A stretch of 64,000 nucleotides of DNA, from positions 124,001-188,000 of the forward strand of contig JANQQV010000017.1 of the NCBI GenBank assembly GCA_028284865.1. Direction: 5' to 3'. Position 1 is the first letter of the stretch. Each line of letters begins with the position of its first letter. The notes under the pieces are model-generated. The model was given only the letters and a program-made list of their open reading frames with translations. It had not been told where the DNA came from and ran no database searches. The DNA is from Rhodothermales bacterium (lineage in GTDB: Bacteria > Bacteroidota > Rhodothermia > Rhodothermales > UBA10348). Below, piece after piece: positions 1-64,000 of this stretch. The position numbers and the translations under genes were made by a program.

Positions 1-228
1 ATGGCAGCAGGATACTGGGACGTCATATTGATCACCTTTGTAGGCTTCGTCGCGTTGGCGGCGATGCTGCTGGTTCCTGTGTGGCGATTCCTGTCCCGGG
101 AAGAAGAGGTCGGTGACGGGTTCTCCGATGAAGTGAAGGGTCACGCGAAAGACGATGTTTCCAGCGGTGGTCCTGCGTGGGTGAACGACCTCAAGTCTCC
201 CTCAGAGGATCATAACCCGCCATCCTGA
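1..228 (+). CDS. small single-pass membrane protein, function unknown
   Basis: I do not recognise this 75-residue protein. Residues 6-30 form one strongly hydrophobic segment, followed by a basic/acidic cytoplasmic-type tail rich in Asp, Ser and Pro. The window starts exactly on an ATG, so the true start could lie upstream. The stop codon lies inside the end of the convergent ComEA-like gene (19 bp overlap). Short one-helix proteins of this shape are often accessory subunits of membrane complexes, but nothing here identifies a partner. Confidence 0.45.
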   Translation: MAAGYWDVILITFVGFVALAAMLLVPVWRFLSREEEVGDGFSDEVKGHAKDDVSSGGPAWVNDLKSPSEDHNPPS

Positions 229-830
229 CCGCTGCCGTCGGTTGAGTCAGGGCTGGGTGAATCCGGCACGTCGAATACGACCAGCGGAAGAAGTCGCTCA
301 AGCGTTTTTGGACCGATCCCCTTGATGTTTGAAAGATCGTCAGGACCCTCAAAGTGACCGCGCGTCTTACGGTAAGCAAGAATGCGTTCGGCCATGGCGG
401 GTCCAATCCGGGGTAGAGCCTGAAGCGTTCGGGAGTCAGCCGAGTTGATCGTGATCGGGAATGAAGCCTTTGGTTTGTCCAGGGTGTCCACAAGCGCCCA
501 GCGCTGAACCCGGTCCGTGGCGTGCTCAGACCGGGACGGAATATGATCGAACGTTGCTCCAAAGCCCACATGGATGGTATCCATCCGTACCGGGTCGATC
601 CCTTCGGTTGAGTCTGCATGCGCAGAAAGGGCCTCAAACAGGCTGTCCATTTCGGCATAGGTCAGATCATTGAATGGAGGGTGAGCTGCATTGACGATGC
701 GCCACACATTTCCTCCCAGGACGCCTGCCAGAACGAGAACAAGCGCAATCGCTTCCTTCTCCGAACACACCAGTCTTTCCCGGATTGGATACAGTATTCG
801 GTGTTGCAGTCGTTTGAGTCTGGTGCTCAT
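210..830 (-). CDS. ComEA-like helix-hairpin-helix DNA-binding protein
   Basis: A 206-residue protein with an N-terminal membrane anchor (about residues 25-43) and a C-terminal ComEA-type tandem helix-hairpin-helix domain (about 126-186). The domain opens with INSAD and carries the two hairpins LPRIGPAMA and IKGIGPKTL, which in this family contact the DNA backbone without sequence specificity. ComEA proteins bind incoming DNA in the periplasm during natural transformation; similar proteins also occur outside competence systems. I chose the ATG at 830 because the open frame upstream runs into the divergent recO start. The linker between anchor and hairpins (about 80 residues) is longer than in short ComEA proteins. 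No other competence gene is visible, so a competence role is inference. Confidence 0.75.
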   Translation of the reverse strand: MSTRLKRLQHRILYPIRERLVCSEKEAIALVLVLAGVLGGNVWRIVNAAHPPFNDLTYAEMDSLFEALSAHADSTEGIDPVRMDTIHVGFGATFDHIPSRSEHATDRVQRWALVDTLDKPKASFPITINSADSRTLQALPRIGPAMAERILAYRKTRGHFEGPDDLSNIKGIGPKTLERLLPLVVFDVPDSPSPDSTDGSGQDGGL

Positions 831-922
831 TGTGCGGGAGACAAATGCCGAAATGGTTCTGGATTGACACCGGTTGCCTTCAGCAGTAACCTGCCTGTCC
901 CTTCGCATCGAAACCCATCCCC

Positions 923-1687
923 ATGCCCACAACTGGCGTTGTCCAAACCGAGGCCATCGTGCTGCGATCACTCGACTATGGCGAGACGAGTCGCATTGTC
1001 ACGTTGTTTTCGCAGGAACTGGGCAAGGTGGGGGTTATGGCCAAGGGTGCGCGGTCCGCGAAGAGCCGATTCGGATCAACTCTGGAGCCGATGGCCCGCG
1101 TTTCAGCTGTCATCCATGTGCGTCCTGGGCGGGATTTACAGATCCTCTCTGAAGCCTCGCATGTTGATCTGCACACAACCCTTCGGTCGGATCTGACCAG
1201 GGTTGAATCGGGCATCCGGATGATCGAATTGGTTGGGGCTTTGCTACCCGATCGGGAGCCTAACCCGGCAGTCTACGCTTTGCTGGCCGCAAGCATGACT
1301 GCGCTCGATCAGGCTCCGGGTCGCATCGGAAATATGTGGCCTTTCTTCCAATTGCGCCTTGCTACGCTTCTTGGATTCGGCCCTTCTTTCGATCGCGAAT
1401 CCGTCCAGCAAATGGACGGCGATCACGGCGTCCTGGACTTGCATTCGGGGCGAATTGCCGGGGAGGTCAAAGAGGGGTGGACGCCCGTTCGTGAGCGACG
1501 TACGACCCTTCGAGCCTTCGCCATCCTGGCGCGTGCCGAGCTGTCGGATGTTCTAAGGATGGAGCTTTCGGCTGAGGAGACGGCCGAGGTGGGACGACTG
1601 GTAAGGGGATATGTGCAGCACCACGTGGAAGAGTCATATCCCACGCGAAGTGCTCGGGTGTTCGCCCAATTCCGCGATTCGCTCTGA
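923..1687 (+). CDS. recO: DNA repair protein RecO
   Basis: RecO is a recombination mediator that, with RecF and RecR, loads RecA onto SSB-coated single strands and anneals complementary strands. The N-terminal OB fold begins with the family pattern TEAIVLRSLDYGETSRIVTL, followed by a short KGARSAKS loop and a C-terminal helical domain (LLGFGPSFD, typical of RecO). Length 254 residues is normal. Many RecO proteins carry a four-cysteine zinc site after the GFGP motif; this protein contains no cysteine at all, so that site is absent. It is divergent from the ComEA-like gene with 92 bp between starts, and sits upstream of lexA, making a small DNA-repair neighbourhood. Confidence 0.93.
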   Translation: MPTTGVVQTEAIVLRSLDYGETSRIVTLFSQELGKVGVMAKGARSAKSRFGSTLEPMARVSAVIHVRPGRDLQILSEASHVDLHTTLRSDLTRVESGIRMIELVGALLPDREPNPAVYALLAASMTALDQAPGRIGNMWPFFQLRLATLLGFGPSFDRESVQQMDGDHGVLDLHSGRIAGEVKEGWTPVRERRTTLRAFAILARAELSDVLRMELSAEETAEVGRLVRGYVQHHVEESYPTRSARVFAQFRDSL

Positions 1688-1743
1688 CCATCCAATCACG
1701 GCTTGGGGTCTCGACCCTGTCCGTATTCGATTGGCGAATCGGG

Positions 1744-1782
1744 TTGCGCTCAATGGATTATATGAGTACTATATGTGTATCC
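1744..1782 (+). promoter_or_regulatory. candidate lexA promoter and overlapping dyad
   Basis: TTGCGC at 1744-1749 and TACTAT at 1767-1772 are separated by 17 bp, the usual spacing of a sigma-70-type promoter. An imperfect dyad spanning 1755-1782 begins GGAT and ends ATCC around a central AGTACT, and covers the -10 position. A dyad overlapping a promoter upstream of lexA would suit autoregulation. This is read by eye only, and the dyad is not perfect. Confidence 0.3.
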
Positions 1783-1806
1783 GCACAGTTAACTCGCTCA
1801 AGCATC

Positions 1807-1854
1807 GTGATTCAAAAGGTGATCCAAAAGGTGATCCACGAAGCGATCCATAAA
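1807..1854 (+). repeat. four tandem 12-bp repeats in the lexA leader
   Basis: Four consecutive 12-bp units lie directly before lexA: GTGATTCAAAAG (1807-1818), GTGATCCAAAAG (1819-1830), GTGATCCACGAA (1831-1842) and GCGATCCATAAA (1843-1854). The core G(T/C)GATCC is nearly constant. The array ends 13 bp before the lexA start, so it lies in the likely 5' leader. It could be a repeated protein-binding site or a simple slippage array. Confidence 0.7.
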
Positions 1855-1867
1855 ACGCGCAACGCCC

Positions 1868-2512
1868 ATGGCACGTAGAGGATTGACCAGCAAGCAGGAG
1901 TCCTTTCTGGACTTCCTCAAATCGTATGTCGACCAGGAAGGCGACTGGCCTACCTATCGCGAGATTTCCGATGCATTCGGTTTCCGCTCTCCGAACAGCG
2001 TCACACAGAATCTCCAGGCCCTCGAGAAGAAAGGCTTCCTCGTCAGGGAAGACGATGGGTTCTACTTCCCGGAAGAACGGGACGGCGAATTGGAGCCGGC
2101 AGGAATTCCGATCAAGGGGATCATCACCGCTGGGAAGCTCCAGGAGGCTGTTGAGGAGAATCTCGGAACGATCACGCTTGAGACTCTCTTTCCCGGACTG
2201 GATCGCATGTTTGCCATTCGCGTGTCGGGAAATTCGATGATCGGGGCGAACATCAACGACGGAGACTACGTGCTCCTGATGGATGATGACATTCCCAATG
2301 GTGGAATCGGGGCCATCCTGTACGATGGAGAAACCTCGCTCAAGCGGGTTTTCTACGATCAGAATGGATTGCGCCTTGAGCCTGCAAACGAGGAGTACGA
2401 GGATATCCTGATCCGTCCCGACGTGTTTGAAGAAGTGCGTGTGCTCGGACGGTATGTCGGCCACGTGAATCACAGCGGGATTCACCGTCACAGTCGTCGA
2501 GCCGTGGCGTAG
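1868..2512 (+). CDS. lexA: LexA-family SOS repressor / autoprotease
   Basis: LexA represses DNA-damage genes and self-cleaves when RecA filaments form. The 214-residue protein has an N-terminal winged-helix domain (about 1-70; LTSKQESFLDFLKSY and a recognition helix near SPNSVTQNLQALEKKG) and a C-terminal S24 peptidase domain. The scissile Ala88-Gly89 (ITAGK), catalytic Ser123 (GNSM) and Lys159 (TSLKR) are all present, so self-cleavage should work. The start at 1868 fits the usual LexA N-terminus. Upstream are four 12-bp repeats and a possible promoter dyad. The gene follows recO, and a role as the local SOS regulator is likely. A UmuD-like protein is unlikely because the HTH domain is intact. 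Confidence 0.92.
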   Translation: MARRGLTSKQESFLDFLKSYVDQEGDWPTYREISDAFGFRSPNSVTQNLQALEKKGFLVREDDGFYFPEERDGELEPAGIPIKGIITAGKLQEAVEENLGTITLETLFPGLDRMFAIRVSGNSMIGANINDGDYVLLMDDDIPNGGIGAILYDGETSLKRVFYDQNGLRLEPANEEYEDILIRPDVFEEVRVLGRYVGHVNHSGIHRHSRRAVA

Positions 2513-2668
2513 CCTGCTTGAAATCACCCATCCAGCGAACTCTATCAACGACTGACCGGGCAGGATTCACACCAGGTAGGTAAAAGGGGATGAACGGCTC
2601 ATCGGAACCGTTCGCGAACCGTACATTAGAACCCGCTCGCTCGTACTCCCCACCGCTCCGGTTTTTGC

Positions 2669-4348
2669 ATGCGCCTCGCTTGGTGCCTCTTGCTGTCAAC
2701 CTTCATCCTGGTCGGACAATCTTCTGCCCAGGATTTCCGCTTTTCTTGGGATCACGCCACGGTCTATCGCATCGTGACCGATCGATTCTCCAACGGGGAC
2801 TCGTCAAATGATTTCGCCTACGGCCGCGGATTGAATGGAGCGGGCGAAGAGTATCCCGATGACGTCACCGGTCATTTCATGGGTGGCGACTATGTCGGGA
2901 TCCTCGGATGGTTGGAAGACGGATACTTTGATGATCTGGGGGTAAACACCCTTTGGTTGTCGGCGCCTTACGAGCAGGTGCAGGGCTGGGTCGGCGGCGG
3001 CGACGGTGATTTCCAGCTGTATGGATACGACGGCTCTTTTCCGCTTGACTATACACGATTCGAGCGAGCTTTCGGGGACGAAGACGCATTCAGACAATTG
3101 ACTGATGCAGCCCGAGAACGCGGCATGCGCATCATCGTCGATGTCGACCTTAATCACGTGGGTCCCGCTACCATGCACGACATGGCAGCATTCGGATTCG
3201 GTGGGCTTACCGGAGAGTCATGGCGTAATTGGCAACCCTCCAGCCGAGTGGGCTGGCAATCCTATTTGTCCAACCTCGTGACGGTTGAGGATTCTTCCGC
3301 GGCTTGGCAACGCTGGTGGGGAGCAGACTGGATCCGGACGAACGTGGTCGGATATGAATCATGCGGAAGCGACCTCATGACCGAATGCGCCAACGGCTTA
3401 CCAGATCTGCGGTCCGATGTGGAAGTAGCAGGACTGCCACCGTTTCTGACCTTGAAATGGGGAGAAGAGCAGACCGCCGCGGAGCAAGGTGAGCTTGATG
3501 CCTTTTTCGCTCGCAATGGCGCTACTCGCTCGGCGGCTAATCACGTTGTGAAATGGTTGGCAGACTGGGTTGCCGAACAGGACATCGACGGATTCCATGT
3601 CCGCGAAGCAGACCGCATCGACCCCGCTGTGCTCACGCTGCTGACCAACGAGGTGGAACGAGCTTATCTGGGTCGCGACGCCGAACCCGAGATTCCTTTC
3701 CTACTCCTGGTGGACGGCGACCTACCGATTTCTGTCGGGGCCGATCGATCGATTGCGTGGCAGAGCTTGACCGACCATGTGAATCAGGATCCCCTGTTCA
3801 AGGCTACCCAGAACATTGTAGCATCTTCCGCCTCGGACGTGCGCAACCTCTCTTTCCGGGAAATGCCTATCGCCGAAACACAGGATGATCTATCGGTGGT
3901 TTCCTCTTTCCTGCTTCAGCCCGGTCCCGTGGTGTTGAACTACGGTGTGGAGTCAGGTCGGCAGGCTGGTCCCGAGGTTTCCGATCCATCTCAGATGGGG
4001 CATTCGCCCATGAACTGGGACAGCTTCGATGAGGAGCGATTGGCTACCTGGACGGCCATTGGGAGCTTTCGCGGTCGACACCCGGCCGTGGCCAGAGGTG
4101 GCTTCGACGTGGTTCAGGATTCGCCGGCAGCCTTCCACCGAGGCGTTCGCATCGGAATGGACGCTGATCAGGTAATCATCGTGACGGGAGCCGAAGGTCG
4201 CACGCGCCTCACGGTGTCCATCGTGTGGCCGGATGACACGGTTCTCAAGGATGCCATGACTGGAAGCGTCGGATTCGTGTCGTTCGGACAGGTCTCGATG
4301 ACCCCGCACGCCTCCGGCCTCATGCTGCTGGAAGCAGTACCTGAGTAG
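2669..4348 (+). CDS. secreted GH13 alpha-amylase-fold protein, probably catalytically inactive
   Basis: A 559-residue protein with a clear signal peptide (cleavage near SSAQ/DF). The alpha-amylase barrel is recognisable: TVYRIVTDRFSNGD at the first strand, YGYD, the first conserved region DVDLNH (Asp158, His163) and the LPDL segment (244-247). The second conserved region, normally GFRVD with the nucleophilic Asp, reads GFHVREADR, placing Arg312 at the nucleophile position and His310 at the conserved Arg. No convincing acid/base Glu region appears (FLLLVDGD), and the fourth HD motif is also missing before PGPVVLNYG. The fold therefore seems kept while catalysis is lost; a carbohydrate-binding or transporter-like role is possible. 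A Bacteroidota-like TACATTAG lies at 2622-2629. It converges on aconitase. Confidence 0.82.
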   Translation: MRLAWCLLLSTFILVGQSSAQDFRFSWDHATVYRIVTDRFSNGDSSNDFAYGRGLNGAGEEYPDDVTGHFMGGDYVGILGWLEDGYFDDLGVNTLWLSAPYEQVQGWVGGGDGDFQLYGYDGSFPLDYTRFERAFGDEDAFRQLTDAARERGMRIIVDVDLNHVGPATMHDMAAFGFGGLTGESWRNWQPSSRVGWQSYLSNLVTVEDSSAAWQRWWGADWIRTNVVGYESCGSDLMTECANGLPDLRSDVEVAGLPPFLTLKWGEEQTAAEQGELDAFFARNGATRSAANHVVKWLADWVAEQDIDGFHVREADRIDPAVLTLLTNEVERAYLGRDAEPEIPFLLLVDGDLPISVGADRSIAWQSLTDHVNQDPLFKATQNIVASSASDVRNLSFREMPIAETQDDLSVVSSFLLQPGPVVLNYGVESGRQAGPEVSDPSQMGHSPMNWDSFDEERLATWTAIGSFRGRHPAVARGGFDVVQDSPAAFHRGVRIGMDADQVIIVTGAEGRTRLTVSIVWPDDTVLKDAMTGSVGFVSFGQVSMTPHASGLMLLEAVPE

Positions 4349-4471
4349 CGCTTCGCGTTTTCCCGGCGATTCGCGACGCGGTTTCGCCCCAACGATCTCA
4401 GCGCGGCGCATCTTCCCAGCGCTCCTGCTCGCCTAGCGTTCCGCTCCAATCTGTTCACCTCTCCGACCAGA

Positions 4472-4501
4472 GTATTGGCCCGGAGTATCCCGGACCAATA
4501 C
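4472..4501. terminator. hairpin between convergent genes
   Basis: A 12-bp stem with one mismatch (GTATTGGCCCGG at 4472-4483, CCGGACCAATAC at 4490-4501) and a 6-nt loop sits between the convergent amylase-fold and aconitase genes. It is well placed to end transcription in both directions, although neither side has a clear run of T. Confidence 0.5.
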
Positions 4502-4520
4502 CCGAGTCGAGAAGGTCAAA

Positions 4521-7262
4521 TCAGGCAGAGACGCTCGATGTGTTGAGGAAGTCCCGCAGGACGTAGTGGAGAATGCCACCATTGCGGTAGTACTCCACCT
4601 CAACCGGCGTATCGAGACGGCAATCGGTGTCAAACTCGATCGTCGTTCCGTCCGAACGCGTAGCGGTCACGCGCATGTCGCTCAGCGCTTTCACATCGTT
4701 GTCCACAGCGATGGAGAAGGCTTCCGTGCCGTCGAGCCCGAGGGAGGCAGGCGTGTCGCCTTCTTTGAACTGCAGCGGGAGGACGCCCATCCCGATCAGG
4801 TTGGACCGGTGGATGCGCTCATAGCTTTCCGCGATCACCGCCTTGACGCCCAGCAGGAGGGTTCCTTTGGCGGCCCAGTCGCGGGACGAGCCCATACCGT
4901 AGTCTTTTCCTGCCAGGACGACCAGCGGGGTTCCCGCTTCCTGGTATTTCATGGAAGCATCGTAGATCGGCATCGTCTCGTCTGTGGGGAAATACCGCGT
5001 GATGCCGCCCTCCGTACCCGGAACCAGATGGTTCTTGATGCGGATGTTGGCAAACGTACCGCGCATCATCACTTCGTGATTGCCACGGCGAGAACCGAAG
5101 GAGTTGAAGTCCAGGTAGTCCACATTGTTATCCAGCAGGTACTTTGCTGCTGGTCCGTCAGGAGCGATGGCGCCTGCAGGGGAGATGTGATCGGTGGTCG
5201 TCGAGTCTCCAACCTTGACCAGGACGCGAGCGCCGTCAATCGGCTGAATCGTAGGTGTGTCCGCGGTCAGGTCCATGAAGAACGGTGGCTCCTGAACGTA
5301 CGTCGACGCGTCAGACCATTCGTAGACGGATCCTTCTGGAATCTGGATGGCGTTCCAGAGCTCATTCGAGTCTTCGATGCCGTCGTACTCCTTTTTGAAG
5401 GCTTCAGGCGTCACGCAACGATTGACCAATTCGCGGATCTCCTCCGCAGTCGGCCAGATGTCCTGCAGCATGACCTCGTTGCCCTCGGAGTCCGTTCCGA
5501 TCGGCTCTTTCGATAGATCGATGTCCACCGTGCCGGCCAAGGCATAGGCAACCACGAGCGGAGGCGAGGCGAGGTAGTTCGCCTGCACCAACTGGTGGAT
5601 GCGACCTTCAAAGTTGCGGTTTCCAGAGAGGACGCCGCTAACGATCAGGTCACCTTCCTTGATGGCGTTGGCCGTCGGCTCCGGAAGCGGACCGGAGTTA
5701 CCGATGCACGTCGTGCATCCGTAGCCGACCAAGTTGAACCCGATGGCATTCAGGTAAGGCCAGAGTCCCGCGTTGTCGAGGTAGTCGGTTACGACTTTTG
5801 AACCGGGTGCCAGGGAGGTCTTGACGAACGGTTTGACGGTCAGACCACGCTCCACGGCTTTCTTGGCTACCAAACCAGCGCCGATCATGACCGACGGGTT
5901 GGATGTGTTCGTGCAGCTCGTGATGGCGGCAATCGTCACATCGCCGTGCGTCATCTCAATGTTATTGCCACGGTCGTCCTTGTAGGACCCCGTGCTGCCC
6001 AAGCGTTCGTCCGAAAGACCGAAACCCTGTGGGCCGGCGGCGCGCTTCAGCGACGCATGGAACTCTTCCTGCATGGCGGGAAGCTCAATGCGATCCTGAG
6101 GACGCTTCGGTCCGGAAAGGGAAGGCGTGATCGTCGCAAGATCCAGTTCGAGAACATCCTTGAACTCAGGATCGGCCGAGTCGTCCGTTCTGAACAGCCC
6201 CTGAGCCTTCGTATAGCGCTCGACAGCAGTGACCAGCTCCTCATCGCGACCGGTGCGGCGCAGGAAGTCCAGCGTCTCCTGGTCGATGGGGAAGAAGCCC
6301 ATCGTTGCACCATACTCCGGCGACATGTTGGCGATTGTGGCGCGATCTGGCACGGTCATGTTCGAAACGCCCGGGCCGAAAAATTCGACGAACTTGCCGA
6401 CGACGCCGTACCCGCGAAGCATTTCCGTGACACGCAGCACCAGGTCGGTAGCGGTAGCACCTTCGGGCATCTGGCCGGTGATGTGGACGCCGATCACTTC
6501 CGGCATCAGCATGTAGATCGGCTGACCGAGCATGACAGCTTCGGCTTCAATACCCCCAACACCCCAGCCAACGACGCCGAGGCCGTCGATCATGGTAGTG
6601 TGGCTGTCCGTTCCGACCAGCGAATCTGGATACCAGACCGTCAGGCCATCGCCCTCCGGCTTGCTCCAGGCACCACGAGCGATGTACTCCAGGTTGACCT
6701 GGTGGCAAATACCCGATCCTGGGGGTACAACGGAGAAGTTGTCGAACGCGCTCTTGCCCCAGCGCAGGAACTCATAGCGCTCTGCGTTGCGCTCGAACTC
6801 TTTCTCTTCATTGATGAACAGCGCCTGGTCCTTTCCGAATGCGTCGACCTGGATGGAGTGGTCAATGACCAGGTGAACAGGGACGCGAGGATTGATTTCG
6901 TCTGGATCACCACCGAGGCGAGCCATGGCACTGCGAAGAGCAGCGAGGTCGACAACGGCAGGGACTCCCGTAAAGTCCTGCAGCAGCACACGAGCAGGCA
7001 TGAACGGAATCTCGACCTGGTCGGGATTCCCCGGGTTATAAGTGGCCAGTTTTTCGACGTCTTTCTTTTCGACGAGGAAGCCGTCGCAATTGCGAAGGGC
7101 ACACTCAAGAAGCACCTTGATCGAATATGGAAGGCGATCAATACCCTCGAAACCCTGGTCGCGAAGCGCATTGAGGCTGTAAAGCACGCCTGTGCCAGAG
7201 CCTGTGTCGAAGGTTTGACGGGTGCCGAAAAGATCCTTGGGAGCAGTGGAATCGTTGCTCAT
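4521..7262 (-). CDS. acnA: aconitate hydratase (AcnA/IRP1 type)
   Basis: Aconitase interconverts citrate and isocitrate in the TCA cycle using a [4Fe-4S] cluster. The long monomeric AcnA form is indicated by about 913 residues and the domain order of cluster domains 1-3 followed by a C-terminal swivel. Counting from an upstream in-frame ATG at 7319, the three cluster ligands are Cys469 (SCTNTSNP), Cys535 and Cys538 ([12 protein letters not shown]); the swivel has [14 protein letters not shown] prefer the ATG at 7262 ([10 protein letters not shown]) because the upstream extension is Pro-rich and the family N-terminus begins near here. The gene lies downstream of the thioredoxin-ankyrin gene on the same strand with a 184-bp gap, so it probably has its own promoter. 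Confidence 0.96.
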
Positions 7263-7446
7263 GACGATGTCGGTTGGACCCCGAGGGGCCGGTTCTAAAG
7301 GAGCCTTAAAGATAGCCAATCCGGGGCTTCACTGCATCGACTCGGAATCCCGAAATCGCCCTGAACAGCGCTTAGAGGGTGAAAACCGGATGAACGGAGT
7401 ACCGAAGGAAGCTCATCCTGCGCACGCCCAGACAAGCTGAGCGATC

Positions 7447-8652
7447 TCAGCTGGCGTGCAGGGATGCTTCTTCAAGCACGTCACGGACTTCACTGAGCAC
7501 CTCCAGGCGTTCCTCATGGAAGGAGCGGGCATTTTCGTCGGCATCTTCCAGACGCTGCTGCGTTCGCGCCATGGCATCTGACACCAGGTCCAGGGCCGTC
7601 TTGCCCTCATCTGTCGCGACGGTCGGGTCCATGCCGTGGTCGATCAGGATGTTCACCATGTCGACGATGCCGAATTGTGCGGCGATGTGCAGGGCGTTGA
7701 ATCCATTCTGGTCACGAGCAGACGGATTCAGTCCTTTCTCGAGATAGCGGGCAAGGCGGCGTGAGTTCTGACCCAGGATGACAAACCGGTTCAGATTGTA
7801 GTACGGATGCTGGAACGATGACAGATCCGGTAGATGGCGCTCCAACAGGCTCAAGCACCCGCCATCCGGAAGACGGCGCTCCCGCGCCATGGCCACAAAG
7901 AGTGGAACGGCCCCATCCGGATCAGGACGGCGTACCATGTCAGGGTCGCGTTCGATCGCGGCTTCCAATTCGCCACAGCGTCCCAGTCCAACCAACTCCC
8001 GATCCTGGACCTCAATTCCGGTCGCCAGAATCATGTCGACGAGCTGATTTTGCCGGACACTGGGTCTGTTCAGCACGAGCGAGAGTGTGGTCTGACCGTT
8101 TTCGAATGGCTGGGTCAGTATGTCAGGTCGTTGGGTCGCGAACGCAGAAACGGCTTCGACATCGCGAGAAAGCAAGAAATGCCGCCTGAAGCTGTCCATC
8201 TCCAGCAGGGCGAGCGTGGCTTCCTCGGCAGAGTCCCCGCCGATCATCGACTCCAGATACTGAACGTAGGTCTCCCGACTTTGGGGACTGGTTATCCGGT
8301 CCTCTTCCTGGCCCTGATTGAAGAAGAGCACCGTTGGTACGCCATTGACGCGGAGGCTGTCGTAGATCTCCGGCGACTGATCGATATCGAGCTTGTAGAC
8401 ATAGGCTCGCCCCTCCATTTCCGGAGCGATGCTCTCAATGATCGGATCGACCAGTCTGCAAGGCGCACACCAGGTAGCCGTGAAGTCCACCAATACGGGT
8501 TTGTCGGCTTCCAGCACCTTCTCGGTGAAGGAAGCGGTAGTGACATACTCGACAGTTGATTCGGTGGTCTGAACCTTGGCTCCCTCTTCAGTACAGCCAA
8601 CAAGGGCGCCTACGAGAAAAAAGGCGAAAATGAATGAGAGGGCTCGTGTCAT
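7447..8652 (-). CDS. lipoprotein with thioredoxin and ankyrin domains
   Basis: A 401-residue envelope protein. The signal ends in a lipobox (LVGC, lipidated Cys20), placing the protein in the periplasm on a membrane. Residues about 35-135 are a thioredoxin fold with the redox pair WCAPC (Cys62, Cys65) and a cis-proline at GVPT (Pro106). After a helical linker, the C-terminal third contains ankyrin repeats, clearest in NGFNALHIAAQFGIVDMVN and EGKTALDLV. The thioredoxin part should exchange disulfides; the ankyrin part probably binds a partner protein. I chose the ATG at 8652 because the lipoprotein signal begins there. I do not know a named protein with this exact domain order, so the substrate is open. 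Confidence 0.85.
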   Translation of the reverse strand: MTRALSFIFAFFLVGALVGCTEEGAKVQTTESTVEYVTTASFTEKVLEADKPVLVDFTATWCAPCRLVDPIIESIAPEMEGRAYVYKLDIDQSPEIYDSLRVNGVPTVLFFNQGQEEDRITSPQSRETYVQYLESMIGGDSAEEATLALLEMDSFRRHFLLSRDVEAVSAFATQRPDILTQPFENGQTTLSLVLNRPSVRQNQLVDMILATGIEVQDRELVGLGRCGELEAAIERDPDMVRRPDPDGAVPLFVAMARERRLPDGGCLSLLERHLPDLSSFQHPYYNLNRFVILGQNSRRLARYLEKGLNPSARDQNGFNALHIAAQFGIVDMVNILIDHGMDPTVATDEGKTALDLVSDAMARTQQRLEDADENARSFHEERLEVLSEVRDVLEEASLHAS

Positions 8653-8739
8653 TGGAGGCGCGTCAGATAAAGGGCTACGCGCCAATAACGGGATGACCCG
8701 GCCGTGAATCAATGGGGCCGAGCCCGGCTCTCAAACGCC

Positions 8740-11121
8740 CTAGAAGGTCCCGCGCAGCGCCACGTTGATATTGCGAGGGAGCCCGGGAGCCCACTCGTCG
8801 CCGCGGAAGGCGTTGGTCAGCGCGCGTTGTGCGTAGAGGGTGTCACCAACATTCCCGACACGTCCCAACACCGACCAGTTGTCGTTGATGCGGCCGACAG
8901 CTCGGATGTGCACCAGGTTGTGACCGTCGTATTTGACCGTATTGTCCGGATTCATCCAATAGGATCCCACCCGGTGCCACTCGACAGCAAGCTCACTTCC
9001 TGCCAGCATGGCCGGGGACCACGCCAGTTCGCCATGCACCAGGTGACGCGGGGCCAACTCCATTTCGTTGCCTGAGAAATCCTGGTCCAGCTCGGTCACC
9101 CACGCCTCGTATGTGTGCTCGGCGACGGTCCATGCGAAAGAGAGACGCACATCGCGAACTGGACGGGTGTTCATGCCCATCTCCAGACCTCGGTGACGGG
9201 TTTGACCTGTATTGACGCTTCCGCGACTACCGTCCTCGAAATTAAAGGTGACAATGTCGTCGTCTTTCGTCAGCACATATCCGACCACCTCCAGGCCTAA
9301 TCGTTCGCCCCGAGTCCAACGGAGTCCAGCTTCGAGGTTTTCGGCGCGGACAGGCTTCAAGCCGATCGATGATCGGGAAGAGCCCTGACGGAAAATCTGT
9401 CGTTCGGACGGTACGCGAAACGCGTGGCGATAGGAGGTGAACAGGGTCAGATCGTCCGTGGCTTCGAACGTCACGCCAGCCTTTGGACTCAACTGCGAAT
9501 AGGTGATTCGCTCCGAGGCGGGGCGTTTGTGCCTTCCCGAATCGAGGGCGCCAAGGTGGTTCTCGTAGTCATAACCGGCCAGGTCCAGGCGAAGCCCGGC
9601 CGTTGTTCGCAATCGGGGAGTGACCATCCACTCCGCGTGCACGAACGGAGCTGCCTGCATGTAGGTGACGTCATAGTCGTATTGAAGAGCGCCTCGCTCA
9701 TAGTCGACAAAGATCGACGCCACTCGATCGGCTGATACCTCGGTTTCGATGCGATAACCCGGGCTCCAATCAAAGTCCAGGCCTGATACGGTTCGCACAG
9801 TCTCAGAAGGATTGATCCAACGCCAGCGCACTTGCGAGCCCAGCGACCAGTTCGCCGTCTCCCAGACGGCCGGGTCGAATGTCAACGCCCAGTTGGGCAG
9901 GAGCTCCATGGCTGAGTAACGGAGGAAAGGAGTCACACTGAACAGGGATCGTCCTGACCACCGCTGCCAGGCCGACGAGACGCGAAAGGCCGTCACATCG
10001 CGATAGGAAATCGGTGTATAATTCGTGCGAGGATCCGATTCGTAATCCTCCGTCGAAATGGCTGCAATCCCGGCGGGATTCTGTTCGACCCGAGTGAACG
10101 TGGCCACCGTGTTCAATCGGGATGCCTTGCCCGTCTGCCTCTGCCATGCCAGGGTGGCGCTGTTGCGCCGGTATTCGGTCCCCCGACGCCAGCCATCGGA
10201 GTTGGTCCAGTTGATGTCCGCGCGGAAAGCATCGCGGGCACCGACGTTGGAAGCAGATACGAGTCCCCTGAGAAAGCCGAATGAGCCTGCCTCGGCGGTC
10301 AGGCTTGCTCCGGATTCGATCGGAATGCGACCGGTTTCTACGTTGATCACACCGCCAATCGCGTCACTGCCATACAGGGCCGTACCCGGTCCTTTGATAA
10401 CCTCGATGGACGAGGCTTGAGGAATGTTGACCTCGAAGAGCGCGTTGTGATTGAAGAATCCCGTTGAGCGTGTCGGAATGCCATTCTCCAAAAAGAGGAA
10501 CTGAGGCAGGAGGGACAGCGGTTGGCGAATGGCCGTCATGTGTCCTTCGCCTTCGGTCGCATTGATCCAGACGCCCGGAATACGATTCGCGATACGCGAT
10601 GGGTGGGCGGGGTTCACACGGCCAATTTCATCCGCGTCGATCCTGCCCACGGATACGGGAAGTTCGCTTCCGTATCGCTCTTCGCGGGTGGCCGATACCG
10701 TGATGGATTCCATGCGAATGGGAAGGGGCTCCATCTTGACTTCGAGCCGGGCACCACCGATCTGATCAGCTTTAATCGCCATCCGCACGGGTCGATACCC
10801 CAACAGATGGACCTGAAGGGTATCCTGGTTGCCGGCCGACCACGCAATGCGGAAGTCGCCTCGAAGGTCTGTGATAGCCGTGGTCCCGCTCTGTTTGAAC
10901 TGGACCACTGCGGAGGGAATGGGCAGCTCGGTTGAGGCATCAATCACCCGCCCATTCAACTCCCGTTCGCCGGATTGCCCGAGAGCCTCACTTGGAACGA
11001 GCAAGAACGCGGCCAATACAAAGCCTATCGCCAGTGCCTTGGACCACGTGCGCGCTGCTCGAACGGAAGCAGAAGCGAACCGCAACCGAATGGACGGAGT
11101 GCTGAGGTTGTGATGATTCAT
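8740..11121 (-). CDS. TonB-dependent outer-membrane receptor
   Basis: A 793-residue outer-membrane transporter. After a signal peptide (cleavage near ALGQS) comes a carboxypeptidase-regulatory-like beta domain (LNGRVIDASTELPIPSAVV), then the plug (ITVSATREER as TonB-box region; IEVIKGPGTALYGSDAIGGVINV is the classic plug motif) and a 22-strand-type barrel ending in Phe (ALRGTF). Such receptors import siderophores, cobalamin, peptides or glycans using TonB energy. No SusD partner is adjacent, so a polysaccharide-utilisation system is not indicated. The start at 11121 is only 25 bp from the divergent dehydrogenase start, so its promoter must overlap that gene. The substrate cannot be told from the sequence. 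Confidence 0.9.
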   Translation of the reverse strand: MNHHNLSTPSIRLRFASASVRAARTWSKALAIGFVLAAFLLVPSEALGQSGERELNGRVIDASTELPIPSAVVQFKQSGTTAITDLRGDFRIAWSAGNQDTLQVHLLGYRPVRMAIKADQIGGARLEVKMEPLPIRMESITVSATREERYGSELPVSVGRIDADEIGRVNPAHPSRIANRIPGVWINATEGEGHMTAIRQPLSLLPQFLFLENGIPTRSTGFFNHNALFEVNIPQASSIEVIKGPGTALYGSDAIGGVINVETGRIPIESGASLTAEAGSFGFLRGLVSASNVGARDAFRADINWTNSDGWRRGTEYRRNSATLAWQRQTGKASRLNTVATFTRVEQNPAGIAAISTEDYESDPRTNYTPISYRDVTAFRVSSAWQRWSGRSLFSVTPFLRYSAMELLPNWALTFDPAVWETANWSLGSQVRWRWINPSETVRTVSGLDFDWSPGYRIETEVSADRVASIFVDYERGALQYDYDVTYMQAAPFVHAEWMVTPRLRTTAGLRLDLAGYDYENHLGALDSGRHKRPASERITYSQLSPKAGVTFEATDDLTLFTSYRHAFRVPSERQIFRQGSSRSSIGLKPVRAENLEAGLRWTRGERLGLEVVGYVLTKDDDIVTFNFEDGSRGSVNTGQTRHRGLEMGMNTRPVRDVRLSFAWTVAEHTYEAWVTELDQDFSGNEMELAPRHLVHGELAWSPAMLAGSELAVEWHRVGSYWMNPDNTVKYDGHNLVHIRAVGRINDNWSVLGRVGNVGDTLYAQRALTNAFRGDEWAPGLPRNINVALRGTF

Positions 11122-11146
11122 CTCGTGATTAACCCTATCGGATGCC

Positions 11147-12598
11147 ATGCTTGCTGTTGAAGACCTTCTACGGGACAACGCTTTCATCAACGGACACTGG
11201 GTGTCCGCGGATTCGGGAAATCGATTCGAAGTCACGAATCCGGCTGACGGCTCGTTGCTAACCTCAGTGCCTGATCTGGGGCCAAATGATACACTGGCAG
11301 CCATCGAAGCAGCCAGCAGTGCATTCCGGGAGTGGCGAACGACAGCACCCTCAACCCGAGCGCGACTGCTGCGTCGCTGGCACGAACTGATTCGCGCGAA
11401 CGAAAAAGATCTGGCCTTGCTGATGACCCTTGAGCAGGGTAAGCCCATCCGCGAAGCCAGAGCCGAGATCCGCTACGCAGCCGCATTCGTGAACTGGTTT
11501 GCCGAGGAGGCCGCCCGCACGTACGGAGATGTCATTCCATCCAATGCGAGCGACAAGCGAATCATGGTGCTCAAGCAACCCGTCGGAGTCGTTGCGGCCA
11601 TCACCCCCTGGAATTTCCCAGCGGCCATGATCACCCGGAAAGTCGCGCCGGCGCTGGCCGTCGGCTGCACGGTCATCATCAAGCCTTCGGAGTTCACACC
11701 CCTCAGCGCCCTGGCATTGGCGCGTTTGGCCGAAGATGCTGGTTTTCCGAACGGGGTACTCAACGTCCTGACCACCATGGATGCGGCATCCGTTGGCGAC
11801 GAATTGATGGCACACGCGGACGTCAGGAAAATATCATTCACCGGGTCGACCCGGGTGGGCAAACTGCTGCTGCGCGGCGCAGCGGACACGGTCAAGAGAG
11901 TCTCCCTGGAATTGGGGGGCAACGCTCCATTCATCGTGTTTCCCGATGCTGATCTGGAAGCCGCGGTCCAAGGTGCCGTAGCAGCCAAGTATCGAAACGC
12001 CGGGCAAACCTGCATCTGCGCCAATCGCATGCTGGTTCATGAGGACGTTGCCGAAGAGTTTGCTGTCCGATTGACAGCAAAGACGTCCAGATTGAAGGTC
12101 GGTCCGGGTGTCGACGATGACACCGATGTGGGCCCCCTGATCAACGAAGCCGCACTGGAAAAGGTAGAGTCACTGGTGGCTGATGCGGCTTCGGAAGGGG
12201 CTGAAATCCGCACGGGAGGTGTGCGTCATGCTTACGGGCGGACGTTTTACGAGCCGACCCTCATTTCCGGTGTTCGAGACGAAATGTCCGTTTCCTCCGA
12301 GGAGATTTTCGGTCCCGTCTCCGCAATTTCCACCTTCCGCGATGAGGATGAAGTCATCGCACGGGCCAACAACACGCCTTACGGTTTGGCCGCTTACGTT
12401 TTCACCAGGGACCATGGACGCGTATGGCGGGTGCCCGAGGCGCTGGAGTATGGCATGGTGGGCGTCAACACCGGAGTGATATCAAACCCGGTAGCGCCGT
12501 TTGGCGGCGTCAAGCAGTCCGGTATCGGACGGGAAGGGTCCCGATACGGTGTGGACGAATACCTCGAAATGAAAACGGTCACCGTCGGAGGATTGTGA
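11147..12598 (+). CDS. NAD(P)-dependent succinate-semialdehyde dehydrogenase-like aldehyde dehydrogenase
   Basis: A 483-residue aldehyde dehydrogenase of the GabD/SSADH type, which would oxidise succinate semialdehyde to succinate for the TCA cycle. Catalytic Glu255 (ELGGNAP) and Cys289 (GQTC) are in place, as are the cofactor motif FTGSTRVGK and the PWNFP segment. The C-terminus SGIGREGSRYGVDEY LEMK matches the GabD group rather than betaine- or aldehyde-generic enzymes. A second Cys follows the catalytic one (TCICANR), the pattern used as a redox switch in some SSADHs. Transcription is divergent from the TonB receptor and converges with the response regulator, whose stop lies 12 bp downstream. 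Confidence 0.88.
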   Translation: MLAVEDLLRDNAFINGHWVSADSGNRFEVTNPADGSLLTSVPDLGPNDTLAAIEAASSAFREWRTTAPSTRARLLRRWHELIRANEKDLALLMTLEQGKPIREARAEIRYAAAFVNWFAEEAARTYGDVIPSNASDKRIMVLKQPVGVVAAITPWNFPAAMITRKVAPALAVGCTVIIKPSEFTPLSALALARLAEDAGFPNGVLNVLTTMDAASVGDELMAHADVRKISFTGSTRVGKLLLRGAADTVKRVSLELGGNAPFIVFPDADLEAAVQGAVAAKYRNAGQTCICANRMLVHEDVAEEFAVRLTAKTSRLKVGPGVDDDTDVGPLINEAALEKVESLVADAASEGAEIRTGGVRHAYGRTFYEPTLISGVRDEMSVSSEEIFGPVSAISTFRDEDEVIARANNTPYGLAAYVFTRDHGRVWRVPEALEYGMVGVNTGVISNPVAPFGGVKQSGIGREGSRYGVDEYLEMKTVTVGGL

Positions 12599-12609
12599 CC
12601 GGCCGGAAA

Positions 12610-13260
12610 TCAGGAATCTCCGCCTGTGGGACCAATCAGAGGAATGAGGCCGCGCTGCAGGGCATACCTGATCACCGCTGATTGGGAGTGAAGCCCCAAC
12701 TTCTTCATCAGGTTCGATCGGTGCTTTTCAACCGTGCGGGCGCTGATGAACAGGATTTCCTTGATGTCCGAAGCTGTCTTGCCCTCGGCGACCAGTTGAA
12801 GCACTTCCCGCTCCCGGGGAGTCAACTCATCGTAGGGGTCGGATACCTCACCGTTGGCGTTGACGGAGGCAGCGATGGAGGAGCTGAACCACGAGCCACC
12901 CTGGTGAACGACTTCGATGGCTTCCGAAAGCTCATTTATGTCCGAGTTCTTCAGCAGGTACCCATGAGCCCCGTTTCGTACAGCGCGGGTTACATAGGCG
13001 CTGCCAGCGTGCATGCTCACCACAATCATTCTGACAAGCGGGTGTTCTTCCTTGACGCGTCGGATGACTTCTAGGCCATCCATTTCAGGAAGGCGAAGGT
13101 CCACGAGCAGCACATCCGGACGGTGCTCGTTTACGGCTGCAATGGCGGCCAACCCGGTTGAACACTCTGCGACAACCGTATGATGCGTGGAAGAAGTAAG
13201 GTAGGATCGAATCCCTTCGCGCACGAAAGGATGGTCCTCTGCGATGATAATGGTAGCCAT
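12610..13260 (-). CDS. NarL/FixJ-family response regulator
   Basis: A 216-residue two-component regulator. The receiver domain (1-120) has the acidic pocket at Glu8-Asp9, phospho-acceptor Asp54 (VDLRLPEMDG) and the conserved Lys near LLKNSD. The C-terminal LuxR-type HTH (about 145-205) reads LTPREREVLQLVAEGKTASDI with recognition helix SARTVEKHRSNLMKKL. It follows the PAS histidine kinase on the same strand with 111 bp between them, so the kinase is the likely cognate sensor. Target genes cannot be deduced; no autoregulatory site is evident. Confidence 0.92.
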   Translation of the reverse strand: MATIIIAEDHPFVREGIRSYLTSSTHHTVVAECSTGLAAIAAVNEHRPDVLLVDLRLPEMDGLEVIRRVKEEHPLVRMIVVSMHAGSAYVTRAVRNGAHGYLLKNSDINELSEAIEVVHQGGSWFSSSIAASVNANGEVSDPYDELTPREREVLQLVAEGKTASDIKEILFISARTVEKHRSNLMKKLGLHSQSAVIRYALQRGLIPLIGPTGGDS

Positions 13261-13371
13261 GTCCGGAGTAGCGGCTATAAACAGTGGTGCTTACACGTAG
13301 AAACGTAGCCAGCGATAGCCGAACGCCATTTTCTGCGACAAATACGTAGATCTACTACCTCGATTCCTGGA

Positions 13372-15243
13372 TCAGGCGGGCACGAACGCCGTGATGCGAG
13401 CGCCTTCACCCTCGGATGCGGTCACGCGCAACCATCCGCCATGCGACTCTGCGCGATCGCGCATGGTTTTCAATCCCATTCCGGAGGCGTCTCCTGATGT
13501 GTCGCGCCCCAGTCCGATGCCATCGTCTTCGACAGTGAGTTCAAACCCGTCGCCGCGAGCGGTCAATCGAATCGAGAGGCGGGCAGCCTCCGCATGTTTC
13601 AGGGCATTGAGCATCGCTTCCCGAGCAATTCCGTACAGCACATTGGATACACCCTCTGGGATGTCTGCCTCATCCGGTTGCAAATCGAGGTCAAGCTTCC
13701 AGTCGCCGAGGGTGGCCATATCCTCCGCCAACTGCTTCAGACCAGGGACCAAACCAAAGGAGTCCAATACGCTGGGCCGCAGTTTGCGGGAGGTGCTGCG
13801 GATTTGCTCGGTCAGTTGATCAAGCAGGTCTCGCGCCTTGGTTTTTATTTCGTCGTCCGCCGGATCTCCAAGCTGGTTCAGCGTCAGATTCAGCGCAGTA
13901 AGCAATCCGCCGGCCTCATCGTGCAGTTCCTGGGCGATCAGCATGCGTTCACTTTCCTGAGCCTGCTGCAGTCGAAGAGATGCCGCCATGAGCTGATGAC
14001 GGCTGTTCGAGAGTGCATACCGCATGCGTTGCTCCTTCAACTCTGCTCGCCGAATGGACTCACGGAGGTCATCCGTTCCGGAGACATCGGTAAGAGTACC
14101 GATTATGTGCGAATGGGTACCCGTCCGGGTACTGTATTCGGCCTGAATGGTAATGGTCTTTACCCGTCCCGAGGGGACGCGAATGCGACCGGCCACTACG
14201 ATGGGGAGCTTCGTGCGGTCAAATTCCGTCGAAAGGCGATCGAATTCCTGAAGGTCCTCATCGAGGATCAAACTCCGGAATGCTTCCCTGGACAGCGGCT
14301 CAAGGGAAGGATCCCGCTCCACGATGTCGTACATCCCACGTGTCCAGAGAATCGCGCCTGTGGTCATATCGCGTTCCCACGCACCGACCGTTTGGCGCAT
14401 GATTGATCCTGGAGCAAAGGAGCGAACCACGGTTGAGTCCTCTGCATCATCCTGACCTCTATCGGTCAGTATGAATCCCCATAGCTTTCCAACCGGGGGC
14501 CAGGGCAGGATGTCATAGGTCCTGTGCTCGTGGTGTCCAAGGGCGTCCGGGACCAACCGAACTACACGGGGTGCCATGTCTTTTTCGATGGCATCCAGCG
14601 CGTCGGCCAGTCGATCGTGACTCTCACCCGATTCGAACAACTGGAAAATGCTGCTGCCCGCCTCAAGGTGTACAAGTACCTTGTTGAAGGATCCAGAATG
14701 GCGAACGATGATTCCCTCCTGATCCACCAGTACGCTGTTTCGGGGCAGTCGCGAATCGGAGTGCGCCGCCGGCGTTTCTGGCAGCGGTGATTCTGTGATG
14801 TCGTGGATTGCTCCATGCACGACATCTTCACCGCCGGGGGCATCCGAACTGATCATGTTGTCCGCTTGCAGGACGCGCACTTTTCCGTCCGGCCTTCGGA
14901 TTCGGTATATCAACCGGAAGGAGCGTCGATCCTGAATGGCAGCATCAAACTCTTCTCGAACCCGGTCGCGATCATTCTCGTGGATGAGATTGATCACCTT
15001 TTCTCTGTCCAGTGGTTCACCGGGTTTCAGTCCATGGATGCGGTACGTCTGATCCGACCAATACAAGTGATCGGTTTCGACGGTTCGACGCCAGGTACCA
15101 ACACGCGTCAAGGCTTGGCTGTCGGCCAGTTGACGCTGGAGTTCGTCGACAGCTTCCAACGCATCATCCCGTTCCGTGCGACATCGCTTCAGCTCCTCAA
15201 GGGCATTGACCAGGGCGAGATGTTTGTCAGGCGTTCGGGACAA
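13372..15243 (-). CDS. PAS-domain sensor histidine kinase (HisKA_3 / NarX type)
   Basis: A 623-residue kinase without transmembrane segments, so probably a cytoplasmic sensor. An N-terminal coiled coil (about 5-45) is followed by PAS domain 1 (about 50-150, ending in PAC-like VVHGAIHDIT), a weaker PAS-like region (about 170-265), PAS domain 2 (about 285-390) and a HisKA_3 dimerisation helix with phospho-acceptor His441 (AQELHDEAGG). The ATPase domain carries DDGIGLG and GMGLKTMRDRAE. The start is a TTG at 15243; the next in-frame ATG is at codon 130, inside PAS1, so TTG is the only sensible start. A perfect hairpin lies 7 nt upstream. The NarL-type regulator downstream is its likely partner. 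The ligand is unknown. Confidence 0.9.
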   Translation of the reverse strand: MSRTPDKHLALVNALEELKRCRTERDDALEAVDELQRQLADSQALTRVGTWRRTVETDHLYWSDQTYRIHGLKPGEPLDREKVINLIHENDRDRVREEFDAAIQDRRSFRLIYRIRRPDGKVRVLQADNMISSDAPGGEDVVHGAIHDITESPLPETPAAHSDSRLPRNSVLVDQEGIIVRHSGSFNKVLVHLEAGSSIFQLFESGESHDRLADALDAIEKDMAPRVVRLVPDALGHHEHRTYDILPWPPVGKLWGFILTDRGQDDAEDSTVVRSFAPGSIMRQTVGAWERDMTTGAILWTRGMYDIVERDPSLEPLSREAFRSLILDEDLQEFDRLSTEFDRTKLPIVVAGRIRVPSGRVKTITIQAEYSTRTGTHSHIIGTLTDVSGTDDLRESIRRAELKEQRMRYALSNSRHQLMAASLRLQQAQESERMLIAQELHDEAGGLLTALNLTLNQLGDPADDEIKTKARDLLDQLTEQIRSTSRKLRPSVLDSFGLVPGLKQLAEDMATLGDWKLDLDLQPDEADIPEGVSNVLYGIAREAMLNALKHAEAARLSIRLTARGDGFELTVEDDGIGLGRDTSGDASGMGLKTMRDRAESHGGWLRVTASEGEGARITAFVPA

Positions 15244-15250
15244 AGCAGGG

Positions 15251-15267
15251 CACGGTGGAACACCGTG
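15251..15267 (-). promoter_or_regulatory. hairpin at the kinase translation start
   Basis: CACGGTG (15251-15257) and CACCGTG (15261-15267) form a perfect 7-bp stem with a 3-nt loop. In the mRNA it ends 7 nt before the TTG start, where it would sit under the initiating ribosome. It may limit translation of the kinase. Confidence 0.45.
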
Positions 15268-15348
15268 GAACGAGGAGGGAGTGGCACGAAACGTGTCAAA
15301 AAGCAGGCTGCACGTACAATATCAGCTTTCTGACTATCGTCCAATACC

Positions 15349-15356
15349 CAAAAGTA
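15349..15356 (-). promoter_or_regulatory. Bacteroidota-type -7 promoter motif
   Basis: On the minus strand the sequence TACTTTTG fits the Bacteroidota -7 consensus TAnnTTTG exactly. The -33 element is weak (TTC where TTG is expected, about 20 nt upstream). It would give a leader of roughly 100 nt for the kinase gene. Confidence 0.35.
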
Positions 15357-15480
15357 CGTATGTGTGACACCCCGAATACGCTTTCTCCCGCATTCTGAGG
15401 TGAGCGACGTCACCGATTATCAAAGGGTACAACCTCCATCTTCGGGAGAACCCTCATGCCCCTACCCGGACATGAGATGC

Positions 15481-15541
15481 GCCCGGCCGGATCCAGGGAT
15501 ACTCGGCTTGACTCCGCCGACCTGATCATATCCGGCCGGGC
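15481..15541. repeat. 12-bp perfect inverted repeat after the ELWxxDGT gene
   Basis: GCCCGGCCGGAT (15481-15492) and ATCCGGCCGGGC (15530-15541) are perfect inverted copies 37 bp apart, with a smaller CGGC/GCCG stem inside the loop. It lies just after the stop of the minus-strand surface-protein gene and may be its transcription terminator or a 3' stabilising fold. A T-rich tract (GTGTTGTTTT) follows only on the plus strand. Confidence 0.5.
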
Positions 15542-15560
15542 GTGTTGTTTTCATGCCGCG

Positions 15561-18404
15561 TCAGTGACGAACCACAAACTGGCGAGAAGTCACCTGCGTG
15601 CCATCCTGGACCCGGATGAAATACAGTCCGGACGCAAGGCGAGATGAGTCGACGGTGATCCCGGCCGGACTCCAATCCAATGGCACAACGTGTTGCCGCC
15701 CCAGGACATCAATTACATCTATCTGCTTTCCTTCAGGCACGAAGACGTCCATGGGAAACGTGATCCTGGAGCGTGTTGGGTTCGGATACCCTGGAGCCAG
15801 CAAATTGGAAGTTGTCGGTACCTCTCCACTTTCGACATCGGTGGCCAGATATGAGCGAGAAACCCTGAACAGCTCCTGTCCGATTCCCGGCTGATAGGCT
15901 GCAAAAACGATGTGATCGCCTGCAATCGAGCCGTATCTGGGGCGAGAGCCATCTGGTCCCGGCCAGAGATCGGCCAGCAAGACGGTACCATCGAGTGTCC
16001 CATCAGAATACCATGGCTCACGTCCATAAGTATCGTGTCTGAGCATGAAAAGGAATCCATGCTCATCACCAGCAAGCAATTTGAACGTATCGAAGTAGTC
16101 CTCGCTCCCTGCGCCGGCCAGGTCCTCGACCAGCACATGCGTCCCGCTGGCTGTTCCGTCTGAAATCCAGAGCTGTCGGTCTCCGCCGTCAATGCGAGCC
16201 GTGAAGACGGCATGACCTTCCCATTCGTGGAGATGCATGGGATGACTTCCCGCTGGCCCCGGATTCAGGTCAACCAGCACTCGTACGGAATCAGGATGCG
16301 TCCGGATGGTCAACTCCTCACCCAGATTCTCGTACGTGACACCGGTAGACAGCAGGGTATTGCCCGTTCGAACGAAACCGTCTCGTGACTGGGTAGACCG
16401 CGAAGCGATCTGGATGTGGTCCGCAGACTCGTCCAACGACCACAGCCCATTTCGTCCATGACGAAAGAAATAGGTTGTATGGTCTGTGGAGATGGTTGAA
16501 AGTCCATTGTCGAACGAACTGTCGTAGCCGAGACTGGTCAACCCGGCATCATCGAGGCGGTAGAGGGAACTGTTCCCGACGAGAATCCAGCTGTCTCCCG
16601 CTCGCTTGACAGGGGAAAGCGAAGAGGCGCCCTGTATCCCGTCCAAGGGCCTCGTTCCAACGGCAGTTCCATCGGTGATCCACAAGTCCCCGGTTCCATC
16701 CTCTGCATACAGGGGGCCAAACAACACCTCATTTTGTGAGGCTGCAAAGCGGGCGTGGTTCAGCGCACCGTCTTGCCCCAATCGACCTTGGACAAGCAGG
16801 GGAATGAAAGTCCATTCGCCTGAGGCACGATCGCGCAGGGCATAGCCTTTGGCGTACTCCCACAAACTGAATGATTCCGTATCGATCCGGTGTCGGAGAT
16901 CGGAATCAGGAGCACTGTCGGGCAGCTGCACGGGGTACGTGGTCCCCAGCGTCCCACCGGTCTGCCACAGTCGATACGGCTCCAGCTTCCTGCGCGCTCT
17001 GAAAAAGGCGATGTCGTCCTGCTGAACAAAATCGCGTGCCTCCGAGGACATGTTGACTGGGCTGGAATACCAGGTGATCAATCTGGATTGTCCGTTTTCA
17101 GGATTCAGACTGATCAGTTGACTGCCAAAGTCTGGATCGTAGTTGCTGACGAGGATCTCACCGTTGATTCCAGCAAAAATTTCCGGATTTGAGCCCCATT
17201 CGCCTGGTAGCAGGTCCTTGACCATGTAGGTCCCGTCAGGTGTGCCATCCGAGCGCCAGAGCTCTGTTCCATGGATCCCGTCACTCGCACAGAAATAGAC
17301 CGCATCCCCGATGACCTGGAGCATTGCCGGGTTGGATCCGTCTCTTCCCGGGCGGATATCCTTGACCATTTCAAGCCTCAAGGTTGCGCTGTTCAGTTTC
17401 CAGAGCTCCCAGCCGTTGTCTCCGTCGTAGTGTTTGAACACCATGGTTCCATCCGGCAGAAATCGGACATCCTCCATGCCGTGCCGATCAATGGGGGCAA
17501 ACCAGTTGTTCGTTCCGCTCTTCGTCCCGTTCGTCTTGTAAATCTGGATGGGTTTAAAGGCGGATTCCAGCCAGAACACCAATTCATCGTCAATTACTCC
17601 CAACGCCGAAGCATGAACCCGGATGACCGTGGTTGAAAGTTGCAGGAGTTCACCGAATTGCCCATCCCGCAGTGCCATCAAGGCCATGCTTCGAGCTCCC
17701 TCTTTGTCCACTACGAGGAGCGTGGAGTCAATTGCACCCAGGACGTACCCGTATGTATGCAACTGCCGTTCCAGTTTGGCGGGCTTGTTATCGGTCAGAT
17801 CAATGGACCAGAGTGCCATCTCACGCGCGCTCGTCCGCGTCTGGAAATACAGCGTGTCTCCAATCACCACGGGTTGGCTTGCCCGGCAATGGCTGGTGCA
17901 AGGAATGTCATATCGCACCGCTTGCCCGGAATCATTCGACACTTTGTACCACACCGAGGAAGGTTCACCGTTCATCAACAACAGGGCACCCTGTGGTGAA
18001 TCGAGAATGTGCGATGGACGTCGATCGGATGGTATCCCTTTGGCGACTTGAAGGGAGTGTGTTAAATGGTCGATCATCATGAATTGACCGTTACCACGCT
18101 CCCAGAAGGCGAGTCGGTCGCCCAGGGCCAGTTCGTCGGAAACGCTGATTCCGTCGGCACCAGGAGCTATGTCCACCACCAGACGGGTACCCGCGGAAGA
18201 TCCGTCCGTTACCCACCATTCTCTGCCTTTCTCGGGGCCGTTGGCAGTGAAGTACAGGTGTTCGCCAACAACCACGAAGTCGCGTGGCGAAATGCCCACG
18301 GGCGTCTGGTCCACGTCAAGGAGGAGTTCCTGTGCATGCGTGATGAAAGGAGCAAAACACGTCAGGACGACGCCAAGCACCAGCAGGGAGAAGAAGCGAT
18401 TCAT
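15561..18404 (-). CDS. ELWxxDGT-repeat surface protein with type IX sorting domain (copy 1)
   Basis: A 947-residue secreted protein. A signal peptide (cleavage after THAQ) is followed by a long series of beta-propeller-like repeats of the ELWxxDGT family; examples are ELWRSDGTPDGT, DLWITDGTAVGT, QLWISDGTASGT and PWYSDGTLDGT. The last about 80 residues form a type IX secretion sorting domain: GYPNPTRSRITF, DVLGR, and the closing GLYFIRVQ with a basic end. The protein should cross the outer membrane through a type IX system and be attached or released. Its role is unknown; such repeat proteins are often adhesins or large extracellular scaffolds. It lies downstream of a paralogue (18614-21436) with a 209-bp gap, so the pair arose by tandem duplication. 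Confidence 0.88.
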   Translation of the reverse strand: MNRFFSLLVLGVVLTCFAPFITHAQELLLDVDQTPVGISPRDFVVVGEHLYFTANGPEKGREWWVTDGSSAGTRLVVDIAPGADGISVSDELALGDRLAFWERGNGQFMMIDHLTHSLQVAKGIPSDRRPSHILDSPQGALLLMNGEPSSVWYKVSNDSGQAVRYDIPCTSHCRASQPVVIGDTLYFQTRTSAREMALWSIDLTDNKPAKLERQLHTYGYVLGAIDSTLLVVDKEGARSMALMALRDGQFGELLQLSTTVIRVHASALGVIDDELVFWLESAFKPIQIYKTNGTKSGTNNWFAPIDRHGMEDVRFLPDGTMVFKHYDGDNGWELWKLNSATLRLEMVKDIRPGRDGSNPAMLQVIGDAVYFCASDGIHGTELWRSDGTPDGTYMVKDLLPGEWGSNPEIFAGINGEILVSNYDPDFGSQLISLNPENGQSRLITWYSSPVNMSSEARDFVQQDDIAFFRARRKLEPYRLWQTGGTLGTTYPVQLPDSAPDSDLRHRIDTESFSLWEYAKGYALRDRASGEWTFIPLLVQGRLGQDGALNHARFAASQNEVLFGPLYAEDGTGDLWITDGTAVGTRPLDGIQGASSLSPVKRAGDSWILVGNSSLYRLDDAGLTSLGYDSSFDNGLSTISTDHTTYFFRHGRNGLWSLDESADHIQIASRSTQSRDGFVRTGNTLLSTGVTYENLGEELTIRTHPDSVRVLVDLNPGPAGSHPMHLHEWEGHAVFTARIDGGDRQLWISDGTASGTHVLVEDLAGAGSEDYFDTFKLLAGDEHGFLFMLRHDTYGREPWYSDGTLDGTVLLADLWPGPDGSRPRYGSIAGDHIVFAAYQPGIGQELFRVSRSYLATDVESGEVPTTSNLLAPGYPNPTRSRITFPMDVFVPEGKQIDVIDVLGRQHVVPLDWSPAGITVDSSRLASGLYFIRVQDGTQVTSRQFVVRH

Positions 18405-18613
18405 CGGAGATACCGATTGGCGGGGAGGTCTGGAATCACGTTACCCTCTCAGGCCGTCAATTCGGTGGAATACCGCTTCATCGGTTCGAATCCCGCATCG
18501 AATCGATGATTTCGCAATTTGAATGTCGGCAGCTGCGCGTACTACTTGGTCACGCGTAAGCACAGAACGATGCTGGACTTCCGAAAATCCTTAGCCGGAA
18601 ATGGCGCCTTCAA

Positions 18614-21436
18614 TCAGCGGCGTTTGATGAACCGACGAGAAGAGGTTCGACTGTCAGATTCAACCTGCGCGAAATACAATCCTGGAGGAAGTCGATGCAC
18701 GTCCAGCGTGATCAGGTCCGATCCCACGGCGACAGGCACGTGATGACGCCTCCCAAGGATGTCTATGACATGGATGTTGGCTGGCGAGCCTTGGAGCGAC
18801 GTCCATGAGAAGTGAATGACCGATCGGGTTGGATTCGGATACCCAAGTGAAAGTTCGGGTCCGGTCGACGCAACTGGAATGGGCTCGACGTCGGTAGCCA
18901 GATAGGACAGGGAAACCCCCCATAGTTCGGGCCCCGTGCTTTCCATTGCAGCGTCGAACAGGATCATGTTTCCAGCCAGCCCACCTTCCGTCGGATCGGA
19001 CCCGGTTGGGCCCGGGATGATATCAGCCAGTAAGTGGGTGCCTTCCTGGCGGCCGTTCGTAAACCATGGCTCTCGGCCAAACGAACCATGCCCCACGGAA
19101 AACAGCGCGTTCTCTTCGTCCCCACCCAAAAAGAAGAGCCGAGCCGTCCAATCGTCGAGTCCAGCGCCTTCGAGGTCGGTGATCAGGGCATGAGTACCTT
19201 CGGACGTGCCATCAGAAATCCAGACTTGACGCCCGCTCCTGTCGGTGTGTGCGGTGAAAAGGGCTTTGTCGTTCCATTGACGAATTGTGGCCGGATTGCT
19301 GTTTGAAACCCCGGGATACAGGTCCACAACCGTCCACGCCGTATCGGGATGGGATCTACGAACCAATTCCCTCCCCGCCGTTCCGCTGGTCCGGTCCTGA
19401 TACAGAAGGTCCCCGTCGATTACGGCATACCCCGCCGTCAAGTACGCTCCATTCCCCAGTCTGACGGTCCCGGAATCGGTGCCGTCCGTGGCCCACATTC
19501 CGTAGCGATCAAGGACGTGAATGTAGGTATGTGCTCCTGCGGTTACCGCTTTTGTTCGCCAGGTCAGATCAGGGTCTTCAATCAGGATGTTGGTGACGCC
19601 ATCTCGAAGCGCGAGGAGTCTACCCTCCTCGGCAATCAACCAAGCATCGTCAGCCTTTGCCACGGGCGCAGCCCGATCACCTACAGGTGGTGAGTAGAGG
19701 ACTGACGTACCGGCCTCTTTTCCATCTGTGAACCAGATCTCTCCAGTGCGACCCTCAATCACTTGAGGACCGAATGCGATGCCCTCGTCCGTGATCACAA
19801 CACCCTCATCGCCATACCCCCATCCAGCAGAAAGTGGAATGGACCACCACTGCCCGGTCGCCTCCTCCAGTACGATCAGCTTGTTGGCACCCCGCCACAC
19901 TGTCTTTCCCTGGACGTTTCCGAGGAAAGTACCGTGCGCCTCTTGGTCGGCTAAACCCGGAACGTGAACCAGCCTGGTCGAAGCGCTCGTTCCATCCGTG
20001 GTCCACAATGAACGGGAATCAAGTTGTGGATTGAACGCTGAGAAGACAGTCCGCTCCGGAAGCACAACGAAATCCTCAGGGTGTGAGCCGAACGACGACT
20101 GCGTGTTCGCGGATGTGACGGCAGAGACTTGATCCGAGGACGGATCGTAACGCATGATCTGGTATCCCCAATCCGGTGTGCGACCACGGAAGTACAGTTG
20201 ATCGTCTTGCGCCACCAGCCAGGCCACGGCTCCATTGGCAGGGCCGGGGTTGATGTCGGCAACGAGAGCAGTTCCGTTTGAAGTCCCATCTGTTTTCCAC
20301 AATTCGCGGTTGTGGGATTCGTCGACGGCGCCGAAGTAAACCTCATCGTCAAGCAGCACAAAGTTGGAAGGGTTGGACCCCGCTGGTCCTGGCAAGATCT
20401 CGGTCACCATTCGGGTACCTTCTACAGTGCCGTCAGATACCCACAGCTCGGATCCCGTTTCCTGACTCCAGGAGTCAAAGACCAGGGTGCCGTCGGGAAG
20501 GTGAGCCTTGGCGTTGCCAGGCCATGATTGCTCGGCGTTTTCACGAAGGACTCGCGTTCCATCCCGGGTTCCGTCAGTTGTCAGCCATTGATCAGGGCCG
20601 GAGTACGGCGCCAGAAACATCAATGCATGGCCACCGGCGTTACCAAAAACGCCAAAATCCAATCCCGTATCGGTTTCAGCGAGAATGATAAGAGGGGAAA
20701 GTGATTCACCGGGGAGCCAGGAATACAGGCTCCACTGTCTCAATTCGTTTCGATGAATGAACAACACTCGATCTTCCACAATACCCTCGAAGCCGAGCCA
20801 GTCCATGAACGGACCTTCAACGGGTTCCGGATTCTGACCGTCGAGACCCACTCGCCAGATCCAGTGTTCGGACTGATCGATCACATTGAAATACAGGGAG
20901 TCCCTGAACACAAATGGGTCGTATACGCGGCACAATTGGTCTGAACACGTATAGTCTACTTTCCAGGTGACATCAGCGCCGGGCAGTGTATAGCGTAGTT
21001 CGTCGGGTAGAGTAGAGGTCAGATGAATGAAGGCTGCCTGCCGGGTTGCCAACACTTCGGCGGGACGACCAGTATTCCAGAATCCGGTCAGAGAACGCGT
21101 GTTGGCCTGCGTTCCGTCGGAAACGAACATGGCTTCAAGCGTGCTTTCCCAAAAGAGTAATTGGTCATTCCAGGTTGTCAGCCTGTCAAATCGCATGTCT
21201 TCTGGCCCTTCGACCAAATCTATGGCCGATATCGTTCCGCCTGATGTGCCATCCGAAATCCAGAGTGTTCTCCCAGTCTCCGGGAGTTCGGCTTGAAAAA
21301 CCATTCCGGATCCGAAAGCCTGCAAATAAGCGGGCCGAATACCAACTGGGGTTGTGTTGATTTCCGCGACCAGTTCTTGCGCTTCCACGGGGGTGGACAG
21401 CGAAAAGGCTACAATCAGAATGAAGAGTCGACTCAT
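18614..21436 (-). CDS. ELWxxDGT-repeat surface protein with type IX sorting domain (copy 2)
   Basis: About 940 residues with the same architecture as its downstream neighbour: signal peptide (cleavage near VEAQ), many ELWxxDGT repeats (TLWISDGTSGGT, ELWVSDGTVEGT, ELWKTDGTSNGT, SLWTTDGTSAST, EIWFTDGKEAGT, QVWISDGTSEGT) and a C-terminal sorting domain (LGYPNPTRSVIHF, DILGR, GLYFAQVES). The start at 21436 (MSRLFILIVAF) is chosen because the signal peptide begins there; the open frame continues upstream through a 16-bp repeat array and would add an implausible extension. The two copies align from the signal peptide through the sorting domain but differ widely in the repeats, so the duplication is not recent. 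Confidence 0.88.
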   Translation of the reverse strand: MSRLFILIVAFSLSTPVEAQELVAEINTTPVGIRPAYLQAFGSGMVFQAELPETGRTLWISDGTSGGTISAIDLVEGPEDMRFDRLTTWNDQLLFWESTLEAMFVSDGTQANTRSLTGFWNTGRPAEVLATRQAAFIHLTSTLPDELRYTLPGADVTWKVDYTCSDQLCRVYDPFVFRDSLYFNVIDQSEHWIWRVGLDGQNPEPVEGPFMDWLGFEGIVEDRVLFIHRNELRQWSLYSWLPGESLSPLIILAETDTGLDFGVFGNAGGHALMFLAPYSGPDQWLTTDGTRDGTRVLRENAEQSWPGNAKAHLPDGTLVFDSWSQETGSELWVSDGTVEGTRMVTEILPGPAGSNPSNFVLLDDEVYFGAVDESHNRELWKTDGTSNGTALVADINPGPANGAVAWLVAQDDQLYFRGRTPDWGYQIMRYDPSSDQVSAVTSANTQSSFGSHPEDFVVLPERTVFSAFNPQLDSRSLWTTDGTSASTRLVHVPGLADQEAHGTFLGNVQGKTVWRGANKLIVLEEATGQWWSIPLSAGWGYGDEGVVITDEGIAFGPQVIEGRTGEIWFTDGKEAGTSVLYSPPVGDRAAPVAKADDAWLIAEEGRLLALRDGVTNILIEDPDLTWRTKAVTAGAHTYIHVLDRYGMWATDGTDSGTVRLGNGAYLTAGYAVIDGDLLYQDRTSGTAGRELVRRSHPDTAWTVVDLYPGVSNSNPATIRQWNDKALFTAHTDRSGRQVWISDGTSEGTHALITDLEGAGLDDWTARLFFLGGDEENALFSVGHGSFGREPWFTNGRQEGTHLLADIIPGPTGSDPTEGGLAGNMILFDAAMESTGPELWGVSLSYLATDVEPIPVASTGPELSLGYPNPTRSVIHFSWTSLQGSPANIHVIDILGRRHHVPVAVGSDLITLDVHRLPPGLYFAQVESDSRTSSRRFIKRR

Positions 21437-21455
21437 GGGCGGGATCAATGTCTTT

Positions 21456-21518
21456 CCATGGTGCGGGTATCCAAGATGCAGGGTATCCATGGTGCAGTGT
21501 ATCCATGGTACAATGTGA
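21456..21518. repeat. four tandem 16-bp repeats upstream of the ELWxxDGT gene
   Basis: Units of 15-16 bp run CCATGGTGCGGGTAT (21456-21470), CCAAGATGCAGGGTAT (21471-21486), CCATGGTGCAGTGTAT (21487-21502) and CCATGGTACAATGTGA (21503-21518). Three units contain the palindrome CCATGG. The array ends 20 bp before the minus-strand start at 21436 and lies in the divergent region shared with the amidohydrolase operon. Confidence 0.7.
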
Positions 21519-21616
21519 CCCGGACAGCCGAAGCCGGGACTTTCCCGATGGTTTGGCAACCGTGCTGAGGCGGTCTGCAATTCACCGGAACGGCTTTCAA
21601 ATTCGAATCAGGCCCG

Positions 21617-21623
21617 TACATTG
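21617..21623 (+). promoter_or_regulatory. possible promoter of the amidohydrolase operon
   Basis: TACATTG at 21617-21623 lies 28 nt before the ATG and is close to the Bacteroidota -7 motif. The longer string CGTACATT is also found before the amylase-fold gene (2620-2627), again a short distance before a secreted-protein start. The -33 element is not clear. Confidence 0.3.
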
Positions 21624-21651
21624 ACGGATCGGCCTTTCCTACCCTTCCCAC

Positions 21652-23283
21652 ATGTCCATGCGATTTCTGTCCGCGGTCATTCTGATCGCTCTGTTCACCC
21701 TGCCCGTTTCCGCTCAAGATTGGAGCGACTTCAATTTCGATTCAGATGGGGAGGGACCGTATGAGCGCCTCGTCATCCGCGGAGCCATCATGGTGGAGGG
21801 ATCCGGGGCGCCGCCCACCGGTCCGGTGGACATCGTCATCGAGAACGATCGGATCGTGCAGATCCAGAACGTAGGCTACCCGGGTCTACCCATCGACCCG
21901 GACCGGAGGCCGGCGCCCGGCACCCGTGAGATCGACGCGCATGGTATGTATGTGCTCCCCGGGTTCATTGATATGCATGGTCACCCGCACACCGAGGACT
22001 CGGGACAAGGTACGCCGCTGGATTATGTGACAAAGCTGTGGATGGCGCACGGCATCACGACCACGCGGGTTGTGGGTTCTAAGGGCCCGGAGTGGATTCT
22101 GGAGATGCAGCGCCGGTCCGACAACAACGAGATTACCAGCCCTCGAATTCAGGCGTACCCGATTTTCGGACGCGGATTCGATAAACGGATTTCAACGCCG
22201 GAGGAAGCACGCGCCTGGGTGCAAATGGTAGCTGAAATGGGGGTCCAGGGTATCAAGTTCTTCGGTGCTCCGCCTGCCATCATGGAAGCCGCGCTGGACG
22301 AGGCAGGAAAACAAGGACTTCGCTCAACCGAGCATCATGCGCAGCTTGACGTGACGCGCATGAACGTCCTCCGGACGGCCAGCCTTGGTCTGACTTCGAT
22401 GGAGCACTGGTACGGATTACCCGAAGCACTCTTCGAAGATCGGGTCATCCAGGACTACCCGGTCGACTACAACTACATGAACGAAGCACATCGCTTCGGA
22501 GAGGCCGGCCGACTCTGGCAGCAGGCTGCTCCTCCGTTTTCGGACCACTGGAATATGGTGATGGACTCGCTCATCACGCTCGATTTCACCATCGACCCCA
22601 CGTTCATTCCGTATCTGGCCAGTCGTGACCTCATGGCGCAGAGCCGCAAAGAATGGCATGCCATTTACACGCTTCCGGCCTTGTGGGACTTCTTTCGTCC
22701 AAGTCGAGCCGCCCACGGGTCCTATTGGTTCTACTGGACGACCGAGAACGAGATGGACTGGAAGGAGAATTATCGACTCTGGATGACGTTCATCAACGAA
22801 TACAAGAACCGCGGAGGACGTGTGACCCTGGGCTCGGACTCGGGCTACATCTACAACATCTACGGATTCGGTTACATCCAGGAGATGGAATTGATGCGCG
22901 AGGCCGGATTCCATCCGCTCGAAGTGATTCGCAGCGCCACCAACCAGGCAGCAGAAGCCCTGGGCATGGACGATGAAATTGGCACTATCCAGGTGGGCAA
23001 GAAGGCTGACCTCGTCATCGTCCCGGAAAATCCCATCGAGAACCTGAAAGTGCTGTACGGCACGGGCTGGGTGCGACTGAATGACGATACCCGCGAAGTT
23101 GAGAAGGTTGGGGGTGTGAAATACACCATCAAGGACGGCATCATTTTCGACGCCCGTCAGCTCCTGTCCGATGTGCGCGCCATGGTTGAGGCGCAGAAAG
23201 CCGAGCGCGGCATGCCAGCTGGTCCCACCCCGATGACCATCGAAACCGTCGACGAACTCACACCTTCCGGAGGCAACAAATGA
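21652..23283 (+). CDS. secreted amidohydrolase (imidazolonepropionase / Xaa-Pro dipeptidase-like)
   Basis: A 543-residue metal-dependent hydrolase with a signal peptide (cleavage near VSAQ), so it acts in the periplasm or outside. The amidohydrolase barrel is marked by the first metal site HGH (His109, His111), GIKFFG on the strand that carries a bridging Lys in relatives, STEHHAQ and SMEHW for later histidines, and GSDSG for the catalytic Asp. Characterised members of this group hydrolyse cyclic amides or dipeptides with C-terminal Pro, Arg or Lys. It is first in an operon with an M1 peptidase (4-bp ATGA overlap) and aconitase X, which favours a peptide or dipeptide substrate. The exact substrate is inferred, not shown. 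Confidence 0.85.
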   Translation: MSMRFLSAVILIALFTLPVSAQDWSDFNFDSDGEGPYERLVIRGAIMVEGSGAPPTGPVDIVIENDRIVQIQNVGYPGLPIDPDRRPAPGTREIDAHGMYVLPGFIDMHGHPHTEDSGQGTPLDYVTKLWMAHGITTTRVVGSKGPEWILEMQRRSDNNEITSPRIQAYPIFGRGFDKRISTPEEARAWVQMVAEMGVQGIKFFGAPPAIMEAALDEAGKQGLRSTEHHAQLDVTRMNVLRTASLGLTSMEHWYGLPEALFEDRVIQDYPVDYNYMNEAHRFGEAGRLWQQAAPPFSDHWNMVMDSLITLDFTIDPTFIPYLASRDLMAQSRKEWHAIYTLPALWDFFRPSRAAHGSYWFYWTTENEMDWKENYRLWMTFINEYKNRGGRVTLGSDSGYIYNIYGFGYIQEMELMREAGFHPLEVIRSATNQAAEALGMDDEIGTIQVGKKADLVIVPENPIENLKVLYGTGWVRLNDDTREVEKVGGVKYTIKDGIIFDARQLLSDVRAMVEAQKAERGMPAGPTPMTIETVDELTPSGGNK

Positions 23284-24947
23284 GAATCCTGGTACTCGCA
23301 CTTCTCCTGATTGCGCTTCCTGCCCAAGCCCAGGAATACTCGGACAGCTACCCGAAGAACCCCGGAATTGATATCCAGGGCTATGTCTTCGAAATCATGG
23401 TGACCGACGACAATGACATCGTTCGGGGCCGAACGACCGTGGATGCCCGGTATGTCGAAGGAGGACAGTCCCAACTTCGTCTTGATCTGATCGGCAAGAC
23501 GACTGAGCGCGAAGGACGAGGAATGGAGGTGGCTCGTGTGACCATGGGCGATGAGGAGCTCTCCTTCGCCCACGCCAATGATGCCATCGTGATTGATCTC
23601 GGGATGGACGTGCCTGCAGGCAAACGTGTCCAAGTGGCGGTAGAGTACAGCGGGATTCCCGCGGATGGTATGGATATAGGACCCAATCGCTACGGCGATC
23701 GGACCTTCTTCAGCGACAACTGGTCGTCGCGCGTGCGCAACTGGCTGCCCGTCGTGGATCACCCGTACGACAAGGCGACCACGGAGATGATCATCACTCA
23801 TCCCGCGCATTATCAGTCCACATCGAATGGTGTGCTCAAGGAGTCATCCAACGTCGGCAATCGGATGAAGATGACGCACTGGGTAAACGATGTCCCCACT
23901 GCCACCTGGCTCTATTTCATCGGAGTAGCCGAGATGGCGATGGAGGTCGTAGACACCTGGAACGGCATTCCCATCGAGACCTGGGTGTACTGGCAGGATC
24001 GGGATGATGGCTTTTATGACTTCGCCGAGCCGTCCAAAGCCGTTCTGGCCTACTACGAGGACCTGATCGGTCCGTACGTCAACAAGCGGTTGGGCAACAT
24101 CGTCTCCAACGCAACGCCTGGCGGTGGGATGGAAGCGGCGTCCATTCCGGCTTACTCGGATCGATCGGTGTCCGGGAATCGTGACATGCGCTGGCAGCAC
24201 GTCATCATCCACGAAATCGCCCATCAGTGGTTTGGCAACGCCGTCACGGAGTACCACTGGAATGATGTCTGGCTCAGCGAAGGGTTTGCTACCTACTACA
24301 CGCTGCTATTCCGGGAGCATCACTACGGACGAGACGATTTCCTGACGGGACTTCAGCAGTCGCGCGATCGCGTCCGGACCTACTACCGCGATTTCTGGGA
24401 TTTCGCGCTGGTGCGGCCCTACATCGAGGATCTGAACGATGTGTCCGGGCCGATGATGTACCAGAAGGGTGCCTGGGTGCTGCACATGCTCAGGGAGACC
24501 CTGGGAGAGGACGTCTACCATCAGGGTATTCGCAACTACTATGCGGAGTACATCAACAAGAACGCTCAGACGGCCGACCTGCGTCGCCACCTCGAGGAAG
24601 TGTCAGGGCAGGATTTGAAGCAGTTCTTTGATCAGTGGCTGTTCCAAGGGGGTATCCCTTCAGTTGCCGCCAACTGGTGGATCGAGGACGGGAAGCTCGA
24701 ATTCAACATTCGACAGACGCAGTCCACCTATCTCTACGATCTGGAGGTCGACGTTCGATACCAGTTCGCCGATGGTACGTGGTCCGAAACAACTCCGGTC
24801 AAATTGCCGCTGGTCAATGGAGAGGCCTGGCAGGCCAACATGAGCATTCCGATTGGCGACGCAGGTGACGTTGTGGCATTTGAACTTGATCCAGGTGTTC
24901 GTCTGCTGGCGAACTATGTGGTCGCCAACGAACGGTTTGATCGCTGA
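23280..24947 (+). CDS. secreted M1-family metallopeptidase
   Basis: A 555-residue zinc aminopeptidase of the M1 (gluzincin) family with a short signal peptide (cleavage near AQAQ). An N-terminal beta-rich domain precedes the catalytic domain, which has the exopeptidase-type motif GGGMEA (281-286, in place of GAMEN) and the zinc site HEIAHQ (His311, Glu312, His315) with the third ligand Glu334 (LSEGF). The C-terminal domain is shorter than in aminopeptidase N. It would release N-terminal residues from peptides outside the cytoplasm. Its start overlaps the amidohydrolase stop by 4 bp and its stop shares a base with the next start (TGATG), so the set is translationally coupled. Confidence 0.9.
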   Translation: MRILVLALLLIALPAQAQEYSDSYPKNPGIDIQGYVFEIMVTDDNDIVRGRTTVDARYVEGGQSQLRLDLIGKTTEREGRGMEVARVTMGDEELSFAHANDAIVIDLGMDVPAGKRVQVAVEYSGIPADGMDIGPNRYGDRTFFSDNWSSRVRNWLPVVDHPYDKATTEMIITHPAHYQSTSNGVLKESSNVGNRMKMTHWVNDVPTATWLYFIGVAEMAMEVVDTWNGIPIETWVYWQDRDDGFYDFAEPSKAVLAYYEDLIGPYVNKRLGNIVSNATPGGGMEAASIPAYSDRSVSGNRDMRWQHVIIHEIAHQWFGNAVTEYHWNDVWLSEGFATYYTLLFREHHYGRDDFLTGLQQSRDRVRTYYRDFWDFALVRPYIEDLNDVSGPMMYQKGAWVLHMLRETLGEDVYHQGIRNYYAEYINKNAQTADLRRHLEEVSGQDLKQFFDQWLFQGGIPSVAANWWIEDGKLEFNIRQTQSTYLYDLEVDVRYQFADGTWSETTPVKLPLVNGEAWQANMSIPIGDAGDVVAFELDPGVRLLANYVVANERFDR

Positions 24948-26218
24948 TGGTGCTTTCTGAGTTCGACAAGGCCCTCCTCGCAGGAGAAGAGGGGCCGGCA
25001 TCCCAGATGGCGATGCGCATTCTGCACCGGATGCTCCCCGTGTTCGGGGTGGACCGGTTCATGGATGTCGAGGCTGCCCACATTGACTCGACGGTCTACA
25101 TGGGCGTGGCGACGATGGAGTATGCTGAGCGGCTCGCCGAGTTGGGGGCCAAGGTGCGCGTGCCTGCCACCCTGAATGTCAGCGGCGTTGACGAGCATGG
25201 TTGGCAGGAATGGGAGGTGCCCGAAGAAGTGGCCTCCAACGCAACTCGTCAGATGCGTGCTTACGAGGCCATGGGCTGCATTCCGACATGGACCTGCGCG
25301 CCATATCAGACGGACCACGCTCCCTCGTTTGGTCAGCAAATCGCCGCAGGTGAATCGAACGTCATCGGGTACTACAATTCGGTGATTGGCGCCCGAACGG
25401 AGCGTTATCCCGACTTGCTGGACATCTGCGCGGCCATCACGGCTCGCGTGCCCGCAGCCGGGCTGCACCTGGATGAAGGGCGGAAGGGGACCGTGTTGCT
25501 CCGACTGACCAATGTGCCCACAGCCTTGCAAGAGGACGATGCCTTCTATCCAGTGTTGGGGCACCTGATCGGCCGGATGGCGCCGGACGGGATTCCAGTC
25601 ATCGAGGGTATGAACGTGCAGCCCACGAACGACCAACTCAAAGCGGTCTGTGCCGGCGGAGCCTCGTCCGGCGCCATCGCCCTGTTCCACATGGTCGGGG
25701 TCACGCCGGAAGCCGCGACCACCAAAGATGCGTTTCTGGGAGACGAACCGCCTCGCGTCGTCGAAGTCGGAATGGATGAGCTCCGCACTTCGTACCAGGA
25801 TCTTTCTACGGCCCAGGGCGAGCGGTTGGATATGGTCGTGTTGGGCAGTCCGCACTTCTCGATTGACGAATTCAAGGCATTGGCACCCTTGGTCAAGGGG
25901 CGCAGGAAAGCCGATGAAGTCGATTTTCTGGTCACATGCAGTCGCACGGTGCGCATGATCGCTGATCATGTCGGACTACTGGAGCCCATCGAAGCGTTCG
26001 GTGCGAAGATCACCGTGGATACCTGTCCGTTGACATCGCCGATGCTGCCCGAACGCATCAAGAACCTGATGACCAATTCGGCCAAGTACGCCTACTATTC
26101 GCCTGGTCTCCTGGGGGTGGATGTGATCTATGGTCGCCTGACAGACTGTGTCCAATCGGCCATAGAAGGAAAGGTCATTCGCGAAGAAGGCCCCTGGAAT
26201 GCAGCGGGAGGACGGTGA
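24947..26218 (+). CDS. aconitase X catalytic (large) subunit
   Basis: A 423-residue protein of the aconitase X family (former DUF521), the catalytic half of a two-subunit dehydratase. Typical features include the DSTVYMG segment, GCIPTWTCAPYQ with Cys111 and Cys117 as candidate iron ligands, GGASSGAIALFHMVGVTPEA, TCSRTV and the late VDTCPLTSP. In bacteria, characterised AcnX enzymes dehydrate cis-3-hydroxy-L-proline; in archaea the same family makes trans-anhydromevalonate phosphate. The separate large and small genes and the peptidase neighbours favour the hydroxyproline reaction. It starts on the last base of the peptidase stop codon, and the small subunit starts 1 bp after its own stop. 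No ketimine reductase for the next step is nearby. Confidence 0.88.
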   Translation: MVLSEFDKALLAGEEGPASQMAMRILHRMLPVFGVDRFMDVEAAHIDSTVYMGVATMEYAERLAELGAKVRVPATLNVSGVDEHGWQEWEVPEEVASNATRQMRAYEAMGCIPTWTCAPYQTDHAPSFGQQIAAGESNVIGYYNSVIGARTERYPDLLDICAAITARVPAAGLHLDEGRKGTVLLRLTNVPTALQEDDAFYPVLGHLIGRMAPDGIPVIEGMNVQPTNDQLKAVCAGGASSGAIALFHMVGVTPEAATTKDAFLGDEPPRVVEVGMDELRTSYQDLSTAQGERLDMVVLGSPHFSIDEFKALAPLVKGRRKADEVDFLVTCSRTVRMIADHVGLLEPIEAFGAKITVDTCPLTSPMLPERIKNLMTNSAKYAYYSPGLLGVDVIYGRLTDCVQSAIEGKVIREEGPWNAAGGR

Positions 26219-26219
26219 C

Positions 26220-26633
26220 ATGAGAACATTGCAAGGGGAAGTCATCATCGAAGGGCGGGCCGAAGGACAGATCCTGGCTAGTACCGAGCCATTGTCCTTC
26301 TGGGGCGGCTACGATCAGCACACCGGCGAGATCATTGACCGCAGGCACCCGCTCTCCGGCGAAAATGGCTCGGGACGCATCCTGGTCCTACCGTTTACCC
26401 GTGGGTCGTCGACCACCACGGCCATCCTGCTCGAGTCGGTTCGTCGAGGGGTGGCACCGGCTGGCATCATCACGGATCGCGCTGATGTATTCCTCGCGCT
26501 TGCCTCGGTGGTTGCAGACGAGATGTATGAGGGAGCCTTTCCGATGGTCGCCGTGGATCGCGACCTGTTTGCCACGCTGAGGACCGGAGAGTCTGCCCGC
26601 ATTTTGGCAGACGGGCGCATCGAAGTAGCGTGA
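26220..26633 (+). CDS. aconitase X swivel (small) subunit
   Basis: A 137-residue partner of the AcnX large subunit (former DUF126), forming the swivel domain that closes the active site. The diagnostic loop PFTRGSSTTTAILLE carries the conserved active-site serine, followed by RRGVAPAGIITDRADVFLALA. I set the start at the ATG at 26220 (MRTLQGEVII), directly after the large-subunit stop. An upstream ATG at 26199 would overlap the large subunit and is less likely. It is the last gene of the operon and converges with apbE; only 4 bp separate the stops. Confidence 0.88.
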   Translation: MRTLQGEVIIEGRAEGQILASTEPLSFWGGYDQHTGEIIDRRHPLSGENGSGRILVLPFTRGSSTTTAILLESVRRGVAPAGIITDRADVFLALASVVADEMYEGAFPMVAVDRDLFATLRTGESARILADGRIEVA

Positions 26634-26637
26634 TGAC

Positions 26638-27630
26638 CTAGAGCAGGGTGAGCCGCTTCCGAAGCCCATGGGACATGAATGATGTCCCGTCGGAATAGAC
26701 CAGAAAGCCTTCCACACCGGCCTGCTGTTCGACGAGAGCCTGTCCCTGCGCGCGATCCGCAACGGAAACGGCCGTGGCAAGCGCATCCGCCGTCATCGTG
26801 TCATGTGCGACGATGGTTGCGCTGACTACGTGATTCACGGACTTACCTGTTCGCGGATCGATCAGGTGGGAGACATCTTGTCCATTCACCACCCGTTTCT
26901 GCATCTCGATGCCCGAGGTAGCTACGGCTTCATTCTCGATCTCGAGCGTGGCAACAAGACCATTTCCACCATCCGGGTGACGGATACCAATCTTCCATCG
27001 ACGATCTGGATCGGGACGCCCGAGTGCAAAGAGGTCGCCGCCCGCGTCGATCAACGCCGCTGTCGAGCCAGTCTTCTGTACGGCACGAAGCGCTTCGTCC
27101 ACACCATAGCCCTTGGCGATGCCACCAAAGTCCGCTCCAACCCCCGAGGTACGCATGCGCACTGTTTCGTCTGTCACGTCGATCTGGCTGAAGTCGATCA
27201 GGCCTTCACCGTGTGCGGCTCCAGGCACGAAGCCCAGCCGCCGCAGAGCAGGAAGGACCGTGACATCCATGGCTCCTTCAGAAAGAGATCCAAAGTGGAG
27301 TGCTGCGCGGGCCACCTCTGCAAGCTCCCGTCCACTCACGGCCGCGCCACCATTGACCTGCATGAGCGCGCTGGCCTTATGGTGAACGGTCATCAGGCGA
27401 TCCACCGTGTGCAGTCGCTCGAAGGCACCCTCCGCAGCTTCTGCTGAAAACTCGGATTTCAGCAACGAAAGCCGGACTGAAGTCCCCATCGCTCCCGTCG
27501 AGCGATGAACGAGGTCGGCAGAAGGGGATCGCGTTGCAAACGCCCATCCGGGTGCGGCCTGGACGAGGGCAACACCGCCGAGAGCTTTGCCGGCGTGGGT
27601 CAGGAATCGGCGCCTTGAGACGATGCTCAT
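26638..27630 (-). CDS. apbE: FAD:protein FMN transferase ApbE
   Basis: ApbE attaches FMN from FAD to a Thr of exported flavoproteins, using Mg2+. The 330-residue protein starts with a Tat-type signal (SRRRFLTHAGKALGG), so it acts folded in the periplasm. Family motifs are present: MDVTVLP, GADFGGIAKGYGVD, DAGGDLFALG, HLIDPRTGK and DTMTADALATAV (metal-binding Asp/Thr). The start at 27630 is chosen because the twin-arginine motif follows directly. An FMN-binding protein with the acceptor motif is encoded two genes upstream on the same strand, and is the obvious substrate. A terminator (27678-27708) separates apbE from those genes, so it probably has its own promoter. Confidence 0.94.
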   Translation of the reverse strand: MSIVSRRRFLTHAGKALGGVALVQAAPGWAFATRSPSADLVHRSTGAMGTSVRLSLLKSEFSAEAAEGAFERLHTVDRLMTVHHKASALMQVNGGAAVSGRELAEVARAALHFGSLSEGAMDVTVLPALRRLGFVPGAAHGEGLIDFSQIDVTDETVRMRTSGVGADFGGIAKGYGVDEALRAVQKTGSTAALIDAGGDLFALGRPDPDRRWKIGIRHPDGGNGLVATLEIENEAVATSGIEMQKRVVNGQDVSHLIDPRTGKSVNHVVSATIVAHDTMTADALATAVSVADRAQGQALVEQQAGVEGFLVYSDGTSFMSHGLRKRLTLL

Positions 27631-27677
27631 GGAGTTACGAGATGTGTGTGACGGCATTGGGAAAGCCAGAAACAAGA

Positions 27678-27708
27678 AAGGGGTTGCCGGAATGTCCGAC
27701 AACCCCTT
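27678..27708 (-). terminator. intrinsic terminator of the flavin/cytochrome operon
   Basis: AAGGGGTTGTCGGA and its near-perfect partner TCCGGCAACCCCTT form a 14-bp stem with one mismatch and a 3-nt loop on the minus strand, followed by TCTTGTTTC. It lies 75 bp after the monoheme lipoprotein stop and before apbE. Confidence 0.8.
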
Positions 27709-27783
27709 CAAGAGTCGTTATGCCAGATCAGTTGAATAGAATCAAATCAACTGAATCGTTGGTGCAGGATCAGGTGTCCTGGA

Positions 27784-28179
27784 TCAATTGTCTTCAGCAC
27801 CCGAAGCAATCCAGGCGACAATCGTCTGATACTCTGAGCTGCCAGCTGTGAAGAAGGCACCACCGCCGTGGCCATCGCCACCGATGGCAGCCACAAGCAA
27901 TTCGCTTTCTTCAGGCGAGCTCTGATTGATGACTTCAGAAACGGAAGCGTAGGATTCCACGCCACCCGTGTAGATCCAGCCACCCGCGCCGCCGCTGTGA
28001 CACGAGGCGCATACCTGGAGGATGGGCATGACGTCATTGGCAAAGGAAACCGGGCCGGTTACTTCACCGCCCGTGTCGCCGGAGTTGGGGAGGTCTGCTC
28101 CGCGATCGAATGGATTATCCGTTCCGCAGCCGACCACGACAAACATGGCAAGAATGGGAATGAGGAGGCGAGCTTTCAT
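27784..28179 (-). CDS. monoheme c-type cytochrome lipoprotein
   Basis: A 131-residue lipoprotein (lipobox VVGC, lipidated Cys18) with one heme-attachment site, Cys57-Cys60-His61 (VCASCH). The surrounding pattern, SFANDVMPILQVCASCH and a closing IVAWIASGA, matches short cytochrome-like domains that Bacteroidota and Planctomycetes fuse to or place beside envelope proteins. No Met follows the heme motif, so the distal ligand is probably His, possibly in GDGHGGG. It likely carries electrons at the periplasmic membrane face between the FMN-binding protein (14 bp upstream) and other partners. I chose the ATG at 28179 because the lipoprotein signal starts there. Confidence 0.85.
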   Translation of the reverse strand: MKARLLIPILAMFVVVGCGTDNPFDRGADLPNSGDTGGEVTGPVSFANDVMPILQVCASCHSGGAGGWIYTGGVESYASVSEVINQSSPEESELLVAAIGGDGHGGGAFFTAGSSEYQTIVAWIASGAEDN

Positions 28180-28193
28180 GTGTTTACCCTCGG

Positions 28194-28757
28194 TCAGTCT
28201 GCGATGAATTCGGTGAATACGGCCAGGCCACGTTTTACAGCAATGGCGACTGACTCGGATGTCCAGGTAGCCCCGCTGATGCCGTCGATATCGTCGCCGA
28301 CTTTGACTGCTTGATCCGCGGTTGCTCCCATGAACTGCTGGAGATAGGTCCATCTCATGGCCGGCTTGCCTTTGTCTTCCCCGAAGACGGTGAAGCCGAC
28401 GTCGTAAACGGCGCCATCAGGGTCAACCGCAACCAGAACCTGGAGGGGACCTTCTTTACCAGCCTGGTTCACGACGAGCACTGTGCCCATGATGCCACCA
28501 TCTGAAGTGGTGCCATTGTAGACTGTGTAGGATCCTTCGGTGTCCACATCATAGGTGTCCATGAAACCGGACGACTGCTCTCCTGAAACGTTCACTGTAA
28601 GCTTCTTGAGTCCAGCAGCGCCTTTTTCCTGGAGCATCACTTTGAGGGCGTCCCGGAGTGAGGAGGGCTCACCGGTCCGAGCGATCTGAGCCGAAGACGA
28701 CGTAGCGATTCCGGCTGTCAGGAGGGCAATGAAGAGGAATCTGATGATGTTTTTCAT
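28194..28757 (-). CDS. periplasmic FMN-binding protein with covalent flavinylation motif
   Basis: A 187-residue exported protein (signal cleavage near SSAQ) ending in an FMN-binding domain like that of NqrC and RnfG. The ApbE target motif DGISGATWTS occupies 158-167, with Thr166 the expected FMN attachment site. The middle (MGTVLVV, QVLVAVDPDGAVYDVGFTVFGEDKGKP) is the beta-sheet part of the domain. With ApbE, a monoheme lipoprotein, a membrane protein and an outer-membrane barrel beside it, it probably shuttles electrons in the envelope. Unlike NqrC or RnfG it has no Nqr/Rnf partners here, so it belongs to a stand-alone extracytoplasmic flavin system. Confidence 0.88.
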   Translation of the reverse strand: MKNIIRFLFIALLTAGIATSSSAQIARTGEPSSLRDALKVMLQEKGAAGLKKLTVNVSGEQSSGFMDTYDVDTEGSYTVYNGTTSDGGIMGTVLVVNQAGKEGPLQVLVAVDPDGAVYDVGFTVFGEDKGKPAMRWTYLQQFMGATADQAVKVGDDIDGISGATWTSESVAIAVKRGLAVFTEFIAD

Positions 28758-28774
28758 GATTCAGCGTGCGATGG

Positions 28775-29386
28775 TCAGGTCGATTCTGAGTGCAGGAACC
28801 AGATCTGATAGATGGAGATGACAAACACAGTCAAGAAGGATAGTGCCATGACCATGCCGGAAATGACGAGCAGCCATGCAAAGCCAGGTCCGACGAAGCG
28901 GGTCAACAGCATGCTCCAGATATCCAACACTGACGCAATGAATGGCGCCAGGACCAGCGTCCCTTTCAACCACGCCGGGATTTCAGCAAAGACAATGATG
29001 ACTCCGCAGATGAAGAAGATGGACACGTAGCCGAACAAGTGGAAGTGGCCTTCTGTCACGATCGCCTCGAAGGTCGGAACGGGTACGAGCGGCTCAGAAT
29101 CGGCTTCCTGCTCTTCAAAGTCGTCAAAGCTGAACTCCTCGGCCTCGGAAACGCCGGCCTCGTCTTCTGAGACCTCCGTATCGGTCATTTCCTCGAGCGC
29201 AGCGCGGGATGTCTCGTTGCCGTAATACTTCAGCGCGGCAGCTTCAGGAGAGAAGCCGACCTTGAAGGCGATATTGCCCAAGGCAAAGATGTAGCCGCAA
29301 CCGAGCGAGAAGAGGACGGCGGTGAAGAGCAGCTTCACCGACATCGGCATCGTCGCGAGCTTGAAGTTAGGATTGAAGTCTGTCAT
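28775..29386 (-). CDS. four-helix membrane protein of the flavin/cytochrome operon
   Basis: I cannot assign a family. The 203-residue protein has an N-terminal helix (about 16-38), a long acidic extracytoplasmic loop (about 45-105, many Glu and Asp), and three further helices (about 118-138, 140-160, 168-198). The segment TEGHFHLFGYVSIFF places two histidines at the membrane surface, a pattern compatible with heme b or quinol contact. Position between the outer-membrane barrel and the FMN-binding gene (17 bp to the latter) suggests a quinol-linked electron entry or anchor for the system. That function is inference. Confidence 0.7.
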   Translation of the reverse strand: MTDFNPNFKLATMPMSVKLLFTAVLFSLGCGYIFALGNIAFKVGFSPEAAALKYYGNETSRAALEEMTDTEVSEDEAGVSEAEEFSFDDFEEQEADSEPLVPVPTFEAIVTEGHFHLFGYVSIFFICGVIIVFAEIPAWLKGTLVLAPFIASVLDIWSMLLTRFVGPGFAWLLVISGMVMALSFLTVFVISIYQIWFLHSEST

Positions 29387-29432
29387 GGTTCTGCAGTCAG
29401 GGTGGACTGTGTGGGATTGGGGATCTCGGTTC

Positions 29433-30545
29433 CTAGAACTCGAAGACCATCATGGTGCGGAAGAGGTCATTGTCGTATTCGTTCACTTCTTCCATGTTGA
29501 GCTGATACTGGAACATCAGGCTCAGATTCGGACCAAGGCGGGTGAGCAGTGCCAGATCCCAGTTGTGGCTGTCCTTGTTCGAAACCGTGTCATCAAAGTC
29601 GATGATCGTTCCGTAGCGTCCACGGAGATGGGCGTACTTGAGGCCACGGTAGGTGAGCTCGACGTAATCGCCGTAGCGGTAGTACCATCCTTCGGAATTG
29701 AAATCAGGGTCGACAAGGACTTTGTCCTGGATTTCTGCCCGAGCAAATGCGCCGCGGAATTTCAGGTCCTTAAGGAATGGCACGTCGAGAAGGCCGTAGT
29801 CGAGCAGCAGGTCGACGCCCCAAAGCAGGAGCTGGTTTTCTTCATCGTCCACGCCGGGTCCGTCCATCTCACCGTACTGGTTGTAGAGGACGCTTCCCCA
29901 GAGGCCAATCTTCGTTCCATAGGCCAGGTGAGCACGCGAACCGTACGCGAAGACATTGTCCGAGCCACCTCCGGAGAGATTCAGGACTTGTCCTTTCTGT
30001 CCTTCGAATCCACGGATGACGTAGACATCGGTGTCGAACGTCATTTTATCGCCATTCACCCAGTTCTTGGAGACACTGGCACCGTACTCAGCCCAGACGT
30101 TGGGAAGCAGCAGGCCCGTGAAGGGATCGCCCTGGATGGCACCATAGTAATGGTGGAAAGGCGTGGCACCGAACGGTACCCAGATCTTACCGGCCGTGAA
30201 GGCCAGACTGTAGGGGAGCTGGGTCCGAAGCTCGTAGTAGGAAAGGTCAACGATCTCGGCATCGAGCGTGAAACGATCGTCCGGCGTGACTTTCAGGAAC
30301 AGCAGCTTGTGGTAATTCCGGAAGCGGTTGGCCTGGGCATCCTTGCCCGGCGCAAATACTTCCATGTTCAGGTCGAAACGACCACTCAGATGGACGTTGT
30401 CCGTCCATGAAGGGAAGGCACCGTGCGATGGTGCTTCCTCTACAACGTCATCGAAACCGATTTCTTCTCCCTCTTGGGCGTTGGCCGGAAGAGTCAGGAA
30501 GGTTACCAGTGTCAGGGACAGGAGGGCGGGTAGAAACAGTCTCAT
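29433..30545 (-). CDS. outer-membrane beta-barrel (porin-like) protein
   Basis: A 370-residue outer-membrane protein with signal peptide (cleavage near ANAQ). Alternating hydrophobic strands, aromatic girdles (YYRYGDYVELTYRG, LWGSVLYNQYGEMDG) and a C-terminal Phe (MVFEF) indicate a barrel of about 16 strands. It opens an operon with the membrane protein, FMN-binding protein and monoheme lipoprotein. In porin-cytochrome conduits the barrel sheathes a multiheme protein; here a nine-heme lipoprotein is divergently encoded next door. A simple anion or substrate porin is the alternative. It lacks the MtrB-type N-terminal Cys pair, so it is not a close MtrB relative. Confidence 0.78.
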   Translation of the reverse strand: MRLFLPALLSLTLVTFLTLPANAQEGEEIGFDDVVEEAPSHGAFPSWTDNVHLSGRFDLNMEVFAPGKDAQANRFRNYHKLLFLKVTPDDRFTLDAEIVDLSYYELRTQLPYSLAFTAGKIWVPFGATPFHHYYGAIQGDPFTGLLLPNVWAEYGASVSKNWVNGDKMTFDTDVYVIRGFEGQKGQVLNLSGGGSDNVFAYGSRAHLAYGTKIGLWGSVLYNQYGEMDGPGVDDEENQLLLWGVDLLLDYGLLDVPFLKDLKFRGAFARAEIQDKVLVDPDFNSEGWYYRYGDYVELTYRGLKYAHLRGRYGTIIDFDDTVSNKDSHNWDLALLTRLGPNLSLMFQYQLNMEEVNEYDNDLFRTMMVFEF

Positions 30546-30759
30546 GGCAATGAATCTCCAGGTCGGGTAATTCGGTTCAGGAGGAGACGGGAGCCGGCTC
30601 GTGATCGATGCCGCTTTTCCGACACTATTCTATCAAATGAGCAGTAGTTGCGATGTACTCCAAGCCGCGAGCGCCCATTGCGGGGATCTTCCCCTACACC
30701 TTATAGGGTTGGGAGAGATGATTCGTGGGGAGATACCCCACAGAAAAAGCGCTTTCAAA

Positions 30760-30799
30760 GGCCAAAACAGGGTTTCCGTTCAGTGGACGGTGTTTTGCC
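30760..30799. repeat. long imperfect inverted repeat in the divergent region
   Basis: GGCCAAAACA at 30760-30769 pairs with TGTTTTGCC at 30791-30799 with one bulged base, and an inner CCGT/ACGG stem closes the loop. Followed by TTTTCAAG on the plus strand. Confidence 0.5.
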
Positions 30800-30836
30800 A
30801 TTTTCAAGCCGATTCTGAATCCTGAGCAAACCTGAT

Positions 30837-30853
30837 CACCTTTCTATAAGGTG
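30837..30853. promoter_or_regulatory. dyad operator candidate before the nine-heme gene
   Basis: CACCTT and AAGGTG form a perfect 6-bp dyad around TCTAT, 46 bp upstream of the candidate -33 element. Half of it (CTATAAGGTG) is repeated in inverse orientation at 30697-30706, which suggests one regulator binding both sides of the divergent region. Confidence 0.4.
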
Positions 30854-30898
30854 TTGCTAGCAAGGCACTTAGAGGCACGCGAGTAGGGGTTTCCCTCG

Positions 30899-30928
30899 TT
30901 GACTTGCGTCGCGTGACCCAATACTTTG
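30899..30928 (+). promoter_or_regulatory. Bacteroidota-type promoter of the nine-heme gene
   Basis: TTG at 30899-30901 and TACTTTG at 30922-30928 match the Bacteroidota -33 (TTG) and -7 (TAnnTTTG, one base short) elements with a 20-bp spacer. The -7 element ends 37 nt before the ATG at 30966. Confidence 0.45.
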
Positions 30929-30965
30929 CGGCCGAACCTCTGGTACCAAAGACCGGTCACCCGTC

Positions 30966-32567
30966 ATGAAACATGCCGTAGGAAACGCCTGGAAATCGGC
31001 AAGCTCTCTGTCAGTCGCACTGACCTGCATTCTGACCCTGTCCCTGTTATTCCTTGGAGGCTGTGACCTCCGGGAAGTGGTTGAAATCGAAAACCCTTCC
31101 TGGGACGAAGCTCCCACAGAAGCCATGGGCTTCATGGGTTATGATGATGCAGACATCAAATTGACGGTCTGCGGTAACTGCCACGTGGACGCTCAATCAT
31201 CCTGGCAAACAACAGCTCACGCTTCCGCATGGGTTGGTCTGGAAAGCAGCGGACATGCACAGGCATTCTGTGAAAGCTGCCATACGGTCAGCCAGAAGGG
31301 TAACCTGATCACGGAACCAGTCGCTTGGGAAACAACGGGCGACGAGCGCTACCACGACGTACAGTGCGAAAGCTGTCACGGCGGTGGCGAAATCCACTCG
31401 ACGGGTCCGAGCTCATCACAGCCGGTCGCTTCGGTTGATCTCGGAAGTCTCGAGGATCTGTCTCTGTCACAGTCTTGCGCTGAGTGCCACCAGGGCTCGC
31501 ACCATCCGTTCGTCGAACAGTGGTCAACTTCCGCTCACGCCAAGGAAGGCACATATCCGATGAACCGTGGTGGTTCATGTGCTTCGTGCCACCGTGGCCA
31601 GGAAGCCATTGCACTGCTTGGCGGCGATCCGACGTACATCGAAGCTGACGATGCAGAAGGACTGAGCATCACCTGTGTGGTCTGTCACGATCCGCACGGC
31701 AGTGAATTCTCGGGCCAGACACGCATGGATGTTGAAACCATCAACCTGGAAGAAAACCTCTGTGCCCAGTGCCACAACCGTCGCACGGTGCCTGATCCGA
31801 ATTCGTCACACGGTCTGCATCCTCACTCACCACAGGTTGCCCTGATGGTTGGTGAAGCTGGCTGGTTCCCACCAGGAGCCAACATTGATGTCGGCAGAAT
31901 CGTTGCCACGCACGGCTCGAATGCCAACTCAGCCGGTTGTGCCTCCTGCCACGTTGATTCGTACGAAATCACGGATCAGGCCACAGGCCAGTTCGTCTTC
32001 ACGAATGTCGGTCACACCTTCGATGCCATCCCATGTGTGGACAGTCAGGGTATTCCAACTGGCGAAGCTGGTTGTGACATCTCCCTCGACGCCCGCAGCT
32101 TCAGCGGATGTACGACCTCTGGTTGCCACAGCTCTGCTACGCAAGCCCAGGCAGCACTGGCCAACACCTCGGCTCACCTTGAGCACCTGGCTCATCAGCT
32201 GCACGAAGTCATCCTGATGGTTGACCCGAACGGCGAAGAGTCTGGTGGTGAAGTCGATTCACGCAATCCGATCTTCACGGTCGCTGAAGGCGCTGTATTC
32301 AACCACAGCCTGGCCGAATTCGGTGGTGATACCTACTCGGCATCGGTACACAACCCGTTCCTGGTAGAAGCACTGCTGGTCGGTTCGCTTCAGGCCATGG
32401 AAGACACGTATGGCGTGACGCCCACGACCAAAGGCAATCAGGATTGGGCCCAGATGCTGGAAGACATCAAGGCACGTGCTCCGCAGGGAGTCATCCCATG
32501 GAAGGCTGTCTACTTCGAAGACACGATTTCCAGCCGCGAGCGTGCTGATCTGGCTTCCGACTACTAG
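30966..32567 (+). CDS. multiheme c-type cytochrome lipoprotein (eight CxxCH plus one CX4CH)
   Basis: A 533-residue envelope cytochrome. The signal ends in a lipobox (LGGC, lipidated Cys33). Eight classical heme sites are visible in order: CGNCH, CESCH, CESCH, CAECH, CASCH, CVVCH, CAQCH and CASCH. A ninth, CTTSGCH, has four residues between the cysteines. The arrangement resembles cytochrome c554/octaheme-like modules (paired motifs with HPF and HDPHG segments), but I cannot assign an enzyme activity. A strong terminator follows. Divergence from the barrel/FMN/cytochrome operon suggests one electron-transfer pathway between periplasmic flavin and the cell surface or an external acceptor. The codon choice is less GC-rich in Lys/Glu runs than neighbours but not clearly foreign. 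Confidence 0.87.
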   Translation: MKHAVGNAWKSASSLSVALTCILTLSLLFLGGCDLREVVEIENPSWDEAPTEAMGFMGYDDADIKLTVCGNCHVDAQSSWQTTAHASAWVGLESSGHAQAFCESCHTVSQKGNLITEPVAWETTGDERYHDVQCESCHGGGEIHSTGPSSSQPVASVDLGSLEDLSLSQSCAECHQGSHHPFVEQWSTSAHAKEGTYPMNRGGSCASCHRGQEAIALLGGDPTYIEADDAEGLSITCVVCHDPHGSEFSGQTRMDVETINLEENLCAQCHNRRTVPDPNSSHGLHPHSPQVALMVGEAGWFPPGANIDVGRIVATHGSNANSAGCASCHVDSYEITDQATGQFVFTNVGHTFDAIPCVDSQGIPTGEAGCDISLDARSFSGCTTSGCHSSATQAQAALANTSAHLEHLAHQLHEVILMVDPNGEESGGEVDSRNPIFTVAEGAVFNHSLAEFGGDTYSASVHNPFLVEALLVGSLQAMEDTYGVTPTTKGNQDWAQMLEDIKARAPQGVIPWKAVYFEDTISSRERADLASDY

Positions 32568-32638
32568 GTCGAATCCACTCCCTGATGGGGAGATGAACAT
32601 CGGTCCAGGGTAACCCGCCAATCCTGACCGCGAACGAC

Positions 32639-32668
32639 GGGGCGGCGCCGCAGGCGCCGCCCCGTTTT
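32639..32668 (+). terminator. strong intrinsic terminator
   Basis: GGGGCGGCGCC (32639-32649) and GGCGCCGCCCC (32653-32663) form a perfect 11-bp stem with loop GCA, followed by GTTTTCGTTT. It ends the nine-heme cytochrome transcript 72 bp after the stop. Confidence 0.9.
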
Positions 32669-32752
32669 CGTTTCGCGTACTCCTTCGTACCATCGAGTTC
32701 GTGAGCGTGCCTTTTCCGCTCATCGTCTGACGCACCCACTCATTTCTCGGCC

Positions 32753-35425
32753 ATGCGACGACTCCTACCCTCGCTGATTGTTCTCTCTCTCGTGTTGTCC
32801 TCCGGCTGTTCCGGCCCCGAAACGGCATTCACTGCAGATTTCTCTGGTTCGCCCGACAGGGTCTGGGTTGGGCCCCAGTTCTATCCCAATCGCATGCTGG
32901 ATTGGGAGCTGAAGGATGGTCGCCTTCAGAGTATCGAAGGTCGTCAGGCGAAGCCGATGCGAACCGTCCAGTTGCTGACCCACTGGTTGGCAGACGAGGA
33001 GGGCACCTTAAATATGAGCGTTCGGACAGGTGCAGTGAATGAGCCCGACAATCCCAACGACAGTACCTGGGTCGGCTTCCTCATAGGTGCTGGGGGCTCA
33101 GAGACTGACTATCGCATCACAGCCCTTGTTCACCACTGGCCGGCGCCGGGCGGGGGGCTATTTGTCGGTGTTGATGGCAACGGAGAGATCACGGTTCGCG
33201 ACAATGAGAACCCCGACACGCCGCGGCGTCCACGAGCTGATTTCACTCCGGAAGCCTGGCCACTGGTAGCGCCTGCTTCTGGTGAGGGCGCGCTGCAGTC
33301 GATCCGGGAATTCGGATTGCGAGCCATGGCGGCGTCGAGTGAGCAAGGCGTTGATCTGGTTGTCGAGACCTTCATTCCGGCAACAGACGAAGTCATCTCG
33401 CATGCTGTTTACCCCGGTTTGGATACCAAGTACTTCACGGGCAACGTGGCCCTCGTCTCGCACGGGAGCCCATCCAGCGAAGGACAAGGCTACTGGTTTG
33501 ATGACTGGATGCTGGAAGGATCCAAAGTCCGCAAGGATGATGATCGCGCGTTTGGGCCGGTCCTGGGCGTGCAATACACACTGAGCGAGGGGACCCTCAA
33601 GATGACTGCGCAAATGGGTCCACTTGGAGCGGATGATTCCCGAGTGGCCGAACTGCAGATCGCCGAAGGTGCTTCGTGGCGAACGGTGGCCTCGGGAGAA
33701 CTGGACGAGAATGGATTCACGATTGGATTCAGGGTCGACAACTGGACTCTCGAAGGAGACACGCCCTTTCGGGTGATGTACTCGCTCTGGGAAGGCACGC
33801 AGCCGGTCACCCACCACTACGAAGGCACGATCCACGCGGGTGTGGAAGGCGAAGAATTCGTTCTGGCTGCCATGAACTGCCAACACATTTCCGGAGGTGA
33901 CGGCTCATGGACGCACAACCACTTCTGGTGGCCTCACAAAGAGGTGGCCGATCGCGTGGCCTTTCATGACCCGGACATGGTCTTCTTTGCCGGAGATCAG
34001 ATATACGAGTCAGGCCTGGCCGGCATCGTCCGTTCGCCCGAGGACACGGCCATCATCGATTACCTCTATCACTGGAATCGATTCCTGTGGGCATTCGGTG
34101 ATCTGACACGCCATCGCCCAACGGTTTCGCTGCCGGACGATCATGATGTCTATCACGGCAATATCTGGGGAGCAGGTGGCAAAGCGGCTACTGGGCCCCA
34201 TTCGCCGGCATCGGACAATGGCGGATACATCCAGTCGCCCGGTTTTGTGAACGCGGTTCATCGGACGCAGACTTCGCATCTACCCGATCCCTTCGATCCA
34301 ACTCCCATCGAGCAGGACATTTCGGTGTACTACACGAACGTGGAGTTCGGTGGTGTGTCGTTTGCCGTGGTTGCTGACCGGCAATGGAAAAGTGGTCCGC
34401 GCGACCTGATGCCCGAAGCTCGGATCTGGAACGGATGGCCCCAGAATCCAGATTGGAATGCCGCCGAAGATGGGGATCATCCAGACGCCGTGCTTCTGGG
34501 CGATCGGCAGTTGACTTTCCTCGACCACTGGGCGCAGGATTGGGGCAACGAGGCCTGGATGAAGGTCATGCTGTCACAAACCCTGTTTGCCAACGTGGCC
34601 ACGATTCCCGAAGATCATTTCGATGGCTCCGGTATTCCTGGTCTACCTATCCCGCCACCGGGTGAAATCGTCACCGGTTACAAAAAGGCCATGGATCATG
34701 ACTCGAATGGCTGGCCGCAGACGGGCCGCAACAAGGTGGTCGATGTCATGCGTCGCGCCCGCGCCTTCCACGTAGCTGGCGATCAGCACCTGGGCAGTAC
34801 CGTCCGATATGGGAAAGACGCCTTTCGGGATGCCGGCTATGGATTCGTGGTACCGTCGATCGCCAATATCTGGCCGAGACGCTGGTTTCCACCGGAAGTC
34901 AGTCCGACCCGGGACCCGGAGGCTTCCTGGTACACGGGCGATCACCTTGATGGCTTTGGCAATCACATGACAGTTGTGGCTGTGGCGAACCCGGTCAATT
35001 CCGATGTGGAGCCCACGGCCCTGTACGACCGGACGCCAGGTTATGGCATTATCCGGATGAATCGCACGACACGTCAGGTCGTGCTGGAAGCCTGGCCGCG
35101 CTGGGTGGACCCGGCAGCCGAGGGAGCAGAGCCCTATTCCGACTGGCCGATCACGTTTCATCAGGATGATGGGGACGGACGCCGTGCCGTTGATCATCTG
35201 GCCAATGTGACCTTCGATTCCAGTGATGCGCCCGTTGTCGAAGTCACTGACCTTTCCACCGGAGAACACATTTATTCCATTCGCCCGGGCGCTGGGATGT
35301 ACCGGGTACCGATCTATGAAACGGGCCGTGACTACCGACTGCGGCTCACCTGGCCAGACGGGCTGGAGCGATCGTTCGATCTTCCGGCGGGATCGTATCC
35401 CATGACAGACATAATCAGCCGGTGA
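32753..35425 (+). CDS. PhoD-like metallophosphatase lipoprotein
   Basis: An 890-residue exported protein with a lipobox (LSSGC, lipidated Cys19). The N-terminal half (to about 360) is beta-rich and lectin-like (concanavalin-type patterns such as VGFLIGAGG and YWFDDWMLEG). The catalytic half is a PhoD-type calcineurin-like phosphatase: FFAGDQIYES, LPDDHDVYHGN, VVADRQWK, and VAGDQHLGS provide the metal-binding Asp, Asn and His residues. PhoD enzymes hydrolyse phosphodiesters such as teichoic acids or organic phosphate. The alkaline-phosphatase-superfamily gene starts 47 bp downstream, so the pair probably serves organic-phosphate use. No Pho-box was recognised. Confidence 0.85.
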   Translation: MRRLLPSLIVLSLVLSSGCSGPETAFTADFSGSPDRVWVGPQFYPNRMLDWELKDGRLQSIEGRQAKPMRTVQLLTHWLADEEGTLNMSVRTGAVNEPDNPNDSTWVGFLIGAGGSETDYRITALVHHWPAPGGGLFVGVDGNGEITVRDNENPDTPRRPRADFTPEAWPLVAPASGEGALQSIREFGLRAMAASSEQGVDLVVETFIPATDEVISHAVYPGLDTKYFTGNVALVSHGSPSSEGQGYWFDDWMLEGSKVRKDDDRAFGPVLGVQYTLSEGTLKMTAQMGPLGADDSRVAELQIAEGASWRTVASGELDENGFTIGFRVDNWTLEGDTPFRVMYSLWEGTQPVTHHYEGTIHAGVEGEEFVLAAMNCQHISGGDGSWTHNHFWWPHKEVADRVAFHDPDMVFFAGDQIYESGLAGIVRSPEDTAIIDYLYHWNRFLWAFGDLTRHRPTVSLPDDHDVYHGNIWGAGGKAATGPHSPASDNGGYIQSPGFVNAVHRTQTSHLPDPFDPTPIEQDISVYYTNVEFGGVSFAVVADRQWKSGPRDLMPEARIWNGWPQNPDWNAAEDGDHPDAVLLGDRQLTFLDHWAQDWGNEAWMKVMLSQTLFANVATIPEDHFDGSGIPGLPIPPPGEIVTGYKKAMDHDSNGWPQTGRNKVVDVMRRARAFHVAGDQHLGSTVRYGKDAFRDAGYGFVVPSIANIWPRRWFPPEVSPTRDPEASWYTGDHLDGFGNHMTVVAVANPVNSDVEPTALYDRTPGYGIIRMNRTTRQVVLEAWPRWVDPAAEGAEPYSDWPITFHQDDGDGRRAVDHLANVTFDSSDAPVVEVTDLSTGEHIYSIRPGAGMYRVPIYETGRDYRLRLTWPDGLERSFDLPAGSYPMTDIISR

Positions 35426-35472
35426 GTGCTTTTACAACTCCGATCCTACCATTCTCGAACGCCATCGGCTCC

Positions 35473-36630
35473 ATGAAAAACGCGTCTTGCCTTGCCGCAT
35501 TCGTCGGCATCCTCGCTTCGATTGCTGCGCCCGTGACACACGCGCAAGAATCAACACGCGGGGAGACTCCTGTCGCTGCGGCCACTTCCGCTGCGCCCGT
35601 CGAGAATGTGGTCCTGATCACCCTGGACGGCCTTCGGTGGGAGGAGGTATTCACAGGGGCGGATCCGTGGCTGCTGAACAACGACGACTACACGACTAAT
35701 CGCGACGAAGTGGCGGCGCGCTTCTGGCGTGACACGCCCGAAGCGCGCCGTGAGGCGCTGATGCCCTTTTTCTGGAGCGTCATCGCGAGCGAAGGGACGC
35801 TGTGGGGCAACCAGCACCTGGGTTCGGTGGCCGAAGTGGTCAACAACCGCGTGTTTTCTTATCCCGGGTACAATGAGATCCTGACAGGATTTGTCGACCG
35901 TCGGATTGTCTCGAATGACAAGATTCCGAATCCCAACGAGACTGTGCTGGAGTGGGTCAACAAGCAGCCCGGCTTTGAGGGGAGAGTGGCAGCATTCGGC
36001 TCTTGGGATGTCTTCCCGTACATCATCAACGAAGGTCGCAGCGGCGTACCCGTCAACGCCGGGTTCGAGCCTGCAAAAGGAGATCTGACTGAAAAAGAGG
36101 CCTGGTTGAACGAACTGCAGGAGCAGACGCCGTCACCGTGGACTACGGTTCGGCTCGATGTATTCACCCACAACTTTGCCGTCGAGACGCTCAAACAGGA
36201 CCGCCCGCGGTTGCTCTACATCTCGTACGGCGAAACGGACGACTTCGCGCACAACGCCGACTATCGGCACTACCTGGATGCGACTTTCCGCACTGACGCC
36301 TTCATTCGGGATCTGTGGACATGGGTCCAGCAGGACGAGCAATACGCGGGTAAAACGGCCTTCCTGATCACGACAGATCATGGCCGGGGAGCAGAGGATC
36401 GCTGGATCGGTCACGGGATCGACTGGGATGGATCGAAGGCGATCTGGGTGGCTGCCCTGGGTCCGGGATTCACCCACCAGGGCGAAGTTGGACGATCGAC
36501 CGACTCAGCTGGTGATATTTCACCAGTATATCAGAACCAGATGGCCGCGACCGTGGCTGAGTTGCTGGGATTCGAATACACGAACCGGTTGCCGGTTGGG
36601 CGATCGCTCGTTTCGAGCGGGCAGCAGTAG
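35473..36630 (+). CDS. secreted alkaline-phosphatase-superfamily hydrolase (phosphodiesterase/sulfatase-like)
   Basis: A 385-residue secreted enzyme (signal cleavage near THAQ) of the alkaline phosphatase superfamily. The first metal ligand is in VLITLDGLRWEEVF, the nucleophile region is VFSYPGYNEILTG, the second metal site is in YGETDDFAHNADY, and the last two are TTDHGRG and GHG. The pattern is closest to nucleotide pyrophosphatase/phosphodiesterases, but the exact nucleophile (Ser or Thr) cannot be fixed by eye. I chose the ATG at 35473 because the signal peptide begins there; a GTG at 35422 overlapping the PhoD stop gives an unlikely leader. It is probably co-transcribed with the PhoD-like gene. 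Confidence 0.82.
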   Translation: MKNASCLAAFVGILASIAAPVTHAQESTRGETPVAAATSAAPVENVVLITLDGLRWEEVFTGADPWLLNNDDYTTNRDEVAARFWRDTPEARREALMPFFWSVIASEGTLWGNQHLGSVAEVVNNRVFSYPGYNEILTGFVDRRIVSNDKIPNPNETVLEWVNKQPGFEGRVAAFGSWDVFPYIINEGRSGVPVNAGFEPAKGDLTEKEAWLNELQEQTPSPWTTVRLDVFTHNFAVETLKQDRPRLLYISYGETDDFAHNADYRHYLDATFRTDAFIRDLWTWVQQDEQYAGKTAFLITTDHGRGAEDRWIGHGIDWDGSKAIWVAALGPGFTHQGEVGRSTDSAGDISPVYQNQMAATVAELLGFEYTNRLPVGRSLVSSGQQ

Positions 36631-36712
36631 ATCGGACTACGCATCACCCCGAACCTGTCTCGGCGCGAAGTGGAGATCTTGTGCCGACAAATCTCCGAGG
36701 ATGGGGGAAGCG

Positions 36713-37567
36713 CTAAAGCTCGTGCAGTGGCCGCGGGTTGGCGATCTCCGGCCCTTTTGCTCCCATCACCACATCGCACAGGCCAACGGTCGGGTCGTGC
36801 TCGAAGTAGAGCTGCCATCCACCGTCCATGGCCTGTTGCAATAATCGCCCCTTCTCTTCGATCGTGGTCATGGGCCAGAGGTCGTAACCCATATTCCAGG
36901 CAGGCATCAAGTGCGCGTGCGTGGGAAGGAGGTCTGCCGTGTAGAGCAGCGAACTCGTGGAATCATGGACCCGGACAAGTTGCATGGCGCGTGTGTGGCC
37001 GTCCACGGGGATGAGTTCAATACCGGGTAGCAATTCGTACTGTCCTTCGATGAGGTTAAGCTGGCCTGAAGACGCCAGGGGTTCCAGATTCTCGGGAAGG
37101 AAGGAGGCCTTTTCTCGCACATTGCCCTCCTGGGCCCAATCCCAATGGGCCCGCTGGACATGAAACTGCGCATTTCGGAATGCGACCTCAGAACGATCGC
37201 CGACATATTCCGTGCTTCCACCACAATGATCGAAGTGCAGATGTGTCAGGATAACATCGGTTACGTCATCCCGGTGATATCCGGCAGCCTTGAGGGACGC
37301 GTCCAACTCCATCTCGGTGGTATCGACGGCGTAGATCTTGTTGAACTTCGCATCCTGCTTCGTTCCGATTCCGTTGTCGATCAGCACACACCGATCCCCA
37401 TCGACAAGGAGCAGGCAACGTGCGTGAAGCGGAATCCGGTTCATTTCGTCTGCTGGAATGCGACGCTCCCAGAGGGGCTTCGGAACGATGCCGAACATGG
37501 CACCGCCATCAAGGCCAAATCGGCCAGTTTCAATGGTGTGGAGTGACCAGGAGCCAATACGGGACAT
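36713..37567 (-). CDS. metallo-beta-lactamase-fold hydrolase (lactonase-like)
   Basis: A 284-residue cytoplasmic enzyme of the metallo-beta-lactamase superfamily. The zinc site is HLHFDHCGG (His109, His111, Asp113, His114), with further ligands in VDGHT, YTADLLP and FEHDP. Overall layout matches the group that includes N-acyl-homoserine lactonases and related quorum-quenching or detoxifying hydrolases (IPLHARCLLLVDG, VLIDNGIGTK). No signal peptide is present. It converges with the phosphodiesterase and diverges from the aminotransferase with 175 bp between starts. A lactone substrate is plausible but not proven; glyoxalase-II-like activity is an alternative. Confidence 0.85.
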   Translation of the reverse strand: MSRIGSWSLHTIETGRFGLDGGAMFGIVPKPLWERRIPADEMNRIPLHARCLLLVDGDRCVLIDNGIGTKQDAKFNKIYAVDTTEMELDASLKAAGYHRDDVTDVILTHLHFDHCGGSTEYVGDRSEVAFRNAQFHVQRAHWDWAQEGNVREKASFLPENLEPLASSGQLNLIEGQYELLPGIELIPVDGHTRAMQLVRVHDSTSSLLYTADLLPTHAHLMPAWNMGYDLWPMTTIEEKGRLLQQAMDGGWQLYFEHDPTVGLCDVVMGAKGPEIANPRPLHEL

Positions 37568-37742
37568 GTGGAATGGGCGAAGCAGGTGGGGCGATGGTGA
37601 GCGGGAAAGGCATGGTGGTCAGGGCGAATCCGGATCAGGGAAAAGAAGGTGATCGGTATTCGATTTTCGGAGTGGATATCGATGCGTGCGCGCCCTAACC
37701 TCCGGGGAATCCATACTGTTCACCCCACCTTCTTGTTGCCGC

Positions 37743-38879
37743 ATGCCGGTCTCTGACAAACATCGCATTCAGACCCGAGAACTGGATACACCTCCGCGCC
37801 TTTTGTTGGGTCCCGGACCCTCCAATGCTCACCCTCGCGTGCTGCGGGCGCTTTCAAACCGTCAGGTAGGTCACCTGGACCCGGCCTTCATCGAGTTGAT
37901 GAATGAGGTCCAGACCCTGTTGCGCTATGCCTGGCAGACGGACAATCAGGTGACCATTCCCGTTTCGGGAACCGGTAGTGCGGCGATGGAAGCAGCCGTG
38001 GTAAATACCGTGCAGCCCGGCGACTCGGTTTTGGTCGGATGCAACGGGTATTTCGGCGAACGGATGGTCGACATGGCGTCTCGATACGGCGCCAATGTGA
38101 CTCGAATGGAAGCTCCGTGGGGAACAGCTTTCGATCTGGAAACCATCCGGGCCAACATGGAAGCTTGCCGCCCGCAGGTACTGGGTCTGGTTCACGCAGA
38201 AACCTCCACCGGTGCTCGACAGCCTCTGGACGGCGTCCGTGAGCTGTGCGATGAATTCGATTGCCTTCTTCTGATCGACACGGTGACAAGCCTCGGAGGA
38301 GTCGAACTCCTGCTGGACGAATGGGGCGTGGATGCTGCATACAGTGGCACCCAGAAGTGTCTCTCTTGTCCTCCAGGACTGGGTCCTTTGACGCTCGGAT
38401 CGCGTGTGATCGAGCGACTGAATCAGCGCACCACGAAAGTGCCGAACTGGTATCTGGATATGTCGTTGGTCGGCAAATACTGGGGATCGGAACGGACCTA
38501 TCATCACACCGCGCCCATCAACATGAACTATGCACTCCGCGAAGCGCTGCGTCTGATTGCCGAGGAAGGACTGGAAGCGCGCTGGGAACGTCATCGTCGC
38601 AACGCGCAGTTGCTATGGGACGGTCTGGCTGAGATGGGGCTGTCTTGCCATGTCGATGCCTCGATCCGACTTCCCAGTCTCACGACGGTCCGTGTACCGG
38701 ATGGCGTTGACCCCGGAGCGGTGTCACGTACGCTGCTGAGCGAGTACAATATTGAAATCGCAGGTGGACTTGGAGAACTTGCCGGAAAAGTCTGGCGCGT
38801 CGGATTGATGGGTTTCAACAGCCGACCTGAAAACGTGACGCTGCTGCTGGCTGCCTTGAAAGACGTCCTGAATCGATAG
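37743..38879 (+). CDS. AGXT-type aminotransferase (alanine/serine-glyoxylate family)
   Basis: A 378-residue fold-type I, class V PLP enzyme. The PLP lysine is Lys205 (SGTQKCLSCPPG) and the pyridine-nitrogen Asp is Asp179 (LLIDTVTSLGG); SGTGSAAMEAA binds the phosphate. The N-terminal LLGPGPSNAHPRVL is typical of alanine-glyoxylate and serine-glyoxylate aminotransferases, which turn glyoxylate into glycine. The start at 37743 gives the normal family length. The next gene, 4 bp downstream, is a large FAD/Fe-S 2-hydroxyacid dehydrogenase, so the pair could oxidise a hydroxyacid such as glycolate and transaminate the product. Phosphonoacetaldehyde-type transaminases are a less likely relative. Confidence 0.9.
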   Translation: MPVSDKHRIQTRELDTPPRLLLGPGPSNAHPRVLRALSNRQVGHLDPAFIELMNEVQTLLRYAWQTDNQVTIPVSGTGSAAMEAAVVNTVQPGDSVLVGCNGYFGERMVDMASRYGANVTRMEAPWGTAFDLETIRANMEACRPQVLGLVHAETSTGARQPLDGVRELCDEFDCLLLIDTVTSLGGVELLLDEWGVDAAYSGTQKCLSCPPGLGPLTLGSRVIERLNQRTTKVPNWYLDMSLVGKYWGSERTYHHTAPINMNYALREALRLIAEEGLEARWERHRRNAQLLWDGLAEMGLSCHVDASIRLPSLTTVRVPDGVDPGAVSRTLLSEYNIEIAGGLGELAGKVWRVGLMGFNSRPENVTLLLAALKDVLNR

Positions 38880-38883
38880 TACG

Positions 38884-41853
38884 ATGGAAGCATCTACCCA
38901 AGCAAAACGCGAAGTGAGTCGCGAACAGGTGACAGCCTGCATGGCTGCACTTCATCATCGCATCGGCGATTCAGTGCGGACCGATGAATACCAGCGCATG
39001 CTCTATGCTACGGATGCGAGCATTTATCACGTGGAACCGGCTGCTGTGGTCATTCCGAAACATCGGGATGAAATGCAGGCGGTCATGGAGGTCGCGTCGC
39101 AATTCGGTGTTCCGGTGACGGCGCGCACGGCAGGCAGTAGTCTGGCCGGTCAGGCTGTCGGAAGAGGAATCATCGTCGATGTCACCAAGCACATCGACCG
39201 GATCATGGAATTGGACCGGGAAAACCGACGAGTCAAGGTCGAACCGGGTGTGGTACTCGACGATCTGAACCGGTTCTTGCGCGAGGAACAGCTCTTGTTC
39301 GGTCCCGACCCGGCGTCTTCAAACCGGGCAGCGATGGGAGGCATTGTCTCGAACAACTCCACTGGCAGTCACTCGATCTGCTACGGAATGACCGCCGACC
39401 ATGTCCATTCAATGGACGTGGTGTTGGCCGACGGCTCCCGGGCCTCGATCGGCAATCTCGACAATGCGGCATTTGCTGCGATGGGCGACCGATCAGGTCT
39501 CGAAGGGTCCATTTATCGTCAGATGCATGCACTCCTGGAGGATGCGCGCACTCAGGATATCGTGCGACGCGATACTCCCCGGCATTGGCGACGGTGTGGC
39601 GGCTACAACCTGGACCGACTTGTTCAGGGAGGAATCTCATATCTCGAAGAGCACCCCCCGGGCCGAAACCTGGCTCGTTTGTTCAGTGGGGCAGAAGGCA
39701 CGCTTGGACTCATTGAGACCGTCACGTTGGACCTCGTTCCGTTGCCAAAGCGCACGGGGTTGGCCATCGTGCATTTCCATGATATCGTGCGCGCGCTGGA
39801 AACAGTTCAGGTCATTCTGGAAGTCGACCCGAGTGCGGTGGAGCTGCTCGATCACCTGGGCATGTCGATGTGCAGGCAAAACCCGATGTGGCGAAAGAAA
39901 CTGGAGCAGTTCGTTGAGGGCGAACCCAACTCCATCCTGATCACTGAATTCCAGGGTGATGATGAAGCCGACATCGCCCGGAAGATTGATGGACTGAAAC
40001 GTCACTTGAAGGAGCAGGGGGCGCCTTCCCATGCTGTAGTCCCTGTGATGGATGCCCGTGGACAGGCGGATGTGTGGTCAGTCCGGAAAATGGGTCTGGG
40101 ATTCTTGATGAGCGTTCGGGGGGATCACAAGCCCATTCCGTTCATCGAGGATGCCGCCGTCCCGGTCGAACATCTCGCGGATTACGTCACAGGAGTAGAG
40201 CGATTTTGCAACGAGCGGGGCCTGCAGGTCGCGTACTATGCGCACGCCAGCGCTGGTTGCGTCCACATCAGACCCATGGTCAACACGAAGGCTGCCGAGG
40301 AGATCGCGCACCTTCCGGATATCATCCATTTTGCCATTGATCAGCTCAAGGGATTCGGCGGGGCGCTGTCGAGTGAACACGGGGATGGTCGTGCCCGATC
40401 GTCATTCAACCGATCTTTCTTCGGCGATGATCTCTACGGGCTGTACGAGCGAACCAAACAGATTTTTGATCCGGAGGGCATCCTGAATCCAGGAATCATC
40501 ACGGGTGCCGAGCCCATGACGGATCACCTGCGTTTTGGAGCAGACTACAAGACACAGAAGCTGCGGACGAACCTCGACTTCACTGAGGATCTGGGATATG
40601 CCGCCGCCGTGGAGATGTGCAACGGTGCAGGGGTGTGTCGCAAAGTTGGTTCGGGCACGATGTGTCCGTCTTTCATGGCTACTCGGGAGGAAGAGCACTC
40701 GACGCGCGGTCGCGCGAATGCGCTTCGCAACGTGCTCAATGGCCGTTTGGACCCCGACTTGTTGACGGGTGAACGGCTCTACGAGACCATGGCGCTCTGC
40801 CTGCAATGCAAAGCCTGCGCGGCCGAATGCCCGTCATCTGTGGATATGGCAACGATCAAAGTGGAATTCCTGGATCGCTACCATCGGGAGAACGGGACGC
40901 CACTCAGGGCCCGTTTCTTTGCTCGGGCTGCTCTGCAGGCGCGACTGTTCAGCGGGTGGTTGGCGCCGATCGTCAACAAGGTGGCGTCCCGGCCCTTCAT
41001 GCGTCAGGCATTGGATAAGGTCGTGGGCGTATCAGCGCACCGGACGCTCCCACCTTTCGCAGTAAAACCGTTTACATCCTGGTATCGCAAGCATTCACGG
41101 AGCGTCGCCAAGGACGGATCGCGTCCTCGCGTCGTACTCTTCAACGATACGTTCAATACCTATCACTACCCGGACGTAGCCCGTTGCGCTACTCTATTTC
41201 TCGAAGCGTGTGGTTTCGAAGTCATCCTGCCGGGACATCGATGCTGTGGTCGCCCGGCCATTTCAAAAGGCCTCGTGGACGTGGCGCGTAAACAGGCTTC
41301 GCAAACACTGGACAAACTTCTTCCTTACGCACAAGAGGGCCTGCCGATTATCGGGTTGGAGCCCAGTTGCATCCTGTCGTTCGATGACGAATACCCCAGG
41401 CTGCTTCCGGGCGATCCCCGCGTGCCTGTAGTAGCGGAGCAAGCCATTCTCTTTGATTCGTTCGTGGCTGGCCTCGATCAAGATCTGCTTCCTTCCTTGA
41501 GTGGGTATGATGACGTTCTTCTTCACGGGCATTGCCACCAGAAGGCCGCCGTTGGAACGAGCGGAACGCATGCGGCCATTGGGCGCATCGAAGGATGCTC
41601 GGTGAATGAAGTGGACTCGGGATGCTGCGGTATGGCCGGCTCGTTCGGGTTCGAGAAGGAGCACTACGACATCTCTATGCAGATCGGAAAGCAGCGTCTT
41701 TTCCCCGCGGTTCGGGAGACGCCCCGACACACCACCGTGGTAGCGCCGGGTGTGAGCTGCCGTCAGCAGATTGCGGAAGGGACCGGGCGAAAAGCGATTC
41801 ATCCGGCCGAATTGCTGTATCGAGCCATGTTGCGTGCCGAAGAAAAACCATGA
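38884..41853 (+). CDS. FAD-linked oxidase / Fe-S oxidoreductase fusion (YdiJ-like)
   Basis: A 989-residue fusion that oxidises a D-2-hydroxyacid. The N-terminal part is a FAD_binding_4 domain (TARTAGSSLAGQA, PASSNRAAMGGIVSNNSTG, FSGAEGTLGLI), followed by the FAD-oxidase C-terminal domain (SSEHGDGRARS). A ferredoxin-like segment carries cysteines near 579-595 and CLQCKACAAECP near 640-650 for two [4Fe-4S] clusters. Two CCG domains follow (RCCGRPAISKG near 786; GHCHQKA and SGCCGMAGSFG near 900-913). E. coli YdiJ has this architecture and acts on D-2-hydroxyglutarate; GlcD/D-lactate relatives act on glycolate or lactate. The aminotransferase upstream and decarboxylase downstream (4-bp overlap) suggest one operon. 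Confidence 0.9.
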   Translation: MEASTQAKREVSREQVTACMAALHHRIGDSVRTDEYQRMLYATDASIYHVEPAAVVIPKHRDEMQAVMEVASQFGVPVTARTAGSSLAGQAVGRGIIVDVTKHIDRIMELDRENRRVKVEPGVVLDDLNRFLREEQLLFGPDPASSNRAAMGGIVSNNSTGSHSICYGMTADHVHSMDVVLADGSRASIGNLDNAAFAAMGDRSGLEGSIYRQMHALLEDARTQDIVRRDTPRHWRRCGGYNLDRLVQGGISYLEEHPPGRNLARLFSGAEGTLGLIETVTLDLVPLPKRTGLAIVHFHDIVRALETVQVILEVDPSAVELLDHLGMSMCRQNPMWRKKLEQFVEGEPNSILITEFQGDDEADIARKIDGLKRHLKEQGAPSHAVVPVMDARGQADVWSVRKMGLGFLMSVRGDHKPIPFIEDAAVPVEHLADYVTGVERFCNERGLQVAYYAHASAGCVHIRPMVNTKAAEEIAHLPDIIHFAIDQLKGFGGALSSEHGDGRARSSFNRSFFGDDLYGLYERTKQIFDPEGILNPGIITGAEPMTDHLRFGADYKTQKLRTNLDFTEDLGYAAAVEMCNGAGVCRKVGSGTMCPSFMATREEEHSTRGRANALRNVLNGRLDPDLLTGERLYETMALCLQCKACAAECPSSVDMATIKVEFLDRYHRENGTPLRARFFARAALQARLFSGWLAPIVNKVASRPFMRQALDKVVGVSAHRTLPPFAVKPFTSWYRKHSRSVAKDGSRPRVVLFNDTFNTYHYPDVARCATLFLEACGFEVILPGHRCCGRPAISKGLVDVARKQASQTLDKLLPYAQEGLPIIGLEPSCILSFDDEYPRLLPGDPRVPVVAEQAILFDSFVAGLDQDLLPSLSGYDDVLLHGHCHQKAAVGTSGTHAAIGRIEGCSVNEVDSGCCGMAGSFGFEKEHYDISMQIGKQRLFPAVRETPRHTTVVAPGVSCRQQIAEGTGRKAIHPAELLYRAMLRAEEKP

Positions 41854-43283
41854 GCACCAACCACCACATGACGCCGGACGAATTCCGGGAGCACGGCAAA
41901 CGAATCGTTGACTGGATCGCGGACTACTACGAGCACGTGGAATCCCAGCGTGTGCTTCCTGACGTCAAGCCTGGCGAAATCCGTTCGAGCCTACCTGAGC
42001 TTCCTCCTTCGCACGGCGAAGCCTTCGAGCACGTGCTGGACGATGTTGATTCGTTGATCGCGCCCGGGCTCACGCATTGGCAGTCGCCCCGGTTCATGGC
42101 CTATTTCCCGAGTAACACCTCGTTTCCGTCCATTCTGGGGGAGATGTTGGCTGCCGGGATGGGACAGCAAGGGATGGTCTGGAAAACCAGCCCGGTGGCT
42201 ACGGAGCTCGAGACCCACGTGATGGATTGGTTGGTCCATCTGATGGGTTTGCCAGAGCATTTCATCGGAAACGGTGTCATTCAGGATACGGCCTCGAGCG
42301 CGACGCTCTGTGCACTGATTGCGGCGCGTGAGCGCATCACCAATGGGCAGGCCAATCAGAAGGGTGTCCCGGACAATCTGGTCGCCTACACCTCGGACCA
42401 GGCGCACTCGTCCATCCAGAAGGCCGCGCGGATCGCGGGCATCGGGGACGAACGGATGCGGCTGATCCCGACGGACGAGGGATTCCGAATGGACGTGGAG
42501 GCTCTTCAGGGCGCGATCCGCGCAGACAAAGCGGCCGGCCTCACGCCGTTTTTCGTGTGCGCCGCGGTGGGGACGACCTCGTCGATGGCCGTGGACGATG
42601 TAGCTGCGATTGCGGCGATGGCTCGGCGTGAGGCTGACCAGGTATGGATCCACGTGGATGCCGCCATGGCGGGTACGGCCGCCGTATGCCCCGAATTCCG
42701 CTGGATTCACAACGGAGTGGAGCTGGCCGATTCGTACTGCTTCAATCCCCACAAGTGGATGTTCACCAACTTCGATTGCAATGCCTTCTGGGTGGCTGAC
42801 CGGAAAGAATTGGTCGATGCCTTGAGCATTCTGCCGGAATACTTGCGTACAGCCGAGCATCTGAGCGGGGACGCTATTGACTACCGTGACTGGCAGATCC
42901 CGTTGGGTCGCCGATTCCGGGCCCTCAAGCTGTGGTTCGTATTGCGGCACTACGGCGCCAAAGGCCTTCGGGATCACATTTCCGACCACGTGGCGCTGGC
43001 CCAGTCGTTCGAGGCGAAGATCGTGGACGATCCCGACTACGATCTGGTGGTTGCGCGCACGCTGAATCTTGTATGCTTTGCCCACACACGCGGCGATGCA
43101 TTCACAGAGCGCATCCTTGAATCCGTGAACGCGTCAGGAATGCTCTATGTCAGCCACACTCGTCTGAACGGGCGCTACACGATCCGATGCAGTATCGGAG
43201 GCCGTGATCAGCGGCAACGGCATGTCGATGCCGCGTGGAATCTGATCAAGCAAACCGCTCGAAGCTTGGCCAAGGAGGCCTGA
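41850..43283 (+). CDS. aromatic-L-amino-acid decarboxylase (group II PLP)
   Basis: A 477-residue group II PLP decarboxylase, which converts Trp, Tyr, Phe or DOPA into the matching amine. PLP Lys302 (NPHKWMFTNFDC), the stacking His186 (SDQAHSS) and Asp270 (HVDAAMAG) are all present, as is the substrate-entry segment THWQSPRFMAYFP. The ATG at 41850 overlaps the previous stop (ATGA); a longer frame from 41622 would lie inside the oxidoreductase and is rejected. It is followed 3 bp later by an SLC13-type carrier. The amine made, and whether it is exported, are unknown. Glutamate decarboxylase is less likely given the segments cited. Confidence 0.93.
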   Translation: MSTNHHMTPDEFREHGKRIVDWIADYYEHVESQRVLPDVKPGEIRSSLPELPPSHGEAFEHVLDDVDSLIAPGLTHWQSPRFMAYFPSNTSFPSILGEMLAAGMGQQGMVWKTSPVATELETHVMDWLVHLMGLPEHFIGNGVIQDTASSATLCALIAARERITNGQANQKGVPDNLVAYTSDQAHSSIQKAARIAGIGDERMRLIPTDEGFRMDVEALQGAIRADKAAGLTPFFVCAAVGTTSSMAVDDVAAIAAMARREADQVWIHVDAAMAGTAAVCPEFRWIHNGVELADSYCFNPHKWMFTNFDCNAFWVADRKELVDALSILPEYLRTAEHLSGDAIDYRDWQIPLGRRFRALKLWFVLRHYGAKGLRDHISDHVALAQSFEAKIVDDPDYDLVVARTLNLVCFAHTRGDAFTERILESVNASGMLYVSHTRLNGRYTIRCSIGGRDQRQRHVDAAWNLIKQTARSLAKEA

Positions 43284-43286
43284 GTC

Positions 43287-44798
43287 ATGGTTTTCAGCAC
43301 CATGGGGTCGTCATACCAGCGCCGTCAGTATGTGCGGGAAAAGCTGGGTACCTGGATCGGACCGGGCCTATTCGTGCTGTTCATGCTGATCCCCGCGCCC
43401 GAGGGTTTGAAGTCGGCGGCCTGGCAAACTGCCGGGATTGGATTGTGGATGGCCGTGTGGTGGATGAGCGAGGCTGTTCCCATTCCCATAACGTCCCTGT
43501 TGCCGCTCATTCTCTTTCCTCTACTGGACATTGCTCCTATCCGGGAAGCGGCCGCCCCCTATGCCAATCCATTGATCTACCTCTTCATGGGGGGATTCAT
43601 GCTGGCTGTCGGAATGGAAAAAACCGGTCTGCACAAACGCATTGCGCTTTCGCTCCTCCGGAAAGTCGGAACGCGACCGGACGCCATCATTGGCGGCTTC
43701 ATGCTTTCGGGAGCCCTGCTCAGCATGTGGGTGACCAACACGGCCACCACCATGATGATGCTTCCGATCGGATTGTCCATTGTGGCGCTGGCCAAAGGAC
43801 AATTGGATCACGACTCGTTCCCCAACCTGGGTCCTGCCTTGATGCTGGGGATTGCCTATGCATGTACGATTGGCGGCCTGGGTACGTTGATCGGAACGGT
43901 GCCCAATGCTTTGGTCGCCGGTTTCATGCAGGAGACATATGGCATCGAGATCGGCTTCGTGCAGTGGATGGGTGTTGGGGTACCGTTGATTGTGGTGGGC
44001 CTGCCCATGACCTGGTGGCTTCTTACCCGCGTATTGTTTGACCTCGGTCGGGAACGGATTGCCGGAATGGACGCCCTCATCGAAGACCAGTTTGCCGAGA
44101 TGGGCAAACCAACGGCAGATGAGCGATCGGTTTTCTGGATCTTCGGAATCGTCGTATTGCTATGGCTTACGCGTCCGTTGTTGACCGAGTGGGTGCCCGG
44201 GCTCTCGGATACGGTTATCGCTCTGGCCGGTGCTCTCGCCCTGTTTCTGGTACCGTCGTCGACGCCTGGACCCACCTGGGAGTCCCGTTTCCTCATCACC
44301 TGGGCCGATGCCAAGACCCTACCGTGGGGCATTCTCGTCCTGTTCGGGGGCGGGCTGTCGCTGGCCGCATCCATCAGTCAAACCGGCTTGGCCGCATGGC
44401 TGGGAACGTCGATCTCTGGCATCAGCGGATGGCCGGTATTGCTCATCATCCTGACCGTCACCCTTCTGGTCATCTTCCTGACAGAACTTACCTCCAATAC
44501 GGCTACTACGGCAGCCTTCCTGCCCGTGATGGCTTCTGTAGCGTTGGGTATCGGTCAGAATCCCTTCCTGCTCACCATTCCGGCCACACTGGCCGCGAGC
44601 GCGGCGTTCATGCTGCCCGTTGCTACTCCGCCGAATGCCATTGTGTATGGATCGAATTTGTTGACCATCCCCCAGATGGCTCGAACGGGCATCTGGATGA
44701 ACCTGCTTTTCACCGTGTTGATGACCGGCATGGTCTATTTTCTGGTCCAATGGGTGTTCGGGGTCGAACCGGGCGTCCTTCCAACATGGGCCGGATGA
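43287..44798 (+). CDS. SLC13/DASS-family sodium:dicarboxylate symporter
   Basis: A 503-residue inner-membrane carrier with about 11-12 helices and two inverted halves. Each half has the DASS sodium/substrate signature: WVTNTATTMMMLP in the first and ELTSNTATTAAFLP in the second, plus LLPLILFPLL and the C-terminal LPVATPPNAIVYG. Relatives (VcINDY, SLC13) import succinate, malate, citrate or sulfate with Na+. It starts 3 bp after the decarboxylase stop. In this operon it may feed dicarboxylates into central metabolism alongside the 2-hydroxyacid dehydrogenase. The N-terminal ATG at 43287 is chosen; a start six codons later is also possible. Confidence 0.92.
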   Translation: MVFSTMGSSYQRRQYVREKLGTWIGPGLFVLFMLIPAPEGLKSAAWQTAGIGLWMAVWWMSEAVPIPITSLLPLILFPLLDIAPIREAAAPYANPLIYLFMGGFMLAVGMEKTGLHKRIALSLLRKVGTRPDAIIGGFMLSGALLSMWVTNTATTMMMLPIGLSIVALAKGQLDHDSFPNLGPALMLGIAYACTIGGLGTLIGTVPNALVAGFMQETYGIEIGFVQWMGVGVPLIVVGLPMTWWLLTRVLFDLGRERIAGMDALIEDQFAEMGKPTADERSVFWIFGIVVLLWLTRPLLTEWVPGLSDTVIALAGALALFLVPSSTPGPTWESRFLITWADAKTLPWGILVLFGGGLSLAASISQTGLAAWLGTSISGISGWPVLLIILTVTLLVIFLTELTSNTATTAAFLPVMASVALGIGQNPFLLTIPATLAASAAFMLPVATPPNAIVYGSNLLTIPQMARTGIWMNLLFTVLMTGMVYFLVQWVFGVEPGVLPTWAG

Positions 44799-44816
44799 AT
44801 CAACCTCGCATGATGC

Positions 44817-45773
44817 ATGCATCTCTCTGATTCCAATCAATCCGTTTTCGTCGCGGGTCATCGCGGACTTGTGGGGTCTGGCGTGGTTCGGGCGCTTCGG
44901 GCGGCTGGCTACGAACGACTCATTCTTCGAACGCGCGATGAACTGGACCTGACCGATGGGGCGGCTGTTCGTGCTTTCTATGAGCAGGAAAAGCCGGATT
45001 TTGTAGTGGTCGCGGCCGCGAAGGTCGGCGGAATCCTGGCCAACGATACCCTTCCAGCCGACTTCCTCCACACCAATCTGGAGATCCAGTCCAACGTCAT
45101 CCATGGCGCCTTTGAGGCGGGGGTAAAACGCCTCGTGTTTCTCGGCAGCACGTGCATCTATCCCAAGTTGGCCCCTCAACCGTTGAAGGAAGAATACCTC
45201 CTCACGGGTCCGCTTGAGCCCACAAACCAGTGGTATGCGATTGCCAAGATCGCAGGCGTGAAGTTGTGCGAAGCACTGCGCCGGCAGCATGGCGTCGATT
45301 TCGTCTCCATGATGCCCACCAACATGTACGGCCCTGGCGACAACTTCGACCTCCAGTCCTCACACGTCCTGCCCGCGTTGATCCGGAAATTCCATGAAGC
45401 CAAAAGCTCAGGTGATCCGGTCACGCTGTGGGGGACAGGCACGCCCAAGCGGGAATTCATGTACGTGGACGATCTGGCAGCCTCGATCGTGCATGTTTTG
45501 CAGACCCCCGAGGATGCTCTGTTCGAGGCTGCGCCGGACGGATTGATCAATGCAGGCGTAGGTCATGACCTCTCAATTGCCGAGTTGGCCGAGACCATCA
45601 AACGCGTAGTCGGTGCGGATAATTCGATCGAGTACGACACCGACAAACCGGACGGAACGCCACGAAAGCTGGTCGATGTCACGCGATTGTTCGCCCTCGG
45701 CTGGCGACCTGACGTGGATCTCGAAGAGGGAATCCGCAGGACATACGACTGGTACCTCGAACAACTGGGTTGA
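44817..45773 (+). CDS. fcl: GDP-L-fucose synthase
   Basis: A 318-residue short-chain (extended SDR) enzyme that epimerises and reduces GDP-4-keto-6-deoxymannose to GDP-L-fucose with NADPH. The Rossmann motif AGHRGLVGSG, FLGSTCIYP, and catalytic Tyr140/Lys144 (YAIAKIAG) are present, with AAKVGGI and TNMYGPGDNFD typical of Fcl/WcaG. It supplies fucose for surface polysaccharides; the partner GDP-mannose dehydratase is not in the window. The gene follows the SLC13 carrier by 18 bp but is functionally unrelated, so the operon is mixed or the gene has its own promoter. Confidence 0.95.
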   Translation: MHLSDSNQSVFVAGHRGLVGSGVVRALRAAGYERLILRTRDELDLTDGAAVRAFYEQEKPDFVVVAAAKVGGILANDTLPADFLHTNLEIQSNVIHGAFEAGVKRLVFLGSTCIYPKLAPQPLKEEYLLTGPLEPTNQWYAIAKIAGVKLCEALRRQHGVDFVSMMPTNMYGPGDNFDLQSSHVLPALIRKFHEAKSSGDPVTLWGTGTPKREFMYVDDLAASIVHVLQTPEDALFEAAPDGLINAGVGHDLSIAELAETIKRVVGADNSIEYDTDKPDGTPRKLVDVTRLFALGWRPDVDLEEGIRRTYDWYLEQLG

Positions 45774-45775
45774 CT

Positions 45776-45794
45776 TCGGGCGGGGAAAGCCCGA
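45776..45794 (+). terminator. weak hairpin after fcl
   Basis: TCGGGC (45776-45781) and GCCCGA (45789-45794) form a 6-bp stem with a 7-nt loop directly after the fcl stop, followed by TTCGTC. The T-run is poor. Confidence 0.4.
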
Positions 45795-45846
45795 TTCGTC
45801 AAGTGCGCCAGTTCAGGTGTGCCGGATCAGATGTACCCGTTCAGGT

Positions 45847-45862
45847 GCCGACCCGAGTCGGC
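45847..45862 (-). terminator. hairpin after the large ATPase-like gene
   Basis: GCCGAC and GTCGGC form a perfect 6-bp stem around a 4-nt loop, touching the stop codon of the minus-strand gene. There is no T-run, so it may be a stability element more than a terminator. Confidence 0.4.
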
Positions 45863-48800
45863 TCAGTGCACCACATTGCGTTCCCTGAGTAGCCGGATCA
45901 CAGCGTGGGAGAACAGCGGGCGAATGCGGTACTGACGGGATGTCTCCACCGCGCGGTGCCGGTACAGGATGCCGGGCTCGCTGCGATCCACGGTTTCGAT
46001 GACGAGGGCATTTCCGAGCGTTTCAAACAGCGTCAACGCCTTGTCCTCCGGGACGCGATCCACGAACGCATACTCCTCAGGCGATAGCGATCCGTGTTCG
46101 AGCAAGGCCTTCAAGGTGAAGACCTGATCCAGGTTGAAGCTGGAAAAGAAGGAGAGGTTGAGCGCGGATGTCGGTGCAACCAGCATTGATCGCCCGTCAT
46201 CCGACATGTGGACCGATCGGATCCACTGGAGCAGGCCCATCTGGATGTTCTGCCCGAACTGGGTGAATAGCCGATCGAAATAAGCCTCCTTCAGGATCTG
46301 CTGGCGGCGATCCTTGCTCCGCACGCGCCGCAGCTTCCGGCGAAGCAGGGGACTGGGTTCTTCAGGTTCGGAAAACACCAGGGGAATCCCGCTCTTCTTG
46401 TGGCGCTCCATGATCAGCCGCTCCAGATCGGCCCGGGAGAGGTCATTCATCGTGTGGGCGTTGACCAGCGCAGCTGAATCCGGGTCCGCAGTACGCACAA
46501 TCTGCCAGGCAAAACTGGAAATCGTTCCAATCCATATGATGCGGGAATCGGTGAGCGACATCAGCTGCAGTATGTCCACCAGCAGGTCGTAGCCGCCGAT
46601 ACCGCGTAACATGAGTGTCTCCAGGTGTTCGACCATGCAGATCGGTGCCGACTCGGGATCCAATTGGTCCATCACCAATTGTGCGGCTTCCGAAATGTCT
46701 TTCGCGCCAGAGATAGGCAGCTCAAGAGCTTCCCCGAGCTGCTGGATCATGGCCTGCGGACTGGCGGGTTGATCAGCGAATCGAAGTACCCGGACTGACC
46801 GCTGGGCCAGTGTCCTTGATTGCAGGACATTCAGCAGGCTGGTTCGCCCGGATGATGGACCTCCAACCAGCATCGCTGCCTGTGGCATGCCCAGGTCGAA
46901 TTGGTGGAGCTGGTTCTCGATGAACGTGATGCTTTCATCGCGGCCCACCATCAGGTCAGGATCTCCAAGGGGCTGAAAAGAAAACAACTTGCGGTACACC
47001 GTAGGCACGCCATCGAGCACTTGCTCAAGCTCCGCCAACCCGAGCGCGGTTTCATGGAATGAGGCGCGTGTCGGGGCAGGGGTGCCGACTGCCTCTTTTC
47101 CGCGCTCGATCAGGGCGCGTGCCTCGCGATGACCGCGACGCAGGAAACGTTCGGAAAGGATCCGGAAATTCCGGCTCAGGCGAGCCATGCGTTGACCCGC
47201 CTCGCGGGCCTCGGCATCGAGCTTCGACCGGACGTCCATGACGTAGGCGCCGACTTGGTGCTCGACCTGCAAACGTTCCTGGATGCGCGACCAGGCTTTC
47301 AGCGTCTCGACACGGTACGCATGGACAAGCAGGGCAGCTCCTTCTTCGATGCCTTCCGTGATCTGCTGGATGGCATCGCGGGTGCGCTGGAGGCTTTCCT
47401 GCATCATGGTTAGCAACTGATCCGCGTCCTCGTCGCTCGAAGCTCGATCATCGGCCGTTGCTGAGCTGCTTGACTCAGTCGCCGACTCGAACGAGAACCG
47501 TACGATCGAGGGCAGATTGATCAGCGCGTCCAGGGCTTCCTTGAGTTCTTCCTTGGCATCGCCCGTCACATCTTCCAGGCGCTGAAGATCGACTTCAGAC
47601 GTGCCATTGCGAGCCACATCCCGCAAGGAGACCACTCGTGCGTCCGCATCCGGGGAGGGCACATGATCGACGTCAGAAGACAGTGGATGCATCCGGAAGG
47701 GCTCGGGTAACGCATCCACCAGGGCACGCAATTGGTCTACGAACTGCTCATTTTCCTCGCCGATACGCGTGAGTAGGGAGAGGTCCTGGATGGGTGTGAC
47801 CAGTTCTTCTTGCACGCGCCGCACGGCCTCGTCGCCGAGGGCGCGGACCGCTTCCGTTCGTTGTTCAAACAGACCGTCCGACGGTCCATTGAATCGGGAG
47901 GATAGCTGGGATTCGGTCTCTGCTAGTCGAGCCGAAACGGCCGCCGTACGACGCCGAATGGGTTGGATGAGATGGTCTGAAGCCCCTCGCTCCATCGTAT
48001 CGACCATCCGGTCCAGACCCTCGCGTAAATCGATCAGCGACTCCAGATAGGCGACCCTCTGATTCTGTCGGTTCTGCCATTCCTTCCAGGCCTCGCCACG
48101 TCCGTCGATACGGTTCAGGCGTCGTTCAAATACTTCCTGTCCTACCTCCGGGATATCCGACATGAATGACCCGGAACGGTCGACTTCAGTTTCGAACGGG
48201 ATCAGCGCCTGTTCTATGCGTCGTCCAACATCATCGGCCGCAGCGCTTGCCAGCCCTTCAGCTGCCTCAGACAGGCGATCCCGCGCCCGTTCCATTGCGT
48301 CGTTGAGGCGATCGAGTGCCGACTCGAAGGCCTCATGATGGTCGCTGCTACCTTGTGAAGCGGGAGACCCATCTTCCGATTCGATCACATCGGACAACTC
48401 TTCCGAATTGGCGTGCTCGGCAACCAGCCGCCATCGATTGTCAGCACGCAACGCGGCGTAGACCACATCGGATATCGCCTTCTCGATGAGGCCCAAGTGT
48501 CGCGCCAACTGCCGGGAGTCATCGTCGATGACTTTTCCGAACTGCACAGGCAGCCACTCACGAATCAAGGCTGTGCGCAACTGGAATGTCGGCACCGTTC
48601 GTTCAGGCGGAGATTGTGGCTTCCGTATTCGGCGGCCCAAACGTACCGCTCCCTTCCGAATCGTCGTCACCGGTCCATCCGCAGGCGATGACCCGTAGAG
48701 CCGCTCGGGCTCCTCTGTAATCAGAGCTTCCGGACAGTTCCGGCTCCCTGCTTCGAGAGATTCCATCCACGATCGGAAAGAAGCCCCCATGGTTGCCGGT

Positions 48801-49030
48801 GAAGGCGCCGATTCCACCAACGCACGGTACCGAGGCAGCACGTTGCTGACGATGGCCTCCCGGGTAGATGCCACCGACTGTGCGTCGGTTGGACCGGGGA
48901 GCACCTGAAGTACGCTGCCCGCATGCTCACGCAACGAGATCAGCTGAGAAGAGATCTCGCCGGCAAACTGAACGCCACCTTCCGTGACTTCCTCTCGCAA
49001 AGACTGCTTCCACTGGATCAGGTCAGTCAT
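45863..49030 (-). CDS. large helical protein with degenerate P-loop ATPase domain
   Basis: I do not recognise this 1055-residue protein as a named family. Residues 1-650 are almost entirely helical and charged, with heptad-like stretches (LRDRLSEAAEGLASAA, RMVDTMERGASD) that suggest coiled coils. From about 660 a P-loop-like domain begins: the Walker A position reads GGPSSGRTSLL with Arg729 in place of the usual Lys, and the Walker B position reads ICMVEHLETL (Glu801 in place of Asp), followed by a sensor-like IWIGTISSFAW. The last about 130 residues look like a winged-helix end. The start ATG at 49030 overlaps the MscS stop by 8 bp (ATGACTGA), so the two are translationally coupled. No signal peptide or membrane segment is visible. 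It may scaffold or sense channel state; that is inference. Confidence 0.8.
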   Translation of the reverse strand: MTDLIQWKQSLREEVTEGGVQFAGEISSQLISLREHAGSVLQVLPGPTDAQSVASTREAIVSNVLPRYRALVESAPSPATMGASFRSWMESLEAGSRNCPEALITEEPERLYGSSPADGPVTTIRKGAVRLGRRIRKPQSPPERTVPTFQLRTALIREWLPVQFGKVIDDDSRQLARHLGLIEKAISDVVYAALRADNRWRLVAEHANSEELSDVIESEDGSPASQGSSDHHEAFESALDRLNDAMERARDRLSEAAEGLASAAADDVGRRIEQALIPFETEVDRSGSFMSDIPEVGQEVFERRLNRIDGRGEAWKEWQNRQNQRVAYLESLIDLREGLDRMVDTMERGASDHLIQPIRRRTAAVSARLAETESQLSSRFNGPSDGLFEQRTEAVRALGDEAVRRVQEELVTPIQDLSLLTRIGEENEQFVDQLRALVDALPEPFRMHPLSSDVDHVPSPDADARVVSLRDVARNGTSEVDLQRLEDVTGDAKEELKEALDALINLPSIVRFSFESATESSSSATADDRASSDEDADQLLTMMQESLQRTRDAIQQITEGIEEGAALLVHAYRVETLKAWSRIQERLQVEHQVGAYVMDVRSKLDAEAREAGQRMARLSRNFRILSERFLRRGHREARALIERGKEAVGTPAPTRASFHETALGLAELEQVLDGVPTVYRKLFSFQPLGDPDLMVGRDESITFIENQLHQFDLGMPQAAMLVGGPSSGRTSLLNVLQSRTLAQRSVRVLRFADQPASPQAMIQQLGEALELPISGAKDISEAAQLVMDQLDPESAPICMVEHLETLMLRGIGGYDLLVDILQLMSLTDSRIIWIGTISSFAWQIVRTADPDSAALVNAHTMNDLSRADLERLIMERHKKSGIPLVFSEPEEPSPLLRRKLRRVRSKDRRQQILKEAYFDRLFTQFGQNIQMGLLQWIRSVHMSDDGRSMLVAPTSALNLSFFSSFNLDQVFTLKALLEHGSLSPEEYAFVDRVPEDKALTLFETLGNALVIETVDRSEPGILYRHRAVETSRQYRIRPLFSHAVIRLLRERNVVH

Positions 49031-50105
49031 GCGACCCTCCAGCTGTCGTGGAATCGCCGAAAGTGCCGTCATCGCCCCGTCTCATGACAGCCATGGCATC
49101 CTTGCGTGTCAGCAGACCCGCTTCCCGGAATGCTTCACGGCACCGTTCCGTGATGTCGCTCATGAGCAGGAATTCAAACCGCGTATCGATGACGTAGGCT
49201 TTCACCTTGAGCTGAGTCAGGAAGGTCTCCTTGAAGGTGTCCTTGACGATTACGACGATCGGCTTATTGCGATAGACATATTTCGAGGACGCTGCCGCCT
49301 GGAAGGCAATCTGTTTGGCAAGCCGTTCGTCAACCCAACCGGGCAGGTAGAGGTCGGTGACGACCTGGCAGTCCAAAGCGCCTGCGTTGGCATTGGCCAC
49401 CTGGGAGTCCACAACCTGGGCGTTTGGAACAGTCACCAGATTGTCGTCGGGCGTGACGATTCGGGTGGAGCGGAGGCCGATGGAGGAAACCTCGCCGTAG
49501 GTACCTGCCACGGAAATCTTGTCGCCCACCTGAAAGGGACGATCCGTGATGATGACCAGCCCGCCAAAAATGTTCTTGAGCAGATCCTGTGCGGCGAAAC
49601 CCACCGCGACGCCAATGGCGGCCGTAGCTGCAAACAGGTTTTGCGCGTTCACCTCGAAAACGAACCGAATGACCACGTAGAGGCCGAAACTCCACACGAG
49701 GATGCGGACAAGTGGGACCAGTCGTTTGTAGAAGAGGCGTCGCTCGGCGCTGCGTTCTGCCAGTCGGTCGAGAACCCATACTAGGCCCTTGTTCACCAGG
49801 TAGAACAGGATGAGGAGGACAATCGCCCAGAACACACGCATGCCAATGTTCTGAACGACATCGCCAGCCTGTCCCAGGGAAATCTCACCCACACGACGTC
49901 CTGCAGCTGCCGTGTCGGCTGCGGCAACGGTGGTGTCCTGTACAGACACAGCTCCAGGGTCTTCAGCGATGTCCAGGGAGTCGCTGACGATGAGGGAGTC
50001 TGTTTGCGCTTGATCCCTTGGTGATTCGGAATCTCCCGCGCAGCCAACCATTGTCGTGGCGAGCAGCACAGCCAGGAGCGTGCCCGGCCGAAAGAAAGCG
50101 CTCAT
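49023..50105 (-). CDS. MscS-family mechanosensitive channel with lipoprotein-type signal
   Basis: A MscS-type channel of about 360 residues. Before the channel core is a signal with lipobox TMVGC followed by an acidic linker (about 45 residues, Asp-rich). The core has helices near 90-110 and 135-155, and the pore helix AATAAIGVAVGFAAQDLLKN with the MscS beta-domain motif DRPFQVGDKISVAGTYGEV and VPNAQVVDSQ. It opens under membrane tension to release solutes. Lipidation of an MscS protein is unusual and needs the signal to be real. I set the start at 50105; the ATG at 50114 is also possible. It is coupled to the large ATPase-like gene downstream and divergent from a second MscS gene. Confidence 0.88.
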   Translation of the reverse strand: MSAFFRPGTLLAVLLATTMVGCAGDSESPRDQAQTDSLIVSDSLDIAEDPGAVSVQDTTVAAADTAAAGRRVGEISLGQAGDVVQNIGMRVFWAIVLLILFYLVNKGLVWVLDRLAERSAERRLFYKRLVPLVRILVWSFGLYVVIRFVFEVNAQNLFAATAAIGVAVGFAAQDLLKNIFGGLVIITDRPFQVGDKISVAGTYGEVSSIGLRSTRIVTPDDNLVTVPNAQVVDSQVANANAGALDCQVVTDLYLPGWVDERLAKQIAFQAAASSKYVYRNKPIVVIVKDTFKETFLTQLKVKAYVIDTRFEFLLMSDITERCREAFREAGLLTRKDAMAVMRRGDDGTFGDSTTAGGSHD

Positions 50106-50305
50106 CCGGCGCATTCCAGTTGGGAGCGTGAAGGTGTGCGACAAGGCAGGCAGCACTGTTGAGCTGGCGAAAAAGACGTAATTGGGCCCCTTTCCGAGCC
50201 GAATAATGCATTCTACAACGTATCTGACTGAGTAACCACTTGCAAAATCGAGATGTGTCGGCGGTGACCAACCATGCGCCGTTTACCGACAGTCGTGTGA
50301 CCATC

Positions 50306-51319
50306 ATGACATTGTATCAGGAAATCCCGAACCAGGAAGCGCCCGACTCCGCGGCGGCAGACACGACCAACAGCGTGCTCGAAGCCGGACAGGAGGTGGG
50401 TTCAGCCATTGATGCGCTGGCCACCGGCGACATTGATTCACTGGGTCAGCGGGTCCAAGATTTCTTCGGCAATTTCGTCGAGAACGTCCTGCCAGAGGTG
50501 ATTACCGCCACGCTGGTGTTCCTCTTTCTGTATCTGGTGTACCGAGTACTCCGGAAAGTGATTGCCAAAGTCCTCGGTCGCAGCAAGCGCATCGACGCGG
50601 GTCTGGAAAGCCTGCTGATGAAGTCCTTTGTCATCGTCGCTTGGACCTTCATCGTGGTGATGGTACTGGCCCAATTTGGAATCGATGTGACCGCGCTCGT
50701 GGCCGGTCTGTCGATTGCCGGTTTGGCGTTAGGATTTGCGGCCAGAGACAGCCTGGAGAACTTCATTTCGGGAGTGACAATCATGATTGACCGTCCATTC
50801 CGGGTGGGAGATCAGGTCGTGGTGGATGGTACCTACGGGACCGTTCAGGATATCACCCTGCGCTCGACGCGGCTTCGCACCTTGAACAACGAGGTCATGG
50901 TGATGCCGAATACGCTGATGATCAACCAGAAGCTGATCAACCACACGTTGCTGGGCATCCTGCGTATCGAAGTGCCGTTCGGGATCGCGTACAAAGAATC
51001 GACTGAAGCGGCCCGATCTGTGGTCATGGAGCTGCTGAAAACAGACTCCCGCATCGCTGCGGATTATCCCGCGGAAGTGGTCGTGACCGACCTGGGTGAC
51101 TCCAGCGTGAACATGTCGCTCCGCTTCTACATTCGGGATACGTCGAAGGAGATTCCGATCAAGGCAGACTTCACCGAACGAATCTTCAAGGCGCTCAAAG
51201 CCGCCCAGATCGAGATCCCGTTCCCGCATCTTCAGCTGTTCATCGACGAGGCGAAAGGGCTCAAGGACCTGGGAGATGGATCCAGCGGTTCGGCTCCGGT
51301 AGGCTGGACGCCCATCTAA
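50306..51319 (+). CDS. MscS-family mechanosensitive channel
   Basis: A 337-residue small-conductance mechanosensitive channel. An acidic N-terminal stretch (about 1-60) precedes three helices (about 65-87, 103-125, 130-150). The pore helix is GLSIAGLALGFAARDSLENF, and the beta domain has the family core DRPFRVGDQVVVDGTYGTV and MPNTLMINQKLINHT. The C-terminal alpha/beta vestibule is complete (RIFKALKAAQIEIPFPHL). It protects against osmotic down-shock. The start at 50306 is chosen because the upstream frame is hydrophilic and begins in the divergent region. It shares a 200-bp intergenic region with the lipoprotein-type MscS gene, so the two are probably co-regulated but not homomer partners by necessity. 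Confidence 0.93.
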   Translation: MTLYQEIPNQEAPDSAAADTTNSVLEAGQEVGSAIDALATGDIDSLGQRVQDFFGNFVENVLPEVITATLVFLFLYLVYRVLRKVIAKVLGRSKRIDAGLESLLMKSFVIVAWTFIVVMVLAQFGIDVTALVAGLSIAGLALGFAARDSLENFISGVTIMIDRPFRVGDQVVVDGTYGTVQDITLRSTRLRTLNNEVMVMPNTLMINQKLINHTLLGILRIEVPFGIAYKESTEAARSVVMELLKTDSRIAADYPAEVVVTDLGDSSVNMSLRFYIRDTSKEIPIKADFTERIFKALKAAQIEIPFPHLQLFIDEAKGLKDLGDGSSGSAPVGWTPI

Positions 51320-51391
51320 TCATGTTTAGCGGTCGATGGCGTCCAGTGGATGATCGCTTGGCAGTCTTCCCATCAGGGGTGGACTAGACCG

Positions 51392-52045
51392 CTACCACAT
51401 CCGGGTCACTCGCGTTGCCGCGATGGAATCGAGCCGTGGATACTCCGCGCGCAGGACATCGGCCGTAAGGCTGGTCCGCATGGGTGCGGCACCGTATTCC
51501 CCATTCAAACTGTCGACGGCTACCATGCCGCGGATAACTCTTCCGATCGGCGGATAGCCAATGACGCCACCTGCGTCCAGCGAATCGAGACGGGTGTTGT
51601 CGACCAGGTTGATGTACATCGTCGTATTGCGAGATGCCCGACCCGCCCGGGCGAAAGAAATCGTGCCCCGACGGTTGCTAGCACGGACCGGTTCGTCCTG
51701 GATGGACATGTCCTGCCAGACGGAGTCAACGTCTGCGTCGCCTGAACCGCCGAATTGCGCGACGAATCCGTCAATCACTCGGTAGAAGCGCGTCCCTTCG
51801 TAGTAGTTGTTTCGGAAGAGGTAGAAGGCGCGATCGACACCTTTTGGTGACCAATCCCGATAAAAGCGGAGGTTGACGGCGCCGGCGCTCGTCAGCATCT
51901 CTACATCAAACGAGTCAGGAGCAGGCTGCGCCATCGTGGCCAGCGAGGGGCTGCGCAGGGGATCCGATGATCCGCAACCTGTGGCAAGGAGGATGGATGC
52001 GGTCAGAATGAAGCCAAACAGGACGGATCGGGCTGGCGTGCGCAT
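51392..52045 (-). CDS. cyclophilin-type peptidyl-prolyl isomerase lipoprotein
   Basis: A 217-residue lipoprotein (lipobox LATGC) with a cyclophilin domain of the bacterial PpiA/B kind. Recognisable parts are VNLRFYRDWSPKGVDRAFYLF, GTRFYRVIDGFVAQFGG (usually FHRVI with catalytic Arg, kept here), RGTISFARAGRASRNTTMYINLVDNTRLD and a late GRVIRGM. It should assist folding of envelope proteins at prolyl bonds. His in the FHR motif is Tyr here. It converges with the MscS gene and is followed upstream by the TauE/SafE gene on the same strand with a 24-bp gap, so it is downstream in that operon. Confidence 0.9.
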   Translation of the reverse strand: MRTPARSVLFGFILTASILLATGCGSSDPLRSPSLATMAQPAPDSFDVEMLTSAGAVNLRFYRDWSPKGVDRAFYLFRNNYYEGTRFYRVIDGFVAQFGGSGDADVDSVWQDMSIQDEPVRASNRRGTISFARAGRASRNTTMYINLVDNTRLDSLDAGGVIGYPPIGRVIRGMVAVDSLNGEYGAAPMRTSLTADVLRAEYPRLDSIAATRVTRMW

Positions 52046-52069
52046 GATGGTCTCGAAAGGTGATCAGAT

Positions 52070-52849
52070 TCAGAACAGGAATTTAATGGCTGCGCCGGCC
52101 ACTGCCACAATCAAAATGCGATGGATCCAAATGTCGGCATTCTCGAATTGAACAATCCATCGGACACCGATCCAGGCGCCCAGCGCCTGGAAGACGGCCA
52201 TCGCCAACCCATATCCGATGTGTACCTGGTCAAACCAGAAGAACACGGCCAGACTCGGAATACAATACAAGAAAACGACCAGCAGTTTGATCCCATTCGC
52301 GGCTTTGAGCGTGAATCGGGAAATCAGGACCAGCCCTGCTAGCAGGAAGATGCCGACGCCCGCCTGGATGAACCCGCCGTAGACGCCAATCAGGAAAAAG
52401 ACGATCAGTGCCAGCGGATGCTTGGACCGAGCCGCATTCATGGGCTGGTCGTGTATCCATCGCGAGGGCTTGAGGATCAGCACCACAAACATGAACGCCA
52501 TCAGTAAGCCGAGGACGAGGTTCATGGTCTCCTCGTTGAGGTCCACGGCAATAAATGCCCCCACGACGGCTCCGATGATGATGGCAACCAGCGGCCGTCG
52601 GGTACCATCAAGCTGTAGGGCTCCCTGATTGCGATAGGTCGCCAATCCGACCCCGCTCTGAAGCAGGACACCAATGCGGTTGGTGCCATTGGCCACCGGG
52701 GCAGGCAACCCACAGATGAATACGAATATGGGCAGCGTGATCAGGGAGCCACTTCCTGCCAGCGTATTGATAATTCCCGTGCCGATGCCCGCGACCAGGA
52801 ACAGCAACCACTCCGCTGCGCTCAGATCGATTCCGAGGAATCCGTCCAC
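52070..52849 (-). CDS. TauE/SafE-family permease
   Basis: A 259-residue integral membrane protein with about eight helices and the TauE/SafE signatures AGIGTGIINTLAGSGSLITLP at the start and VYGGFIQAGVGIFLLAGLV at mid-length, which form the inverted repeat pore. Members export sulfite, sulfoacetate or similar small anions, or import some. The start is a GTG at 52849 that directly abuts the TAG of the upstream dehydrogenase gene, so the genes are transcribed together (dehydrogenase, permease, then cyclophilin). The substrate cannot be read from the sequence. Confidence 0.9.
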   Translation of the reverse strand: MDGFLGIDLSAAEWLLFLVAGIGTGIINTLAGSGSLITLPIFVFICGLPAPVANGTNRIGVLLQSGVGLATYRNQGALQLDGTRRPLVAIIIGAVVGAFIAVDLNEETMNLVLGLLMAFMFVVLILKPSRWIHDQPMNAARSKHPLALIVFFLIGVYGGFIQAGVGIFLLAGLVLISRFTLKAANGIKLLVVFLYCIPSLAVFFWFDQVHIGYGLAMAVFQALGAWIGVRWIVQFENADIWIHRILIVAVAGAAIKFLF

Positions 52850-54427
52850 CTAGCTTCTCGTCCGTTCGCCGTCTACCAGGCGCCAGATTCCGAGGGGGTT
52901 GCCATCTTGCACCGCAGGTGGCAGTAGGGACTGTGGAAGATCCTGGAAGCAGAAAGGACGGGAGAACCGCTCGATGGCTGCCGTTCCGACAGAGGTAGAA
53001 CGCGCATCCGTGGTCGAGGGGAATGGACCTCCGTGCACCATGGCCGAGCACACTTCGACGCCCGTCGGGAAGCCATTCACGATCAGGCGGCCACATCGGG
53101 CCTGCATGGCGCGCACGATCGCGGTGTCCATTGGGTGATCAGCGTCGTCTGCTTGAATGGTCATCGTCAGCTGACCTTCGAGCGAACCAAGGATGTCGAG
53201 GAGCTCGGCATCGTCCGCGTACGTCACGATGGTCGTCGATGGCCCGAATGCTTCGCCAGAAAGGCTTTCATCGGCGAGAAGTGCTTGGGCAGTGGTTCGG
53301 AAAACCCATGGATTGAGCTGATTGACCTGTCCGCCATCCTCAGAGGCGATGGTCTCAACCAGTGCATGCTCGTCACGATTCCGCGTCGCTTCACCATACG
53401 CTTGGGCAATTCCCGCATGCAATGCCGTGCCTCCTTTGGATGCATCCATGGCGGAAGCAAAACGCGAGATGAACGACTCGGCATCAGCGCCGGCGGGGAG
53501 GAGGACCAAACCCGGGTTCGTACAAAACTGACCCACACCGAGGCTTACAGATCCGGCCAATCCAGCGACGAGTGCGTCGGAGCGGTTTGACAGCGCGTGG
53601 GCACGCACAACGATGGGGTTGATGCTGCTCATCTCGGCGTAGACGGGAATGGGCTCATTGCGCGCAGCAGCTCGCTGCGCGATGGCCAGTCCGCCAAAGC
53701 GTGATCCCGTGAATCCGACTGCCTTGATGGCTGGGTGATCAACGAGCGGAATCCCCACGTCCTGTCCTGTGCCCTGCAGCATCGAAAACGTGCCTTCTGG
53801 CAGATTGCAGGTCTTCACAGCCCGCTGGATGGCCGATCCCACGATTTCACTGACGCCTGGGTGGGCGTAGTGGCTCACAGCTACAACGGGACAACCGGCA
53901 GCGAAGGCAGACGCGGTGTCCCCACCGGCTACTGAAAACGCGAGCGGGAAATTCGAGGCACCAAAAACGGCTACCGGTCCAAGGGCAATCCGCATGTAGC
54001 GAAGATCTGGCTTGGGAACGGGCGCACGATCGGGCATGGCCGTTTCCAGCCGTGCATCCACCCATGAGCCTTCTTCCACGAGATCGGCAAACATCCGCAT
54101 CTGCCCGATCGTGCGCCCGAGCTCACCGTTCGCGCGGCCTTCCGGGAGGGCCGTTTCGAGGGGCATGCGGGCTACGATGTCCGGGCGAGCAGCTTCGAGT
54201 TCATCGGCGACTGCGCGCAGGAAGGCCGCGCGCTCCGAGGGAGTGGTGGTCGAGAACGTCGCGAAGGCAGCTTTTGCCAAAGAGGCTGCGCGATCGATGT
54301 CATCGCTAGACGCCGTGTAAAACGTTCCGTCCAGGGCCGAACCGGTCGCCGGATTCATGGCCTGGAACGAAGTCGTATCAATGGAGCCGTGGGCAAAGCC
54401 GATCAGGGAGCGACCGTGGAACGTCAT
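52850..54427 (-). CDS. 2,5-dioxovalerate (alpha-ketoglutarate semialdehyde) dehydrogenase-like
   Basis: A 525-residue aldehyde dehydrogenase of the KGSADH group, which oxidises alpha-ketoglutarate semialdehyde to 2-oxoglutarate in hydroxyproline and sugar-acid catabolism. Catalytic Glu265 (YAEMSSINP) and Cys302 (GQFCTNPG) and the FTGSRFGG cofactor loop match this branch, whose Cys is set in QFCTNPG. The N-terminal fragment FRKPTG-like region is replaced by FQAMNPATGSALDG, again typical. I set the start at 54427; an earlier in-frame start adds a 26-residue leader with no family support. It is the first gene of a three-gene run with the permease and cyclophilin. Confidence 0.9.
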   Translation of the reverse strand: MTFHGRSLIGFAHGSIDTTSFQAMNPATGSALDGTFYTASSDDIDRAASLAKAAFATFSTTTPSERAAFLRAVADELEAARPDIVARMPLETALPEGRANGELGRTIGQMRMFADLVEEGSWVDARLETAMPDRAPVPKPDLRYMRIALGPVAVFGASNFPLAFSVAGGDTASAFAAGCPVVAVSHYAHPGVSEIVGSAIQRAVKTCNLPEGTFSMLQGTGQDVGIPLVDHPAIKAVGFTGSRFGGLAIAQRAAARNEPIPVYAEMSSINPIVVRAHALSNRSDALVAGLAGSVSLGVGQFCTNPGLVLLPAGADAESFISRFASAMDASKGGTALHAGIAQAYGEATRNRDEHALVETIASEDGGQVNQLNPWVFRTTAQALLADESLSGEAFGPSTTIVTYADDAELLDILGSLEGQLTMTIQADDADHPMDTAIVRAMQARCGRLIVNGFPTGVEVCSAMVHGGPFPSTTDARSTSVGTAAIERFSRPFCFQDLPQSLLPPAVQDGNPLGIWRLVDGERTRS

Positions 54428-54642
54428 GGATCTGGCGGGTGAAGATGCGGATGGACAATGGATAGGACCCATTTCAATGGGCCAGCTCGCAAGATACGTG
54501 GTCATGTGCGCCCGGACCTCTACTCAGAGTGAAAACCACCCGAATCGGGATTTCCCGACAACTGGGTGCATGTGAACTTCGTACCCTGCATGATCCCCGG
54601 CACACGAACCGGCTACACATCAACAGGCTCATCCATGCGCTC

Positions 54643-55353
54643 ATGGAATCACCAACCATCTTCCGAGCTGAAGGTCTGACCAAGATCTACGACATGGGCG
54701 AGGTGCAGGTCGTTGCCCTTCGCGATGTCGACTTCACTTTGCTGGAGGGAGAGTTGCTTGTGTTGCTCGGTGCCTCGGGAAGCGGAAAAAGCACCCTGCT
54801 AAACATTCTTGGAGGCCTCGATTCACCGACTGAAGGGTCCGTTTGGTACCGGGACCAGAAGCTGAATACCGACAATGAGGATGAATTGACCGAGTATCGG
54901 CGCCATCATGTCGGCTTTGTTTTCCAGTTCTACAATCTGATACCCTCCCTGACGGCCCGCGAAAACGTGGCACTTGTCACCGAAATCGCCGAAGATCCCA
55001 TGCCTCCAGCAGAGGCTTTGGAACTAGTCGGGCTCAAAGAGCGGATCGATCACTTCCCGGCTCAACTCTCCGGAGGCGAGCAACAACGCGTTGCCATCGC
55101 ACGCGCCGTCGCCAAGCGTCCGCAGGTCCTGTTGTGTGACGAACCCACTGGAGCGCTGGATCTCGAGACGGGACGAATCGTCCTTCGCGCCCTGGAGCGC
55201 GTGAACAACGAATTGGGAACGGCCATTGCCGTGATTACCCACAACGCCGCCATCGCGGGGATGGGGGATCGGATTGTTCGCATGAGCAGTGGGCGAATTG
55301 CCTCGGACGAGCGGAATCCGCACCGTACCCACATTGACGAGATCACCTGGTAG
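54643..55353 (+). CDS. ABC transporter ATP-binding protein (LolD/MacB type)
   Basis: A 236-residue ATPase of the MacB/LolD/FtsE class. Walker A is GASGSGKST (43-51), the signature LSGGEQQR (142-149) and Walker [13 protein letters not shown] (163-174). The insert [16 protein letters not shown] and the Q-loop region [17 protein letters not shown] are typical of this class. The start at 54643 is set by the normal family N-terminus. It is followed after 2 bp by a large permease and then a membrane-fusion protein, giving a complete MacAB-like or lipoprotein/antimicrobial exporter. Confidence 0.95.
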
Positions 55354-55355
55354 GC

Positions 55356-57716
55356 ATGCGGGCATTGCGCAAAAAACTGGGCCGGGACCTGTGGCACAAC
55401 CGTGGTCAGGTGCTTTCGATCGCGGCCGTTGTGGCGACCGCGATCATGACGGTCCTGTCGATGCGCGGGACGTATGAATCGCTGGTTGTGGCACGGGACG
55501 ATTTCTATCAGGAGTCCGCCTTCCCGCACATCTGGGCAAATCTGGAGCGTGCCCCTGAGTCCGTACGCGGCCGTCTCGAAGCCATCGATGGGGTGTCTGC
55601 AGTGGATACGCGCATTCGCTTCATGGCCAACTTGCAACTGGACAATCGGGATGTGCCTGCGACTGGGTTGTTTTCATCTGTAGATCCCGATGTGCGCTCG
55701 CTTGGACAACTAGTGCTGCGATCCGGCCGCCTGCCAGGCATTCGCGAGCGGGACCGGGTCGTCGTGAACGAGAAGTTCGCCGAGGCGAATGAACTGGAGG
55801 AAGGAGACGCCTTCGGCGGAATCATCAATGGTCAGATGCGACGGTTGCAGGTTGTTGGCATCGCCATTTCACCCGAATACATGTATCCGCTGGCGCCGGG
55901 ATCCATCTTCCCGGACAATGAAACGTTCGGTCTGGTCTGGATGGGGCGAGAGACCCTGGCCGCTGAATCCGACATGGAAGGGGCTTTCAATGAGGTGGCC
56001 CTCCAATTGCAGGGTAGTGCACAGGAAGAAGCCGTGATCGACGAGCTGGACCGCGTCCTCAAGCCGTACGGCGGACTGGGAGGCTATGGTCGGGCCGAGC
56101 AGATCTCCCATCAGTTTCTGGAAGGCGAACTGACGCAGAACCGGAATACAGGCACCCTGATTCCCGCCGTTTTCCTCGCAGTAGTGGCGTTTCTGCTCAA
56201 TATCGTGCTTCGTCGGCTCGTCGATACCCAGCGTCAGGAGATCGCCGTGTTGAAAGCCTTCGGGTACACAAACCGGGATGTGGGCTGGTTTTACCTCCGG
56301 TTTGCATTGCTTGCCGTGTTCATCGGAACGGTGGCCGGAATAGGATTCGGGGTCTGGTTCGGGAATGTAATGGTGGAGATGTACAAGGAGTTTTTCGTTT
56401 TCCCTGATCTGCAGTACCGATTCGGATTCGATCTCGTGATGATAGCCGTCGTCATCTCGATCCTGTCGGCGGCCATTGGTGCCCTGGGAGGTGTTCGGTC
56501 GGCAACTGGCTTGCCCCCAGCGGAAGCGATGCGACCCAAATCGCCTGCCCATTTCCGTCCCGGCATCTTTGAGCGCATGGGATTCGAAGAATGGCTTTCC
56601 TCGACCGCGCGCATGGTACTGCGCAACATTGAGCGACAACCCGTCAAGAGTATCCTTTCGGCCCTGGGCGTGGCCTTTTCTGTTTCCGTGTTGGTGCTGG
56701 GCATGTTCATGTTCGATGCCATCGAATACATGATGGATCTACAATTCAACAAGGTGCAGCGTGAGGATATCAGCGTCGTTTTCGAAAGGCCGCTGCCTGA
56801 AAGTGTTGAAATCGAACTGGAGCACATGCCGGCGGTCACGCGCGCCGAGGTGTATCGCGCCGTTCCTGTTCGACTGATCCACGGGCATCTGGAAAAGGAG
56901 GCTGGAATCACCGGCCGCAGACTGGACGATGAACTGCAGCGCATCATTGACGAGGATGGGCGCCCGATACGGCTGCCACCTGATGGCCTGGTGTTGAGCC
57001 GTTATTTGGCCGATCAGCTGGGTCTCAAACATCCGGGACCAATCCGCGCAGAAATTCTGGAGGGCTCCCGGCCTGAGCGAACCGTTCAGGTCGTCGATAT
57101 CGTCGATGACTTCCTCGGTGCCTCGGCCTACATGGAGCTCGAAGGATTGCACCGTCTTGCTGGAGGTGTGCGCTCCGTGAACGGCGCCAATCTGAAATTG
57201 GCGCCTGGAACGCGCGATGCTGTAATGAGCGAATTAGCTCGAAAGCCGTCCGTTTCTGGTGTCAGCTCGCCGCGCAAGATGTACGAAATTTTCCGGCAGC
57301 AGATGGACGAGGGTTTTCTGCTGGGCGTGTTTTTCCTGGTGTTCTTCTCCTCGATCATCGCGCTTGCCGTCATCTATAATGGCGCGCGCATTGCTCTTTC
57401 TGAGCGCGGGCGGGAGTTGGCCAGTCTTCGGGTACTGGGATTCTCGAAGCAGGAGGTGGCCGTTCTCCTGTTCAGCGAGCAAGCGTTGATAACGCTTGTG
57501 GCCATCCCGATCGGGTGGCTACTGGGGTACTGGATGTCGTGGGCCATGGTGAATGCATTTGTCACCGAGTCGTACCGGATTCCGTTCATTGTGGATGCAG
57601 GTACGTTCACCTTCTCCGCGGCGGCGACGATCGTCGCCGCCGTGATCAGCAGCCTCGTGGTTCGGCGACGGCTGAATCGCTATGATTTGATTTCCGTTCT
57701 GAAAACGCGGGACTGA
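55356..57716 (+). CDS. FtsX/MacB-type ABC permease (two FtsX domains)
   Basis: A 786-residue permease with an N-terminal membrane helix, a periplasmic MacB-like domain, a first FtsX unit with three helices (about 265-385), a second N-terminal-type helix near 430-455, another periplasmic domain, and a C-terminal FtsX unit (about 655-785). Eight helices in two repeats match the longer DevC/YtrF-like permeases more than MacB, which has four. The protein should form the export channel with the ATPase 2 bp upstream and act with the fusion protein 14 bp downstream. Exported substrate is unknown; lipids, glycolipids or peptides are usual for such systems. Confidence 0.9.
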   Translation: MRALRKKLGRDLWHNRGQVLSIAAVVATAIMTVLSMRGTYESLVVARDDFYQESAFPHIWANLERAPESVRGRLEAIDGVSAVDTRIRFMANLQLDNRDVPATGLFSSVDPDVRSLGQLVLRSGRLPGIRERDRVVVNEKFAEANELEEGDAFGGIINGQMRRLQVVGIAISPEYMYPLAPGSIFPDNETFGLVWMGRETLAAESDMEGAFNEVALQLQGSAQEEAVIDELDRVLKPYGGLGGYGRAEQISHQFLEGELTQNRNTGTLIPAVFLAVVAFLLNIVLRRLVDTQRQEIAVLKAFGYTNRDVGWFYLRFALLAVFIGTVAGIGFGVWFGNVMVEMYKEFFVFPDLQYRFGFDLVMIAVVISILSAAIGALGGVRSATGLPPAEAMRPKSPAHFRPGIFERMGFEEWLSSTARMVLRNIERQPVKSILSALGVAFSVSVLVLGMFMFDAIEYMMDLQFNKVQREDISVVFERPLPESVEIELEHMPAVTRAEVYRAVPVRLIHGHLEKEAGITGRRLDDELQRIIDEDGRPIRLPPDGLVLSRYLADQLGLKHPGPIRAEILEGSRPERTVQVVDIVDDFLGASAYMELEGLHRLAGGVRSVNGANLKLAPGTRDAVMSELARKPSVSGVSSPRKMYEIFRQQMDEGFLLGVFFLVFFSSIIALAVIYNGARIALSERGRELASLRVLGFSKQEVAVLLFSEQALITLVAIPIGWLLGYWMSWAMVNAFVTESYRIPFIVDAGTFTFSAAATIVAAVISSLVVRRRLNRYDLISVLKTRD

Positions 57717-57730
57717 CCCGCCGGAAAACC

Positions 57731-58951
57731 ATGTTCAAACGTAAAGGTCGACTTGTCCTGCTGGGCGTTGTTCTCATCGCCGTCATTCTGGTGATCGTTG
57801 TGGCGACGCAGGGTTCTGGCGTCACCGCCGAACTGGCGGTGGCCGAGCAGACCGGGTTGCAGACCACGGTTCGGGGAGAGGGGCAAACGAGAGTGATGGA
57901 GCGCTACCTCTTCACCGCGCCCATCAGCGGCCAGCTCCTCCGCATCGAGGCGCAGCCGGGCGATTCGGTCCGTGTCGGGGATGCCCTTTTCAGGATCCTG
58001 CCGCCTCCAGACTCAGAGCAGACGTCCAGGGTAGCCATGGCGCGCCTGGAAGCCGCACGTTCGCAGTTCGTGCGCCTGGAGCGTGCAAGGGACGACGCCA
58101 GAGCGATGTCCGAGCAGGCCAATCGAACGCTCGAGCGACAACGTGCCCTGGCCGCTGACGACATTCTTTCGCCCCAGGAATTGGAGCAGGCGGAGCTGGC
58201 TGCGGCTTCAGCCAGGCGCCAATGGGACGGTGCGGAAGCAGCGCTACGGGCAGCATTGGCAGACGTTCGGAGCGCTGAAGCCCTCGCGCTGACCAGCGAA
58301 GCCGATCGAATGGCGAATGGGATCGTCGTCCGGGCCGTGGAAGAGGGTATACTGCTGCAGATCACGGACCGCAGCGGCAGGATGGTAATGGCTGGCGAAC
58401 CCATCCTGGAGACAGGTAATCTCCAACAATTGGAGATCGTGGTTGATGTGCTCAGTGAGGATGCCGTTCAAATTCGCCCAGGCAATCTGGTCACGATTTC
58501 TGGATGGGGAGAAGACCTTGAAATCGTGGGGTCCGTCCGATACGTCGAGCCATCGGCGTTTACGAAATGGTCTGCGCTGGGGGTGGAAGAACAACGGGTC
58601 AACATTGTCATCGACCTTCCGGTACGTGATGGCGTGGGAGACTCCAGCGGACCGGGAGACCAGCCGACGGTCACAGACTCGGGACGGCTGGGTGCGGGCT
58701 ACAGGGTGGACGCAGAAATTCAGGTCTGGTCCTCCGAGGACGCACTCACGGTACCGGTGTCTGCCGTATTCCGGGAGGAAGGGGCCTGGTTCGTGTTTAC
58801 TCTTGATGGCGACACGGTGGCGCGGCAGGAAGTGATGCTGGGTCGGCGATCGTCAGACCTGGCTGAGGTGCTATCCGGGCTGCAGGCTGGGGATGAAGTT
58901 GTCCGTTATCCGACAGTAGACATTGCTGAAGGAGTTGTGATACGCCGTTGA
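57731..58951 (+). CDS. HlyD/MacA-family membrane fusion protein
   Basis: A 406-residue periplasmic adaptor with one N-terminal anchor (about 8-27). The biotinyl-lipoyl half-domains flank a long helical hairpin (about 95-185, MARLEAARSQFVRLERARDDARAMSEQANRTLERQ), followed by a beta-barrel with VPVSAVFREEGAWFVF and VRYP. It would link the ABC permease upstream to an outer-membrane exit duct. No TolC gene is near. The hairpin is of intermediate length, consistent with a MacA- or DevB-like adaptor. The trio ends at a two-level hairpin (58952-58998). Confidence 0.92.
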   Translation: MFKRKGRLVLLGVVLIAVILVIVVATQGSGVTAELAVAEQTGLQTTVRGEGQTRVMERYLFTAPISGQLLRIEAQPGDSVRVGDALFRILPPPDSEQTSRVAMARLEAARSQFVRLERARDDARAMSEQANRTLERQRALAADDILSPQELEQAELAAASARRQWDGAEAALRAALADVRSAEALALTSEADRMANGIVVRAVEEGILLQITDRSGRMVMAGEPILETGNLQQLEIVVDVLSEDAVQIRPGNLVTISGWGEDLEIVGSVRYVEPSAFTKWSALGVEEQRVNIVIDLPVRDGVGDSSGPGDQPTVTDSGRLGAGYRVDAEIQVWSSEDALTVPVSAVFREEGAWFVFTLDGDTVARQEVMLGRRSSDLAEVLSGLQAGDEVVRYPTVDIAEGVVIRR

Positions 58952-58998
58952 GCCAACCCTGACGACCGTTCATCGAACGGATCGTTCTGCCGGTTGGC
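58952..58998 (+). terminator. two-level hairpin after the exporter operon
   Basis: Outer stem GCCAACC (58952-58958)/GGTTGGC (58992-58998) encloses an inner perfect stem CCGTTC (58966-58971)/GAACGG (58975-58980). It starts directly after the fusion-protein stop. There is no T-run. Confidence 0.45.
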
Positions 58999-59085
58999 CA
59001 ATGCGAACAAGTCGGTTGGTGGGCTGTAATGGTTGGCGATTCGCGCCTACCAAAGGGCGTTGTTCACGAGTATCCATCCAGATCC

Positions 59086-60006
59086 ATGCCCAGGAATCAT
59101 CATCCCCACCCCTCCGAGGTCACACCGGAATCGGTCTATCTCAACCGCCGTGCATTCATCAAGCGCGCGTCCGTTGCAGGTATTGGCGGAGCACTTATTG
59201 CTGGCGGTGTCGTGGCCAAACAACGCAATGCCCCCCGTGTCGAGGGCACGTTTGATGACGAATTGACGCCGTGGGAAACGGTGACGGGCTACAACAACTT
59301 CTATGAGTTCGGGACGGGCAAGGGCGATCCGAAAAAGAATGCCCAGGATTTCAAAACGGACCCTTGGGCCATTGAAGTCACTGGAGAAGTATCTGAAAAG
59401 CGCACGTTTTCGCTTGAGGAGCTGATTGACGGACTGACGATCGAGGAGCGCATCTATCGTCTGCGGTGCGTGGAAGGCTGGAGCATGGTTGTCCCGTGGA
59501 ATGGCTTCATGCTCAAGGACTTGATTGAGCGACTCGGTCCAACCGAGGATGCCAATTTCGTCGAGTTCACGACGCTGATGGACCGTCGGCAGATGCCAGG
59601 GCAGAACAGCCCGATCTTGCCATGGCCGTATGTGGAAGCTCTCCGCATGGATGAGGCGATGCACCCGTTGACCATCATGGTCACAGGCGTGTACGGCAAG
59701 ACCCTGCCTCCTCAGAATGGCGCTCCGATTCGACTGATGGTGCCCTGGAAATACGGCTTCAAGAGCGGCAAGTCGATCGTCAAGATCCGGTTCACGAAGC
59801 GTCAGCCTCGTACCACGTGGAATGAAGCCATTCCACGCGAATACGGCTTTTATGCAAACGTGAATCCGGAAGTGGATCATCCACGCTGGAGCCAGGCCAC
59901 GGAGCGACGCCTCGGAGAATTCTTCCGTCGCGATACCCTGATGTTCAACGGGTACGAAGAGGTCGCTTCGCTCTATGAAGGCATGGACCTCACCCGGTAC
60001 TATTGA
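59086..60006 (+). CDS. msrP: protein-methionine-sulfoxide reductase catalytic subunit MsrP
   Basis: A 306-residue molybdopterin enzyme that reduces methionine sulfoxide in periplasmic proteins. A Tat signal ([13 protein letters not shown]) shows it is exported folded. Cys128 (LRCVEGWSM) coordinates molybdenum, and [15 protein letters not shown] is a diagnostic MsrP segment. I chose the ATG at 59086 because the twin-arginine region follows at normal distance; an earlier start at 59029 adds residues not seen in the family. The stop overlaps the msrQ start by one base (TGATG), so the two subunits are coupled. It repairs oxidation damage, plausible for a light-exposed aerobe. Confidence 0.96.
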
Positions 60007-60638
60007 TGTCCATCACCCCGCCGCCATCCCGACCAAAGCGCCGCGACTGGGTACCCGGAGTCAAAATCGTTGTCTGGATACTGTGCCTGGCGCCGCTCGC
60101 CATTCTGGCGGATCGCATTTTCCTGTTCGGTCAGTTCACCGGTGGTGATTTCGTCGATGATCCTGTCGAGCTGATCCAGCACTGGACGGGCAATACGTCT
60201 TTGATTCTTCTGCTGCTTGGGCTGGCGGCGACCCCATTGCGACGCCTGCTGGGCTGGAACTGGACGATCCGTTTTCGCCGGCTGATCGGCCTGTTCGCCT
60301 TCTTTCATGCCACATTACATGTGCTGTCCTGGTTCGTATTCGACCACCAGCTGGCCATAGGTCCCATCATCGAAGATGTGATCGAGCGCAACTGGATCCT
60401 GGTCGGCATGCTGTCCTGGCTCCTCCTGATTCCGTTGGCGCTGACCTCAACCGCCGGCTGGATCCGTCGATTGGGAGGCAAGAAATGGAATCGGCTCCAC
60501 CGTTTGGTTTATCCGATTGCCATCCTTGGCGTGCTGCATTTCCTGTGGCAGACCAAGCTGCTGGAGTGCGATCCAGTGCTCTACACCGCGGCCCTGGTCC
60601 TCCTGCTGGGCGTTCGCTGGTGGGTGCGGAAGAAATAA
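60006..60638 (+). CDS. msrQ: heme-binding membrane subunit MsrQ
   Basis: A 210-residue membrane protein with about six helices and heme b histidines, of the ferric-reductase-like transmembrane family. It passes quinol or flavin electrons across the membrane to MsrP. Motif-like segments are RRLIGLFAFFHATLHVLSWF and KWNRLHRLVYPIAILGVLHFLW, whose histidines should bind heme. The ATG at 60006 shares a base with the msrP stop. The gene converges with the B12-regulator gene after a 20-bp gap with no clear terminator. Confidence 0.95.
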   Translation: MSITPPPSRPKRRDWVPGVKIVVWILCLAPLAILADRIFLFGQFTGGDFVDDPVELIQHWTGNTSLILLLLGLAATPLRRLLGWNWTIRFRRLIGLFAFFHATLHVLSWFVFDHQLAIGPIIEDVIERNWILVGMLSWLLLIPLALTSTAGWIRRLGGKKWNRLHRLVYPIAILGVLHFLWQTKLLECDPVLYTAALVLLLGVRWWVRKK

Positions 60639-60658
60639 ACGCTTCAAGGCGAGGTCAG

Positions 60659-61528
60659 CTAGACGGCCAGCAAGTCGTCCAGCTCCTTCAGCGTATGGAT
60701 GACCTGAATCCCGTCGTGGCGGTCAGCAATGGAGCGGCTCCAGTCCGACCACAGACCTCCAAGGACGATATCGAATGGCCGATTCCGGTCCAGCGATGAA
60801 ATCAGGCTCCTTAAGAGATTCCGGTCCTCGCCCGGGCCAGATGGAAGGGTTCTGGAGATACACACGATGTCAGCACCCCATCGCTCCTGCTCGCGGCGAA
60901 ATTCCTCATTGGGAACGTCGGCTCCCAGATAGCGGACTGTGTAGCCCCGCAACATGAATATGCTACGGGTCAGCAATGCAGAGATGTCGTGGGTATCCCG
61001 CTCAGCGCATCCCACGATGGCTTGCTTGCCGTTGGGTACAAAGCGATCCGTGGCCCGGAAGTGATAGCGGATGATCGTATCGCGGATGATCTGTGTGATC
61101 CGGTGTTCGTCGGCGATGGTCAGGGTGGAAGCGGCGTATCGCTTTTCGATGATGCGAAGGAGGCGAAGCAGGATGGGTCCCAGCACCAGCACATCCTCCG
61201 GGTAGATTTCGAAGAGGTGCTCGACCATGACGTGGAAGGAGTGATCGTTGCCCTCCATAAGGGTATCAAACAACACTTCGGTCAGGAGGTCATCATCGTT
61301 CTGCTGGAAATGGGCGCGCAATGCGTCCATGAACCGGGCAAGCTCGTCGCCAACAGACCGCAGCCTGTGCTCGGCATGGTTCTGGTGCAGGTAGTCAGCA
61401 AGATGAGCCGGCTGAATGCGCAGGTGACCACCGTCTGTCCGCATGGCACGAAGACGACCGTTCGAACTGTGTCGTTTGATGGTCGAGGCATGGACGCCCA
61501 GAATTTTGGCAGCGGTATTGGTAGTCAT
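60659..61528 (-). CDS. CarH-like MerR-family regulator with B12-binding domain (putative photoreceptor)
   Basis: A 289-residue regulator. The N-terminal HTH (1-50; HASTIKRHSSNGRLRAMRTDGGHLRI) is the short MerR/excisionase type used by CarA and CarH. A helical bundle (about 60-155) and a cobalamin-binding domain (about 165-289) follow. Key CarH elements are recognisable: the capping motif Wx9EH appears as Tyr131-x9-Glu141-His142, and the base-off ligand motif DxHxxG as DTHDIS with His180; the late VLGGLW supplies the nucleotide-loop glycines. CarH binds adenosylcobalamin in the dark and represses; light breaks it and frees the promoter. The gene is divergent from the rhodopsin operon, so light-controlled repression of pigment genes is the natural role. 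The Trp-to-Tyr change may alter photochemistry. Confidence 0.87.
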   Translation of the reverse strand: MTTNTAAKILGVHASTIKRHSSNGRLRAMRTDGGHLRIQPAHLADYLHQNHAEHRLRSVGDELARFMDALRAHFQQNDDDLLTEVLFDTLMEGNDHSFHVMVEHLFEIYPEDVLVLGPILLRLLRIIEKRYAASTLTIADEHRITQIIRDTIIRYHFRATDRFVPNGKQAIVGCAERDTHDISALLTRSIFMLRGYTVRYLGADVPNEEFRREQERWGADIVCISRTLPSGPGEDRNLLRSLISSLDRNRPFDIVLGGLWSDWSRSIADRHDGIQVIHTLKELDDLLAV

Positions 61529-61620
61529 AACCGATCAAAGTTGTCTCCTTGAGCGGTTATGGGTAAGCGGATGTGAGATCGTTACAAGAAGAAACGTTCA
61601 GGTGTTACCGATGAGCGGTT
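61527..61620. promoter_or_regulatory. candidate operator region of the rhodopsin cassette
   Basis: The 152 bp between the regulator and rhodopsin genes contain two copies of TGAGCGGTT (61550-61558 and 61612-61620, 62 bp apart) and two of ACCGAT (61530-61535 and 61608-61613). ATAACCG/CGGTTAT (61527-61533, 61554-61560) is an inverted pair. A regulator bound at both sites would cover the rhodopsin promoter. Confidence 0.45.
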
Positions 61621-61680
61621 TGGACTACTGACCCCTGTCAAGCCCGATGGGCCATCCAAAACCAACCTCACCACCGAATC

Positions 61681-62436
61681 ATGGAAACACTGAGCCTCGA
61701 ACAGTATGGGGTCGTGTACAACATGTTTTCGTTCACGATCGCGTCGATGCTGGGAGCGTTTGCTTTCTTCATCCTCGCTCGCGAACGAGTAGCACCCAAG
61801 TACCGCATCTCCCTGATCGTCTCCGCAATTGTCGTCGGTATTGCCGGCTACCACTACTTCCGCATCATGGGAAGCTGGGAGCTTGCGACGGAGTACGTCA
61901 ACGGCGCATACACCTTCAACATTGACCTCTTCAATGACGCCTATCGCTACGTCGACTGGCTGTTGACGGTGCCGCTGCTGCTGGCCGAACTCATCCTCGT
62001 CATGGGCTTGTCCCGTCAGAAGTCCGAAGGTCTGCTGACAAAACTCATCATCGCGGCTACCGCCATGATCGTGTTGGGATACCCGGGAGAGGGCGCGGCA
62101 GAAGCCAGCTCGATCATCCTCTGGGGTGTTCTCTCAACGATCCCATTTGCCTACATCCTCTACGTCCTTTGGGGCGAAGTGGGTCAGGTCATCAATGAGC
62201 AGGGAGGACGTGTAGGCCTCCTTCTCAAGAATGCTCGCTGGTTGCTTCTGGCTACCTGGGGCTTCTACCCGATCACCTACGGACTGCCTCTGCTTGGCGC
62301 AGATGTAGGCCTCGTAGGCATGCAGATTGGATACGCTGTTGCTGATGTCCTTGCCAAGGCAGGCTTCGGTATCCTGATCTACATCATTGCCCGCAATAAG
62401 TCGGAGCAAGACGGCTACTCCCTGGAGATTGCCTGA
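61681..62436 (+). CDS. xanthorhodopsin-type light-driven proton pump
   Basis: A 251-residue seven-helix rhodopsin that pumps protons outward under light. Helix C has the proton-pump triad Asp92, Thr96, Glu103 (DWLLTVPLLLAE), with His58 (GYHYF) as the Asp partner. Retinal binds Lys226 (ADVLAKAG) with Asp222 as second counter-ion. Leu100 at the spectral-tuning site predicts green absorption. The helix D-E loop YPGE and helix E LWGVLSTIPFAYILYVLW, with Gly149, match the xanthorhodopsin group, where this Gly opens a window for a ketocarotenoid antenna. The downstream cyclase and blh genes supply carotene and retinal. It is divergent from a CarH-like regulator. Confidence 0.96.
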   Translation: METLSLEQYGVVYNMFSFTIASMLGAFAFFILARERVAPKYRISLIVSAIVVGIAGYHYFRIMGSWELATEYVNGAYTFNIDLFNDAYRYVDWLLTVPLLLAELILVMGLSRQKSEGLLTKLIIAATAMIVLGYPGEGAAEASSIILWGVLSTIPFAYILYVLWGEVGQVINEQGGRVGLLLKNARWLLLATWGFYPITYGLPLLGADVGLVGMQIGYAVADVLAKAGFGILIYIIARNKSEQDGYSLEIA

Positions 62437-62449
62437 GTTTGATGGATTG

Positions 62450-62487
62450 TTCGGCGGGCGGCCGCAGGCCGCCCGCCGAATTCCTTT
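62450..62487 (+). terminator. strong hairpin between rhodopsin and cyclase genes
   Basis: TTCGGCGGGCGGCC (62450-62463) and GGCCGCCCGCCGAA (62467-62480) form a perfect 14-bp stem with loop GCA, followed by TTCCTTTA. It lies 14 bp after the rhodopsin stop and 20 bp before the cyclase start, so it may let rhodopsin mRNA be made in excess over the pigment genes. Confidence 0.85.
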
Positions 62488-62500
62488 ATCCCCCGCAACC

Positions 62501-63256
62501 ATGTCCTACCTACAGTTCCACGTCGTTTTTACGATTCCGGCCCTCATTCTCATGCGGGCCATCCAGCCAAGCATCGTCCTGTCGGACCGGCGAAAAGCCA
62601 ACCTTTCCGTAGGCGCGATTGCCGTGATTGCATTCCTGTACACGACGCCCTGGGACAACTTCCTGGTCGCCAACAACATCTGGTACTACGGTACCGATCG
62701 GGTCATCGGAATCATCGGGCACGTCCCCTACGAGGAGTATGCCTTCTTCCTGATCCAGACCTTCATCACCGGGCTGTGGACCTTCTGGCTCCTGCATCGC
62801 CCGGGCGTTCGCTGGTTCGACTCACCGGCTTCCCAGATAGCGCGATTCAATGGAACAGGACTGTTCCTGTTTGCCACCATCGTTGGCTTCTGGTTGCTGG
62901 AAGGAACGTCTACGATGTACATGGGACTTATCGTCGCGTGGGCTGCACCCGTTCTGGCCCTTCAATGGGTCGTCGGTGGGCATCATCTCTGGAAGATGAA
63001 GAAGCTCGTTCTGGCGGCGTTCATCCCACCGTCCATCTATCTGTGTATCGCCGATGCGATTGCCATCTGGAACGGCGTATGGGTCATTTCAGAAGAGACG
63101 TCGACCGGGGTCATGATTGGTGTGCTTCCGATCGAAGAAGCGTTGTTCTTCTTCGTGACAAACCTTCTGGTCGTCCAAGGGACGCTGCTGGCGGCGCATC
63201 AACTTCGCCACTCCAGACTGTCACCCCTTCGCAGACCATCCACCCATGTGGGCTGA
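62501..63256 (+). CDS. crtYcd: lycopene cyclase of the fused CrtYc-CrtYd type
   Basis: A 251-residue membrane protein with about seven or eight helices made of two homologous halves. The first half has TPWDNFLVANNIWYY and PYEEYAFF, the second has PIEEALFFFVTNLLVVQG; the paired P-x-E-E motifs are the hallmark of the heterodimer-type cyclases that in archaea and Bacteroidota are fused. It closes the beta rings of lycopene to give beta-carotene, the substrate for retinal production. The ATG at 62501 gives the normal N-terminus. The stop overlaps the blh start by 11 bp, so the two are coupled. The family is unrelated to the flavin-dependent CrtY/CrtL cyclases. Confidence 0.93.
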   Translation: MSYLQFHVVFTIPALILMRAIQPSIVLSDRRKANLSVGAIAVIAFLYTTPWDNFLVANNIWYYGTDRVIGIIGHVPYEEYAFFLIQTFITGLWTFWLLHRPGVRWFDSPASQIARFNGTGLFLFATIVGFWLLEGTSTMYMGLIVAWAAPVLALQWVVGGHHLWKMKKLVLAAFIPPSIYLCIADAIAIWNGVWVISEETSTGVMIGVLPIEEALFFFVTNLLVVQGTLLAAHQLRHSRLSPLRRPSTHVG

Positions 63257-64000
63257 GCGTGCTCCCACGCTGACCCTCACCGCCACGCTGGTCATCAGCG
63301 GGCTTTGGTGGGCAACTGGATTACCCACTGGATGGGTTTTGTTCATCCCCTGGGCACTCTCGGTTCTGTTGTTTGGCCTGCCACACGGCGCCGCTGACCA
63401 CGTCATTTGGGCTTCACTGCGACGAGAGCACGACCGATTCGTGCCGGTCATTGGACGCTATCTCCTGGTCATGGCCGTTTACGTAGCTGTCTGGTGGGTT
63501 TCCCCATCGATTGCGGTCGCCATTTTTCTGGGTATCACGATCTGGCACTGGGGCTCGGCTGACGCGACCCGATCGTTCGAACGAGCCGACGGTACCGTCA
63601 TGAACGCGCCCTGGATCGTGGCCTCGCTTTCTCGCGGGATCGTTCCCATGGTGGCTCCGCTCGCCTTTTACGCCGACGTGGTTGCCGGGATTATCGCGGG
63701 ATTGTCCTCGGATCTTGCGCAGGCCGACGTGATGACCTGGATTCCGGAAACGAACGCCATCCTGGCCTTCGTTTTAGCGTCCCAGGTCATTTGGCTGGCT
63801 ACGATGTATCGAATCGGGGCCCCATTCCGGACCGAGATGCTGGAAACGTTGCTGAATACGCTGCTTCTGGTTGCCGTCCACCCATTGGTCAGCGTCGGCG
63901 TTTATTTCACCTTCTGGCATGCCTGGCATCACGATCGACGCTTGTCAAACTGGTATGCCAATGCCCAAAATGGTATTCAGAGGCGTTCAAAGCGTCGTGA
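63246..64000 (+). CDS. blh: beta-carotene 15,15'-dioxygenase Brp/Blh (3' end cut by window)
   Basis: The open frame starts at ATG 63246 and runs to the window end without a stop (at least 251 residues), so the C-terminus is missing. It cleaves beta-carotene into two retinals, the chromophore of the rhodopsin three genes upstream. Family signatures are present: LFGLPHGAADH, IWHWGSAD and FTFWHAWHH, whose histidines bind the catalytic iron, within a seven-helix membrane protein. It overlaps the lycopene cyclase by 11 bp. With rhodopsin and cyclase it completes a retinal-producing light-harvesting operon. Confidence 0.95.
   Translation, partial: MWAERAPTLTLTATLVISGLWWATGLPTGWVLFIPWALSVLLFGLPHGAADHVIWASLRREHDRFVPVIGRYLLVMAVYVAVWWVSPSIAVAIFLGITIWHWGSADATRSFERADGTVMNAPWIVASLSRGIVPMVAPLAFYADVVAGIIAGLSSDLAQADVMTWIPETNAILAFVLASQVIWLATMYRIGAPFRTEMLETLLNTLLLVAVHPLVSVGVYFTFWHAWHHDRRLSNWYANAQNGIQRRSKRR

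Follow-up and report, generated by a model that had tools for sequence, protein, structure and literature searches.

A cluster of six open reading frames, all present where the original prediction had placed them, lies in the analyzed window, a stretch of 64,000 nucleotides from a Rhodothermales genome (Table 1). Five of the genes are read in the same direction, and the gene for a nine-heme lipoprotein (NONA) diverges from them, so that the region between the two transcription units probably holds both divergent promoters. The divergent arrangement is retained in four related loci (L008, L010, L092 and L111), and in L093 the two genes are in tandem. No conserved operator was detected in this shared region; an 11-bp inverted repeat within it was considered as an operator and rejected because it is not conserved.

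Table 1. Features of the cluster, with positions in the window
Feature	Position	Strand	Basis
ApbE, FAD:protein FMN transferase, Tat signal	26638..27630	-	PF02424, E 5e-59
cytLP, monoheme c-type lipoprotein	27784..28179	-	CASCH motif, lipobox
FMN-binding protein, periplasmic, covalent-flavin motif DGISGAT (T164)	28194..28757	-	PF04205, E 3e-12
MEM, four-helix inner-membrane protein	28775..29386	-	AF2 model, conservation, charge distribution
BAR, outer-membrane barrel, general/solute-porin type, ~16 strands	29433..30545	-	AF2 model and fold search
Intergenic region between the BAR-side operon and the nine-heme gene	30546..30965	.	Divergent layout
NONA, nine-heme c-type lipoprotein	30966..32567	+	8 CXXCH and 1 CX4CH

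The list of parts suits a relay from quinol through flavin to heme, as originally envisaged. The accompanying statement that Nqr and Rnf are missing holds for the cluster itself, with no other subunits of these complexes encoded in the neighborhood, but not for the genome, in which a complete Nqr operon is located on another contig (C8). Translation of apbE probably starts at the ATG at 27630 rather than at 27711, and the Tat-type signal of the product reads RRRFL. The FMN-binding protein is RnfG/NqrC-like; its ApbE target motif conforms to the [ST]GA[ST] pattern of the exported targets in flavinylation systems and is kept in the relatives, and the adjacency of a PF02424 gene is likewise a feature of such systems. 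The predicted flavinylation target of ApbE is the FMN protein of its own cluster. Two further apbE genes are present in the genome, one next to the Nqr operon and one elsewhere; given that Nqr has an ApbE of its own, the ApbE of the cluster is probably dedicated to the porin-flavin-heme set. An apbE gene adjoins the set in three other genomes as well (G002, G430 and G437).

Conservation and loss of the gene set

BAR and the long-loop form of MEM are encoded in the identical 9 of 114 Rhodothermales genomes, which belong to four families (Fisher p ~1.5e-13, with relatedness ignored). NONA is found in six of these nine genomes and, additionally, at a contig edge in G017; in the remaining three, its place is occupied by ethylbenzene-dehydrogenase-like (EB_dh) proteins, such that the second lipoprotein of the set is swappable. 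In known systems, molybdenum enzymes contain EB_dh proteins as heme subunits; no molybdopterin catalytic subunit adjoins the EB_dh genes of these loci. In sister species, the flanking genes are retained and the entire set except for ApbE is gone, and G006 contains a decayed remnant of NONA (E 5e-15). Co-occurrence, co-loss and synteny led us to reject the possibility that cytLP, NONA or the barrel are chance neighbors. The genes are inherited and lost together, in line with the original prediction, and the contrary outcome that it named, a lack of joint conservation, does not hold.

Homologs of MEM were identified in 40 of the 394 sampled genomes of the phylum, with a patchy spread; the genomes in which MEM is linked to an FMN-binding protein probably include one of Rhodothermus. 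The FMN gene directly adjoins MEM in all 28 loci checked, and a porin is also present in 23 of the 24 larger MEM loci; hence the core of the system consists of the porin, the FMN protein and MEM, often accompanied by ApbE, and usually lacks heme proteins. Comparison of the loci shows this core to be an old heritable unit, to which Rhodothermales have added the monoheme lipoprotein, restricted to the heme-bearing form of the locus in this order, and one exchangeable terminal heme lipoprotein. Plasmids of Pseudomonadota carry the same porin-FMN-ApbE gene order followed by a gene for a small membrane protein that contains four invariant histidines in the manner of membrane b-type cytochromes, so that a membrane electron-transfer protein is to be expected in the MEM slot. 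No profile similarity between MEM and this four-histidine protein is detectable, and neither MEM nor BAR yielded a match in the plasmid collection.

The membrane protein, the barrel and the heme lipoproteins

The four helices of MEM (AF2 model, pLDDT 72) are predicted to be arranged with the N-terminus inside the cell, and the charge distribution places an acidic loop and an HxH pair on the periplasmic side. The two residues of this pair, H114 and H116, are the only conserved histidines in the 26 homologs (26/26). The original claim that the protein has no family stands, with no relatives in Pfam (2025), NCBIfam (2026) or the PDB. Comparison of the 26 homologs with Pfam-A at an E-value of 0.01 detected no PF12801, PF01794, PF03929/PF16357, PF02683 or NqrB/RnfD family, and a fold search of the PDB produced nothing significant, the best of several weak four-helix bundle matches (Z 9.6) being at the noise level. 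None of the 26 members matched DUF4405, and they share only two conserved histidines versus the four central ones of DUF4405 proper; assignment of MEM to DUF4405 or another named family was dropped for the lack of a match. In a putative proteobacterial family, a c-type heme lies within the loop between TM1 and TM2, ahead of the sequence HIHLFG, and by this comparison cytLP would be a split-off half of MEM; an approximate query for this family retrieved only a broken fragment, from a Sulfurovum plasmid, and the relationship is no more than a lead. MEM thus appears to represent an undescribed family and, as far as can be judged from its sequence, is a candidate quinol- or heme-binding electron-transfer subunit. 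Two histidines located two residues apart are insufficient for a heme within a single chain, so heme binding would require a dimer; MEM may dimerize in the manner of FezC, which has been modeled with heme sites formed through a homodimer (Huang et al. 2024, PMC11334425/PMC10979944). Alternatively, the HxH pair could bind a metal instead of heme.

The AF2 model of BAR is of low confidence (mean pLDDT 59), and the count of ~16 strands is therefore approximate. Along the whole barrel, this low-confidence model matches 16-strand general and solute porins, namely VhChiP, PorB, Omp32 and OprP, with Z-scores of 17-18 over ~265 residues (VIA Z 18.1, 270 aligned residues; Foldseek E down to 7e-7), and the presumed constriction loop (TPFHHYYG) includes a conserved histidine. 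The original prediction allowed for electrons leaving through the barrel and named an ordinary solute porin among the outcomes that would speak against the hypothesis; an ordinary 16-strand solute porin is what BAR is now predicted to be. Furthermore, ~20 loci combine homologs of the barrel with FMN and membrane proteins in the absence of any multiheme cytochrome (the homology between BAR and the barrels of heme-free loci is detected by hhalign with E 3e-8), and BAR is retained where an EB_dh-type protein replaces NONA. Size, fold and occurrence without a multiheme partner led us to reject BAR as a sheath of the MtrB or Pcc type; the model resembles 16-strand solute porins rather than such a sheath, and the comparisons lend no support to an export of electrons by this route.

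Apart from its single heme motif and the GC of the lipobox, cytLP contains one further invariant histidine, H104, and no conserved methionine (7 relatives); H104 is a candidate distal ligand of the heme. All nine heme sites of NONA, including the CX4CH site (382-388), are invariant in 5 relatives. The best sequence matches of NONA in the PDB are OmhA (6QVM, E 1e-7) and OcwA (6I5B, E 1e-5), each covering only part of the chain; OcwA/HAO-type nonaheme reductases are characterized by a heme core together with a C-terminal three-helix bundle, and the sequence match of NONA to them is partial. Cytochrome c554 and octaheme nitrite reductase are further matches of the NONA profile, although these matches are short and are driven in part by the spacing of the heme motifs. 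NONA is the candidate terminal heme protein of the set, and cytLP is a candidate carrier of electrons to it from the FMN protein.

Proposed electron transfer and comparison with known systems

On balance, we lean slightly towards the view that the locus specifies a module dedicated to electron transfer in the cell envelope, in which electrons would pass from MEM to covalent FMN, the monoheme lipoprotein and the terminal heme lipoprotein, in conjunction with a solute porin. MEM, in the inner membrane, would take up electrons, most likely from menaquinol, and its periplasmic HxH site would pass them to the FMN that ApbE attached to the FMN protein; the latter would reduce cytLP, which in turn would reduce the nine-heme lipoprotein, acting as a terminal reductase or a store. 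Instead of sheathing a cytochrome, the porin would serve as a solute channel that admits the acceptor, an iron chelate or another small molecule, or releases the product. In core loci devoid of hemes, the imported solute would receive electrons directly from the FMN protein. We infer the chain, its direction and the acceptor alike, and the genes are equally consistent with the reverse direction, in which an external donor would be oxidized. A more far-reaching proposal, which we advance tentatively and consider possible rather than probable, is that MEM founds a new class of quinol:flavin oxidoreductases of the inner membrane, with a redox site that is built on one periplasmic HxH and may lie at a dimer interface, and feeds a covalent-flavin protein tied to a dedicated porin; by plugging in a heme lipoprotein, either nonaheme or EB_dh, Rhodothermales would have converted this unit to a new respiratory chain, with an acceptor that is external or imported.

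An unlikely alternative, albeit the strongest one, is an assimilatory reductase of iron or another metal, whereby the porin admits Fe(III) chelates, MEM and the FMN protein reduce them in the periplasm for uptake, and the hemes of Rhodothermales add capacity or storage. Flavinylation clusters are often found beside iron transport genes (PMC8238504), a Fur-family regulator adjoins one heme-free locus (L045), and next to two others (L055 and L064) lies a gene for a solute-binding protein, periplasmic and of the Fbp/Fut/thiamine type. However, by their scores, which lie below the curated cut-offs, these two proteins come out as binders of thiamine or phosphonate and not of iron; no iron transporter gene was recognized in the cluster or as a constant neighbor of the heme-free loci, and assimilation needs no nine-heme sink. 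Marginally less likely still is a respiratory enzyme in the periplasm that reduces or oxidizes a small soluble compound entering through the porin, with NONA and EB_dh as alternative terminal enzymes. The similarity of NONA to c554 and octaheme nitrite reductase, the reduction of nitrite and hydroxylamine by OcwA (PMC6703420) and the porin fold that BAR shares with substrate-specific channels are compatible with such an enzyme, as is the molybdenum-enzyme role of EB_dh proteins elsewhere; the short, partly spacing-driven matches of NONA and the lack of a molybdopterin catalytic subunit next to the EB_dh genes argue against it. A porin-cytochrome conduit, in which the barrel encloses NONA and electrons exit to minerals or other extracellular acceptors, is improbable: in most heme loci the two genes are divergent neighbors, and the best matches of NONA are surface reductases, but BAR, with ~16 strands, ~345 mature residues and the general-porin fold, falls short of the 18-22 strands predicted for Pcc porins and the 28 for MtrB (PMC4245776) and persists without the nine-heme protein.

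Under the favored reading, that of a flavin-heme module with a solute porin, the set represents a novel form of electron transfer by flavinylated proteins, and its membrane component is apparently undescribed. Flavinylated proteins are present in about half of bacteria, and many of the respective clusters have no recognized membrane donor, a gap that MEM is a candidate to fill in Bacteroidota and their relatives. The constancy of the porin points to a joint organization of substrate entry and reduction in the periplasm, and the swap between nine-heme and EB_dh proteins amounts to a natural experiment on acceptor change in flavin-heme relays. The claims on the module are testable with a few purified proteins.

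No description of the set was found in papers on respiration in Rhodothermus and Melioribacter or in text searches on the combination of porin, FMN protein and ApbE. Flavinylation systems in which a membrane protein acts as donor are well established as a class (PMC8238504, PMC11334425); they include NapH-, MsrQ-, PepSY-, DsbD- and Nqr/Rnf-like membrane proteins, and their flavin and cytochrome partners are used in a modular fashion (Meheust et al. 2021, PMC8238504). The present set resembles these systems in combining ApbE, an exported FMN-binding protein and a membrane protein in one cluster and differs in that MEM, by family search, belongs to none of the five classes and that the porin is constant; the main text of PMC8238504 contains no instance of 'porin'. 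DUF4405/FezC cytochromes are likewise small membrane proteins encoded next to apbE, with conserved histidines, but MEM has a single HxH pair and no match to DUF4405, to which the four-histidine protein of Pseudomonadota is weakly similar. The FMN protein shares the FMN_bind family and the motif with NqrC and RnfG but scores far below the nqrC and rnfG cut-offs. As in MtrAB and the Pcc OmbB-OmaB-OmcB system, a barrel gene lies beside a multiheme lipoprotein gene; in contrast to the large cytochrome-enclosing barrels (18-28 predicted strands) and the pair of periplasmic and outer multiheme cytochromes in those systems, the low-confidence model of BAR is a solute-porin fold of ~16 strands that also occurs without a cytochrome, and only one multiheme cytochrome, NONA, accompanies the monoheme lipoprotein. 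OmhA and OcwA are surface terminal reductases of Gram-positive thermophiles (PMC12203936, PMC6703420); NONA is similar to OcwA in the number of hemes, nine, and in length and differs from both proteins as a Gram-negative lipoprotein with a CX4CH ninth site.

Gene content of the cluster and its conservation in Rhodothermales

The draft genome containing the window is 3.48 Mb in size and 98% complete; the window is part of its contig C21, and six ORFs fully take up the cluster. These encode an outer-membrane barrel (BAR), a four-helix inner-membrane protein (MEM), an FMN-binding protein (FMN), a monoheme c-type lipoprotein (cytLP), the FAD:protein FMN transferase ApbE and a nine-heme c-type lipoprotein (NONA). 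The identities originally predicted for ApbE and the FMN_bind protein are borne out by Pfam and NCBIfam, and NONA indeed contains nine heme motifs, eight CXXCH and one CX4CH, all of which are kept in five relatives; at least nine additional histidines are conserved there as well. The cytLP protein carries one heme and one other invariant histidine. The flanking aconitase X genes, which score against the cis-3-hydroxy-L-proline dehydratase model, mark the left-hand boundary of the locus, and this boundary is conserved in sister species. The shared promoter region contains an 11-bp perfect inverted repeat, ACACCTTATAG/CTATAAGGTGT, which occurs at no other site within the window (expected number 0.17, allowing up to one mismatch); the repeat is absent from three relatives.

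Coordinates of the cluster and of related features
Feature	Location	Strand or direction	Content
Six-gene cluster	window 26638-32567		
BAR, MEM, FMN, cytLP, ApbE		leftward	five genes, in this order
NONA		rightward	starts from 420-bp gap shared with the leftward genes
Aconitase X	window 24947-26630	+	split: large (PF04412) and swivel (PF01989) genes
Inverted repeat	window 30696-30706 and 30844-30854		
G007 barrel gene	L011:6354-7463		
G007 EB_dh gene	L011:7484-8699		
G006 NONA remnant	L147:11612-11872		
G382 multiheme ORFs	L062:276-4465		
Sulfurovum mangrovi fragment	L097:6959-7240		

The genes are conserved together: of 114 Rhodothermales genomes, nine match the BAR profile, and exactly these nine also encode the long-loop MEM (Fisher p ~1.5e-13, relatedness ignored). 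All six genes are found in identical order in a genome of the same genus (G002), and all six are also present in a member of another family (G430); G045 has all except an adjacent ApbE, in G432 the contig extends past MEM but only into the beginning of FMN, and in G054 the set is divided between two contigs. NONA is encoded in six of the nine genomes and also in G017, 150 bp from a contig end. In the other three (G007, G019 and G437), the slot between BAR and MEM is occupied by an ethylbenzene-dehydrogenase-like (EB_dh) lipoprotein, two of which match PF09459 (E 7e-30 and 1e-26). The terminal heme lipoprotein is thus exchangeable, and the other genes are constant. In G007, the barrel gene has an in-frame stop and the EB_dh gene is split across two frames, through decay or sequencing error.

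Four sister species (G001, G004, G005 and G006) retain the flanks, aconitase X (its end cut off by the contig in G005) and a PhoD-like phosphatase, mostly with 74-93% protein identity, and ApbE alone is left between them. In G006, a decayed piece of NONA (E 5e-15; one stop, one intact heme motif) persists between ApbE and the PhoD-like gene. The set was therefore ancestral at this site and was lost as a block. The surviving ApbE perhaps serves other flavoproteins. The claim that the set stands without Nqr or Rnf holds only in part: the cluster consists of the six genes, but the same genome encodes a full Nqr operon. Because a separate ApbE accompanies that operon and a third copy is encoded elsewhere, the cluster ApbE is probably dedicated to the cluster.

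The MEM family and a plasmid counterpart

MEM matches nothing in Pfam, NCBIfam or the PDB, in agreement with the original view that it belongs to no known family. Among 394 genomes sampled from the phylum, the MEM profile detected homologs in 27 and a broader profile in 40. An FMN_bind gene adjoins MEM on the same strand in all 28 loci examined, and a barrel gene lies upstream in 23 of the 24 larger loci, the sole exception being cut off by the end of its contig. About half of the wider-family loci have an adjacent ApbE. An hhalign comparison (E 3e-8, 314 columns) shows that the barrels encoded there are homologs of BAR. The wider-family loci are heme-free except L062, where very large multiheme cytochromes are encoded by two neighboring ORFs (34 and 20 CXXCH) ~3 kb from the porin-FMN-MEM set. 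The heme-free form is also present in a single-contig 3.4-Mb genome that, judging by its size, is probably Rhodothermus. On a plasmid of Sulfurovum mangrovi, a broken fragment similar to the final two MEM helices adjoins a NiFe hydrogenase operon and may represent a hydrogenase-linked branch of the family.

Four Pseudomonadota plasmids (L065, L066, L067 and L068) carry, in this order, genes for a porin, an FMN_bind protein, ApbE and a small membrane protein in which four histidines are invariant; where annotated, the first and last genes are hypothetical. A relationship between this protein and MEM is not detectable; it weakly resembles DUF4405, the flavinylation-associated membrane cytochrome family, and b-type cytochromes. 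This operon slot thus seems to require a membrane electron-transfer protein. Neighboring genes encode a multicopper oxidase and ferritin-like proteins in one case and a cytochrome c peroxidase in another.

Predicted structures and a possible electron path

The MEM model (pLDDT 72) consists of four long helices and a disordered acidic loop, and a fold search with it gave no significant match. H114 and H116, which form an HxH motif, are the only conserved histidines among 26 MEM sequences; judging by the charge distribution, this motif and the loop would lie in the periplasm. The suggestion that electrons leave through the barrel is not upheld by the BAR model (~16 strands, pLDDT 59), which is closest to solute porins (VhChiP, PorB, Omp32, DcaP and OprP; Z 17-18 over ~265 residues), compared with 18-22 predicted strands in Pcc porins and 28 in MtrB, the barrels of porin-cytochrome conduits (PMC4245776). 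The constriction loop is probably formed by the BAR segment TPFHHYYGAIQGDPF, which aligns with a HEP that is invariant in the other barrels.

Respiration in Rhodothermales uses menaquinone. In the scheme we favor, MEM would oxidize quinol at the periplasmic face and reduce the FMN protein, cytLP would carry single electrons onward to NONA or the EB_dh protein, and the porin would move a solute. The FMN protein contains the covalent-FMN motif; in DGISGAT-type motifs, ApbE attaches FMN to the threonine (PMC8238504). By sequence, the PDB entries closest to NONA are two surface terminal reductases, OmhA (6QVM) and OcwA (6I5B) (PMC12203936, PMC6703420). Because OcwA also reduces nitrite and hydroxylamine (PMC6703420), minerals and soluble compounds are equally likely as acceptors.

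Relation to known flavinylation-based systems

Flavinylation-based extracytosolic systems are a known class, with five classes of membrane components described in addition to DUF4405 (PMC8238504; PMC11334425); the main texts of these papers do not discuss a porin. MEM matches none of the five classes nor DUF4405. Only if MEM turned out to be a new type of quinol:flavin oxidoreductase would the cluster come close to a new kind of system.
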